A DNA stretch of 64,000 nucleotides, taken from Lepidurus packardi (taxonomy: Eukaryota; Arthropoda; Branchiopoda; Notostraca; Triopsidae). The position numbers and the translations under genes are program-made. The stretch spans positions 4,340,001 to 4,404,000 of the forward strand of contig JAKZAN010000007.1 in NCBI GenBank assembly GCA_023053545.1, in the 5' to 3' direction. This document shows positions 1 through 64,000 of this stretch, piece by piece. The notes under the pieces were generated by a model, which saw only the letters and a list, made by a program, of their open reading frames with translations, had not been told where the DNA came from and did no database searches. The stretch's first letter is position 1, and every line of letters starts with the position of its first letter.

Positions 1-1722
1 TAAATCACAAAGCCAATCCGAGCAAGTCAACCTCAACAGCATCACGTCTACGTTACCAAAACCAGCTTGACGAATAAGTTCAAGTCACCCTTAACCAAAG
101 CCAACAGCCTGTGGCTGTGTAGCAAGGCCTGCAAGTAGTTGTAACAGCGTCACGTTTCAATGTCAAGTCCTTGAAGCCCCTTTTGCGCGTACATTTACCT
201 AGATAGTATTGAAACTTACCAAAGCCCTCTCATCACGCTTATTTTTTGCCCACTTAGCCAGGTGACTCGTATTGAAAAGAATACCATGAATTAGCTTTAA
301 TTATACCTTCACGATCTCCTTTCATAAACATAGACGTGGCTTTCTCATCTTCTTAATTCCGTTCCCGTATCCACGATTCTCTGTATAACGCAACATCACG
401 TCTTCGGAATTTTGAGAAAATACCCACCTTGAGCTTCCAGAAGGTGAAGAAAAATAGACAAACGAACAGTAAGGCTTTACGTAGCTTCTACCAGTTTCAA
501 CAGCTCTGAGGATGCAGTGGAATTGTCCAGATAATAAAGCTAGACAAGTGAAAGTCGTTGGGCTCAACGTGACCCTTTTTCTTAAAAAAATCCTGAAATC
601 TTTTTACGGATTCACTTTGCAGCGTCTCGTCTTGCCCCGTCCCACTTTTCATCTCGCGTCGTCTCACACGGGCTAGAGCCCATTGGTTTGCTGGATGGTC
701 TTATGCTTGGCATCGCTGAAAATCTTAAGTAGGGCACACCTCTGTGGTGTTTTCACGGGACAAGATCTATACAACTGCAAACTCTTGCTCGGTTCATAGT
801 TAGTTACATCTTAGGTATCCCTGGTAGAAGCAACATATGCCAATTCTGTTACTGTGAAGTGCTTCAACCGGAGAGTCATCCTCACTTTTATCTTTTACTG
901 AATTTCTGCGCTTTCACTCCGTGGAAAAGTGGAAAAGATATACTAGCGGGAAAGTTCAGGACGAATTGGTGAAAGTGGACTCTCTTTCCTTCGCGTTCGC
1001 GATGGGAAGTCATATAAAAAGGAATTAAAATATACCACGTTCAATCATTCCTTATAATAAACACTAGAAGACTTGAGCTTTTCAGTTAGAGTAGTTTCAT
1101 GGGTGCGTCACGATTTGAACTCTAGGACAAGGGTTACTCACGATAACAAAACTGGACACACGCCTTTAGTCTTCATATAGTTTCTCTTGTATGTTCGGGA
1201 TTCGTCGTTGTGTCTGGCCAAATATTCCTAAAGCTTAGCCATGAGTTTTGAATCGTTAGATCAACTTGAACTCTTACATCATTCCGCCCTGACTAATGTG
1301 AAACGTGAAGGAGTAAGGTAATGTTTCTTTTTAAAGAAGTATCAAATGACAGAATTCCGTTCGTGCTTTACTGTTCGGTTATCGGGGATGTTTTCCTTAC
1401 CCGTGTGGTTCGATTCCGGTCTTGTGTCCAGGAAGTATGGGTGGCCATGTCTTTGCAGTTGCTATAAACATAAGAAAAGAAAAAGACCTCGATATATTTG
1501 CCCACAAGAAAGTTCCCCGGGTTTGCGTGCCTTCCTTTGATCGTCATGATATGTAAAATGACGCGAGTTTCCGCGTGGCGTATGCGTTTGCTCTCGGAAG
1601 TTCGATTCTTTGACGTGGAAGGGGAGTTATTAGCTTTTTGTGCTTCTCGCACTTTGGACTCGTCCAAGGCAAAACAGTAAGATAGGTTAAGGTATCCCAA
1701 AGGGAGCACGGTTCCCCATAGC
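1..1722. other. Gene-free stretch at window start
   Basis: I see no supportable gene here. The open frames are short, lack recognisable domains and are not joined by convincing splice signals. The last part, just before 1723, runs into the distal NAD kinase promoter. Any upstream gene would lie outside the window. Confidence 0.5.
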
Positions 1723-1751
1723 TATATAAGCACGTGTGTTTCATGGTCAGT
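1723..1751 (+). promoter_or_regulatory. Distal NAD kinase core promoter (TATA plus initiator)
   Basis: TATATAAG begins at 1723, and an arthropod-type initiator TCAGTT lies at 1747-1752 with its A at 1749, about 26 bp downstream. This is the usual TATA-to-start spacing. The first distal coding exon follows at 1821, which would give a 5' UTR of about 70 bases. The promoter call is an inference from motif spacing. Confidence 0.6.
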
Positions 1752-1820
1752 TTTAGTTGAACGGTGAGCGATATGCAGTTATATTAGCGTTCTTGTTTCT
1801 TGCTTCTAACGCAGAACAGA

Positions 1821-4800
1821 ATGCCTTCCGTAGACTTCCCCAAGAAGATTAGGTTTGTTCAAAAGATTACTGTTTTTATGTGTGATTAATATCGTGTGAT
1901 AAGGTTTGAATTTTGATCTTTTAAGTGATTTCTGTGAATTTACGTGATTTGTTAGAAGTGGTTGTGTCGTACGTTTGAAGTAATAAAAGTGTATTTTTTA
2001 TGTTTTTGCAGACGTACCCGATCGTTGAATGCCCCGAGCCCAATCCAGCAATTCGGACCATGTGGACGAATTATGAAAAATTCGGCGATGGTCATGTAAG
2101 TTATTTAAGTTCATTCAAGTCATTTTTTTCGAAGAGGTTGATTAGTTAGGGATAACAGGTACATGGAATAAGTTTAATTTGGAGCAGATTAAGTTATTAG
2201 TGACAGATTAGTGAACCCTTTCACTTTCTTAAGTCTGTTCTGCGATTGTGGTTGCACTCAACAGTGGAGCTATGCCAAGGCCACTTGTAACGTGCAACTT
2301 CTATCGTAACAATCGAGGGGACCTTATTGTTCTAGTATTTTTTTGAATTTTTTTTCTTTGAGGTTGCTGTCGCTTTGCTGCGTGTTGGTCAAGTGATTAG
2401 CTAAACCGGTCATGCATAGTTGGCTCAGTTACTCTTATTGGGTCAATGAGTCAATACAAAATCCATGGGATACTTAACTTCGCGTTCCAATAGCCTCAAT
2501 TTTCAAGAAATAATGGCTATAACAACACATCAAGGGAAAAAGGAAGACTGCCTACCTGACAGTATTGTTTTTAGATCCATTGGATTTTATTTTCCCCCCG
2601 TTAATTTGGACATGGATTAGTAGACAGAATGCGATGTCAGTGTTGTGTGCAAAACATGAATCCATGTTGACGGTTGAACAGAGCATTTTTTTTAAATTCT
2701 TATCTTTTTTTTCAAATTAAATATACCAAGGTAGTCTAGATAGCTTGCTACAAAGGTTGCAATTTCCTTGGTTGGAAATTCGAATTGAAACGAAGTTTTC
2801 TTTTTATTGGAGTCTTGCAGTAAAAGAAGTAAATAAAATGGAAATCTAAGTCGAAGAAATAATTGGCGTTGGCAAAGAAACGTCATTTCAAGGCAATGAA
2901 AACTGATTAAGTCAACTACTTTTTTTTTTAGTTTTCTCACGGTCTCAGTTTTACATCGTAACGCGTTGATCTCTTTTTTTTTATTAGTAAGTTTTGAAGT
3001 TGTTCTGAATGGTAGGCAAGAATTGTATCTTATTGCGAAAGTGGAACTTGGGTATTTTGCATAATAATCTCCATAGTAAAGAAGTGAGGTGTCACGCCAG
3101 GGTTGTCAGAGAAAAGTGAACGTTGTATAGCCTATTACGAGGTCGCATATTGTGCCTTGCGTATATCTGTACAATGTTTACTCGTGCGTTGAGGCGACTC
3201 TTGCTTATGAGAGAAAGCAAAGAACAGTCGGTCAAGGGCGTATCATTTTTGAGCTTCATATGAGGTGTCAATTTCAGTATCCTACTTTATGAGAAGGAAT
3301 ATAAATCTTAAATGCATTTTTTTTACTTCTTATTGCGTCCCTATGGATAGGCAGCAAAAATGAAAGGTCTTTCTCGATCCTTGACCATCCAATGACCCTA
3401 ACCGTTCTCCTTAACGTGATTATTTTATAGAAATTCTTTCATTTTTTTTAACACTTTGTTATCTCTTGTCCATAAAAGGTATTGCTCCACTAAAGAATTA
3501 CACTGGCGTTCCTTTTTGACCTTTGTATATTAATTTTAAAAAATAGAAAGCACACCTGAGGTTTTCTTCTTTCAACTTGAAAAAAAAGTAGATTAACGGG
3601 AGTTTCATTTTCTCGCATAGACCTTGACCTTCAGTTCGTCCGTAATTAAAATAAATCTTTACGAACTTACCTGCTTTATTGTGTACAATACCTGAGCCGG
3701 ATAAGCAGTGACAGTAAACAGTGGCTAATGTAAATCCCTTTCGTTTTCGTTCTAATTAGCGCGGTTAATTATATTCCGGTGAAGGTAATTCTCCAATTCC
3801 AAAACTGGGGGGAGGGAGGTAAGCAGGAGAAGGGGTAGTATGGCGAGTTTAAGATAAGAAGCAATTATTATGAAATAGTTATGTAGGACTCGGTTGTTTC
3901 CAGAAAGATAATACGAAAAACCTTTTTTAAAGGCCAATGTCACTTGGCACAGCAAAACAACGAAACTGAAACCCCAAAAACTTCCAACTTTCCCTTTCTC
4001 TCACCCAATCCCAGCGACAAAATCGGTACTGGGACTAGCCACCCGTTACGATTTACCGCTGCCTATATATAACACAACCTAAACCATCATTTAGTATCGT
4101 ACAGCAACCGCAAGTGCACCCGTTGTCCGCCAACCGCATATATATTTTTGTTCTCAAAGTCGGAAATCCAAATTTCAGTTACAAATTAGTACAAACTAGC
4201 TTCATCGATTCTAGAAAATTCCCAACTTCTTTTCACAAAGGGGAAAAAAATAGTAAATTACTCGAGTTATACCGCTGTTAGCAATCATGGTGAGCGAAAA
4301 CAGCCCAAGCCGGTGTCAGGCTCAGCGGCGATGGGGGATTTTGCGTTATTTAGTGTCCCGACAAATGCATCCGTCCAAACCTCCTCAGATTTTACAAACC
4401 AGGTAACTAGCATTCTTTCGCGTCCTGTTGGCGGGAAAAACCCAGGCGGAAAATCGACAATTTCCTCGGAGAAATTTATCTGCTCTTTCTTTTTCTTGGG
4501 GGGATTTTGTTGACAGAATTGGTACTAAAATTTGTAATACTTAAAGTAGCAAACTAATTTTGGACGAAATAAACGAAGTGAACGTTTAATTTTACCTTTC
4601 AATAACTGCCGAGTACTTTGTTTACGCTATGTTCTTCAGACTGTGACTGTCGGAGAGCTCACGTGGTGCGGTTTTTTTTAGTTAAAAAAAATCGTGACCA
4701 TGACATCCAAAAGTGAGAGACAGACATTAACAAGCCAACGCAGAGAAAGTTCATCGCAGGTTTGTTTTACCAAAAATCCATGTCTTTCCACCCACAATAC

Positions 4801-7193
4801 TGCCGCAATGGAGCCAAGCTTACAAATACTAAAAAACATTAATCCCGCCTCTCGGGCGTTGTCAGGGCCGTTCTAAAGGGGGGAAGGTAGGGTGATACAG
4901 AGAGAAAGGCTATTCATTTCTTAAGTATAAGTACGAAGACCTCTGGCTTTACTCTTTTATTGTTTCGATTGGACTCATCAACGCCAGTGCGTCGAAAACG
5001 CAAGCGAAAACGTGACATTCCTGCTTTTCATCGGTTCCGAAATGAAGCTGGATAGACTGTTAGAAAAGTTAGCCTGGTACTGTGACGAGTTTTGGGCAAT
5101 TTTGTTGTTTAGTTTTAATCGAGTTTTCCGTTAACGTGTGTCTGTTTTTATTTACGTCGTATAGGACCATTCAAGATCCTGCGAGTCAACGGTTGACATG
5201 GTACAAGCCTCCACTAACCGTCCTGGTCATCAAGAAGATTCGTGATGCTACCGTGATACAACCTTTTGTGCAGCTCGTGAGATGGCTAATTAGTGTAAGC
5301 ACTTTTAAAACTAAATAGTTAATAATTTTTATTTATATTATTTATTTATTATTATTATTTTATTTATTCGACTATTTAGGAGAAGCGTATGGTAATTTTC
5401 GTGGAGCACACAGTATTGGATGACCCCTTGCTAACGAACCATCCAGGCTTCGTCGGGATCAAAGATAAGCTCATGTCATTCCGGGAAGGCAAGGATGACT
5501 TGACGGACAAAATCGACTTCATTGTTTGTCTAGGAGGCGATGGAACCTTGCTTTATGCTAGCTCACTGTTCCAAGTAAGCTGTTTATTTTATCCACAACA
5601 AAAGAATAATTTATATATATAAAAAATTACACAGAAGTTCTGGCTGAAGAAAGTCTAATTGTAATAAAATTATTTTTAACGTAGCAATCAGTACCACCTG
5701 TTATGGCCTTCCATTTGGGTTCCTTGGGCTTCTTGACACCTTTCGAGTTCGACAATTTCGAAGAGCAAGTTAACAACGTCCTGGAAGGTACAAACTGCGA
5801 AATTTTTATTCATATGCTATTTAGGATTTGCTTGGATTTCGAGATAGTTTATTTGTTTATTGTTTATTGTTTACATAAGTCATGACTAAAATTGATCAAT
5901 CTGGTATTTTCAGGCAACGCTGCCTTGACGCTAAGGAGTCGTTTACGCTGTATTATGCTGCGGAAGGAAGAAATGAACTCGGGGAATGGGAAAAATACCA
6001 AAGGCTCACCGACCAATTTATTGGTCCTCAACGAAGTGGTGATTGACCGCGGGCCCTCTCCGTACTTGTCCAACATTGATCTGTACTTGGACGGGAAGCA
6101 CATCACCTCAGTACAAGGTGATGGACTCATTGTGTCCACGCCGACCGGTTCGACGGCGTACGCCGTGGCTGCGGGTGCATCTATGATTCACCCATCCGTA
6201 CCCGCCATCATGGTCACTCCCATTTGCCCTCATTCACTCTCTTTTAGACCCATTGTAGTACCCGCTGGAGTCGAGCTCAAGGTAAGCTGAGAAACGTTAC
6301 TTGATTATACATTCTATTCTGGATATCTGGAGATGAGAGGGAATGGTACTTAATATGTGGGTGAAATTTGCATTAGATCTCAGTTTCACCGGACAGTCGA
6401 AACACAGCCTGGGTCTCCTTTGATGGCCGAAGTCGGCAAGAACTCCTTCATGGAGATAGGTACGACTTTGCTTCCTTTTTCATCGTAGCCTTTATTGTGG
6501 CGTCGCCATTTATTTTACGCTGTTTTCTGTCTTTTTTATTTTTTGCGACTATACCTCGTGGCTTCCACAAAAAGCAATTAAAAAAACACAAAATTAGTTT
6601 TTTTATTGGCGGTTTGTTTGCTGCATAAGTCTCGTGTTCTATTTTTTTCACCTATCAGGACTATCACGAGGAGAAACCCAGGCCGTGTTGTCACCGTCCG
6701 TTAACCTTTATAACCTTCCTTGAATAAAGAACAAGGAAGTGTTTGTTGAGTAGTTGTGTAATCTTGATGGGGGTGTAACCTAATGCTCCTGCATTGTGCT
6801 CGTGCAGATCACATTGCACCCAGACGCCCGCAACACGGCTTGGATCTCCTTTGATGGTCGTCGTCAGCAGGAATTACGATTAGGGGATAGGTTCGTTGTC
6901 ATTGGCAAAGTCACTTTTGAACTCTTTGTGCACTATGGAGTTTAATGCTCTGGGTTTTCTTTTGTAGCCTGCGAGTGACCACTTCGATCTACCCCGTTCC
7001 ATCTATTTGCTCTCAAGACCAGATTACAGATTGGTTTGCTTCCTTGGCTGAGTGCCTGCACTGGAACGTGCGCAAGAAGCAACGCCATCTGGATGAGTTG
7101 TCGGACCTGACTCGTTCCCATTCACATTCATCCTCGAACGATACCTTGGATTCCCTCGACCGGTTGGACAGGACAGATGCGATTGATAGCTAG
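1821..7193 (+). CDS. NADK: NAD kinase (ATP-NAD kinase), alternatively spliced
   Basis: Phosphorylates NAD+ to NADP+ with ATP. Read exons: 1821-1852, 2012-2095 (distal start) or 4287-4402 (proximal start), then 5165-5294, 5380-5574, 5685-5787, 5914-6281, 6377-6459 or 6808-6890, and 6968-7193. Both start choices give 116 nt ending in the same phase, so each predicted protein is 406 aa. The shared body starts [11 protein letters not shown] and closely follows human NADK. It has the GGDGT nucleotide-binding motif at about residues 134-138, LNEVVIDRG, the glycine-rich STPTGSTAY loop, and the C-terminal DWF...[10 protein letters not shown] block. The distal N-terminus carries RRTRSL, a basophilic-kinase-like site present in human NADK. 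The terminal exon ends in a Ser/Asp-rich tail. Introns are short except the 3-kb intron after the distal exons. Family assignment is very secure; alternative exon use is inferred from phase and conservation. Confidence 0.95.
4064..4092 (+). promoter_or_regulatory. Proximal NAD kinase core promoter
   Basis: TATATATAA begins at 4064. TCATTT, matching the arthropod initiator consensus TCAKTY, lies at 4087-4092 with its A at 4089, 25 bp from the TATA start. The proximal first coding exon begins with the ATG at 4287. The spacing matches that at the distal promoter, which supports two real promoters for one gene. Confidence 0.6.
4287..4402 (+). other. NADK: Alternative first coding exon of NAD kinase
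   Basis: The ATG at 4287 opens a 116-nt coding exon with a good GTAACT donor. It leaves phase 2, exactly the phase needed by the exon at 5165, so it substitutes for the distal pair 1821-1852 plus 2012-2095. Its N-terminus is Arg-rich, has only one acidic residue and includes a WGILRYLV hydrophobic stretch. It lacks the RRTRSL site of the distal form. A mitochondrial presequence is one possible reading, but this is speculation. Confidence 0.7.
6377..6459 (+). other. NADK: NAD kinase mutually exclusive exon, copy a
   Basis: An 83-nt exon bounded by TTAG and GTACGA. It encodes a segment containing [20 protein letters not shown], the family-conserved block just before the GDS motif. It enters in phase 0 and leaves in phase 2, as copy b does. 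It retains human-like residues ([16 protein letters not shown]). Its codons show no stop or frameshift, so it looks functional. Confidence 0.85.
6808..6890 (+). other. NADK: NAD kinase mutually exclusive exon, copy b
   Basis: An 83-nt exon with a TGCAG acceptor and GTTCGT donor. It encodes the same conserved segment as copy a, with the core [20 protein letters not shown]. Length and both phases are identical to copy a. Using both copies, or neither, would shift the frame into the last exon, so productive mRNAs must choose one. The differences fall mainly outside the NTAW.SFDGR core. Confidence 0.85.
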
Positions 7194-7636
7194 GATAGAC
7201 AGCGAAAAACTTCCTCAGACCAGTGCCTGTTTGGTACGCTAAGTAAAACACAAACAAAAATGGCGGACCATATATATATATATACGATTTCGTGCACATG
7301 TTTGAATATTTGGGAAAATTGAATGATGCTTATTGATTTTCAACGCCGGTTTGAGAAGCAAATTCCTGTCTTGTCCGTAGCTCGAACTCACGTCCACCTC
7401 TGCTGTTTATAGAGTTGTTTTACTGTAAGTGGGTGGAGGCTGGTATCCGTATTTGCGTGCATTAGCCAACTGTTGATTTTAAGAGATTTTATTCTTCGTG
7501 TTAGGGACCAAAAAACCCGCACGGCATTGTCGCTAAGCAAAGCGGTAAAAAGAAAAAAAAAAGAGAGAAAAACATTTCTAATGCCATGAGTGTCTTGTGT
7601 TGTGCAGCACTACCGTAGGGGTTGTAAAGGCATGGC

Positions 7637-7642
7637 AATAAA
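7637..7642 (+). promoter_or_regulatory. Polyadenylation signal for NAD kinase
   Basis: AATAAA lies about 440 bases after the NAD kinase stop and about 50 bases before the end of the oppositely transcribed coiled-coil gene. It is the first canonical hexamer after the stop on this strand that I noticed. Confidence 0.5.
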
Positions 7643-7690
7643 CGCCGACAAAATTTTACGAATCAATGTCGTATTTATTTTTACAAGGCT

Positions 7691-8640
7691 CTAAGAATTT
7701 TGCTCTTGAATATTTCGTCGGCCCAATTCCATGAGCAGGTCGAAACTGTCACCCAGTTCCTGAATGGAATTCTTTTGGTTATCGATAGCCTGTTTCAGTT
7801 GAGTCGTACGATTTTGAAATTCTTTCAACTGCCTGTGTAGGGCGTGTTGAACTCCGAACCTAGGAAACATTAGTGAAGATTTGGCTGTCGTAAGTTAAAT
7901 TGGTAATTTTACGGCAAGTTTTGGGTACTGAGTTTGTCTTGCAGTGTGTGACAAGCGGTTTGTGTACTGTTCAGTCCTGACGTGAGTCTAGTCAGTTCCA
8001 GTTCTTCCTTTTCTAACTTCTTTTTGGTAAGGAACGCGTTTTGCAGGTTTTGAAGTATGTCCTGTTCATGGGGCTGTTCTATGTACGGCCCTGTCCAGCA
8101 AAGTGTTACGTCGACATCGCTACGGGTCGGTGGAGACGTTGCTGACTGTTGTACTTCCGGAGAGGATGAGGATGCCAAGCATTCTGCTTGTGGCTGTAGC
8201 TTATTGACAGCTTCGTTATCATGGGTAAATGTGATTGTAGGAACGTCGGGAAAGAACGGTAGTGATTCTATTGGATGCTGAAATGAAATCTCACTCGAGC
8301 TGAGTTGGAAATTTTCTATGGGCTCAAACGAGCGGTAAAAATCGTCGTTAATTGACCTGGCGGTCATCTTGGGAGTAGTTTCTCTCACGGTTATGCTCAC
8401 TGTAAAGGTAGGTAGTTGGGCACTTGAAGGCTTTTCGCTATTACCCTCAGCCACTTGAAAATGTCGCTTCAAGTCGGAGAGGACTATGGTTTTCTGCATA
8501 GCCACCTCATCCGGCACTAAAATTTCACTTGTTTGATCGATAGTGATAGGACTACTTACGATTGTATCTGGTTTAGTTGTTTTTATGCCTTTGAACAACT
8601 TGTCCTCACTTTTGCTGTTTATGCGAGCGAACTTTAGCAT
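7691..8640 (-). CDS. Uncharacterised coiled-coil protein
   Basis: Two exons on the minus strand: 8640-7913 and 7859-7691, joined through a 53-nt intron (GTAAAA...TAG) in phase 2, giving 298 aa. I do not recognise the family. The first 180 residues are Ser/Thr/Pro-rich and probably disordered. From about residue 195 to the end the chain is rich in Leu, Lys, Glu and Gln with heptad-like spacing, for example LTKKKLEKEELELTRL and RQLKEFQNRTTQLKQAI, suggesting a C-terminal coiled coil. There is no signal peptide or membrane segment. It is tail-to-tail with NAD kinase. The continuous long frame, the in-phase splice and the extension of the coiled coil across the junction argue for a real gene. A centrosomal or kinetochore role is possible but unsupported. 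Confidence 0.65.
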
Positions 8641-8819
8641 CGTTACCTGTTCACTTGTTGGTTGAAAAAAGTCTACTGTATTTTAGTCATCCTGATGGGT
8701 TTACGTAGCAGGCTTAACTCAGACGGTGTTATTCGATCGGCAACAGAGGAAGTAAGGGTCGGACTACTTAACAACGCCCAGGTCAAAAAGTTGTGCATTG
8801 GACGGGAGTTCCGGTGTCG

Positions 8820-8935
8820 CAGTCTCTAACAATTAACTCATTAACAATTAACTCATTAATTTAATTAATAAACTCATAACTCATTAATTAATTAACTCAT
8901 AACAATTAACAATTAACAATTAACAGCTGACAACA
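8820..8935. repeat. AT-rich simple repeat (AACAATTAACTC-type)
   Basis: Short imperfect units such as AACAATTAACTCATTA and ACAATTA repeat in tandem over about 115 bases. Low complexity, no coding potential. Confidence 0.7.
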
Positions 8936-9026
8936 GCTGTGCTAGTTTGCGAAAAAAATATAATTTAAAAATCTATTCGGAATCCGAAATCCAGAAACAA
9001 ATTGTTCTTGGTAAGTAAACTGTAAT

Positions 9027-9615
9027 AACAATGAAATTTGGCTTACGGATTTTTTTTTTTGAACTCTTGAATCTCTTTTGAACCTCGTGAAGCGGACAAT
9101 ATAACAACATACCACCAGGAACATTTGTAAAAAGGTGTTCTCAAATATGGTTACATAATAATGAATGAATAAATAACACTCAACTTCACTAAGTAGGAAG
9201 CTGAACAATTATTCAGCTTCCTACTTGAAACTGAACAGAATTATTTCTTATTTAAGTCAAACCGAATGGTGATTAGCGTTAATAAAAATGAAATTGGATT
9301 ACGGATTTTATTTTCGAACAACCCATGCCCTCTTGAAGGGGAAAATACAGCAACATAACACCAGGAACATTTGTAAACAGGTGTTCTCAAATATCTCAAC
9401 TATCTCAAATAGCAACAACAAATATCTCAAATATTCTCAAATAGCAACAACATAACTCCAGGAACATTTGTGAACAGGTGTTCACAAACATAATTTCGCA
9501 ATGATGAATGAATAAACAACATTCAACTGTAAACATTCAACTTTAAATAATTATTTAGCTTCCTACTTCAAAACGAAGACAATTGATTTTTACTTAAATC
9601 AAGCCGCAGTGGCGA
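9027..9615. repeat. Diverged tandem duplication covering the 3' end of the mannosyltransferase gene
   Basis: Two head-to-tail units, roughly 9027-9280 and 9281-9615. Shared landmarks in the same order are AATGAAAT...TTACGGATTTT, CACCAGGAACATTTGTAAA.AGGTGTTCTCAAATAT, GAATGAATAAA, AGCTTCCTACTT, and a final TTAA(G/A)TCAA(A/G)CCG block. In the second unit that final block is the stop and last codons of the egghead-like gene (TGA at 9601-9599), so the duplication caught the end of its coding region. The second unit also has internal repeats of the AGGTGTTCTCAAATATCTC segment. Confidence 0.75.
9191..9226. repeat. Perfect 15-bp hairpin
   Basis: The arm AAGTAGGAAGCTGAA at 9191-9205 and its exact reverse complement at 9212-9226 flank a 6-nt loop. 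Only one arm is recognisable in the neighbouring duplicate unit near 9555-9570, so the second arm was gained or lost after duplication. Confidence 0.85.
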
Positions 9616-11212
9616 TTAGCGTCTGCGTCTTCAAATTTTTGTTGACCACATGGAATTCGTGTTTCTTTGAGAACACTCCCCACGTCACAGCTGTAATCTC
9701 TGCCATTACTTTGACTGGAGTGACAAGAACACCTCCTACTAAACTGAGGGTGTACTTTACTACTCCCAGCCGTGCGAAACTGAAGCAAATAGACGCACCG
9801 TACAAACCCATGTACGTGTTTACCGCAGCTAGGAAGAGCACCAAAACGTCGTAGCTCTGGAAGTCAAAAATGACAATGACGTTATTTTCTTTTATCAACG
9901 CGGTAATGTGATTTTTCATTACTTGAGGCACAGGAATTGGATATACATGGTCCAAAAGTACATTAGAAACAGCAAACGGCATGAAAATCCACGAGTATAC
10001 GGATAGCGCAATCAAAGGTTTATACCGGAAGGGAATTAAAGGAGAGTGTACTGTTAGCAAAATTCCTTGTAGCCAGCGCTTGCGTTGGCGCAGAAAGTCC
10101 ATTATGGTAAATGGGCTCTTTTCCCACATCTCGCCTTCGATGAAATCGAAGCTGTAACCTTTGCTGTAAGCCATTAAGGAAAAGAAACAATCTTCGGCCA
10201 CAGAACTGTCGATACCATTGTCAAACGAAACTTTCCTTTCGGCTTCCATCTGAAATAAAACCAAAAAGTGAACCTCGTTGCTTATTTCCGAAAGATTACC
10301 TTAGCAACGATGAACGACCCTTTACATCCATAAAATGGCTTGTGGAAAAAAGAAAACTGGAATCGCAGCTTTCCCATATCGTCAGCTGCACGGTAAGCAT
10401 CTGCAAGTGTCCATAACCAATTGACGACCTGCTCCTTCCCGTAAGTTATTAAACCCTGTCAGAAAAGAAATAACGTTTATAGCAAATCTTGTAGTATATA
10501 GAGTTTGAGAATCTTTATCGTTTAGAAACTCGCGTACTTGGCCGAAAGGATGCTTATTGGTTAAAGCAAAGTTAATAATTCCTTTAACTGACGACTCCGT
10601 AAGTAAAGTTTCTTCATCCAAGTGCACAACCCAGTCTCGATCGCTAAGAATGTTCACTTTATCTTCCAATGCATACTGCAAAGCTCGTCCTTTGAAAAGT
10701 ACGCCTGTCTTTGTACTATAGTTTGCAGGTACGACGACTTCTCTGGTTCGAAAACTGATAGGCAGGTGAATGCTTTTATCCGTAACCACTTCTACCATGA
10801 AGTTTTCCAAACCAATGTCTAAGCAAGTGTTGATGTTTCGTTCCACGTTTTTACGCACTAATTCTGGAAAGTTGCAACGGGTGACAACTCGGAAGCAAAT
10901 TAAAGATAATTTTACTTGAAAGTCAACCTGCTGGGGCTTTCGAGGAAATGCATTGTAAATCACGAGACCCATAAAGTTGAAAACAGTTTGAGGTGCGCAG
11001 AGCAAAATGACGAATCGGCAAAAGTAGAGAGAGATACAACCCAGTATCCCGTACGTCTGCCAAGGATCCGTCACAGTGTTAGGTGTCGTTTCCCTTACCA
11101 TGGGACCAAATCCTCCGAAATGCATAAAAATGAGAATCGTTAGCATCAGTACAACGCAGTGGAACGCGTGCTTAATGTAACAGCAAACTGGGCCCATCTT
11201 GCAGGGCTTCAT
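9599..11212 (-). CDS. egh: Egghead-like beta-1,4-mannosyltransferase
   Basis: Family-2 glycosyltransferase that in insects and nematodes adds mannose to glucosylceramide, making mactosylceramide in the secretory pathway. Exons: 11212-10538, 10455-10300, 10249-9599, all joined in phase 0, giving 493 aa. Conserved blocks include NFMGLVIYNAFP, RVVTR.NFPELV, NTCLDIGLENFMVEVVTDK, DWVVHLDEETLLTESSV (acidic motif), DDMGKLRFQF, SFDNGIDSSVAEDCFF (ED motif) and QRKRWLQGIL (QxxRW). There are hydrophobic segments near residues 12-32 and 50-80 and several in the C-terminal 180 residues, as expected for a multipass GT. Compared with Drosophila Egghead it is about 35 residues longer, partly through an insertion after YPIPVPQV in the C-terminal membrane region. 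Assignment is secure; substrate specificity is inferred from the family. Confidence 0.95.
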
Positions 11213-12515
11213 TTTTAGGTATTACTTCAACCAACTGGTCTTGAATGTACACTGAAAGGCAAATTGAACCAGTGTACATTTATAATCCACTTCGATCCGT
11301 CGTGTTTCTGGGTCTTTGCGTAATCTGATAACTTTATCCTTATACACTTATTTAGAAGCTACAGTACGCGGGGTTTTCCTTGAATAATACTTGTATAACA
11401 GACCAGCTGGCGAGTTTTTCCTTTGGAATTTGGAATAAAGAGCTTTACGGAAAAAAGACAATTTTTATTTAGACTACAAATTATTAAAGTTGCAAAAGGA
11501 CAAATGATATTACCAGAGAAGCGCTTTGATTGGATTTGAATAGCGCGCGTCACTGAAAGACCCAAGGGGCGCTTCCTCAGCTTGCAGCCTCGCCTCCTTT
11601 AAGTCGCCCTCGCACATCCGAACACATTGGATGTGCACGGGTTATTGTCATGACTAACTTTTGAGACTGTTCTGTTTTATGGTAAGTTATTTTACTCTGT
11701 TTGTAGTTACGCACATAATTCCTGTTGACCCATTAGTTTAGCTTCGTGTGTGGAGTTTGAGTGCGGTGTTTCTAACGTTTGGACTACGGTATAAAAGTTT
11801 ACCTTTGAATATGTAAACCTATATGCTGTGGTTTGTTGGTGTAGACTTTTTATTACGTTTGAAACGGAAGATTTTGTTAAATTTAGGCCGGACAAGTCCA
11901 GGCAAGATGTCGCTGGTGTTTTTCTCTGTCATGGTTTTCTGCTTCAGTTCGCGATTTTTTTCTTAGGAGAGAATAGACCTCCTTCATTCTTCGCTTAGTC
12001 TGGCATTTGCCTGTTATGCAAATGAAACTGAGTGAGAACATGTCGTACCACGTAAAAGAGTTATGAATTTCGGTAACATTGTTAAAATGTATAAAATAAT
12101 TTAGTATAATGGAATAGATCCGTAATAATAAAAGGACCATAATAGGAGGCCCACCTTACGTGGCTGTTGGTCGTCCTTAATACGTAATTATTAATACGAC
12201 TTAAAAAAAAAAGGAATCTCTGTGCGGCCAGCTAATGAGCAGAGATTTATTCAACTCGATATACCACTGGATTTTCACAGGGTTAGATACGTGCCGTTCT
12301 TCTGTCGAATTATGCAGTTTTAACGCTGGAAAAACTTCCTTAACTGCACACGATTTCTGGATAGTATACAATCTGCTATATGTTTATATAATTTCAGACC
12401 TAATGTGTGTTACCTTAGATATTGTTTAACGTCAGTGGCTTTCTGGTTTGGGTATGCAGAAAGAGAAGACTATTGAACGACCCTAAATAATATTCCTTGC
12501 TCCGTTCAAGTACTA

Positions 12516-13360
12516 ATGGATCTACTGGCTGTAAATCTGTTGGTCGTATCTGTTACATTTAAATTATTAACCCTTCCAATCGCGACTGTTGCAGTTTAAG
12601 ACAAGATCGATTATTGACGGCTCCCGATGTTCAGCAGTCGACTTTGTGTGTTATTGTATAGTTTTTGAGAACTGAGTGGAATTGCAACGCTTGTTTTCCC
12701 AATTTTTTACCTTTTTGTCAAACTTCATCAGACTATTTTTGTCAAACTTTGTCAAATCTGAAAAAACATTGCTCTAGCACTCAGTTTTCCAAATCGTTTC
12801 TTATCTGCAAAAATTCGGCCGGATTACTTTGATCAAAAACTTTGATCGGATCTAGGAACTGATCATTGATCGGATCGGAACTTCGATCGGTTGCCCTAGT
12901 TGGTTGATCAAGTAAGAGTCGTTTGCTCTGCTGCAAATCATGTTCGCAATGATTTCGCTGCCGTCAAACATTTTTTGGTTACAGGCGAAACCAGTACTGG
13001 CTGCAGAAGTGCAACTTCAGAAAGCTGGAATAGGTCATGAAGACCTGAGCCTCGAGTCTTACTGTCGAATTTGGGATGATGGATCCTATGGATCTTCTGG
13101 CTGTGAATCTGGGGCTGATATGCGCTACATTTCAATTATTAGCTCTTCCAACTGCGGCTGTTGTGTTTTAGGGCAAAAACACATTGACACATTGGAAGGG
13201 TCCCGATGTTCAGCAAAGCAGCGTATTGGGTTTGGCTTTGTGTATTATTGTAAAGATTGTGGGAATTGAGTAGATTTTTAACGCTTGTTTCCGCAATGTG
13301 TTGCTTTTCTTGTGAAATGTATACCCTGAACATTACTCTGGCTCTCAATTTTCCAAATGT
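12516..13360. repeat. Diverged direct repeat pair
   Basis: 12516-12800 and 13088-13360 align in the same order: ATGGATCT.CTGGCTGT.AATCTG, TTA..CTTCCAA..GCG.CTGTTG, GATGTTCAGCA, TTTGTGTATTATTGTA, AACGCTTGTTT and CTCAGTTTTCCAAAT. Both copies keep a 27-codon frame from that ATG to a stop at the same position, but most differences change the amino acid, so I do not call it coding. Confidence 0.65.
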
Positions 13361-13920
13361 GTTGGAATTTGTTTTCTGCGATTTTTCTTAGCTCCAAAAT
13401 TAGTTTATAATTATGCAAATTAAATATTTTGCTTCCACCCGAAATTCCTTATTTGCTTATGTTATGCCCAGAACGTTGCCGTAAAATCTAGTTTTCCAAA
13501 ATTTCATTTTGTATTTTTGTAATTTTTGCAATAAAAGCGAAAATTTGAAATATTTGTGCGTAATTTTTCAAAAAACCCGCTACAAAAGGGGGTGTGGCCC
13601 CCTAAGAGGACGAATCCTATTGGTACATTGGACCAGGTAGTGGGCGTGGCCTCTTTTCGCTCTGGAGAAGCGTTTTCTGGGCTTTTTTCCATAAGGAATA
13701 ATGCTATATCAAGGGGTCCCCCTTCAAAAATCGTCAAAAATTGAGAGCCTCGCCCCTTTCTCTGTTCACAACTCCCCCTGCTCGGTTTCCTATCCCCGAT
13801 ATTAACGCTTGTTATACCGAAGATTCACAATTTCGGATTTGAGTATAGGAATCGAGAAGCCATGATGTACAGTATAGAGAAAAGGAGCCAATTATATTTC
13901 GCTTTTTTGGCGAAATAAAA

Positions 13921-13993
13921 TGCCACGACCGGAATTCGAACCGAAGACCTCTCCGCTCCCCACGTCAGCGTGTTATCCACTCGGTCACACGCT
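13921..13993 (-). repeat. tRNA-derived SINE-like element or tRNA pseudogene
   Basis: On the minus strand the sequence has a box A-like TGACCGAGTGGATA and a box B-like GGTTCGAATTC at tRNA-like spacing and ends in GGCA. The T-arm and acceptor arms do not pair properly, so it is not a functional tRNA. A related copy lies about 180 bp away, supporting a dispersed repeat derived from a tRNA promoter. Confidence 0.6.
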
Positions 13994-14100
13994 TACATTA
14001 TGAGTGTGCTGCAAGTCTTATAAATACAACATAGAAAAAGGCTGATGTACGTGGGTACTATCCGATCTTTTTGTTCGATTTATAAAAATGTGAAACTTCG

Positions 14101-14170
14101 CCATGCCGATAGCCGTAACTTGTCTTCTCGTTCCCCAGTTGAGCGCGTTATCCACGCGGTTATGCGCGTA
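14101..14170 (-). repeat. Second, degraded tRNA-derived repeat copy
   Basis: Shares the ACCGCGTGGATAACGCGCT and TGGGGAACGAGAAGAC core (minus strand) with the element at 13921-13993. The box B region is eroded. Confidence 0.45.
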
Positions 14171-14730
14171 TGTTGCATTATTGTTGAGTCATCTATAAAT
14201 GCTACATTTGAACAAAACTGCTCTACAGCTTAGCTCTCCGCGCCTTGCCGCCGTGAACGACCGACCTCTTTTACATTCATCATACTGAAAACCAATTAAT
14301 GCTCTCGTAGTGAATAAACAAAAAAATATCGCAGCAAAAGCACCAAGTCACAAAAACTTGTTTGCAAGAAAATGACGTGTATTTTTTCTTAAAATTTTAC
14401 ACATGAACCGCATTCCAATAACATGCTGCTCTTGGCCAAAATTTTACTTCTTCAGCGTATGCAATTCCGCATTATTTACTTGCTAAAGGTAGACAGGAAA
14501 ATAGACTTCAATTGTTAGGAATAAACAAAAAGGACAGATACAGCCGTTGTCTCATACAAAGGGCATTTTCTTTCAAGTATTATACATAGAAGGTTTCCTG
14601 TGAACATTTAAATTCGAAATTGAATTTTACGAGTGGAAGATTTCGCACAAGAGGGTTTTTAAAAAGATAAAAGGAATGCACTTTAAACTAGTGCAGAACG
14701 AATTGCAAATAACCAAGACGCATAATTTCT

Positions 14731-15433
14731 AAGAAATTGCTGACGTCAACTGAAACTACAATACAAAAACAAAAAAAGCAATAACGTGAACAAACTCTGT
14801 TCAGCTTATTGTATCAGACAAATATTGTTTACTGTGACAATGGTCACAAGTGACCAAGTTTACAAGTGACGTTGTAACTAAGTCTGTCTGGCCCTGAGAA
14901 CTTGTAAATACAGGAAAAGTGTACATTTTCTTTAACTTCTTTGTAAAATAGTAACGGGAAATTCAAAAGAAAATAATTTCCCTATCGTTTCATCAAGTTT
15001 AACCATTCCATTTACAGTTTTGCGAGAACAACTCCAGCAATACATTTGTCCTTGGCGCCGAATATGGTTCTTGGCACTGAATATGTGTGTAAGAAAATGC
15101 TGATGTCAACCGAAACTACAATACAAAAACAATAAAGCAATAACGTGAACAAACTCTGTTTAGCTTATTGTAACAGACAAATATTGTTTACTGTGACAAT
15201 GGTCACAAGTGACCAAGTTTACAAGTGACGTTGTAACTAAGTCTGTCTGTCCCTGAGAACTTGTATATACCGGAAAAGTGTACATTTTCTTTAACTTCTT
15301 TGTAAAATAGTAACGGGAAATTCAAAAGAAAATAATTTTCCTATCGTTTCATCAAGTTTAACTATTCCACTTACACAGTTTTGCGAGAACAACTCCAACA
15401 ATATATTTGTCCTTGGCGCTGAATATGCTTGTC
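14731..15433. repeat. Recent ~345-bp tandem duplication upstream of CHMP2A
   Basis: 14731-15073 and 15091-15433 are nearly identical at an offset of about 360. They run from AAGAAA.TGCTGA.GTCAAC through GACAATGGTCACAAGTGACC to GTCCTTGGCGC.GAATATG, with only scattered substitutions. High identity indicates a recent duplication or gene conversion. It ends about 180 bp before the CHMP2A start. Confidence 0.9.
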
Positions 15434-15611
15434 TTCTTGCCCTGGCCAGATGGCGTAGGCAGCTTATTTCCAATAAAAACATTAGTGCAACATTACAGCA
15501 ACAGACAGATTAGTCATTGTGAATTCTAACTGGACTGGGTCAAATAACACATAGTAAGTGACAATAATTTTAATTACGTATTCATCTTTAATCTCAATTA
15601 CTTAGGTAAAC

Positions 15612-16482
15612 ATGGAGTGGTTGTTTGGAAAGCGCTTAACGCCGGAGGAAATGTTAAGGAAGAACCAAAGGGCTTTGACCAAAGCTATGCGCGACTTGGA
15701 TCGAGAGCGTAGCAAAATGGAACAACAAGAAAAGAAAATTATTAATGATATCAAGAAAATGGCGAAAGATGGTCAGATGGTACGGCTGAACAACAATTAC
15801 TACTCTTAGGTTCAATTATGTGAATTGCAATTGCGACATCTTCTATAGGACGCTGTAAAAATTATGGCCATGGACCTGGTCAGAACTAGAAGATACGTAA
15901 AAAAATTCATTTTAATGAGAGCCAACATCCAAGCCGTAGCCCTGAAGATCCAGACCTTGAAATCCCAGAATTCGATGGCTCAAGCCATGAAGGGAGTTAC
16001 TAAAGCCATGTCCAGCATGAATCAGTAAATTAAGCTTATCTCAAATATTGAATTAGCGTTCTTCATGTAATGGTGTATATTTCTAGACAACTCAAGCTTC
16101 CCCAGATCCAAAAGATTATGCAGGAGTTTGAGAAACAATCTGAAATAATGGACATGAAAGAAGAGATGATGAGCGATGCTATTGACGATGCTATGGGCGA
16201 TGAAGCTGATGAGGATGAGAGGTAAATGCTGTTTTAATGACGAAATTCTTACCATGACTTATTTCAAATTTGAAATATTCCAGTGAGGCCATTGTATCAC
16301 AAGTGCTTGACGAGTTGGGCTTACAACTGACAGACCAGTTGACAGGTTTACCCATGGCAGCGGGATCTTTGGCGGCTTCAGGAGTTGGAAAAAAGACTGC
16401 CGAACCTGCAGCTGCTGCTGCAGCAGCCTCTGACGCGGACGCAGATCTTCAAGCTCGCTTGAATAATTTGCGTCGTGAGTGA
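15612..16482 (+). CDS. CHMP2A: CHMP2A / Vps2, ESCRT-III subunit
   Basis: Charged multivesicular body protein that polymerises with other ESCRT-III subunits at endosomal and other membranes and recruits VPS4. Exons: 15612-15779, 15849-16024, 16087-16221, 16284-16482, separated by 62-69-nt introns, giving 225 aa (human CHMP2A has 222). The sequence starts MEWLFGKRLTPEEMLR and has the basic helix REKKII.DIKKMAK region, RTRRYVKKFILMRANIQA, SMAQAMKGVTKAMSSMN, the acidic EIMDMKEEMMSDAIDDAMGD helix, and a C-terminal MIM1-type VPS4-binding motif (LQARLNNLRRE). An Ala-rich insert sits at about residues 193-205. The match is to CHMP2A rather than CHMP2B. Tail-to-tail with ubinuclein. Confidence 0.97.
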
Positions 16483-16944
16483 TATACTTAATTCCGTCTT
16501 AAAATTGCACCGTATGCTTTTCGCGTCCCTATTCTTTTTTTTTTTATCTGATTGAAGGTTCGTTTTTCCTAATGTATATAATGTCACGAATAGAACTGTA
16601 TCTTGCAAAATTCATTTCTGTTGTCTTAAGAAATGTTCTTTCTAAACTTTTGTGAGTGACAAAATATAATACAATCAATATAGGATGTTCCCATAATGAC
16701 CAACTCGAAGTAATTGTAGACAGAAAGAAGGGACTTTTAGGGCAATTTCGATTCTTTTCCAAGCTTCCATTGAACACTGTTACGATCAAGATTAAATATA
16801 CAAATAAGGCTTGCGGTTTCATCCATTGCCCGACGTCGGATTAAAACTCAGCCACGCTGTACAAAGAGTAGTGTAGTGAATTTCACTTACAGCCGATTTC
16901 ACCCTTGCAACACATCACATGGAAAGTGCCAGACGTTCTCCTTT

Positions 16945-19900
16945 TCAAGGATTGGAATTTTGATTTCCATTTGCACCTGCCGAAGAACGTAAATGAGAAC
17001 GTTAGCAAGACCCACTACATTTAACCCTATAGGACTTAAGAACTAAAAGTCTAAAGAACAACGAGGTAAATTAATTCGAAAAGTAAGCCCAGGTATATAC
17101 TACGCTTATCAAGGCCAGCAATACCTGTCAAGGAATGTGGCTTGAAGCTGTAAGGCGGTTGTACGGACGAAAGGTAGGCATGGTTAGCCTGGTCGTGGTT
17201 ACTTGTCACCGATGCCAATGCCAAGCTGGAGGCTGTTCCCATATGGGCCGTACGCCTACCACCTGACCCGCCCATACAACACACACAAAATCAGCCTCTC
17301 TCTAACGGTACTTCTCTTCCAGACATTCCCAGAGCTTAAACTAACAACAGGAAAGGACACGTTACCTCCACTTTGCGAATAATAGGCGTTATAATCCGGA
17401 TTTCGATTACTACTGCTGCTAGTACTATTACTCTTGGCTCCTGAGGAAGAAGTATACGGATGATTCAATCCTTCAGCGCCATGGCGGGAAAATGCATGAG
17501 CCGGGCTGGAAGATACATCAAAACTAAAAAATATATAATAGAATAAAAAATATTAATGGATGTAAAACTAAGTCACTATTCGACTCGCATACCTATTTCG
17601 TAAATGAGAATTGACTAAAGAAAGCCCATGGGGAGAAGTTTGGGGACTCCCGTCTGAAGTCGACCCAGGCGAGGCATTAACTTTCCTTCCTAAAAAGAAA
17701 TTACCCACCAAAATCAATAAGTTAACTTCAAATCAATTAAGGCCACAGTAAACTGTAAGTAATTGATCATTTTTGTCAAACGATGGCACTGATGGCATAC
17801 ACTATATCATGAGAATTTTTCAACTTGAAACAAAACAAAACAGTTCATCATATAGGGGTACGTCATCAATGCCATGTTTTGACAAAAGTGATAAACTACT
17901 TGCAGTTCAATGCTCTCAGTACAACAAAACTTTCTGAGGAACACAAGTCTCACTTTCTGGACTGGATTCCACGTTGTAAAATGAATGCGAAGTCCTGCTC
18001 GCTCCATGAGCGGCTGGCGGGGTAATGAAACTGTTGACCACGGAGTTAGAAGTTCCTGGATTGCTGTTATTTCCTGCGCTAGTCCTTGCGGGATTCATCC
18101 CATAAAAGGAAGCAATAACGGAAGTTATGTCCGCGTAACTGCTAATGGTGCTAGCTCTTCCCATATTTAATCCCGCAGGTGCCTCACTGCCACTCGCACT
18201 TTTCTTGCTACTATCTGTGTACGCTAAAAACATGTCTCCTAACTCAGCGATGGACGCCGAGTACCGCGCAGGCACACCAGTAGGCATGCTTGTTTGCTTG
18301 AGCAAATCTGCATGGATGCTTTGCGCCGCCAGGGCCGACGCTGATGCAACCGACGTCAATTTTGCATTCGCAGCTGAGGTGACGCTCACTTCCACGGACT
18401 TAATTTTGGAGCTCTTGGGGTAGGTGTCTCTCGCTGGGGAAAACAAATCGAGCTTAGAACTTGACACACTTTTGCTGCTACTGAGATCGTGGTGCATTTT
18501 TGATCCTTCCCTAGCTTCTCTGCCTTCTCGTCCTTCTTTGCTGCGTTCACTACTCGCTTTGCTGCTACTCGTACTCGGGGTTATCGTCGTATGGTCCAGT
18601 CTGGAAGCAATGTTAGGCATGAGATCGGTCCGAGGGAATATCATGGCATCGCGCTCGGCTTTGCTTAACGTCAAACCCGTTAACGATGTCACAGTCACAC
18701 TTTTGTCTGCACTGGAAGTGGAACCCTTCAAGCCAGCCTTGTACGGAACAGGCTCATTCTTAGGAACAATTGAAACCGACAGCTTTTTGTCTGGGGAGAG
18801 AGGACCACAGGAGATCACTTTGGATTCCTGCGAAGTGTCGATGGGCTGTAAAATGGAATTATACTCCGTCAACTCTTGCATCACTCGCTCCAAATCCCTT
18901 TGCAGCGTTAATTCCTTATCGGCTTCTGGAACAGCTGTTGGTACAACAATTGAACTTGTCCTTTCCCTCTCTCTGTTGGACGACGAAGCTGTAGACGAGG
19001 ACTCGGTAAACGATGAAATCGTGGTCGTCTTAATGACCGACACTTCGTCGCTTCTCACCTGCGGTGTACTGGGGCGCGAGCGCGGCTTCCGCAACGGTTG
19101 GGAGGGTAAAGGAAAGCTGGGCGGACTCGACGTAAAAATATCAATCGCGATCGGCGTGGTAGGACGGGATCCAGAACTTTTCTTGGGTAAACTTAAACGC
19201 GATTCACTCGATTTGCGCTTCAAACTCTCCACCGGTCGTCCCAGAGACGCTGGATCGCCACTTTTAGGGCGTGGCGCTCCGGTTTTTCCCTCGAGAGTTA
19301 CACTGGTAGAGCCCGGGAGATTCAAACCCGGCGAGGATCTGATGGCAGATGATAGTGATGATGATTTGTCCTCTGCTTTGGCAGCTAGCGAGCCGGGTTT
19401 GGAGAAAAGAGAAGAATGTCGATCCTCAACATGTTTGGAAGCAGCAGTTATGGGTGGAGGTGGTTTTATAAATGCTGTTTTAGGTAAAGGAGGCAATTTT
19501 AAGGGAGGCAGAGAGCTAATGGGTGTACTGGAAGCAGTTGGGGTATGGGGTTTGGGTAGATGGTGTGGACTTGGGGCCAAATCCACTAAACCGGGTGAAG
19601 AAGTAGGCCTTGGAGCGATAGATGAGGATTTGAGCTTGGCAGATGCTGCGTTGCGTGCACTGCTGCTCTCCCGGTAAAGGATATTGGATGTCATCCAACC
19701 TTTGGGCCAGAACTTCAATACTTCCGTTTCTAGGAATACCTTTAGGTATTCTTCGAGCGTTTCTTTTCGCAGCCGAGTCAAAGGGTACCACTGGGTTTTG
19801 ATTGCGACAGCTTCGTTCAACGGAGAGAGGCTCTCCGAGGTCCACATAAAGCGCCGACGAGGAATTGTTGTCTTCTTCTTCTCTTCCTCTCCACCGCCAG

Positions 19901-22900
19901 CAGGTTCGATTTCCGTATCCCTGCCAAAAAGGAGTGAAAACGTTAGAAATTGAGGCGAATCAAACTATCAAAGCATATAGCATGCCACCAGGCGCAAGAA
20001 AGCCTAGTCAGATTCCCAAGCTAATCGTTGTGTCAGAACAAAAGAACAGTGCAAATTGCCCCTGCCTAAAGGCTAAACGTGTCAAGTGAGACAAGGGTGT
20101 GGCTTACCACAGACACCTATAGATCTCCATATAACGACTCGGGCTGTGAAGGGCAAAAATACAGTACAGGATTACGAAATTAACGTAGCAATACACAATA
20201 CAGAAATACCGAAACCGATACAAATTCTTTTTTAAGGGCTCCCGTATACCTTAGCTTATTGTCGGGAAACGGTCATAGATGGCACTGACGTTTGTTATTG
20301 TTTTGCCACAGGTTCTACAGTAAAAACCCGCTGGTCAAATGACACTAGTGTGTAACCTATTGCTGCAAAACGTTCTCCAGAAAATTAACAAACAGGTGTC
20401 ACTCGAGTTGAAAATTGGTAGATGGATTGGAAATGCAGTAGGTTAGGTTAGCTTAGATTATAGGTTAAGTTAGATTAGGCTAACGATTGTCATCAGACAA
20501 TCGTTTAAACTTAACACTTTCTTTCACTCCACCAGATGAAAAAAAAATTCCTTGTTCAAATGATGACACACAGGTGTCAGTGTCATTTTTGACAGCGGGG
20601 TACATTACACCTGCTTGTCACTAAATCCAGAGAACGTGTTGTGTTTTGCCGATGTCTTGCGTAAGAAAGTAAAAAACAAAAAAAAATATCCAAAATTTCC
20701 CATGCTAACCGACTATACCGAGATAAAGTATACGGGAGCCTTAAACAGTAATACTTAATAACAAATCCAGTGAGAAAAAAGAAAAAAATATTAAAAAAGT
20801 ATTGAACGTACTTGGCTTCAGCCATTTTTTGACACAAATTGGCGTGTTTCTCGATCTCCTCGGGCATAATCTTCGCCAACAGGGCTTGCAACCTTAAAGA
20901 GCAAACATTTTGTAAGATATTCTCGCACATACTTTAAAAATTTTATATGTATATCGTAGATATTAACATACCTGCTTAAGGGCTTTCTTAATTTGTTCTG
21001 CACTTCTTCTATAACTAAATTCTTGGCGCGCTTAAGTAACGTATGTTTCGTGCAGGGTAAAAAGGAGGCCAAGTGACTGTACACGGCTTGTCGTTTACCA
21101 CAAGAGAGCTGACGGGATCGCACCTCAATCCTATAGCGGAAATGCACAATAATTTGAAAATGCTAGTTCGAAAACACAATAAACTAAACACAAAACAACA
21201 ATAAACAAAAAACACAAATAAACGTTGGGAACTTACGACAGGAGCATGGAGTTGACTTCGCTGGAAAAGAACCTGCATTTGCCTGCAGCCGAAGCTGCTG
21301 CTGCTTTCTTGATGGAAGCTACTAAAGCCATCAAGTCAGAAGGAAAGTTAGTTAACATCTCTTCACTGGGTGTTTCACTGCTGGCGTTATGCAGATTCTT
21401 ATCGCCAGTAGTAAGACTGTCTCCTTCCTCTTTATCATCTTCATCCTCACTACTGCTCTCAGAACCTAACAAAACCGCGCAAAATTAGTTTGTTCGAGAA
21501 AAAATAAATAATTGTAAAAGTCAGAATACGCACTCGAGGAAGATGAAGAGGACGAAGAAGAACTGCTGCTCTTTTCCGAGAAGTCTTTTGATTGGGGAGC
21601 CTTGGGGACTACTTCAGAAGAATGGACAAATCTTGAAGGTACTTCCTCTTGCACTGGTAAAAGAAACAAGTAATGTTTTCTCTATTTTGGAGCCACAGTT
21701 AATGCAATTCTTCACCTGTTGCTCTTTTTATGTCAGGAACAATAACCTTTTCCTTGTCCTTCTTCTGCTTGAGCAATTCCTTTACAGTTAAAGACTTGCT
21801 GGGAAGTGAAGCACGTCCATCAGCCGAGGAATTCGAGCTGCGTCTGCCAGACTGAATTAGCTTAGGCTTCTTCACCGTAATATCAGGTTCCGTTACCTTA
21901 AAAGGTAACTGGAATTAGTAAGAAGAATCTTTTGGATACCTCGAACCTTTTACGCAGATTTTGACAGTACCTTTTCTTTGATGTCCATTTCATCTTCGGA
22001 ATCTCCCTCTGATTCAGATTCAATCAATCTACGCTTGCGATTTTCTTTAGAGATTTCCGCCTGGTCATCCGATGAATCACTGCTATCTTGATCGTCGTCT
22101 TCTTTGCCCTCTTCCACAGGCTTAAATTCCAAGGCTCCAGAGTTAATATAGAAGCCTCCATAGACCGTCGTAATATCTTCTGGTACGATTTCATCATACT
22201 AAATCACCAATATATCAATTATATATCAATTTTTCTCTGCATGCTTGAAACCATGTGTTGTAACTTACAGCGTCCGTATTGTCAATAAATGGATCAGATT
22301 CGTCATATCCAGCTCCCAAATCCACATACCCCTCACATTTCTTCTTTTTCTTCTTGCTCTTGCCTTCCACATTACCTCCCTATGCAATTCATTATATTAA
22401 TTTAATTCATTTTAAAATGCAATTCTCGCTACCAAACACTCCAGCTCTTTTCATATGTTAAAACTTACATATTTTTCCTCGAAGGCGCGAGCTAGGTTCC
22501 GTAATTGGTCGTCATTCTCTTCCCCATACAATTCTATCGACTCTTTCCCATTTTCATTCTGTCGCGGCAGACTCCCATTGGTCTTTTTCTAAAGAATGCA
22601 AAAAACCGCATTAAAATCCGTCGTTTCTCAACCTCATAAACGTGTTTTTCTTCCGGCCTCTTTCCGCTCCCATTCCCTCTCCCCATGGCGTCCCTTCCCC
22701 CTACCTCAAATATTGCGTGCTTGACCACTCGTTCGCAATCATAACCTTTGTCCCTCATCCCGCACGCAGCTGTTAGCAACCTTGCTATGCTACCCTCCCG
22801 CCGGCGTGCTACCCCACCCGCCACCTCTGAGCAGCCATGGACCCCCCTTGTCAAATCGCACGTTTCCCACCAACAAGCGCGCCGTTCCCCAAAAAACCCT

Positions 22901-24560
22901 CGCATGTCTTCCCTTCCTTCCTCCCAAGATAAGCTATTTACCCCGTGAGGCAATTTACATATGCAAATTACCGAAAAGGGAGGACACGAAGCGACTTTAC
23001 TGCTAGAGTTGAACAGTATCTATTGCCAAAGCTATTCCAAGTAGGCTTTAAGAAACCATTTCGTCCCCAGCTTGCCTAAGCCATGCAAGAGAAGCATTTT
23101 TCGATCCGAAACTTGTCTATGATATTGATCACGTACGAAAATGTGCATATGTAACCATTACTTAATAGTCAATTTTTTATATAAATTTAATTGGAGTACA
23201 TACGAGATGTTCTTAAACCTAATTATCTAATTATGAAGAAAGCAACTTTATCAGTTCGCTTATCATTTTTCAATGTTAAGTGGCAAAGCACAACTTTTCA
23301 TTGTTGGAGAATAGAAGGTAACAAAATGGCGGAGGATTTCTCTCACCAAAAGCCGAGATATTTTTTGTATTTCTTTGATGCTTTCAAAAAGTTCCTCGCT
23401 GAGAACAGACGGCTATGATTACGGTAAACAGGCGTCAAAATGGGACTAAAACGCGTTAACACGGTCAACGGCCAACCCCCTTCCATCTCCCCTTTTCCAT
23501 CACGATTAAGGTAAATGACCTCAATAATTTGGTGGTATTTTGCATATCTCAATGCACTTATGAACATCACAGCATAACTTCCAAGTTGCAGACTAGCAAA
23601 ACTTAAGACTGTCTCAACGTCCAAAACTCTCTAGCGAACAAGCGGTTCCCCCAACATCAAAAACCTGTCTACAGTTTATCAATGGAAGGATGGCGAACCG
23701 GAAAAAGCGCCATAAGGTGCAAAGAGTTCCGGTTCACGACCACCAAGTTCAATAAAAGAAGTACAGCCTATCAAATGGTGGCCACCGAGTGGGAGGTTTC
23801 AACGCACTCCTTCACAATATCTGTCTTGGCTAAAGTTCACTCACGACACAGCGTTCCCGAGGAGGCGTGGTCTAAAACTTAGCTTTCGGGCCGTTCCATT
23901 GCGAATTGCCCTGCGGGGTCCCTTGTATCAAGTATGGTGGCAATATGCAAAGCATGCAATCTAAATTGAGCAGAAATGATGCCCATAATGTGAGTAAAAG
24001 GAGAAGACTTGTGAAGGGGGGAGGGTGAGTAGTCCGCACGATTGTAGAAATCTATTGGCTCGGATGCGGATTCCACCTCAGCTCGGCAGCGAAGTTTAGG
24101 GTTGGCGGGGACAAGACATAGCCAACGCCAGAAGAAAGGGAGTTAGAGAACACGTTGATTGTCGGGTTTGGCCTGCAAATATGGCGTCTCTCTCCTTCCC
24201 CTTTCGCTTTAGCCTAGCCCTAGCTTTAACTAAAACACATTGTTGGACATCGTGCTCGAGCGAAGGATTAGAGCAAGTTTTGAGGAAAAAGTATGCGCGA
24301 ACGTTGCAGAACCTACCGCATGGGACTGTTGACAGGGTTAAGTAATGAGGGCTAATCAAGCTGAATTTTTACACTGCATGGTAAAGAATAAACCATGTTT
24401 TTACCAATATTAGCTCCGCATAGTTGTACTCCGGACATGTTTTCTCGTTAGATTCTGTCAGCCTGAGCTGCAAACGGCAGGTTTTCGGCACTTCCTTGAC
24501 AGGCTTATCCTTCTTGGGAGCGGTGATGGTACTTAAAGTAATCCTTTTTGGATCAGACAT
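16945..24560 (-). CDS. UBN1: Ubinuclein / yemanuclein, HIRA histone-chaperone complex subunit
   Basis: Subunit of the HIRA complex that deposits histone H3.3. Fourteen exons (minus): 24560-24405, 22588-22469, 22379-22269, 22198-21971, 21896-21716, 21653-21534, 21465-21237, 21130-20972, 20892-20812, 19920-17954, 17689-17593, 17523-17366, 17262-17125, 16976-16945. All phases agree, giving 1258 aa. The N-terminus has the [10 protein letters not shown] block. The HRD/HUN domain that contacts HIRA and H3.3 lies at about residues 110-155 ([32 protein letters not shown]). An acidic/basic linker follows, then [15 protein letters not shown]. The ubinuclein middle domain spans about 345-500 ([44 protein letters not shown]). 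The long Ser/Pro-rich tail is low-complexity. The last four small exons are less certain. A 1.8-kb first intron and a MITE in intron 9 are the main large insertions. Confidence 0.93.
20236..20740. mobile_element. TTAA-flanked non-autonomous transposon (MITE), copy 1
   Basis: Flanked by TTAA at 20232-20235 and 20741-20744. The left end reads GGGCTCCCGTATACCTTAGC; the right end read inward is GGCTCCCGTATACTTTATC, so the ends are imperfect terminal inverted repeats. It has no coding capacity and lies inside an intron of ubinuclein. TTAA target duplications are the hallmark of piggyBac-type transposition; assignment to that superfamily is inference from the target site only. Confidence 0.75.
22589..24404. 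other. Large first intron of ubinuclein
   Basis: Between the first and second ubinuclein coding exons. I find no further exon or recognisable gene. Open frames here (for example 22534-22953 minus) overlap the real exon in another frame. The stretch near 22670-22930 is unusually pyrimidine/C-rich, compatible with regulatory or repeated DNA. Confidence 0.4.
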
Positions 24561-24806
24561 CACTGAACACGAAGATAAAACCGATTTTTACAGGAATTCT
24601 GTCCCAATTTCAGCAGTTTTGGACCACGAAAACCCATCACAGAACCAAACGTCCGCCACCACGCAGCTGATGTCAAATTTTACTATCGATTATGACAATT
24701 GCCGATTGCAGCCATGGTTGCGGTTTCCGATGACGATACCAAGATTATGTTTTGGTTCCTTGGTCATGAAAGTTGCAGAAAATAACACACCAATTTTGGT
24801 TTTAGC
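24561..24806. promoter_or_regulatory. Putative bidirectional promoter, ubinuclein / Vps37A
   Basis: Only 246 bp separates the ATG of ubinuclein (minus, 24560) from the ATG of the Vps37A-like gene (plus, 24807). The two must share a promoter region. I see no clear TATA box, which is usual for divergent housekeeping promoters. Confidence 0.6.
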
Positions 24807-26125
24807 ATGAATAGCTCTGATGGTTCGCTTGACGTTAGAAAGCGCCAAATAAACAGTATTAAGGTCTTCAATTACGAGTAAGTTCCTGGCTTATAATTAT
24901 GTTTCACAAAGTTATTGACAAAACAAACAAAAAGTTATTTCACAAAATAATATTTCTTTCCTTCTTTTATGATTTTGTAGTGTACGGGAAATTAGATCGG
25001 ATTCGGAATATCAAGTTGGTTTCACAGTTACTGGAAAATCGTATACCTTATGTGTGCACATTTCTCCCAATTTTCCCTTGGAAAAACCTGCGATGTGGGT
25101 TATACCTGAAATGAGTCATCCTTGGTTAAATAGCATGGGGCACGTTATAGGAGCACCTGGTTTAAAAAACGTAATTTATATAATAACTCTTCGTAAAGCA
25201 TTGAGCACAATAGTCATCCTTCTTTGCTTGCCAGTATTCCGTTCATTCAGACTTGGGCATGGTAGTCCAAGCAGTGGTGAGAGAATTAGAGAAGTCTGGT
25301 AGCAGTACCTCAAGCATTCCCAACGGCTATGATTCCAAAACGCTCATCACATCCGCGGTTACTCAAGAAAATCCTCGGACCGATATCTATAATAATCACC
25401 AGCATACTCACTATTATCTGCTCCCGCCCATCCCACCCTTCATCCCTGAGTTGGAGAAACTGACCATCGAACAATTGAAACACCTAATTGCATCACCTGA
25501 AACTTTGTATGCCTTTGTTGATGATTTGCCCGAAGTCGAGAAAGTGAATCTTGACTTGGAACAAAAGATGAATGAAATAGAGACGCTGGCTAGTAAGTTT
25601 CCGTTTCCGTTTTGTGTCACATTCATGCAACGGCTGTTCTTTAAAATTTGATTTTCAACCCTAGAAAGCAATCTCGAAGAAAAGGAGTCTATAGAGCAGC
25701 AGCAAGAAGCCATTTTGAACACTTACCACGCTGTTAATTCTGAACGTCAGAGTTTTGATGATTTAACAGTAGAATACCAGCGATTAGCAGATAAATACGC
25801 TCCTTCATCCTTGGAAGTAACATCTTGGTCCTTCTTCGGATACATTTCTGTAATTTTAAGCCTGTTTTCATAGGAAAGCTTACAAGCGGCAGCGATTATA
25901 GCTGAGGAGGATTCAGAAGCGGTGGCAGAGCGATTCTTAAGTGCTGCAGTGCCTGTAGACGAATTTTTAGCCACCTATATGCAAAAAAGAACTGTAAGAT
26001 ATTTAAATTGTTATTGAAATTAGTCAGGTGAAAAATGTTTTACGTTTTAGTCAAGTCACCTACGGCGGACGAAGCAAGAGATTCTCCATAGGCAGCTCCA
26101 AGCGTTGCAACGATTGAAATTTTAA
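24807..26125 (+). CDS. VPS37A: Vps37A-like ESCRT-I subunit
   Basis: ESCRT-I component for sorting ubiquitinated cargo into multivesicular bodies. Exons: 24807-24877, 24981-25170, 25235-25592, 25665-25816, 25874-25993, 26051-26125, all in phase, giving 321 aa. Residues ~5-120 form a UEV-like domain (YQVGFTVTGKSYTLCVHIS, FPLEKPAMWVIPE, HPWLNSMGHVIGAPGL), as in VPS37A but not VPS37B/C/D. After a short Asn/His/Pro linker, residues ~165-321 form the Mod_r domain: ELEKLTIEQLKHLI, KYAPSSLEESLQAAA, EDSEAVAERFL, VDEFLATYMQKRT, HLRRTKQEIL. It is shorter than human VPS37A (397 aa), mainly in the linker. The exact start is supported by the short distance to the divergent ubinuclein gene. Confidence 0.9.
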
Positions 26126-26516
26126 AATATGTAAAACAGATCATAATAATAATAACAATAACTGTGATGAGACTTCTTTTTGCCCCAGTGCAATATGTCG
26201 GAAGGACTTTGGTGTCAATCATTCCGTTTGCGAACGAGACAAAAAGTTGTTCGCGTTGGTCGCGTTCCTATTACTCAAGTCATGTGCGTGCGGGTGAGTG
26301 TGTTGCTTGTTTATTCAATACAAAAAATACCACATCAAAATGGGTATAATGGACATAATTGGTAAATCTAACTTGGATTGAGCTTAGAAAATCACAGTTA
26401 GCCACAGGGGACATGGAGAAGGAGTCAATACAGGTTACTTACTCCCGTGACGAAAATAATCCAATACAGTTAAACAATTAACATGGACCTTCAAGTCACA
26501 TCCAGGGCACAACGCG

Positions 26517-26827
26517 ACACAAGGACTTTGTGTACCTGAAACAAGGACGCCGGGTCCGTAATCTTTCAAGGGATCAATAGAATTTCGAGTTAAAAAAGTC
26601 TCTGCTCATTCGTTAGGTTGCGTTAGGTTAGGTTAGATTGTTAAGTTAGGCGTCCTTCTGTCGGGGTCTGGAGTCCTTGTGACGTGTTTTTTTATACGGC
26701 TTAAGAACTTCCTATTCTTCTTTTCGCTTAAACAACGAGCAGAGACTTTTTGAACTCAAAATTCTATGGGTCCCTTAAAAGGTTATGGATCGGGCGTCCT
26801 TCTGTCGGGTACACGGAGTCCTTTTGT
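26517..26827. mobile_element. Foldback element with ~95-bp inverted arms
   Basis: The left arm at about 26517-26614 (ACAAGGACTTTGTGTACCTG...AAAGTCTCTGCTCATTCG) pairs with the right arm at about 26733-26827 (AACGAGCAGAGACTTTTTGA...GGTACACGGAGTCC) as imperfect inverted repeats around a ~118-bp loop. The loop holds TTAGGTTAGGTTA-like runs and a further copy of the GCGTCCTTCTGTCGGG motif found in the right arm. Non-coding; a MITE or foldback element is the likely nature. It abuts the 3' end of the minus-strand membrane-protein gene. Confidence 0.75.
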
Positions 26828-26915
26828 CGAGTCGTCCTTCTGTATACTTCCAGGATACGTCCATTACGTCCATCCAGGATTCTCAAAATTTGCAGACTAT
26901 TACTGGGAAAGCAGT

Positions 26916-29900
26916 TTAAAAAGGATGAGTTTGCTCGAGTTTTTCGTACGACAAGTTGGCTGAAGAAGCCAAAGGCGGGGCTAACATAGTTGACCACTGA
27001 CGACTTAACTTTGGCCTGTTAATGGACGACGAGGAAGCGTTTTTTTCAACCGAATAACTGCGTTGTTGGCGACGAACAAGAGGACTTGGGGAAGTTGCTG
27101 GATTGGATTTGCGATGATCAGGATGCAGTTGTAGCTTAGGAACTTCTAGGTGAGTTTTGGATTTGTTGTCTAGTGCAGAAGGATCGGGTGGCAGTCGGTG
27201 AAGACTCAGGTTAGAAGCCATGTGGACGGAAGGAATTTGGAGGAGGGAAGACGGGGGGATCATCTTAGGAAACAACATAGCATTTGTCGGATAAGATTGA
27301 GATTCTAGCGAACCGCATGACGATTCATCGGCCAGGTCAATAGTTTGACCTTTGGCTCGCTGATGGGCGAATCTTCTCCTGCGGTCACTCACACTCCCTT
27401 GGGGACTCGCGTTCTCCATACTATCGCTGCAGAGCGTCTTAACGCTCGCGCAAGGAGACACAGCTGGCGTGGGCTGAATGACGCAAATGTCAATATGCTC
27501 AATTGCTTCGAACAAGTGTGGCTGTTCCACGGCGTCCGCTGCCGGCGTTAAATTCAACTCCAAACGTAATTGCGACTTGGACTTCTCTTTGGCACGTACC
27601 GAATGCCCGCTCGTGCTTTTCGCTCGCATCATTTGGCGAATTGCTGACCGCCAGCCGGCTTGACTTGCCAAGTGGGGTGATTCGTTCAGAGATGAAGAGC
27701 GTTCGGGCATTTTTTTCGCTAAGGGAATCCGGTGCGTCAAAATCGTGCGCTTAAGACTAGGGGACGAATCTTCTTGGGAAGAAGTTCGACTCTGGAAACT
27801 TGTTTCTCGGTACACGGCTGACACCAGTGGTGTAGGACTGACTCCGGGACCAGCTTGGCCTGTTTTACGATCCACGTTCGGTTTGCTGGAGCTAGAAAGT
27901 GATGCACAGCGAGAAACAGGGGCTCGAGGTTGTTGCTGCAAACGCACGTAATCGCTACTACCCCGCAAAGAGTTGGTGCGGGGCGGTAAACCGGGTTTAC
28001 GTGACGGTATTACTGTTGAGGCACACCCGGCTTGTCCTCGACTCACCATGTCGCTCTCCCGGAACGAAACGGAACGAACCGGTAACGTCTTCTTACGGCA
28101 TGAGGAAGAGCGCTGCATTTCCGCCATGAGGATTTCCGCGGCACTCACAGCCGTCCATGATTCAGCTGGTACTTTCAAATGGGCCGCGTCTACTTTGGTT
28201 GAGGAAGCGTACGGGCGGTGAAGCTGGGCGGTAGGGATGGACAAGGTACCCATGACGGAGCCTGATAAACTTTTGGCGCGTAAACTGTTGTAGCTGAAGT
28301 GGCCCCTGTCTATAGAAGATTGGGGGGTCAAAGGTAAAGGAGCACTGCCTTGGAGGCCCGTGGAACGGAAAAGCCCGGGCCCACCGTACAGGAAGAGGTC
28401 TTTGGCGTATACTTTCCAGGAAGGCATTTCACTATCATCGGCATAATAGCGATTGGTGGATTTATTAATGGAATAACTATCAGGATCGACCATTTCTTCG
28501 GGGGCGTACGAAGTTTCCCAAAATGTTTCGGCGGGGTCCCAGTTAGCCGGCGACCAAAATATTTCTTCGCTGGGAGCGGAAGGATCGGCTAAACTTGTAT
28601 GTCGGGCCAGACGAGGTCGTCGGCATTTAGCCTGCCATCATAAAACACAGGAAGACAAACAACAAGCATATGATCGTAAAAAGCGCTTGTACACACAATC
28701 CTGCTAGCCATCCTTGTCCGGCTATTAACTCACGCCAAAGTTCAAAACGCAGCAAAACCTCGTGCAAATTTAACATGAGTTAAGTTAGGTAGGTTTCTGT
28801 AAGCCTTTCAATGTTCTTGAGAAATACATTATTAAAATAAAAAAATTAAAGATATTCGAATTTCTCTCTCCTAATTAAGTAAATCAATATCTTGAAAGAT
28901 TATTTCTTGTGTGCTTTTATAATATTGAATTCGAACTGAAACTTAGTTTTAGTCCAGTCTGACGCAAATTGGTTTTCTGCCCCTTATAGTACAGCACGCT
29001 AAGCCGTATACCTTAGCTTATTGATGCGAAAAAGTCACAGATGGCGCTGATGTTTGTTTACATTTTGCGAAAACCTTACCTAAGAAAGTAAAAAAAGAAA
29101 CTTAGCTAATTTCCGGCAAAGTTTCTACGATTGTTTTGCTCCTAAAATGTACACTTGTTGTCATAGTTTGTTGTAGCAGTACAACGCCCCAAATAAAAAC
29201 CGTCAGAGTTTCGGAACAAGAATTCTTGAAAATAGCTTCTCAAATTTGAAAGCAATCCAAAACGAAAATGATATTTTTTCAGCAGCTGATGGTGCACAAC
29301 TAACGGACAGATTTTTAGGCAATCTATTTCACATACAGTCGTTGCACACTTCATGTGCATGTTGCTAATGTATTATTTATTGGAAAAAAATTTCCGTTGG
29401 TTGTTCACTGCCTGTTAGTTAGCTCAAGCTTAAAATAATTTTTCCATGAAAGTTACTGGTTTGAACAAAAAGTGGGTTTCGAAGTTCCCCATGCTAACCG
29501 CCTATACCGATCTAAGGTATACGCGAGCCTTAAAAAGTGAAATAAACGCTTGACTACACAGATTATCCAGATATTTTTCTGATAACAGTGCAGCTGTTCA
29601 CACTGTAAAGTCTGAAGCCTTAAAAAATGCGAAAAAAAACCCTGAAGTCAGTCATGTCAGTTCTAGAATATACATTATAATGGTAGTTACTAATATTGTA
29701 AAGTCTGAATAGTCTTAAAAAATCAAAAAAAAAAAATAATCCGAAGCTAATGATATCCGAAGTCCATGCTTGGTGGCGCATGGTTTCAGTTCTAGAGCAT
29801 ACATTATAATGGTAGTTATTAGTAATAATAAGCACTCAACATTTACCGCGATAAGTTAGAGAAGAACCGAGCACTATAAGCTTATTATTAAACCTTAAGA

Positions 29901-30476
29901 ATCGAGTGAAATATCCTTGCCAATAACAAAGGATCCAAGTCAGAGTTTACGACTTGCTTTCGAAAACTACGTACGACAAGAAAGCAGTATAGAACTTCAT
30001 GTTCCACTAAACCCTTAAATGCAACAGGGCACATTGTCCCGCGCTACATTGCTATTAAATGCCCATGTTTATGATCGTCCCAGATATCCGCTTAAACGTC
30101 AAAAGCTTTTGGTAACGGTACTGCTACTAAACATCAGCTTTCGAAAAAAATAAAACCCTAAACAATACGCGCGTAACACACATCCTAACAAAAAAGGACG
30201 CGCCACATGAACATTAAAAGAGGATGTTTTTAGTCACTGCAGGTATTTTACCTTATAAACCACGTACAAAACTGCCAGCGCAAACAGCCCGCTCAATGTG
30301 CTAGCAATACGTAAACCTGTCATGGGGTCGTACGCTTTATAATACTCGGCTCGATCTGCTGTACTCAACGAGGTAGGCAATATCACATTTCCGCCGCGTT
30401 GGAATTCCACTGCTTGCACCGAAAATACGTCTGCAGCTTCCACGGCAATGCTGGTGCTCGTAGAATTCTCATCCAT
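26916..30476 (-). CDS. Uncharacterised single-pass membrane protein with long disordered tail
   Basis: Two exons: 30476-30252 and 28631-26916, joined in phase 0 over a 1.6-kb intron that contains a MITE, giving 646 aa. I do not recognise the family. The first ~55 residues are Ser/Thr/Glu-rich with an NST sequon. The conserved-looking AYDPMTGLRIASTL leads into one hydrophobic segment (LSGLFALAVLYVVYK, about 62-75), followed directly by basic CRRPRLAR. This fits one transmembrane helix with a large cytoplasmic tail. The tail has an acidic aromatic block (EEIFWSPANWDPAETFWE) and then ~500 residues rich in Ser, Pro, Arg and Gln. It contains many RxxS patterns that could be phosphorylation sites. 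The exon join is inferred from the AAG|GTAAAA donor, the GGCAG acceptor, shared phase and sensible topology. Confidence 0.7.
29003..29529. mobile_element. TTAA-type MITE, copy 2
   Basis: Related to the element at 20236-20740: the left end GCCGTATACCTTAGCTTATT, the inner GTCACAGATGGCGCTGATGTTTG and the right end CCATGCTAACCGCCTATACCG...GTATACGCGAGCC all match. The right flank keeps TTAA; the left flank is CTAA. It lies in an intron of the membrane-protein gene. Confidence 0.75.
29605..29826. repeat. Short tandem duplication
   Basis: 29605-29697 and 29698-29826 share GTAAAGTCTGAA...CTTAAAAAAT, TCAGTTCTAGA.(A/C)ATACATTATAA and TGGTAGTTA. The second copy has extra sequence in the middle. Located in the same intron as the adjacent MITE. 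Confidence 0.7.
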
Positions 30477-33400
30477 GATTCCAAGTACGCCTATTGCAAT
30501 GAGAGAGACTAGAGACGCGTAGAAAATTACTCAGATTACAGGGAACCTTTCACCTTTACATTTCTCGTGACCCAAATAAAACCAGTGACAAAATCTAATG
30601 CAAAGCATCAATTATTAGAAATTATTCTAGATATTAAAATAATTACTATAAAAATTTAAAAACTACTCTAGTTCTACAATATCTAGTTCATCCCAAAAAA
30701 TGCTCTTGTAAAATTTGCCAACTGCACATTTTATCTTTGTATGCCTTTTTCTTGAGCAGCAAAACGAGGCAGAGAATTCACTGTGCCGCAGCAGTTTTTT
30801 GTTTATATTCGGATCACGAACCTCATCCAAATAAATTGCTACTCTGTCGATGACTTCGAAGCAAGATTAAATCAAAAGAGCGCCCGGCGACTGGGAACCA
30901 ACTGGAAGCTTCTCCTGCACGTTTCACAACTTTAATTCTTTTTTGCTCATCGATTTTTTCTTTAGGTTGTATTTTGTCTACTATTCTCTTCACAGAATGA
31001 AAAAAAAAGAATAAAAAGAAAACGTCCAAGAGAGAAATGATCCGACTACAAATTTTTTTAAGAGAAACTTCCCACATACGACTGCCCAGGTCTGGGTATT
31101 CCACGTTTATTATTTCTCAGATCCTCGCACCTGATGCATGTTCTGAGAACTGCGCGTTCGTCCGAACCTTCGGATCGATATGCATTACCTCCACGCAAAA
31201 AAATCTAGGACCACGAAAGAAGAAAAGTGTGACTGACAACTTAAGACAACCATAGCAAAAGCAACACCCACCTTATAAAAAAAGAACATAAAAAATTGAC
31301 AGCTTTAACGAACTTGCCATGGCTGACATTTACCTTCTGATGTCAATATTTGTAAAAGTTACGCTCGGGAAAGAGGGTCTAAACTAGATTGACAAGTATA
31401 AGAAAGGACGTGCCCAGCCACAACCAACTACAGTGTAGAGATCGCAGGTGTGCTCGGTGAATCAATACCTGCTTTCTAACCTAACATCCTCTCCGACTCT
31501 TAGATCAAGTTTCTCGATTCTGTTCGAAAACAATTTCTTCTTCTGATTTCCAAATTTGTCTATTTTTCTGAGCTATATAGTCAAACAGAATAAGCACTTC
31601 AAAGTCTAAAAAGAATGAGTAAATACTATTCCCACTTTATTAGTTAGATCCCACTGGAGTTGTCTATTGTTGCTATGATCAATACTGCACTAAAAGGGAG
31701 TGTTCAACACACCAGATTTGAATAAGACCTTCAGCGTAGTTTTTGTTCCCTTTGTTACTTAGCCAGGAAAAGCGAAAGAGTAAGAGAGAAAAAGCGAGAG
31801 AGGTTTAATGGGGATCATGAAAAAGTATGGAGCAACGTAGGAAAAGCACTACATCCAACGTGCTCAGAGCAGTCATTATGAACCAATCCCCATGGTAGAA
31901 GAACGAGAAGTTTCCCGTTCAAACTATTTATAAAAATTAGTGCATACGTAACATACGTTCAATGTACGTGTTATGAACTTCCCAACAGAAATAGCCTGCA
32001 AAACCCATTCAAGTGTACTCTACTCCACGTCTGGCACAAATAAACCTGAAAAAAAGTAAGAGCAAACCGGGAGAATTTTTACCGAAGTAAAAAAAAAAGG
32101 AAAAAAGGCGTTTTGGATTTGAATGCCCCTTAAAAATAGAAGTTAAAAGGCCCGTAAACAGGGGAGATACGACTCGACATGGCCCATGTGGGTTGTCAGC
32201 AATACAAGCAAACATATCACAGCTACTCTTGACGGCCCAAGCGTAAATTATTTACCACAGCGAAGGTCTTAACCTCGAATCTAAACACATTCTGCAGCCA
32301 ACGACTCGGAAGTCCCGAGACCTAAATCGGTTTCACCGCATGGGAGTTTTCAGAAGCGTTTTACCTAATATCAGCGAACTGCTTCTAACAGGGTTGAGGA
32401 AGGGGAATAATAAAAACAAGAATGGAATACAAACCCGAGTGGAAAATAAAGCGGCGCATTCCTGAGGCTACAGCAGCGAGCAAGAAAGCTAGTTATGGCC
32501 CCACTGTGATTTCTTAACGTACTGTACATCACAGAGAAATTTACTATTTTCAGCCCTGAGCTAAAGCTAGAACGCAACTGGAACTATTAACTTTTTATGC
32601 TCTTTATTTGCGATGAAAGTGTTATAGAGTAAATTATTGATTTCTTATAAGCTCTTCTTGAAAACCGACCCACTTTTGAAACCGGAAAATCGGAAAAGAT
32701 TGATAACTATTAAAAAAAAAACTAGATTCCACTGCTTTTGACGTGTTATGCAGAGCATTTGTGCCGCGAATTACCTTCCCACGAAATTCCGGGTCAAGTC
32801 GGAAGCTGAAGTGAAAGGACACACAAACACATATGTGAAGCAGAAAGAAATGACTAGAAAAACTTTGTGGATTTCTTACCTTGGTAGATAAATTAAATCC
32901 AATCTTAACGAGACTTCCAATTTACGTAAATGAGCAACAATGCGTGTCAGGAACAGTGCTTCGTTTGTCGTCGATAAGACATGCACCTCGGCAATGAAGA
33001 TCCTCTTTTCACCTGAAGCCCGTCACGCAAAGCAATAGTACCAACTCTGGTTCCCATCTTGAGGGGAGTTGTATGTGTCGTAGTACTTGGTTTGTCTTGA
33101 TGAGCCACACAGCGCATGCGGAATCCCGAAACACTTTCCCGCTTTACTGGAAGAAAAAATCATTACAGGTCATCAGTACGGCCCCAACTTATACAAACAC
33201 GCTCATTAACATATTTTGCAGACATCCTTATGCCCTAAACGAACAGCACAACATATAACTTAAGCGAAAACATCGAAATAAAAACAAACTTTTACCGTAT
33301 CAATGAAATATTCCATTTTCTTTAACATTTAATATACTTTTATTGAACTTCTTCTGGCCTCGATATAAAAGCGAATTAGAGGAATGTTACGATTTAAATT

Positions 33401-33480
33401 ATGATAACTAGATACACGTCCTAAGCACTGGAGCCTCTTCAAGAGGTTGATAACGTGTTATTTTTCAAACCAAAACATGT
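30477..33480. other. Intergenic stretch without a supportable gene
   Basis: No family-recognisable coding region. A minus-strand frame at 30823-31104 reads Lys/Arg-rich text after a T-rich run that could be an acceptor, but there is no partner exon, so I leave it uncalled. Confidence 0.4.
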
Positions 33481-34653
33481 TCACATGGCCGATTCAACTA
33501 CCGCTGGCTCTTCCGAGAGGGCAGGATTATCCACTCCTTGCAAAGAAGCCCGGGGAATTTGAGACTGGCGCTTGACAGTAATCGAACCTGGAAAGAAAAA
33601 TGCTGATTTAAGGGTATCGGGGCCAAAATATTTGTGCAAACTTCTGGCAGAAGAAGGGTGATTCTCTTCAGGAGACCTCCAGCGATATTTATGAATAGCG
33701 CAGATACTGACGAAGAAACATGCCATAACAGCTGCTGAGACGGCTCCGCGGGTAACATTTGCCTTGACAGAAACAGAAAGGTATTACATGACATTCTACA
33801 GATACAGTTGCTAAAATAAAACATTTTCTTAAGTACCTGCCAATCTTCCAGCTCCTTAATGTATGTATCCCTGACCTTCAAAAGGATTATTTCCACTTTT
33901 TTATCCGGGGAAAGTGGCAACTGATAGACGCATCGATATTCGCCATTGTCCTCCATACGCAGTTCCTAATCAAATTGCAGCATTAGACATCATCACTCAG
34001 CAACATTTAACTTGCAAGCAATAGCACTCACATCGAATAACTGGAGCTGATTGTTTTCAAAAACTTACACGAAGCACGCCTTAAAATGTTATAAGTTCAC
34101 GAATACAGGTTCTATTAGAAGCTCTATGAGCAGTGAGCGGAGATGCAAACATTACAGTATTGTAACTCCAATAAATTTCAACAATTAGTTTATTTAACGG
34201 TGAGATAGGTTAAAAAACACTGGGCACGGCATTTACAGCATAATTAAATGATTCTTAGTTTTCTGTACATTTCTGTATCTTATTGTTATTATCCTGAATT
34301 CGTTTTTACTATTCTGGTGTAGTTATATTTAATTGAAAAGGGTATTTTAAGGAAGCTTAATAGGAGACCTACTATTAAGAAAGTCGATATAAGAACGGCA
34401 GATAAAGATTTTCGCGAGCTGAGAAAGAACTTACGGTAATGTGTAAAGACGTGGAAGTAAGTCCGTCACCAATAATGAAACGGTCGTATGTTTCTGAAAT
34501 GACGACGTTTGTTGGCAGAAGCCATTCTAGCAACATTGCGTCGGGAGAGGCATTCCCACACTCCAGGGTCGCATTATCACCTTTAAAAAGGTGTTGGGGA
34601 GGAATATACGCCTGGGTTACCACCAAACACGAAGACAGGAAAAACCACCACAT
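33481..34653 (-). CDS. Single-Ig-domain type I membrane protein
   Basis: Three exons: 34653-34435, 33965-33837, 33762-33481, joined in phase 0, giving 209 aa. The start is the ATG at 34653 because a TAG stop lies in frame shortly upstream and a clean signal peptide follows (MWWFFLSSCLVVTQA). Residues ~18-105 form one Ig-like domain: NATLECG (first Cys), LLEWLLP (core Trp), RMEDNGEYRCVY (the D.G.Y.C motif). A juxtamembrane ELEDWQANVTRG is followed by one membrane helix (AVSAAVMACFFVSICAI) and a basic-start cytoplasmic tail ending SEEPAVVESAM. Layout resembles small basigin/neuroplastin-like adhesion proteins, but I do not recognise an orthologue. A further intron within the last exon (54 nt, in frame) is possible. 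Confidence 0.75.
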
Positions 34654-37600
34654 GATTACAACTGCTGCGTTTAGTTTTAACCTTACGAATGAAAGCAACT
34701 AACAAATTCCGCTTTCTCAAGATTTGTGTTGAAGTAGAACCGATAAAGTTTCCCGGAAAAAAACTGATTAGGATCCGTGATCCTTGTATTCGGTGACAGG
34801 AGGTTAATTCTTAACAGAAAAGGTTATCACTCCAAAAACTACTAACACACGTCCTTAGCCTTGTCGGGGTTTTTGGGAGTAGTTTTCATCACCTCCAAGG
34901 TGAAAGCAACAGCGTTGGGCAGTGGCAACTTTTAGTTTCGAGTTGTTTTCAACTTGGGAAGACAATACGTGCTGACTTTGGACTCCCACGTTCCAAGTAG
35001 AAAAAAAAACGTAAAATGCTAATCACAGTCTATACATGCGGAGACACGCACTTTCAGGGATCGGGTGTATTAGATGTTTCTTGGAGATATGCGGGAATTC
35101 GGACTTTAATGTTACAATTTTCACCGTGTATGGCACGGAATCCAAATTTACAATAGACACCTACCTTACTCTGACACTGTCTAGTATATAGCCTACTGTA
35201 CGTATACCCTTGGCTCGAAACCAGAACTTGCTATAATAAAACCTGTTATTTGCGTGAAAATTCCCCGTGGCATTAAAGGTTGGTTGTTGTGGAGCGGGAG
35301 TTTTAGGTTGCTAAAGAATACGTTTGCGTCACAGAACGCCTTAGGAAGAATGTTATGTTTAATGACCGAATTTCAATGACGGATACAAAAGAAAATGCAA
35401 GGAAGCTAAAATGGCGGAAACGAAACCACACGGGATATAAGCCTACAACGTCGAACGGATATCAGCGACCAGAAAAACTACTCTATGTGGGCGTAGGAGG
35501 AGAGAGAAGATATATGGAGAACACCGTGTCACATTCCCTCCGCCCACGCTAAAAAGGAACCAAAAATTAACCAGCCACCTGAAATAACTGTTCGGTATTC
35601 GCTGCTTTATCTACCTCTACACACCTCCCAAAAAAAGTTTTAAAAAAATTTAAAATTTGTGTAAAGAATTTGTATTACAGCTTCCCAGCATAGCGGAATT
35701 TTTTAATATGCAATCTTGCAGTTTCAGATGTAAGGTATGGAAAATTCAAAATTGCATGTTTGTATTATATTGACAATTTAAGGCTGTATTAGGCTTGCAA
35801 CATATGTTACTATAAATAGATGTATTTCTGCTATGATTACCTAATTTTAACGCCGCATAAATTAGTTTATTTTTAATCTTACAGATTTCAAGAATTTACC
35901 TCCACGTCACGTTCGTATTACTGTGAACTACGATTTTTCATTATATTTAACGAATACTTCATTGACATGAAAAGCCCAAACAACTTCCCTTAACATGAAA
36001 AGCTGCTAATAATTATATATCAATGAAATCGCATTACGAACGAATTCTTTGTAGCATTCTAAGTCGATCCTTATACTCTAAGTTGGACAATGCTTAGTGT
36101 GGGTTTCGGGTATTCCAGTCGTACGGTCTTTTTCTCTAGTTATTACTAAGTTATGTATATTGCTTATGCACAGGGTATTTACAGGGCACCCTGTATCCTC
36201 TTCCTAAATCAATATCTGTCCTTAATTTGTTTACTTTATTAGACTTCGATGTAAGATGAAGACCGTGAATGGATTCTGTGCTTTTCAAAAGAAAAATAAA
36301 CGAGGAAAGAAAAAGCATTTCGCGTCTGTTTTCTCAAAAAATATACGGTTCATCGAACAGAGCCGAAATACTGTTGTAAATATATTGGGCACAAAAAAGA
36401 AAAAAGGGAAAACGTCGATGACCAAGTTGGAACAATCCCTTTTATACAGTCAATGATAAAGTAAGTAAAAAGCAACACCATTTGAGTATGGGGGGAGGGC
36501 CTTTTCTTAATTGATTCCTCAGTTTAGCACTCACGCTTCAGCTCGTTAATATATACCGTATTGAGTTGTCGCTTTTATCAATATGCGTCCAAACATAGCG
36601 GCAGGATAAATACGCTTTCTTGTGTAATTTGCTGGGATCACAAGGTTTCAGTGCTTCTTCTCGTTAGCTGCACTTGATTACGCATCGCTTTTGCTTTTGA
36701 AAGCTTAAAGATCAAACGTTGCCAACTCGAGAAGCTATTTATAACTTTCTGGCCTTAGGCTAAAATTTTATTTTGTTTCTTAATTACAAGATGATGTTGC
36801 AACTGTGTTAGTTACCCTGAAAATTGTGAGGAAAACGACTGTTCTTTTATATTGCTTTTCAAGTTAACATCGTTCATTGTATACCTTGTCAAAAATAACT
36901 TATTGAACACAATTCTCTTTTCGCTTCATATCCACACGTTTGCTTTATTTAGTAAGTCTATGGCTTTTCTTGAAATGTGAAAACGAAACCTGCGAATTGG
37001 CCCCTTTATATAAAAAACGAGGAAAAGTGGAGGAAAAGATATATCCCGAAACATTTTTCTAATAATAAGCCTGAAACTAATCCTGCTAACCAGCCAACGA
37101 ACTTCCAACTAACCGTGTTTCAGACAAGTGATTAAATTGCCCAGCAAAGCGCAAGGCGAAAAAAACCCGGATTACGAGGTTCGTTTTCTTTCCAATCAGA
37201 TATACGAAACTTTGATCTAGCTCTTAATCATAACAGTAAGAATCAAAAAAAAATTTTTTATTATTAATAACGGTCTAGTTTTAGTTGTAAATAGGGATGA
37301 GCTCTGGAAGTTTTCTCAGTAAAGGAAACAAGGATTGTTAATTAGGCTGCATGAGATCTCGAATCATTTCTTATTACCTTTCTTAGGACACGGTCTAGTG
37401 CCTTCGCCCAGAAGTTCATTCCTATAATTGGACTTTCTTCTCTGACTTTGTTTAATGAAACTACATACAATTAACGCTGTACTACCCTGTTAGAAAAAAG
37501 TTTTAATCTTACAATTGAGATTGTGACTGTTGGCCTACAAATATTTAATTGTAAATATACAATCGAAAAATTAATTTAAACAAATTTAAAAGTAGTGTCC

Positions 37601-37673
37601 AAGTAAAAGTGTACAGTATATGGGGAAGAAACCGTCCGATCAGAGGGTGACTTTGCCTCTTTGCCCATTTCTG

Positions 37674-37696
37674 TTTCATTGTTGGCAACAATGAAA
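37674..37696. repeat. Palindrome
   Basis: TTTCATTGTTG and its reverse complement CAACAATGAAA surround a single G. It may form a small hairpin; no associated gene seen. Confidence 0.7.
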
Positions 37697-37727
37697 TGTT
37701 TTTATTTAACCAGCTTACTGACAAAGT

Positions 37728-37881
37728 GCGGACACTAATAGAAAATTAAATTATTTTATTGCAGACACTGGGTTATTGCGTTATGATTTTCCTATTTTAC
37801 GTCGCATGTACTTTTTCAGCGGACACTAATGTACAATTAAATTATTTTGTAGTTGACATTGGGTTATTGCATTATGGGTTT
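37728..37881. repeat. Direct repeat of about 63 bp
   Basis: GCGGACACTAAT.(A/T)A(A/C)AATTAAATTATTTT...GACA.TGGGTTATTGC.TTATG occurs at 37728 and again at 37819, in direct orientation and 91 bp apart. Confidence 0.7.
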
Positions 37882-40800
37882 CTTTTACATAATTTTAAAG
37901 TAAAAAATCGAAATTTTTCCAAAAATCTATAATCCTAAAATGTTGCTTGAAGATCTATTTTCTTACTCACGCATGCCTTGTAAGATTTTGAAAACATTTA
38001 TTTATTGAATAAATCTGATTCAATCTGGTTACGAATTTAAGTTCCCTTGGTAACCCACCATTGAAAATTGCCTTTCAATGCTCAGGAGACTTATGTTCTT
38101 GGTTTCTTCATTGCTAAAGTAAATCTTTTTTTTTATTTGTCCAAAAGAGATAAATGAAAAGAATATATTTGCCACGGTCCGAAAAAGGGTAAAGGGCACG
38201 AGGAGGTCAGTCGTTTATATGCTGTCGAAATCTGATGACCTTCAATATTATTTTTTTTCAACCAAAAACAAGAAAATACATACCGCTGAAAGGTCCAAAT
38301 TAGCATAAGCTGCAAATTCTCGAGCAGCAGAAAATATCCTAGCTCGTTACATTACTGAGTATAAAATGGAATGCCGAGAATGATATTGCTGTAGCATATA
38401 TGTGGCGCAACAGACTTTTCACATGAGAGTTCCCAATGTGCGTGGTAGCTGTAGCCTAACCGGACGTATTTTCAGTCGCTACGGGGACGTCTAACCAGTG
38501 ACAACCATCCAGCCAACTATCCACATCGACCGTGAGCTTTGTGTATCAAGAGTATCAACCCCGGAACTTTAGGAAGGAATTATAGATCATATTAATGTGA
38601 ACGTGAGAAAATTTCAACACATACCTGGATCTAGGCAAGCATATTTCTTCTTTCCATTTCTGTGTACAGAAGTCAAAAAGATGTGCGGGTTTTCCGAAGA
38701 AAAGGCATGTATATACTGCATCTTAAGAATGTATCAATTTCTTAACTTGCTGAGTTCTGACGTAACCCATGTCAATTCTGGGAACAAAAACATGTTTAAC
38801 TAAATTGAAGTACACGAAAGAAAAAAAAATTATTTGCGGTTATATGCTAGTATTAGTAAAGAAAAAGTACGCCAAAAGAACACTTCCTAGAATATACCAA
38901 TATATATTAGAGTTATATTTTTTTTCGGGGAAGTCTGACTGCAGATATGGAACTTGATTCATAGGATGTCTGATAAAAAAAACATGATTTTTGCCCTAAG
39001 CTGATGTCTACCACGTTTTATTTGTGGTTTTCCATACCTCGAGTAAAATGCAACAATTGCTTCAAACCCGTTCAACATTCGTTTAACTTATCAAAGTGAA
39101 CTTGAGGGCCAAAGTTAGTTTTACAAATCTCATTTACAGACCCTCTTCCCCTTCTTTCTTTGATTCCGTTGTACGGTAAATCAAGTAATGTATTCGCATC
39201 TTAACGGTTACAAGTGGGTGAAGGCTTTTGTTCAAGTATGTTGTCCGTAATGAACGTACGGCATCATTATCACTCTGCGCTAATTACCCCCACTTTATGG
39301 TCTTGTTGGTCCCAGTAGTGTAACTTCCAAAGATCCATTATGAAACATCTTGTCAAAAGCGAAAATGACATTGTCATGGCAAGGAGGAAAAATGAGCGTT
39401 TGGATTTAGTGCTAATAAGCTTATACGGTACAACAACACACCTGGAAAGTTTAGCATGCAACCAACCTGTGAAAAAATCTCGCCAACAAAGGCTTTGTTT
39501 TCTCGGCAAACTTTGAGAAACTGGGAAAAAATTCAACCCAATCCCGTATCTAGGACTGAACACGGATTAATTGAGCAAAAGCGAGCTCAGACTGAAGAAA
39601 TTCATCAATAGCAAAAGGAAACCAAGAAGAAATCAGTAAGAAAAGTAAGAAAGTTTCAGTAGAAAGGAACTGTTATAAAATTTATCAAATCGTAATTCTA
39701 TAAACGAATTTTTTCAATGACCGTATTATTGTTTTATCAATATATCATGAGGAGTTTCGCGATGACGAAATATTGAATTAAATTTTATTTATCGATACAT
39801 TCACGAATTATTTGATATCACTCAACTTTAATTCCCTTTGAAAGTTAGTTGAAAGCAAAATTTAGTTAAAAGCAGTAAGAGACACCAAACACGTTCCCTC
39901 GACAATGAAAAAACTTTTTACTTTGTTTTAAAACTTGAAAGCAAACTTTCTTCTCTGACCGGCAATGACTCGTGACAGCGACATACACGCAAAAAGCTCG
40001 CAATTTGCATAGTTACATATTTCAAAGCTGCAGTTCAAAGGCAATTTGCATAAGGACACTTATCAAAGTGTTCTACTTCAAGACGAATCCCATAGCCATT
40101 AGCGTAACTACACGTGCCACGTGCTTAGAAATGAAACACTTTTGGCCACTTTTTTGTGGGGGTTTTATGATCTCGGGGAACACGAGGAGTAACAAATCTT
40201 AGTAATATGCTTCGAGTCCATTAAAATTATTTTCTTGGAATCCTACCCAATGACTTTCATTTTGGAAATGAGGCGTTTTTAGGTCTAAAGAGGGAGAAGA
40301 AGAGTCACATTCTCGGAGAACAAATAAAGTGAATTCCATACCAAATCCCCACCCGCCGCCCATTCTCTCTTTACATCCTCTCTCAGCTTGCTCAGTCCTC
40401 TTGCAGCTCCTTAGATACTGACACTTTTATTCTTATTGTTATTGACTTCAGAATGGATGCTGCGCGTCCAACTTGGGGTTTTTTAGAGGCCCAAAACGGA
40501 AAGAACTGTGTGAGAACCCGACTTTGAAAGACGAGCTAAGAGGCGTTTTGACACTTCGATTAACAGCACTTTGCTACAGGCCATCGAAAAGCAGTTGTAT
40601 TTTGAAAATAAGCTCAAGAGACAAAAAAAGAACATCCAAAAGTAAGATTCCCTGTATTTCGGGCGTATATCTCAATTGCAATATTTCTTTTAAACCTGTT
40701 CCTATTAAATACCACCCACTCGTCTAAAACGTTCTGTCGCTTCTAGTTGTCAGGGACAGAAACGCTATCATTCCTGGCACCCTGTTGGTTTCACTATTCT

Positions 40801-42796
40801 CCTTTCTCCTTTCCTTTGATCATAACTTGGAAATCTGTCCTACCAGTCCATATCATCCGATCTCCTCTGAATGTCGTAAATATAGCACAATTCAGTAATA
40901 AACAAGGAAAATTGTCCTTGCGTAATACTTGGAATTATTCCATATATTCCATTTTGGGTCAAACTATCTTGCCTAAATACACCCAAAACACTTCCAAAAC
41001 CACAACAACCATACAAAGCCATCTTGCAAGAACGTCTTATAAGGCAATAAGGCTTGGACTTCTCACCAACCAGTGAAGTTGAATAACTTTCCATGAATAC
41101 GTCAATCTCAACAAACGCCCACATGAAATACACAATGAGCTTAAATTTCCTTAAATATTGTGAATGCAGAGTACATTACTTTCCACATGTGTCTGAAAAG
41201 TTGATATGGATTTTAGGACTTGCCCACAGTATTATGGACCATGCTTTTAGCACTTAAGCCAAAAAAAGAGCTTATAATTAAAAGATAGGATCCATATACA
41301 GAAAAAACGTAATGGAGCAGAAATGGATTGAGGACATGACAACAATAAAAGCAGTAAAAATAGGTGCATTCCGCGAGTGCGCGGACGGTGTAAGTTTCCC
41401 CAAGCTGGGTACACATACAGCGAAAATTGAAACTACATATATAGTAACCCAGTCAAGTTGTATAACCTGAAAAAAATACTTGGACCATTCTATAGGATTA
41501 TCATTCACAAGCTGAACTAGCGTGAAACACCTGTTCGACCGTTTATTAACCCAACTTATGCACACATGGCATTACATACACATACACTCGCCCAGGTGGT
41601 AGATACTTCTAATACATATTTTACGTTAGTGTATATAGTTAAGTCAGAGAGATAGAAGGTAGGTCCTGTTAAAAAGAATCTAATTATTCTGTAGAATCTT
41701 CCCTTGCCTCCCATCTCTTATGCCCTATCTCTTCTCTCTGTCATCGTATAGTTAACTGAAAGGATATGAAACAACGGATATTAAAGAGAGTTACAGTCTC
41801 TACAGTTTTTTGCCCCCGTCCTTGTGTTGGACAGCCTTGCATTGCAACTCTCCACCAGGGGAGACGTGAGTGTGTCTCTTTGGAGATAAAGCGTCTAACG
41901 AACCCAATTAAGGAAATAGTTCCTCTTATATGAATCTGTCTATCCCAACTAGGGCTGTAAATTGGGAAGATTTCCAATAAGGATCGAAAGCAACAACGCT
42001 TTTTGATAGAAACTTTGCGCATTGTAGCTACACTGCTTGCCAAACATAGAGCTGGTGAATTGGACAGCTGGGATCGTGAACGTTTCGTAACACAGTTTGA
42101 GAACATCTGTTTTACGGGTCATGTAGCATGCAAGGGCATTTCACAGCCTTCTTAGCTTGAACAAGTAACACATTCGGCGTCTTTAGAAATACGCAACATA
42201 TAGTTCCTGGCTTGTTTACTTCCGTGGACAGTTTTAATTGCCCCGCTTTTGTGACCCTAATGAAATTACAAGCCATTCACAATTTTTCTAGCGAGGAAAG
42301 GAACAGTTTCCTGACTATAAAGCAAAGTGCTGAATGGGAAACTCGGAAAGGAGACCCAGACATAATTGTTTCGATCACTTATCACTTCAGCGACACTTAC
42401 GTCACTTATCACTTCACTGCACCCACTTGACTAATGTTTTCCAACTTATTAAAAGAAACGAAAAGATTTTTTCATTACCAGAGTATGATAAGAAGGAACT
42501 GCGGAACATAGGACGATTCGCTATTTATATCTAGGATAGAGGGACGCTAATGTCAGTTAAATGTTAATCGAGCTCAACTAGGACCAGAACAGTGAATTGT
42601 TGAAGGAGTCCAGACGACGAACTGAAGGTTAATTTTACTGAAGCTTAAACCTCTCCAATTCTTATTATTTACACTTAAGGCATATGTGATGGTGTAGCAC
42701 CTTCACATGGTTAAACATTTTCCCGTCAGAAAGTCTTTCCAACGGCAAAGGATGGACTTTTTTGCGTGCACATTTGGCCAGTGATGTTTTTTACAA

Positions 42797-42957
42797 GAAA
42801 AAATATTTAAAAATATTTTTTTTTAAATATTTAAAAATATTTTTTTAAAAATATGTAAAAATATTTTTTTTTTAATATTTAAAAATATTTTTGTAAAAAT
42901 ATTTACAAATAATTTTTTTTTTAATATTTAAAAATATTTTTTTAGAAAAATATTGAA
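42797..42957. repeat. AT-only palindromic array
   Basis: Repeated AAATATTT and AAAAATATTTTTTT blocks about 25-40 bp apart fill this stretch; nearly all bases are A or T and each unit is self-complementary. Confidence 0.85.
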
Positions 42958-43207
42958 ATAATGTAGAGAGGGTGCTTCCCTTCTGTCCGGATCGCTCATT
43001 TGTTATGTTTTAAGAAAAAAGAAAATTATTGAAGCGAAAAGAGAATCTTCTTGCATACCCGTATTGTTTATTTTCCAAACGTGTACTATACCTGGGTGAA
43101 ACTTCTTCCGAAGTGACGAACTACGCTTATTTATCAACTTGCGCTTAACTTAATGAGCATTAAGTATACACGGGACTTTAACGGAAGTAGCTAATGTTCG
43201 TTTCTTG

Positions 43208-43321
43208 AAGTTGTTACAACTTTCTTAACTTCAGGTAGCTAATGTCGAAAGCCTATGCCTTAATAAATTATTTTTAAAAAGTTCCTAACGTTTGTTAAAG
43301 ATAAGAAAGTTGTAACAACTT
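43208..43321. repeat. Perfect 20-bp inverted repeat
   Basis: AAGTTGTTACAACTTTCTTA at 43208-43227 is matched by its exact reverse complement at 43302-43321, with a 74-bp spacer. It could be the ends of a very small MITE; no target duplication was identified. Confidence 0.7.
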
Positions 43322-43586
43322 TATGAATTGGAAAGCACAATTAAATGTTCATGGTAATTAACCTGAACCGAATTGTTTTAGAGGACTCACTTAAGTGGGA
43401 TTAACTCAGGTAGGCTTAATTTACATTAACTCAGGTAGCGCTAATTTACAATAACTTGTCCCGTCTAGCCTAGGTATATTAGGCCAAGAATTAAGGGAAA
43501 AGATCGGGTTTAGTATAGAAAAATGGAGGTCCATGCCAAAAGATGCCTTGTATCAGATTAGGTTTAATTAGTTTAACGGCCAGATT

Positions 43587-44129
43587 AACGGACAAAAAGA
43601 AGCCCTACTAGAAATTAAAAAAGCGCTTATTAAAACGTGGCAAAATGGATGGGAATCAACTAATAGCCCTTTAAAAGATTTGAATGCTGTTCCATCTCTT
43701 CATGGAATCATCAACTCAAGACTACCAAGAAATACCATTGCAACGATTATACAGGTCCGATCCACGCACTTCCCAACATTGAGCTATTTGTATAGAATTG
43801 GCCGTTCGCCCACTAAGCTTTGCCCATGCCCGGAAATGGTTATCCAAGACCTTCACCACGTTTTTATACATTGTCGTTGGTTAAACAAGTGCAGAGCGAA
43901 GTTGATTAGAGCCCACAGTTCCCTCAAACTGCACTTTAAACCTCAGAACTTTCTCATGGACCCAAAACTATTCCCAGCGGTGAAACTTTTCCTTAACGAG
44001 GCCAAACAGACTTTCAATTCAGCAACCAGCCAAGGACGAGAAGCTCACCCAATCATTTCAGTACTTTTTCTACCCCCCTTACACCCTTCTCCCTTGACCC
44101 CCATCCCATCCATCCAACCCTGTTATTAG
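43587..44129 (+). pseudogene. LINE ORF2 C-terminal fragment
   Basis: Open reading frame in frame with the retrotransposon 5' junction, stopping at 44129. It reads KTWQNGWESTNSPLK, then SRLPRNTIATIIQVRSTHF (thumb/post-RT region style), then the Cys/His cluster. It has no start and no catalytic reverse transcriptase or endonuclease residues. It is a dead-on-arrival copy. Confidence 0.85.
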
Positions 44130-44253
44130 TATCTGTTTTTATAATATAATATCTTGCAAGGATACGACAAATACATAGTTTGGCAACAGGCTTTCAAGCC
44201 TACGCCGGCTTTAAATTGAAAAAAAAAAAAAAAAAAAAAAAAACGGCCAGATT
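43587..44253 (+). mobile_element. 5'-truncated non-LTR retrotransposon (LINE)
   Basis: Flanked by a 12-bp target duplication AACGGCCAGATT (43575-43586 and 44242-44253) and ended by a run of about 25 A residues. The body reads in frame from the 5' junction to the stop at 44129 and gives the extreme C-terminus of a LINE ORF2. It includes the terminal Cys/His cluster CPCPEMVIQDLHHVFIHC, typical of I/Jockey-like reverse transcriptase proteins. The reverse transcriptase core is missing through 5' truncation. A short 3' UTR contains a hairpin-like AGGCTTTCAAGCCT before TTTAAATTG and the A-tail. Confidence 0.9.
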
Positions 44254-45291
44254 CTGCTTTGTGTAGCCCCTAGTCCTTCTATAATTTCAAAACTATTCAA
44301 GTTTCACATTACTGAAAAATACATAAAAAGAGCTTTCACGTTATTCGGAATGTTAGCTGCGTTGAATCTGCCCTCTTTGCATCCACAAAGCGAGGCAATG
44401 CGCATCCTACTTTTGATGAGATTTACTTGTTTTAGAGCTATCTTATGCACATATCCCACCGAAAAGCCAACATTAAGGTTTCTAATCCTACTCACAATAA
44501 TAAATTAATAGTTAATTAATAATAAATAAAATAATTGTTACTAAATTTAAAGTTAGGGAATGAATGAAAACGCGATGTTTTTTAACCTTTCTTCATGAAA
44601 TGGTAAGTCAATGAGAGGTCTAATCAGCATATTGATTTGAGTCTCCGTAATGAACGGAATTCTATAGACTCAGTGGATTCAATTGGACAAAAGAGCGCGA
44701 TTCTTGATTCAGTTCGCGCATTCTCGAATCAGCCACTTCAGCCTCCAAGTCTAGTTTTCTTCGGGTTGGAATAGGGTTTAAAAAGAAATAAAGGCAAAAA
44801 GGGTAGTCATTCACGTGGTGCAAGTGAGCAGCACAAATTTATCGCATTTACTCAGAATCTCCGCCGAGAAAACTTGATTTTCTCGCATCGTCAAGCTTAT
44901 GTCGCATGGACAGCCTAGCGGGTGGAAGTATATTATTGTTGCATGAGGATACGTAAAGGAGGGCTTTATGATGGTTGCGCCTTTTGCATGAGAAATAATG
45001 GGGCAAAACCATCTTTCTTGTTATGAGCGTTTCCAAATATCACGTTAGCAGCATACGACAGTATATGGAAAGAGAGCGTATTTTGGGGACGAGCCTATAT
45101 TTACGGCTAAGACTCGAACTATTGTTGGGCGACCAGCACAGCGAAAGAACCATTAAGAAGCCTTGCCACAGATCTAGAGCCGTGTTTTATTTGCCACAAG
45201 ACAAGGCTGTCTTTCCTAAACTTCCCAAGACAGCCACGGGAGTCGTTTTATTTGACTTGACTTGGTGCTTAGTTGCCGTTTTATTTGGAAC
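44254..45291. other. Intergenic stretch
   Basis: No supportable gene. The plus-strand frame 45023-45337 runs into the left palindromic end of the Harbinger-like element, has no recognisable domain and is not called. Confidence 0.45.
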
Positions 45292-45320
45292 GCCAAGTCG
45301 TCGTTCAACGACGACTTGGC
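45292..45320. repeat. Palindrome at left transposon end
   Basis: A 14-bp arm GCCAAGTCGTCGTT, one C, then the exact inverse arm. The same motif appears inverted at the right side near 48704-48720. Confidence 0.85.
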
Positions 45321-45448
45321 AAGTTAGGGAAATTTAAGGAACTACCTTTTTCGGGAAGTTCGGCTCGTCGTTGCCCCGCCCCTTCGCGCTCTAGTGCTTC
45401 AGTGCATGTTGTTGTTGTGTTTTCTGTTTAATTAAAATAGCCTCTAAT

Positions 45449-46582
45449 ATGGAATATATTGGCCGTGTGGTTGATGACGAGGACTCGCATGTGTTTCGAA
45501 ATTTAAATGGTATTACTTATCACTAAAAACGTATTTATTAAATTTTAGTTATTAGATGGAAAAGAAACATATTTGTCAATGGCTTTGGTCCGGGCCCTAC
45601 AATTAGAGCATTTAGTTCCTGTAGTAGAAGTAGGTCCACCAAGTGTTCAAGCAGGATTAGAAGAAACAGAAGTAGTTTTCTTAAGTGGCAGTCAGGTAAA
45701 TGTGACAATTGAAGCATTTCGTCAGCTGCAAATTTGAACGTGTTTTTCCTTCAACAGAATGAAGAAAGCCGACAGACTTTTGTAGCTCGGGAAGAAAGGT
45801 GGACATCTAGCTCCCTTAAAGAATTAGATGACGCAGCCACGACAATTTTTTTAAATATCATTGCTAGGCCTTCTGTTCAACAGGCACTGAAAGGAAAAAA
45901 ACAAACAGGCAAATCTGTTTTTGCTGAGATCGCACAAGAGATGCTGGACTTAGACATCAATTTAGGCAAAGATCCAAAACGTAAATGCACAAACAAGTGG
46001 AACAATCTAAAAACTGGATACAAGATCTGGATGGATAATTCCAAGACAACGGGTGCTGCACCCAAGAAAAAACCTGAATTTTTTGACCGAGTTCACGATA
46101 TATTACAGGCAGAGCATAGTGTGAATCCGGTAAATTTATTCGATAGTAGCGAGCCCCACCAACTTGAGAGTATTGCCGCTGAACTTAACTCATCAGCGAG
46201 AAACACGGAAACTTTCGATGAAGTCTTACAAGTAGATCCTTGGGAAGAGTTTAACACTTCTTCTAAAGCTATTCCTACATTGAAGAAATCCAGTGCCAAA
46301 CGTGAACGGCGTGCTGGACTACAAGAAACTTTGAAGGCTATAGACGAAATAGAAGCTCGTGTAGCAGAACGCTTTTCAGAAACGTCGTCTTTTCGACGTG
46401 ATGCCCTCCAAATTTTAAAGAAGAACGCTAAGCAAAGCAAGAAAACGGGGAAAGAGCTAGTGGATGTATTAAAGAGTTTTTTAGCTGTAGAACAAGAACG
46501 TCTAGCTGGTGAAAAAGAACGGGAGGAACGGAGACGCAAGCGTCACCGTCGTTCACAATCGTCTGATGATTCAGACCACTAA
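45449..46582 (+). CDS. Harbinger accessory DNA-binding protein (MADF/trihelix-like)
   Basis: Exons 45449-45509, 45556-45695, 45758-46582, phases consistent, giving 341 aa with no stops. The middle exon uses the TTATTAG acceptor, which keeps the frame. The central part (about residues 80-165) has the Trp-spaced pattern of Myb/SANT/MADF domains found in Harbinger second proteins: RWTSSSLKELDDA, LDINLGKDPKRKCTNKWNNL and YKIWMDN. The C-terminus is Lys/Arg/Glu-rich with helical repeats and a basic KRHRRSQSS tail that may act as a nuclear signal. In characterised Harbinger elements this protein helps bring the transposase to the nucleus and ends. The gene appears intact although its partner transposase is broken. 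Confidence 0.8.
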
Positions 46583-47289
46583 ATGGCACTAGTCTTATGC
46601 AGCTTCCAACATAACGTTCCTGTTTTTGTAACCTACGAATCTATTAAGAAAATCAGATCTTAGCGGAAAAAATCTTTCCTCTAGTTCATTTACTCCAGCC
46701 AAAAGTTTGTGCCAAAAATTTTATAAGTTTCAGTAACTGTGATTGAATTACTGCCGTGTTTGACCAACAATGTATTAATGTGTAACCTCATACTCGTCTC
46801 TCTTGTTCGTGTTTTCAAAACAAAAAATGTGTTCTGCAGATGTTACAATTTCAGTAGTTGCTGGAATAATCACATATTTTGATAAAACCAAGAATATGTA
46901 AAAATGAATGTTCGTTTCTCAAAACATACAATATGAAGGTACTTCATATTTAACTTCACACTATCTAGTCTGTTTATTTCGCCCATTTTATTTACAATAA
47001 TCCACGCCTTTAGATTAATTTTTCGTGCTAAAGCGTTCGAGTATAAATTGAGCCAAATTAGCTTATATTGATGCACTTTGGAAGATAAGAGAAAATACGT
47101 AAACTGGCTTACAACTACTTTAAAAAAAATACGTATGCTTATGAAATCTACACCTTGGGATTTGCTTTCTTACTGATTTCCGTTCCCAAAACTCGACTTC
47201 AACAAAGGAAACAAAACGCTCTAAAAGATATAGAAGGAACAGAGGTAACTTCAAAACAAACAAAAAATTCGTGTCAAGGAAGTAGCTGG
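46583..47289. other. Spacer between convergent Harbinger genes
   Basis: AT-rich, no coding signal; the 3' UTRs of both element genes must lie here. Confidence 0.5.
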
Positions 47290-48546
47290 TTAAGCACCAG
47301 CTAGTTCTCTTGCTAAGCGATCTCGCTTCTGCACAGCAGCTCGTGGGTTTACCACACCTGGCGGGCAATCAATTTCTTCATCATTCATTGCAACCGTCTC
47401 ATCACAACTTATGTGATCCTTGCGTTTTTGGCAGAAATTATGCAAAATGCAGCACGCGGTCACAACATATGGTATAAATTTAATTTGAGTATCAACGCGT
47501 AAAAGTTTTCGCCACCGACCTTTCAGTAAACCGAATGCGTGTTCTATCGGAACTCGATGTTGTGAATGTACGAAGTTAAACTTTTTCTGCTGCCTTGTTA
47601 ACACTCCTCCAGGAGGCTTCTTATACGGTACAATTAACCAAGGCATGATAGGATAAGCCGAATCCCCCAAAATGTGGTATATGTTTCCCATCAAGGAAAA
47701 CCTTATTTGAATCGCATATGCCCTGGAGGACAATAGAATGCCCGCACTTCCTATTTAAGTATGAATCCTGTTGATCAGCAGGACAGACGATATTGATGTG
47801 TGATCCGTCTATGGCCCCTAACACATTCGGAAACCCACCGCGACGAAAAAAACCTTGCTCTATGGTATTAATATCCAATTGGGTTTTTGGCCATGCAATG
47901 TGCTCTTGTACAATGATACATAAAAACAAGCATACCCGATGCACACATGAGTGAACCTACAAGCATTTTATAATTTCTTTTATGGGGAAACTGATACACA
48001 TACGGAATATTTTGAAAGTCCAAATACGTTCGCAATTTCTCGCATTGACTCCATATTGGCCAGATACCAAATCGTGACTAGAAGTCCTTTGCGCAATCTA
48101 ATGGGGGGTTTTCCGGGGCGATTCCAGGTCCTACCTTGTAAGCTTTGAGTTTTCAACTCGTGCTCGTGGGGGAAAAATGCCGAAAGGTTTGCATTCCGTG
48201 AAAGCGAATCAAACAGTTCATCAAACGTTGCACGTTCCAGTCGGAAGTGGCTCTTGAACTGCATCTGCGATACAAAAATATTACCGCTGATGCTTGTTGA
48301 ATTTAGTACATATACCGTGGAAAGCTGAGCAATAATGACCTCTTCAAAATTACTAATTCGGGCTTGTATAGTTGGGGAAATTAAAACCGATGAGCTTTGT
48401 ATTAAAGTACTCAAAATATTTACGGACTCTTCATCTTCATGTTCATCAAACAATAACAACACTGGTAACACCATGGCAATATTACTTGTAGATTCCAGAA
48501 GCAACTTAATGCACTGGATTAGTAACAGTTTTATTTTTAATTCCAT
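47290..48546 (-). pseudogene. HARBI1: HARBI1-like DDE transposase, broken
   Basis: DDE nuclease of PIF/Harbinger elements. Exon 1 (48546-48004) and exon 2 (from 47956) join in phase 0 over a 47-nt intron and read RKGLLVTIWYLANMESMREIAN-type N-terminal sequence, then VLGAIDGSHI (first Asp). Near 47700 the text jumps from GICDSNKVFLD straight to the block after MGN, with loss of about 30-40 codons and a frame change. The frame after this holds YHILGDSAYPIMPWLIVPY (second Asp) and VPIEHAFGLLKGRWRKL (Glu), ending at 47290. In the original frame translation stops at 47621. All three catalytic residues survive but cannot be in one protein. The break looks like an internal deletion. Confidence 0.85.
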
Positions 48547-48720
48547 GATAAGCCTTTCAAATAAACCGTGACAATATACCCTACAAAAAAGAACACAGAA
48601 ATCAATAACATATATGTTATGTAAACAGGACTGATGAGCGTAACAAAGGCGTGGTTAAGCTGCGCTTTGCTAAAAGGCCGTTTTTTAATCCCCTTCTGTC
48701 TTTCAACGACGACTTGCCAA

Positions 48721-51700
48721 GTGAAGCTAAATATAACGGCTCTAAGCATAAATTTCGAAAACTTGGAACGACCGCTTGGAACGACACTGTACAACTCAAA
48801 CGCGGCTTAGGTCTCGCTTAAGTCTCCGCCAAGACAAAGACGCCGTCTTCTAGAAGGAAGAAAAAGCTTGATCCGCCAGTTACATTTGGGAACCGTGACT
48901 CCGTGAAGCTGGAAACGAGAATGACAACGATATAGGTGATGACTACGCCATGCTACAAGGATCTGGCTTTTCCGGTGAACTAGAAGATTCGTATTCTTAT
49001 TTGCTGGGGTAAATTCCACGAGGCCATTTGCCAGGCCTAAAAACACCCGGAAACACCTTTAGTGGCAACGAATCCACGACTTCAGCCCGTACCGTCTGTC
49101 AGATTTAAAGTTAAAAGTTTACAAGAAAAAAGACCATATTTCTTTAAAGACAAGCTCATTTTGGAATTCTCTAGATTTCTTTTTTAAAGAAAGAAAAATT
49201 GTGTATGCAAGTGTTGGAGCACTCCTCTCATGCATTTTAAAACGTGTTAGGGAACCCGACATGTAACAAATGGGATTTTTTCGCGGTATTTCTTCGCCAC
49301 AATTCCTAAAAAATGTTTCACGAACTCTTACTTAGTCCAATTTTTTAAGATTATAATAGATAGCTTATGCAGGAAAAGTCATTAAAGGAACTGTCGGTGC
49401 ACCAATCTGCCTTTAAAAAATAAATAAATAAACTTTTCTCTCACGTTTTCAAACCATTAGTCCTATGATATTTATGAAGTTCATTCTCATCATTATTTAG
49501 TGCCTTGGGACATTTAGGAAAGTTTTGCACTGAGCTTGTGTGTAAGATTATAGCAAACGTTCGATTGTTCGGTTATGCTTAAGCGTATAGAATTCTTTCG
49601 CTTGCTTTCTATTCACCTCGCTTTTAGGGCGTAAACAACTTTGCAAACAATATAAACGGGTGAAACGTGACGAGTTAAAAAAACAACCACTTCTTCATAG
49701 CTTGTAAGCGTACCCATGTGATTAGGTTTCATGTAAGGATTAAGGACTATGATGCATGTGGATTGTTAGGATCTCCCACGTGCTCGAGATAAATGGAAAA
49801 GGCAATTGAATTAGACGGGCATAAGACAGAGCGGGTAGAGAGGAACTTACCATACATCCATACAACTCTTCATTGGGAGACAAATTCCCTGATAGATCAA
49901 TGCCTCCAACAAGAGCAGGCCTTTGTAGATCCCGGAGTTCTTGATGGATGAGCAAAGAGCGCACGCATAGGTCAAAGGTACCGAGAGAGGATGAGTTGGA
50001 CTTCCGTGCATACAGATTCCAGTTGTGGTCGGCGTGGTGGCAAGATGAGTTGCCGAGAATGGTCACTCTCATACATTAGTATCGGCCTGGTAACCTTGTG
50101 AGATGTAGAACCGTTATAGGCTCCCTTACGAATAGTAACTTGTAACATTCTTAAGGACGTTTGGAACATACTTCTTCGCAGCTTAACTATTTATAGCAAA
50201 AGCTCTATAGGTTTATTTCGAGAACTCGGAATGTTTAAAGATGAAAGATAGCGAGAGAAAGAGAGAAAAAACCTTCACTCCTTATGTGCTTTAACATGCT
50301 ACACTGAGCACACTTTTTGCTTAAGGATTTACGACTTCAAAGGAGGAGGGCCCATGTTAGACCGCATCTTTTACAAAGTACCAACACTATCAAGGAACCT
50401 ATGAAATGCCAATGCTAAAGGCGACCTACAGTCGTAGAGCAACACGGTGGGACAACATGCAGTACAAACGAATCTTCAAACGAACGCTAATAACGTCTGA
50501 AAATTTGCCTCGTTCCACCTAAGGGAGATGGAACCTTGACGAAAAAGTTAATATTAAGTTTATCTCAGAGGTCAGCTAGTTTCGACCACCACATAAAAAG
50601 AGAGGAGAAAACGTCGAGTATGAGACATGAAGCCAAACGGGTGCGCAAGCGTAAGCTGGAAGACAATACTGCACAGCAAAGACGCTTGCCAGTGTTGTTG
50701 ATAGGATAGGCTTCTCTAGCTACCCCTTGTTTTGATGGCGAATCTCGGCACTAATTGCCCAGTGGTTCACCCTAAACCCCTTTGGGGACATCCTTCACGC
50801 TCGACATGATCATCACCTTCCTTTCCTTATACCCCAAGACCACAACAGCGTCTCAGCCGTCTCTTTAATAGTTCCTCTTTATCACGCCTCAAACCTAGTT
50901 GTGTACTTCCACTATAAGATCCTTTTTTGTCCTCGGTTCAATAGTCTTGTTCGTCGTTCTTAACATGATTTGAGAACTTTCCGACTTTTACTTTTCATTG
51001 TCGTCTCGAAGCGGCGATACGGATTTCTTGCTTTGGGCCGAAGCCAATGAACAGCCAACCAGAATCCATAGCACAACAATGAAAGAAGTAGGCCCAAACA
51101 GGAGCTTGTGGCTGAGGCAGCTGAGGCGCCATTTGATAATCTATTAAGGTTTCCATTGCTGTCGGTTTTCGCTTACGGTACAAAACCAGCAGAATTACTT
51201 TAACAGGCTAGTTTTCTTCTCAATTGCTTCCAGTGGATGAAATCCCACTGTGGTTTCTTCTATTGAGATGTCCAATCTATTCCGGCTTTACTCGAGTTAT
51301 TATTGCAACAATCCCCTTGAAAAAGCTTACATCTGTCCTTTTGCTTCCCTGGTTGCTTCCTCAGCGGGGTATTGTTGCCATAGGCAACCTCTGCTATTCT
51401 TGTTGTAAAAGCAGGGAAATTGGGATTTAGCACAACGAAGAAAAATCCAAGAAGAGGCTCAGAATTGCTTGGGTACGTTATTATCCCCACAAGCAAGCTC
51501 TTGAGTTCCCTATCTCAGTCCGCAAAAGTTGTTATACGAAGGAAATAAAGTTGCCGGCATACCGGCAGCTCATTTTTTTGTCCTGTAGCAAAGGGTTCTT
51601 AGTTGCAAGTGAGGGTCATGAGACTTCTGAGAATTGGACACGTTGGAGCGAAACTCGAAACCAAATGAACCCCTCCGCTTGTTTTAGTCTAGAGTCAAGG

Positions 51701-53194
51701 GATCGACAAGGGAAAACACCTCTATTTTGAACAGTAAGTTCAAGCGAGCATTCTAAGCTAACTAACTGGGGAAAAGTAGAGCTGTTAGCTAAATTAGCTC
51801 AAAACCTAGAAAAGGGACGAACGTGTGGCTAGACAGTCAGAATCCCTTAAGAAACATCATTAATGACAAGTTAGTTTCCAAAGACTCTTGTTCGAAAACT
51901 TTTTGTCCGTGTCTTCTAATGCGTCTCACCAGGGCAGTCTCGCTTTCTAAAACAAATATTTCGGGAGTCTTTCCAAAAATCCCTGCATACCTTGCAAAAC
52001 TTGCCCAACTTCTTAACACCAAGAGGGCTAAAACTGCCTGACCGTCCTAAATAGAAATACAGTGAAAACCTTAGCACGAAAAACCTGTTAACACAAAATG
52101 GTATTCCGGTCCGGACAAAACGCTATGTAATTTCATACATTTGTTTCCTTTTCACACGCAACAAAAACCACCTAACATGAATAAAAAATCGCGTCTCGGA
52201 GGAACGACAAGATAGTTTTGTTGCGAAAACTTATTTTTGGACGACAAACTACTTTTGTCTTCTTAAGAACCGTCTCCCCTGCCAATAGGAAGGATTGTAG
52301 AGCCTAAGCAACATCCCTGACTTAAGTTCAAATGTTTGTCCTTCTCGCCCCAACAGTCTGTGGGCAGTCAAAATATTTAATTTTTATTTACAGTCTGTTA
52401 AAATGCTTCAAAATGTATTATTTGTGCTTTAAAATGTATAGACTGTCCATGCATGAGTATAAACTTAATTACTAACTCTGTTATCACGACAGTTTTTTTT
52501 ATTAACTAGTTTTTGCATATATCTGTTATAGCACGAATTCCTTTTAATACAAAAAAATATTTCGGTCCCTTCGATTTCGTCTTAAGCGGTTTTCACTGGG
52601 CTTCCTTGCTGAATTACTGTTGTATAACTTAACTGTACGGTACATCGATACAGTTCGTAGAATTGTTCGATTTCTTGGGGGACTTTCGGTACGCTATATT
52701 ACTAAACCAAGAATAAAACATTGCTTCACATTCCTTTCCGATCCACTATAACGCATGGGTTGATAGAGAAAAAAAATTATAAACTTTGGCGACAATAGTT
52801 ACCTAATCGACTTAAACCAATGGTATTTGACTGTCTTTGCCTTGTAACACTATATCCATGTTATGTATCAGCCCTTTGAAAGCCCAGTTTACACCTCCAT
52901 CAATGTAGAAGTATAGAGAATAGGCTTGTTTCTTTGAAAATCAATAATACGAATATGTTTGGGTCTTTTCTAACAGGTGTGCGTGTGTATATAGTGATGC
53001 GGTAACACAAAATGTGTTATCGGCTGGGTTTCTCCGTTACCATAAATAGCTGCGCCCCAGGACGCACACTGGAAATAGAGCAAGAGCAAATACTGGGACA
53101 CTCAATGATATCCGTAGTCGTCCTATCTTAAGAAGCAAATTCATATCTTGGATAAAAAAAAGCGAAAGCCATCGGGCCATTATCGCATGCGAAA
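48721..53194. other. Intergenic stretch upstream of the CAPA receptor
   Basis: No supportable gene. A minus-strand frame around 49855-50072 ends at a good GTAAGT donor, but a partner exon and family could not be established. TATATAG at 52988-52994 could be a TATA box for the receptor; I saw no clear initiator. Confidence 0.4.
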
Positions 53195-56100
53195 ATGGGC
53201 TATAACTCAAGTAGAAACTGCCTGGATATGTTTTACCCCATTGAGGGTTTGACGGAGGAAAGTGGAATGCCAATTTACAATGCTACGAAGCTGGACTTGT
53301 ACTTGGAGTGCGAAATGGGTGCACGGCGATTATCTCTGGAGACTCTCATTCCTCTGACACTAATTTACGTGCTGCTCTTCGTTTCGGGTATAATTGGAAA
53401 CCTAGCCGTGTGTGCTGTCATCGTGCGGAATCAAACCATGCACACGTCCACAAATTACTATCTGTTCTCTATGGCTGTGTCCGACCTTACCTTCCTACTT
53501 TTAGGTAAAACATGTTTCAAACAGCTCTCATTCCTTTACAAATTGCCTCCAATTACGCTCCTAATCCTACCCCAAGGAACCTTACAACCTAATCCTTCCC
53601 CAATATGACCTTGCCTTGCAACAAACCAGGAAAGAAGATAAAAAATTTGTCAAGTACTTACTGATTCACTCAACCAAATTTACTTTACAGGACTACCGAA
53701 CGAGTTAAGTACAATTTGGCAAGCATACCCTTGGTTAATGGGGGAAGCAACCTGCAAAATACGGTCGCTGGTTTCCGAAATGTAAGTATGCAACATATTC
53801 AGTAAAAGAAACTTCAAAGTTCTGCACTTTTGAAAAGGCTATACATATTAGGTTATCTTAATTATAATTAGACCTGCACGTCTTTTCAAGGTACTGTAAC
53901 ACTAGAAGGTATTCAATATTGTTTGCTCCTTGAATAGACTTGCAAGGTTTTCTTTTCGAGTTTTTCCGACAAACAAACAACAGAAGCTTAACATGTGACG
54001 TGCAAAGATAGAGAAGGGGCGGAAGACCAAGAGCTCATTGGCAGTAACTCTCCTGAACACCCAAAAGCATCAGCTTTCATACGTAAACATATTCTTGCAC
54101 TAGCGGTAAACCAACTGCATCAAATTTCATGACTATTTACGTCTATACTTACACGTCAGTACGCGACTCCAGGTTAAAATAAAAAAAATCAAGCGACAAC
54201 CTATTTTCAGATTGAATCTTACTCACTCTTACAGTCTGGTTCACGTATTCTTTCGCTTGTTCACCAATTGATTAGTAAGAACAGTAATAATAACAATCAC
54301 ACCCAGAAAATTGAAAAATAGCAAGAAGTCTTCCTTCTGAAGCTCTAGTTAAATTAACAAGGAAAACATGGACGTTTGGAAGAGGAACAAAAACAAGAAA
54401 ACAACAGAAAACCAAAACCTAATTTCCTTTAATTATTTTCTTCTTTCAGGACGTCGTATTCGTCGGTGCTGACGATAGTCGCTTTTTCCTTAGAGCGTTA
54501 TTTAGCTATTTGTCACCCACTATACGCTTACAGCATGGCCAGGTTGGGTCGCGCCATAAAGATTATTGCGTTGGTGTGGCTAATTGCCTTCGTCAGCGCC
54601 GTTCCATTTGCCGTCTACTCGAGAATAATCTATTCCAATATAATGCTTCCGAATACAAATCAAACAGTCGATATTGCGGAATCTGCTTTCTGTAGCGTGG
54701 ACATGCCGCAAATCGGTGACTGGCCCTTATTCCAAATCGCCACTTTCGTCTTCTTTATAGCGCCTATGATAATCCTCAGCTTCCTGTACGCACTCATGGG
54801 ACTAAGAATTCGCCAAACCACTACGCTAGGTCGCGCCCTCGAAAGCGGAGTTCATGGGGACAGTCGACAGAATGCTGCCCGACGTAACATTCTCCGAATG
54901 CTCGGTATATTTTAACTTCTGCTTCCGAGAGAAACGCCGAGAAAATACAACATGTTTATTTTTCTCTTGTTTTTATAGCGGCCGTTGTGGTGGCGTTTTT
55001 CGTCTGCTGGGCGCCATTTCACTCCCAAAGACTCCTATACGTCTATCAGCAACACTTCAAGTTCGCATCCGATAAGGACGTTGAGCATTTTCGTGTCATT
55101 AACCAGTATTTACTGATAATTTCGGGTTGCTTGTACTACTTCGCGGCCACAATCAATCCCATTCTCTACAACGTAATGTCGGTGCGGTATCGGGAGGCCT
55201 TCAAGGAAACCCTTTGTGGAGAAAAGTCTAAATACGGATACGGATCTAGTTTTCAACGAACGGCTTCAGAGAGGTATCCACACAATTTTATTTCTTTTTC
55301 ACTAAAAAGAAAACATGGGTAGTACTGAAGCTTATTACTTGCTTAGACTATCAATTGGATCGAGAGGCAGCACAAGTATGGCAATACGTGCTCGGAGCGA
55401 TTCTCAAAATCTGCCCATTGGATTAACTGCAGCTCATAACGTCAACGCTTTCAATAGTCATGGTCATGAGGCTTTGGTGATGGAGTTGCCCCAGCTTTCG
55501 AGTTCAAACCTGAAAGAATCTCGACGGAATGCGCAAAATTCAGCTTGGCGTTCAAACGCGGTCTTGGCAATGCTCCGACCGAATTCGTTGATGAAAAATT
55601 GCCCCGAGTCTCCTGAATCATTGAAAAATCATCAAGACGACAGCACCGTGGGCTCCAACGAAAACATCATGACAGCTTCAGCAGCGTTAACTTTGTTAAA
55701 CCAGAAAAATATGGGTGGAAATCCCGTACCCAAATCGATTATCAAGACTGAAAAAAGTGCAGACCAAAACCGGCGCCGGACTAACGAATGGCGGACGTTG
55801 CCGACTGCCTCTCCTTCGAATTTTACAGTAGCGAAGAAGAGTAACGGTGGGAGCTTGCGAGCGGGTTGCTCACCATCTTGTTTAGCGTCTAGCCAAGTTA
55901 TAAGGCAATTAAGTGATAATAAGGGTTGCAGTGAGACCGGTTGCTCAATGACGGCCCAGGACAGCGCGAGCCGCGGAGCTAAGGATTATAACAAAGTTAA
56001 CTTTAATACGACAGCTCTGTCTGAATCGTCCTGCTCGACGAGTTTAGAATCAGAAGTCGTTCCTTTAACCTCATCGTTACACCATGAAACTACCTTTTAA
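53195..56100 (+). CDS. CapaR: CAPA/periviscerokinin-type neuropeptide receptor (class A GPCR)
   Basis: Receptor for CAPA-type peptides, related to vertebrate neuromedin U receptors; in insects it controls renal fluid secretion through Gq/calcium. Exons: 53195-53504, 53691-53781, 54450-54904, 54979-55273, 55347-56100, phases consistent, 634 aa. Seen: N-glycosylation sites NSS and NAT in the N-terminus; TM1 [14 protein letters not shown]2 [17 protein letters not shown]1 [18 protein letters not shown]3 Cys then [16 protein letters not shown] (DRY variant ERY); ECL2 Cys in [14 protein letters not shown] in ICL3; TM6 [19 protein letters not shown]7 NPILYNVMS (NPxxY); [12 protein letters not shown] helix 8. 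Closer to insect CAPA receptors than to pyrokinin receptors by IRQT, HPLYAY and FKETLCG. The C-terminal tail of about 270 residues is Ser/Asn-rich and unusually long. Confidence 0.93.
53505..54449. other. Introns 1 and 2 of the CAPA receptor
   Basis: Intron 1 is 53505-53690. The short exon 53691-53781 follows, then the 668-bp intron 53782-54449. Nothing else recognised. Confidence 0.6.
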
Positions 56101-56233
56101 CCTTTAACTTTGGGAAATACGTCTCTAAACAATGAAATTGTACATAAGTTTCTTCAATCTAACAAAACTGGTCCGGTAAGGTCGAATAAGTGCAGCAAAG
56201 CCTTTTTGTATAAAACAGATAATTGACCATTTC

Positions 56234-56239
56234 AATAAA
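56234..56239 (+). promoter_or_regulatory. Polyadenylation signal for CAPA receptor
   Basis: AATAAA lies 134 bases after the receptor stop and only 27 bases before the left end of the ISL2EU-like transposon, so the mobile element sits immediately at the 3' end of this gene. Confidence 0.6.
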
Positions 56240-56458
56240 GAAATTATTTGCAAACATCATGTAACTATAGAGAACTTGCCAAATTCGCCCTCTATCGACT
56301 AAAACGTGCGAAATCCGCCATTAGACGCGATTTTCTGGAAGGTAAACAAACAAATAGGACCAACACAATCTTGCCTCAAATTGGTAATTTACGTGCTTAT
56401 TTATCTTAATATAAGTTTCTTATGAACTAGTTTAGATAATTAAACAAAAACAACTGAA

Positions 56459-58484
56459 ATGCCGAGCTGTTGTGTTCATTCCTGCACGGAAGAAACAGGA
56501 AAATCTTACAAATTGAGTGATGGACCGAAAATATCTTTCCACAAGTTACCGAAGGAACCAACGTTATTAAAGCAATTAACATCCCGTATTAAGCGAGATC
56601 TTGGGCTAAACATAAAAGTAAATGAACGTGTTTGCCTTCTTTTTGTTTATTTTTAAAACGTTGGATTTTACTGTCGAACAGGTTACCAAAAACACTGTTA
56701 TTTGTTCGAAACATTACAACACCGAGGATTTCTACTGTTGCGACCCTCCATCGGGAAGACGTCAGCTGAAACCTGGTGTTCTACCGTCTGTATTCGAATT
56801 TAAACCTAAGCCGAAACAAAGGAAACCTCGCAAAGAACACAAATCACCAGCGAAAACTTTTACTCCTGATCAAGAGGAAGCTGCCAACATTATTGAAGAA
56901 AACAAACTTTCGGCGAGCAAACCTGTGTTTGAATCCCAACCGTCCAGCGAACTGTTACAGATTCAATCTCCGCATTTACATTCGGAGCCTGCCGAAACTC
57001 AACTTTACACCCCAAATGAAGCTCTAAACGGACAAAGTCTGGTCACTTTATCCTCGGACGAACCAATCTGCAACTCACCACAAATAGCAAACGAGTCTCA
57101 AAATACGGAACATCAGCACGTGGCACGTACAGAACGGGAACAGGAGTTATCAAGCATAAATGTCACCTGTGTTCCAGATGAAGCTCACAATTTTGAAGAA
57201 CAATGCGACTTATTGGCTTACGAATCAGGCATTGACTTGCCACAAACAGCTAGCGTTCAAGAAAAGAGGCAACCCTTACAAACAGTTGAAGAGCTTCTTT
57301 CGAAACTGGAAAATATTGAAAAAGAGAAGTATGAATTGCTGTACAGTCTTGAAAAGGAGAAGCAAAAGAGGAAATTAGCTGAAACTGAAACTGCGGCGTT
57401 GAAGGTCTCGCTTGAGGAATCACAGCGAGCACTAAAATCGTCCCGCGACGAAGTACAACAACTTAAGAACAGTAAGATGTCATTCGACAGTATCCGTAAG
57501 AACCCCACCTTGATGAAACTCTACACGGGTATGGAGACCGAGGATGAGTTTTGTGCCTTATATCGCTACTTGGACCCAGGAGATAATTGCGAAAATATTA
57601 TACAATGGCGCGGACCTGTTAGTACCAACTTGAATGCACTACCGACAAGACGAGGGCGACCACAAAAATTGAAAGCCGTCGACCAATTTTTGATGGTGTT
57701 ATGTCGACTGCGATTGAATCTTCTGGAGCTAGATTTAGCACACAGATTTCAAGTCAGCGTTTCCACGGTCAGCAGAATATTCGCTAGTTGGAGCAATTTT
57801 ATGTATTTCCGACTTGGATGCTTACAGCTGTGGCCCTCCAAGGAGTACATAACAGAAACAATGCCAGAGGATTTTCAAGAAAAGTACCCATCTACAAGGG
57901 TCATCATCGACTGTACGGAGCTTAAGTGCGAAAGTCCTGGTTCCTTTATGCTGAAAACGGGCCTCTATTCTCACTACAAGGGGACACATACCTTTAAAGG
58001 TCTTATTGGTATTGCCCCAAATGGTTTTGTCACATTTGTTTCTGCACTTTATTCTGGATCCATTAGCGATGAGGAAATCACGAGGCGTTGTGGAATTTTA
58101 AACCAGGCTTATGAAGATGGAGATTCAATAATGGCAGACAAGGGATTTAATATCAAAAAGATGCTGCCAAATGGTGTCTCCCTCAATATTCCCCCGTTTA
58201 AGCGTGGGGACCGCCAGTTTAGCAGGGAAGAAGTTCAAGCGACACAGGAAATTGCTTCTCTTAGAGTGCACGTCGAAAGACGAATTGCGAGGATAAAGAG
58301 CTATAGAATTCTCTCGCAAGTTATTCCACACTCTTTAAGAAGTCTTGCTAATCAAATTTGGACTGTATGTGTTATTTTGTCAAATTTCCAAACTCCCATT
58401 ATTAATGCAACTGTAGAAGACCCTCTCGAGCCCGTGATGTATATTTCCGAAGAGAGTTGTAATGACTCGGATTCTGATTCTTGA
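56459..58484 (+). CDS. THAP-domain DDE transposase of ISL2EU-like element
   Basis: Exons 56459-56617 and 56682-58484, joined in phase 0 across a 64-nt intron inside the THAP domain, giving 653 aa. The THAP C2CH zinc finger is made by CCVHSC at the start and CSKHY after the intron, with the LKPGVLPSVF (AVPTIF-like) box at about residue 90. Residues ~100-250 are polar and disordered, then a coiled coil (about 255-335). A helix-turn-helix region (DLAHRFQVSVSTVSRIFASW) precedes the DDE_Tnp_4-type nuclease: VIIDCTEL (Asp), MADKGFNI (Asp), HVERRIARIK (Glu). No stops or frameshifts, so it may be active. The acidic SNDSDSDS-like end is unusual. It would cut and join the element ends. Confidence 0.9.
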
Positions 58485-58591
58485 ACTATGTGAATTAAAT
58501 TCACCATTTATTTCTAGCAAACTTGACTTTATTTTACAAACTTGTAATAGACTTCGGTGTTTACGTACTAGCAATTTCTTATAAATATGAC

Positions 58592-60178
58592 TTAAGTATT
58601 AAGTTTGGATGAAGGCTTCAAAACATTACTTTTGGAATAAAACGGCAGTGCATAAGAGAAATAGAATAGGTTCAGTTTTTGTGACATTTCATTCCATTTA
58701 ACAGGATCAAATCTAATGCGCTCAATAATCAATCCTTTATACGTAAAAACAACAAAATCGCACCACTTCAAACCAGTTAAGGCCATTTGGCCCATAACTT
58801 GCCAGTAATATTCGTGTGACCGGTTCAGCCTAGGTGTACCATCAACGAATTGCACGTAGAAATTTGCAGTCGAAAGACATTCTTTGGCAGTTTGATTCCT
58901 TAAAGAATAGGGGCACTTGAATTCTGCAAGACCCTCGGGGTCATTTTCAGTTGGATCAAATACACGTCGGTCCGGACTAGCAGCCAGCCAATACCGGTTG
59001 GGGTCTATTACAAGGCCACATAAATGTGCTGTAATCTGGTGTCCAAGGTGGTGCATGGAACTCTGATAGCGAGTTGCAGCTACGGATTCAAATTTTTGCC
59101 CATGTGTAATCTGCCGGAGGTTGGAAAGGTCCCGGCTTTCTAGCACGTTTTTGATTCCTTGCAATGTCCACGGAGATGAACGTTTGACGATCTGGCCGAA
59201 AGTACTGGCCGTTACCCTGTAAAATTGAAAAATACTTTATTCAAATGAGTTTGTTCCAGTTACTGAGCTACTAAAACTGTACCTGAATGCACGTTCCTGT
59301 TTCACGTCATCACGTCTATCATCACGATAGGCCATCACGTCATACTCTGACTCGTTGGTATTAAGTTGAAATACGAGGGTTGACTGCCCAGGTACCTCAC
59401 CGAGACGAGTCAATTTCCCCGAAGACGAAGCAATTGAAGTCCCACTCCTAAGGAGTCTGGCAATATGCTTGTTCTTCCGTTCAAACGATCGAGAAAGCTC
59501 ATCAACAGCATTCTTGTGTTCCGCGTCGAACCGAGGCTTCTTACAAGGCTGGAAAGCATTACACTCGCCGTGGCTTTCATCTGTAAGCCTGAACGAAAAT
59601 TCATTCCGGGTTCGAGACCGGCCCCACTGCTGTGGCTTACTGGTGCATGAAATTTCTGGAGGAACCTCTGTAAAACCTTCTTTCTGATAAACGTGTAAAA
59701 GTTTTAAGGTGGCTATCGCGTGGTTACAGTACCCAGGACTCCCAACTGTGCAAGAACAGCTTACAGAAACTATGGCATCACCTGGTACAAAAGCCTATGT
59801 AAAACAAAAATAATAATAATCAATATAAAGACGAGGCAACGAGCTATGCTCAAGCCTCTATTAAATCGAAAAAAAAACTATGGCATCTTGCCACGAAATA
59901 CAACATACCGATGTTCTAAATAGAAGTTCCACCCGATGAGGAGCATCGTTTTTCCTGAAACTTCTGTTGCATCTGGCTCTAACGCGAATTTGATTGCCAC
60001 AAGGAAGAAGTTGAGTTTCCACGTCCGTCACGTAGTGCTCGTTTAGGAAAAGTTCACTTCGATTATAATGCCTGGCTGATGTAGTCTGTTGCTCAAAATA
60101 TTGCTGAATAAGTTTCTCAGTTAGCTTTGGTAGCTTCTCTATATTTTTACACCAAGTTTCACTAATATTTTCGGCCAT
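58592..60178 (-). pseudogene. SWIM zinc-finger / YqaJ-type nuclease of ISL2EU-like element, interrupted
   Basis: Two exons: 60178-59283 (holding a foreign insertion) and 59216-58592. Leaving out 108 bp at 59767-59874, the exons fit in phase 2 and would encode 470 aa. The N-terminus is helical and polar. A SWIM zinc finger follows (CSCTVG..GYCNHA, C-x-C...C-x-H). The C-terminal domain is a YqaJ-like lambda-exonuclease fold with WLAASPDRRV (Asp), GLAEFKCPYS (E-x-K), the YYWQVMGQMALTG helix and CDFVVFTY. Within the insertion a stop (TAA) follows soon after the GATGCCATAG sequence, so this copy gives only the N-terminal ~105 residues. I see no splice pair that restores the frame cleanly. In the family this protein probably processes DNA at the element ends; that role is inference. 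Confidence 0.85.
59767..59887 (+). mobile_element. 108-bp retrotransposed insertion with A-tail
   Basis: Target duplication AAACTATGGCATC at 59767-59779 and 59875-59887 flanks 95 bp plus an A-run, on the plus strand. The A-run directly before the second duplicate copy is typical of LINE-mediated insertion. Its 3' tail (GGCAACGAGCT..GCTCAAGCCT..TTAAATCGAAAA) resembles that of the LINE at 43587 (GGCAACAGGCTTTCAAGCCT..TTAAATTGAAAA). It is probably a 5'-truncated copy of a related LINE or SINE. Confidence 0.8.
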
Positions 60179-60335
60179 TGAATTTTGAAAACTTATTTAT
60201 TATAACAAAGAAAACGGAACTCACCACCGCAGGTCTAGGGAAAGTGAGAACAGCGAAAAAGTCGCGTCTAATGGCGGCGGTTAGTTTATGTAAACATCAC
60301 TAGATGTCACTAGTGAATTTGGCAAGTTCTCTATA

Positions 60336-61280
60336 GGGGCTTTTACTTATGACGCCTTGCTATATCAGCAGACGGACTTCCCAATATACATACTTCAGGA
60401 TAAACCACTTCAATCACAGCTTTCCAAATACGGTAACATTACGAATCAATCACCTTCGCAATTCAATTCACACAAATAATCAATCACACTAATCAATTTA
60501 CAAGACGACAGGATGAACTGTCGAATAAGCTGTGCCAGGGAGTCCGTGTGAGTTGTGGATGACGTGGTGTTCTGTGGTTCTGGTAGATGGCTGTGTAGTT
60601 GAATGACGGTGGTCAAGCGTGTGTTGATGTGTGTTATTATATGTTAAGAAAATCGACACTGGTTTTGATCTGTTGTAAAAGTGTATAATTAGCTGTTTGG
60701 TAATTATTCTGTGTTGTTTTGTTTGGTAAGTTTTATTTGTTTCTGCGTAGTTTTGGTAATTTGTTTTTGTGGGTATGAATGTTAGTGTGTAATGAGTTTC
60801 GTTATGCTTTACTAAGGAGTGTTGTGTTTAGAGAGCTGAGAGTTAAGCGATATTTGTGTATTTATTTGCAAATTTGAGTACGACGTCGTTGGCCTTAGGT
60901 GGTGTATCTGTTGTCGTTTTTGCCACTTGTCTGTTTAATGTAGTTTCATTGCATTATTTTGAGTATTCGTTTTTATTGCTTTAGTTTTTTAATTGCTTAT
61001 TTTTTTTGTGTGACAATTTTTTTGGCATTTCGTTTTGGAACGCGTCTTGTTGTAAGATAAGAATTGGTATATTAATAACCTTTTTTTTATTGTAGACACG
61101 TTTGGTATATAGTCTTTGTTTTGCGGCTTGTGGAGCTGTTGCGGTTTTACCTGTAAGAATTGCAGTGTTATAATTAATAAACGACAGTTTAATTGGAACA
61201 TTTATATTGAAATCGTCTTGGATACAGGTACATGATTACAGAAATGTCACAAAATAGTGGAGGGGATTAGTATGGGTTCT
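60336..61280. other. T/G-rich spacer between ISL2EU element and RPA-like gene
   Basis: Strong T and G bias on the plus strand (runs such as GTGTTGATGTGTGTTATT). No coding region seen; the 3' UTR of the minus-strand RPA-like gene must lie here. Confidence 0.45.
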
Positions 61281-62324
61281 TTAAGGGTTTTGGGTAATGT
61301 TAACTACTTCTTTTTTTTGTTCATCCACAGTGTATATGATGTCCGTTGCTGTAAGAATCTTAATAACCAAGTCGGTCGTGTTGTGTGGCGTCAACTCCTG
61401 GTTTTCGGCTTTTCTGAAGATATTTTGCAGGAGTTCGCTGTTTATTGAAGCCTCCAGGATGTCGCATTCGTGTTGAAACCCAAGCGTGGCTTCAATGTTC
61501 GGGGGTGTGGTGGCGTTGAGCTGCATCCGTTTGCAACTTCCGCAGTGGAATAGAATTTCGTTGTTGTCCTCCCATTCTGTTTTTTTCTTACAGGCCAGGC
61601 AAGTTCGGTTAATCTGCACGTTGCAGTGAGCGACTCCGCTGAAGGTTAGTTGTCTGGGTGGTTCCATTGTTGCTGGTGGTGTGGGTACAGAAAGATTTGT
61701 CGCCGATTCTTGGATGCGAGACTGCTGCGTTAGACTTATGTTGTTATAATCCTGATTGTAGACAACATCCGTAATGTCATACACTTGGTTCAGGACTAAG
61801 TCTATGTTTTGATTTTTCCAGCAGATTAATTTGGCTTCTGAAGTTTCGTCAGCAATGATGACCTCTCTGTACATTTGGCCGGTTGCGGTCTTGTGGTCCT
61901 CCGTGATTTGCTGAATCTGGACGGTGATCAGGTAACGTTCGTTGGGATATTGTGTGCAGGTTTGAAGCGTTGCTCGCTGTTGTGGGCGAGAAGCGTACTG
62001 AAAGGGTGGACGCGGGATTGCTTCGGTCACTTGCGATGCCTGATTAATTTTGATGACGTCGTATTTTGTCTTCTTTTTAGGTGTCTGGTGTTCGCTTTGG
62101 CTGGTCAGTGATGGGCGGATGGTGATGGGTATTTTTTCGGCGAAAAAACGCTTCATTCGGTTATATGAGCCTGGGACAAAGGAAATGCATTCCTCGTATT
62201 GCGTTGGGGACGTTTGCAGAAAAAATCTGAAGTTCTGGGACTTGGTGCCAAATTTTGAAGGACTCTGATTGTCACGGAGCACAGAAATGTCATGGATAAA
62301 CCCCGTGTTTGCGTTGGAAGCCAT
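61281..62324 (-). CDS. RPA1-like OB-fold/zinc-finger protein (probably element-borne)
   Basis: Single uninterrupted 347-aa frame. The centre (about residues 125-200) matches an RPA70-type OB fold: ERYLITVQIQQI, YREVIIADETSEAKLICW and VLNQVYDITDVVYN. A C4 zinc finger follows at about 238-262 (CLACKKKTEWEDNNEILFHCGSC), as in the C-terminal domain of RPA1. The N-terminal 120 residues are not recognised. At ~350 aa it is much shorter than cellular RPA1 (~600 aa) and lacks its N-terminal protein-interaction domain and most DNA-binding folds, so it is not the host RPA1. RPA-like proteins of this type are carried by some Helitron/Helentron elements; I do not see a helicase here. A 5' UTR intron (62335-62417) precedes the ATG. 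Confidence 0.8.
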   Translation of the reverse strand: MASNANTGFIHDISVLRDNQSPSKFGTKSQNFRFFLQTSPTQYEECISFVPGSYNRMKRFFAEKIPITIRPSLTSQSEHQTPKKKTKYDVIKINQASQVTEAIPRPPFQYASRPQQRATLQTCTQYPNERYLITVQIQQITEDHKTATGQMYREVIIADETSEAKLICWKNQNIDLVLNQVYDITDVVYNQDYNNISLTQQSRIQESATNLSVPTPPATMEPPRQLTFSGVAHCNVQINRTCLACKKKTEWEDNNEILFHCGSCKRMQLNATTPPNIEATLGFQHECDILEASINSELLQNIFRKAENQELTPHNTTDLVIKILTATDIIYTVDEQKKEVVNITQNP

Positions 62325-62334
62325 GGATTGATCT

Positions 62335-62417
62335 CTATAAAAGTTCGATACATTATTTTTTAAGAAAAGTAAATGTTTTTTTTTAAAGTACTTTTTTTAG
62401 AGTGAATGGTTACTTAC
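62335..62417 (-). other. 5' UTR intron of the RPA-like gene
   Basis: On the minus strand a GTAAGTAACC donor follows CTGAAAAAA, and the acceptor TTTTATAG lies 10 bases before the ATG. Length 83 nt, typical for this genome. Confidence 0.6.
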
Positions 62418-62510
62418 TTTTTTCAGTGTGCCTTATAGTAGTAGGGTGCTGTTTCGAAGGTACTGTATGCGAATTGTGACTGGACTGTTCTTGGTTGTTC
62501 CTTGTCAGGT

Positions 62511-62518
62511 CTTTTATA
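62511..62518 (-). promoter_or_regulatory. TATA box of the RPA-like gene
   Basis: TATAAAAG on the minus strand, about 95 bases upstream of the 5' UTR donor. Together with the intron it implies a genuine RNA polymerase II transcription unit. Confidence 0.55.
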
Positions 62519-64000
62519 CTCGGATTGGATCGTAGAGTTGAGGTCTGGAAGAATAGATTCATCCTAAAGTCAGGTCCGGTCAAAAGTTCAGGTCAGTCAT
62601 TAGGGAAAAAGATTCAGTCAATAATCAGGTCGTTCTCTCCCCCCTTTGTTAACGAAAAGGGTGAATTTGCAAAGAAAAAAGTTCCAAAGGGTACAACCAG
62701 TTAATGAGAGTCATGTAAAATTTTCATCCTTAGTTCGAGTGTCAAAGCACGCTCTGAAATTTCATTAGTTTGGTAGGATGGTCACGTTCTTTTGCGTACC
62801 ATGTCTTGCACTTTCCACTATTAGCGGCCTAAAAGTGTTCTTTTAGAGTTGTTTATTTCGTTTTGTTTTTTAAGGGCGTCATGTTGGGGGATGACGTAGT
62901 TAAGAAATGGCACTTGGGTTAAATGTCGACGATCGTTGCTTTGTTTGCAAAAATTTTGGATACAATTTTCCTTAATCGATGCTTGGAGTTTTCCATTTTC
63001 ACCGAAAAAACATAATCTTGCTTTGTAAGTGAGTAAGATATATGCTTGGTTTTACTTGGATCCATTTGCACTTTCTGCGGATGATGGTATAGGATTTTTT
63101 TCCCCAATAAAACGAATATAGAAACTTTCCCACCTGTAAAAAACCCTGCGTGAAAATAACACAATCCAATGACGAGAAAAGACGTAAAAAGTAAAAAAAA
63201 GAAGTAAAAGGAAACGAGAAGCTGCCGTTCAAAACTCCCAATCAACTGGAACAGAAAAAAAAAATATGGCATCTCTTAACGAATATCCTATGCTATAATC
63301 AAGGTCCCCTAGTGTGGTTATATAAAAATGGCGGAAATAACAGAAAAAACAACCAAGAAAAGCGTGGATTCAAATGTAAAAGAGCAGGTGTCGCTCGATC
63401 GCATTGAAACGACAACGTGGAAGTTTGGATATCCGTTATACATATACGTTCGCAGATACGTTCGCTTTCCGTAGAGGATGAGCGGTAGTAGATGGTTTGT
63501 ATCTTCTTTGTGGAATTGCGTGAGTACTTTACGACACAGAAAGTGTAGGTAGATGTTGCGCCTTTTTTTTCTATGGATAAGATTATGTTTAAATAATTGT
63601 TTTCTTGGAGAAGATAGGATTTTGATAGGATAAAAAGCCGGAGAGAGCATGCAAAAATTGGAGTTCGTTAACGGAGAGTGTGGCATGATACTCTTAACAA
63701 AAACTTAGGAAAGCGATTTGATTGGAAAGAAGTTATGTTAAGATTTTACGATGTAGCGCTAAGGGAGTCAAAGTTAGCATGCATTTTAGTTCGAACAGGA
63801 TTTATGGAGAGAAATTACTTATCGGTGATAATTGACAGGATATAGTAGTCATTCTTTTGTAAGAGAGAATGACGGTCTCAGTTGTAGCTGCTCCAAGTGA
63901 GGATGTTGATAATGTTGGACGTTTGTTGATCTTGTTAAGTTGATATAAAATAGCACGTTTGGGTGTTGTAACGGTTTGTGTTAGCGATGCATGCTTGTAG
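62519..64000. other. Right-end stretch without a supportable gene
   Basis: Short frames only (for example 63318-63686 minus), no domain recognised. A G/T-biased composition continues from 62.8 to 64.0 kb, as on the other side of the RPA-like gene, which may mean all of 60.4-64 kb belongs to one larger mobile unit. Confidence 0.4.

Follow-up and report, generated by a model that had tools for sequence, protein, structure and literature searches.

How might a gene that holds two alternative copies of one internal exon come to use one of them in each mRNA? The question arises for a NAD kinase gene of the notostracan Lepidurus packardi, found in a stretch of 64,000 nucleotides (the window) that covers positions 4,340,001 to 4,404,000 of contig C6 in a 108.6-Mb assembly of 344 contigs. 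NAD kinase sets the size of the cellular NADP pool and hence reducing power. If both copies are used, splice variants that differ by nine residues of the C-terminal domain would let a single gene retune the NADP step according to tissue, stage or stress.

The NAD kinase gene and its product

The gene lies on the forward strand of the window and is complete apart from the choice between two alternative exons, which we call A and B. Its likely first coding exon (1821 to 1852, with a putative start) continues in an open frame into exon 2 and ends at a GT donor. Exons 2 (2012 to 2095) and 3 (5165 to 5294) were placed by in-frame joining, exon 3 also by alignment to NAD kinase chains. Such alignment together with the joined frame also places exons 4 (5380 to 5574, with the GGDGT motif), 5 (5685 to 5787) and 6 (5914 to 6281, with the NEVVIDRG motif and an end in VPAGVELK). 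Downstream of A and B, the common last coding exon (6968 to 7193) ends in TDAIDS, followed by a stop. Joined to the other exons, either alternative copy gives a 1221-nt frame that encodes 406 amino acids with no inner stop.

The best match among solved chains, obtained with a query of 367 residues (the protein without its first residues), was 9cr3_A, labelled NAD kinase (E = 3.3e-151, 339 residues aligned). We take this chain to be human NAD kinase; its numbering fits the residues named in PMC12052686. The NAD kinase domains of Pfam all scored above cut-off (PF01513, 63.5 bits; PF20143, 133.6 bits for isoform A and 131.5 bits for isoform B).

Two old exon copies, very probably used one per mRNA

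The initial annotation described two tandem 83-nt exons of identical length and phases, and its coordinates are exact: exon A occupies 6377 to 6459 and exon B 6808 to 6890, both on the forward strand and separated by an intron of 348 nt. Each copy comprises 27 codons and two further nucleotides, is entered in phase 0 and left in phase 2, and is preceded by AG and followed by GT. They align without gaps and are identical at 56 of 83 nucleotides, with differences distributed 8, 5 and 14 over codon positions 1, 2 and 3. At the protein level, nine of the 27 residues differ (including Ser/His, Arg/Gln, Leu/Arg and His/Leu exchanges). Estimates of divergence, rough with 27 codons only, were dN 0.28 and dS 1.49 by NG86, and dN 0.22 and dS 2.14 by maximum likelihood. 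When 27 random changes were placed in exon A, 60% of 20,000 runs contained a stop, and 0.01% combined as few residue changes as observed with no stop. The real copies are both stop-free and keep the NTAW(V/I)SFDGR core, as had been described, and the 406-residue frame is intact with either. Because 18 of the 27 residues have been kept although silent sites are close to saturated, both copies have evidently long been selected as protein. This pattern of change points to purifying selection on both exons and to an internal exon that was duplicated in tandem long ago.

Joint use and joint skipping both break the frame, again in line with the initial annotation: A followed by B meets a stop within B, and omission of both leads to an early stop in the last exon. 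Exon-junction-dependent decay spares stops located in the last exon. Since its stop lies there, the double-skip form would be a truncated product rather than an ordinary target of such decay.

Identical phases, purifying selection and frame incompatibility make mutually exclusive use the best-supported reading of this locus, and on these grounds we consider it very probable that each mRNA carries either A or B. The copies have the sequence properties expected of tandem duplicated mutually exclusive exons, being adjacent, homologous and equal in length and reading frame. Their splice sites are AG and GT at both copies, with a moderate match to consensus; the donors of A and B each agree with the 5'-site consensus at 6 of 9 positions, as do three of the six other donors of the gene. 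The acceptor of exon A has the poorest pyrimidine tract (0.41) among the eight acceptors scored.

This poor tract would also fit a reading in which one copy is dead or cryptic, a remnant beside the other, which alone is spliced. A dead copy of such age should, however, have lost its frame or its residues, and neither copy shows a stop or a frame loss despite the near-saturation of synonymous sites; we regard this reading as improbable. Use of exon A as an alternative last exon, with read-through to a TAA at 6626 to 6628 and an AATAAA at 6723 to 6728, is less probable again. About 55 open codons do follow A and the AATAAA comes after them (within 6461 to 6728), but such a transcript would drop the conserved last exon and leave both the phase-matched second copy and the GT site of A unexplained. 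An assembly artefact that duplicated one exon, the danger named in the initial annotation, has a negligible probability, because the copies differ in 33% of their DNA (27 of 83 nucleotides, with a coding pattern of change) and occur at this locus alone. A search of all 108.6 Mb found A, B and the last exon in this single place each, and nothing was found in favour of an artefact.

Two general causes of exclusion were considered. Incompatibility of U2 and U12 splice sites was rejected, as the cluster has no sites of mixed type: the donors at the ends of exon 6, A and B, like the acceptors in front of A, B and the last exon, all read GT or AG, U12-type sites are absent from among them, and no donor of the cluster fits the U12 consensus. 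Steric interference needs fewer than 50 nt between donor and branch point, according to the available text of PMC5740500. The intron between A and B, at 348 nt, appears too long, which disfavours this cause.

An antisense element in the intron between the exons

The initial annotation had the exon pair right and overlooked an element in the intervening intron that offers a mechanism of exclusion. At about 6659 to 6707, the minus strand of this intron resembles the exon core, and the forward-strand transcript is a near-complement of exon A at 6382 to 6424 and of exon B at 6831 to 6859. Of 42 aligned bases, 34 agree with A, to which the element adds three bases while lacking one; the corresponding count for B is 28 of 42. 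We compared RNA pairing with shuffles for nine pairs of cluster parts. The A–B intron paired exceptionally with A (z = −4.13) and with B (z = −4.01), each beaten by none of 200 shuffles, and none of the remaining seven pairs passed the 5% level; with nine pairs examined, the significance of the two outliers is somewhat diluted. Neither exon paired with intron I1 or I3 beyond shuffles.

Alignment statistics gave a similar picture. The antisense scores of the element are 36 with A and 31 with B, and scores as high for either exon occurred in none of 3000 dinucleotide shuffles and none of 1440 window fragments. Among 4268 fragments from 254 kb of genome, none scored as well with A, three did with B, and none did with both. 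By duplex energy, calculated for one third of these fragments (1423), 16 were as good with A, eight with B and one with both. On the other side, local inverted repeats are not uncommon. When antisense matches within the next 348 nt were counted for exon-like segments, a score of at least 36 occurred at 15 of 3429 segments and a score of at least 31 at 33 of 3429, rising to 390 and 514 of 8094, respectively, when segments of low GC or low complexity were included. The possibility that the element belongs to a repeat family was rejected, given its single match in the genome, as was a third, sense-strand copy of the exon in the A–B intron, for which the best score with either exon (18) was near the shuffle means (17.8 and 16.9). 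We regard the element as almost certainly a real inverted copy of the exon core.

Comparisons within the gene and the genome provide controls. When the other NAD kinase exons were aligned against seven introns of the gene (exons 3 and 5 being one base off at one end in this comparison), the top antisense score was 34, between exon 4 and the intron of 3,068 nt, whose length makes chance matches more likely. Other exon–intron pairs reached at most 27, and short introns at most 23, A and B with the A–B intron excepted. A muscle-type myosin head exon is present in three tandem copies, nearly identical in protein (C2, 11535026 to 11536248), so tandem exon clusters do occur in the L. packardi genome. 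We presume this triplet to be the relay exon; clusters of this sort have been described in the muscle myosin of arthropods. The two introns between its copies gave antisense scores of 18 to 29, against 31 and 36 at NAD kinase; scores over the whole 10-kb myosin stretch, a far larger search space, were 34 to 38. The idea that duplicated exons have an antisense layout as a general habit was rejected on the scores of these myosin introns, a small control of one gene.

Predicted competition between two pairings

The predicted energy of the core duplex is equal with A and with B (−43.3 kcal/mol each), and pairing of the element with the whole exons is predicted at −58.0 kcal/mol for A and −57.6 kcal/mol for B. 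One element is complementary to two competing sites, as in docker-selector systems. How the two pairings are shared varies with the stretch folded. For a transcript of 6377 to 6890, the predicted shares of A and B were 0.34 and 0.32 when folded at 37°C but 0.21 and 0.46 when folded at 20°C; they were 0.41 and 0.24 in 5914 to 7193 at 37°C, and 0.65 and 0.02 in 6282 to 6967. These modelled shares indicate competition, not the state favoured in the cell. Removal of the element from the 6282 to 6967 fold left more of exon A unpaired: the unpaired share rose from 0.28 to 0.41 in the exon body and from 0.40 to 0.55 at the 3' site. The 5' site of A was unchanged (0.46 and 0.45), as were exon B and its sites, in a fold from which the pairing with B is nearly absent. 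The predicted changes upon removal are modest.

Frame failure would remove the joint product, but it does not choose an exon. In the mechanism that we propose, the element in the nascent transcript would be paired with either A or B, never with both; the exon so bound would be hindered and skipped, and the free exon would be spliced in, while frame failure would clear most splicing mistakes. By holding one exon at a time, the element would explain both exclusion and choice. Because A and its partner are transcribed first, pairing with A may be the usual state and B the exon normally included, unless A is freed by a factor, by temperature or by the speed of the polymerase. We rate a role of the element in splicing through such a pairing switch at somewhat below an even chance. 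More tentative still is the full proposal that the element acts as a one-to-two RNA switch that both keeps A and B from being included together and selects the form of NAD kinase produced.

Selection on the pairing or a neutral relic

The main competing explanation shares exclusive exon use with ours. It ascribes this to splice-site strength, protein factors and the loss of frame-shifted mRNA, and takes the antisense element to be an inert relic; we consider its chances to be even. The acceptor tract of A, the poorest of the eight at 0.41, and the donors of both copies, unexceptional at 6 of 9, fit such an explanation, and frame logic alone would hide wrong splice products. The pairing itself can be judged against simulation. 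Among synonymous recodings, 3 of 3000 for B and 53 of 3000 for A pair with the element as strongly as the real exons do. With the further requirement that the recoded exon resemble the other copy as the real one does, the counts are 9 of 2000 for B and 40 of 2000 for A. A copy of A that drifted to about the observed distance paired as evenly with B in merely 8 of 3000 runs, which argues against a relic, and paired with B at the observed strength in 112 of 3000; the model is approximate, its mean simulated pairing with A being −50.2 versus a real value of −44.0. Also counting against a relic, the element fits either A (nine sites) or B (three sites) at all 12 aligned sites where the exons differ; of the 30 sites that are identical in A and B, five are mismatched in the element.

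The age of the element matters here. A relic of the same age as the two exons should have decayed: for an element attached at 0.5, none of 600 runs at dS 1.5, and fewer than 1% at dS 1.0, kept both pairings at the observed strength. A free-drifting element of that age is unlikely because simulated relics decay beyond recognition. For a younger element, drift runs reached both pairings at the observed strength or above in 0 to 10% of cases at attachments of 0.3 to 0.7 along the path from A to B, in favour of the relic, in up to 21 to 27% at attachments of 0.2 or 0.8, and in most runs close to the tips. Runs attached nearer the tips gave a pairing with the nearer exon that is far stronger than the real one. 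These results suggest selection on the pairing between element and exons; a realistic alternative is a neutral relic, left by an inverted copy that arose after the exon duplication.

Relation to known systems

CG6145 is the fly NAD kinase gene, and we found no paper on mutually exclusive exons in it in the literature searched. The initial annotation knew of no prior description of such exons in a NAD kinase, and our search of the literature likewise found none among the titles and abstract openings listed; supplementary tables or exon databases may list one. Tandem mutually exclusive exons are an already known kind: the available passages of PMC9741552 report 154 Drosophila melanogaster genes with tandem duplicated exons of this type, and those of PMC5740500 a human set. 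Like these, the NAD kinase copies are adjacent, homologous, equal in length and phase, and both intact. They differ in that the gene is NAD kinase and that they are known here from sequence. NADK is unnamed in the main text of those two papers, and "NAD" does not occur in the passages available from PMC3228551, PMC3923563 and PMC7318467. Within the literature searched, NAD kinase appears to be new among genes with such exons.

Competing docker-selector structures have been described for Dscam exon 6, 14-3-3zeta, Mhc and MRP1 (PMC6071210, in its available passages). The docker of these systems occupies the first or last intron, and their selectors are intronic as well. The NAD kinase locus resembles them in having one element, two sites, one pairing at a time and a tie to tandem exon duplication. 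It differs in that the element lies in an internal intron and its partners are exon bodies, so that neither a docker in a flanking intron nor selectors in introns are present. We rejected a classic docker-selector pairing between introns, as pairing in these usual places was not beyond shuffles (I1–I2, z = −0.03; I2–I3, z = −1.49; I1–I3, z = −0.5). An internal layout with pairing of antisense to exon is possibly new relative to the published docker-selector arrangements. If the switch is real, this would be a compact case of exon duplication becoming mutually exclusive splicing, with 49 intronic bases, two exon targets and equal energies. A short inverted copy of an exon would in that case produce exclusion by itself, a simpler route than that of docker and selectors as presented in the same passages of PMC6071210.

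For the ATE1 exons 7a and 7b, Kalinina in 2021 reportedly described elements R1 and R4 that compete for R3. Competing structures at these exons are cited in the available parts of PMC8052449 and PMC10790352. As at NAD kinase, two mutually exclusive exons are placed under competing pairings; the ATE1 elements, in contrast, are treated in the passages available from PMC8052449 as intronic, with possible overlap of splice sites, and not as exon bodies. Precedents for such exons in metabolic enzymes are the oyster alternative oxidase, which has a duplicated exon (PMC5589949), and OGDH, whose exons 4a and 4b are described as mutually exclusive by virtue of distant branch points (PMC7969005), both according to available passages. 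NAD kinase is a different enzyme from either, and exclusion in OGDH is ascribed to branch points.

Position of the exon block in the enzyme

By alignment to 9cr3_A, the exon block corresponds to about residues 368 to 394 of the human enzyme, in a numbering that agrees with Cys349, Leu353 and Arg356. It falls in the late part of the C-terminal beta-sandwich, which spans 238 to 402 (PMC12052686). The accessible text of that paper names substrate residues (GGDG 182 to 185, Asn284, Glu285, Tyr295 and Tyr327) and tetramer contacts (289, 290, 327, 329, 335, 349, 353, 356 and 425). The exon block holds none of these, and five residues within the block that we sought in the same text are not mentioned there. 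The initial annotation placed the block near the nucleotide-binding site and the subunit interface. The first part of this claim is weak, as none of the residues named in that text lies inside the block; as for the second, the tetramer-interface segment 349 to 356 stops 12 residues ahead of it. The accompanying proposal that exon choice tunes NAD affinity is weakened, since the residue mapping does not indicate that the NAD site itself is altered. Relative to the human chain, isoform A keeps Arg387 and His392 without Arg391, and isoform B keeps Arg391 without Arg387 and His392. The two isoforms probably fine-tune the C-terminal beta-sandwich (its stability, assembly or regulation) and not the chemistry.

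Other observations in the window and the assembly

A search of viral contigs for related loci found none, and one of genome contigs found one bacterial NAD kinase locus. In the assembly, contigs C52, C43 and C214 carry long, stop-free COX1 frames, and C52 and C42 carry NAD kinase domains; the sequences suggest that these four contigs are bacterial, from a symbiont or a contaminant. Long myosin head matches on contigs C297, C275, C124 and C259 are interrupted by TAA or TAG alone and never by TGA, which looks like an organism that reads TAA and TAG as glutamine, for example a ciliate that lives on L. packardi. Contigs C1, C2, C4, C5, C6, C21 and C38 hold numerous COX1 fragments that contain TGA codons in frame and look like nuclear copies of mitochondrial DNA. 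Within the window, strong local inverted repeats occur near 26511 and 17741 (scores of 100 and 78 within 431 nt). Frames resembling mobile elements are found at 45734 to 46582, 56622 to 58484 and 58592 to 59164, with Myb/SANT-like, DDE transposase (the THAP match being below cut-off) and YqaJ-type recombinase domains.
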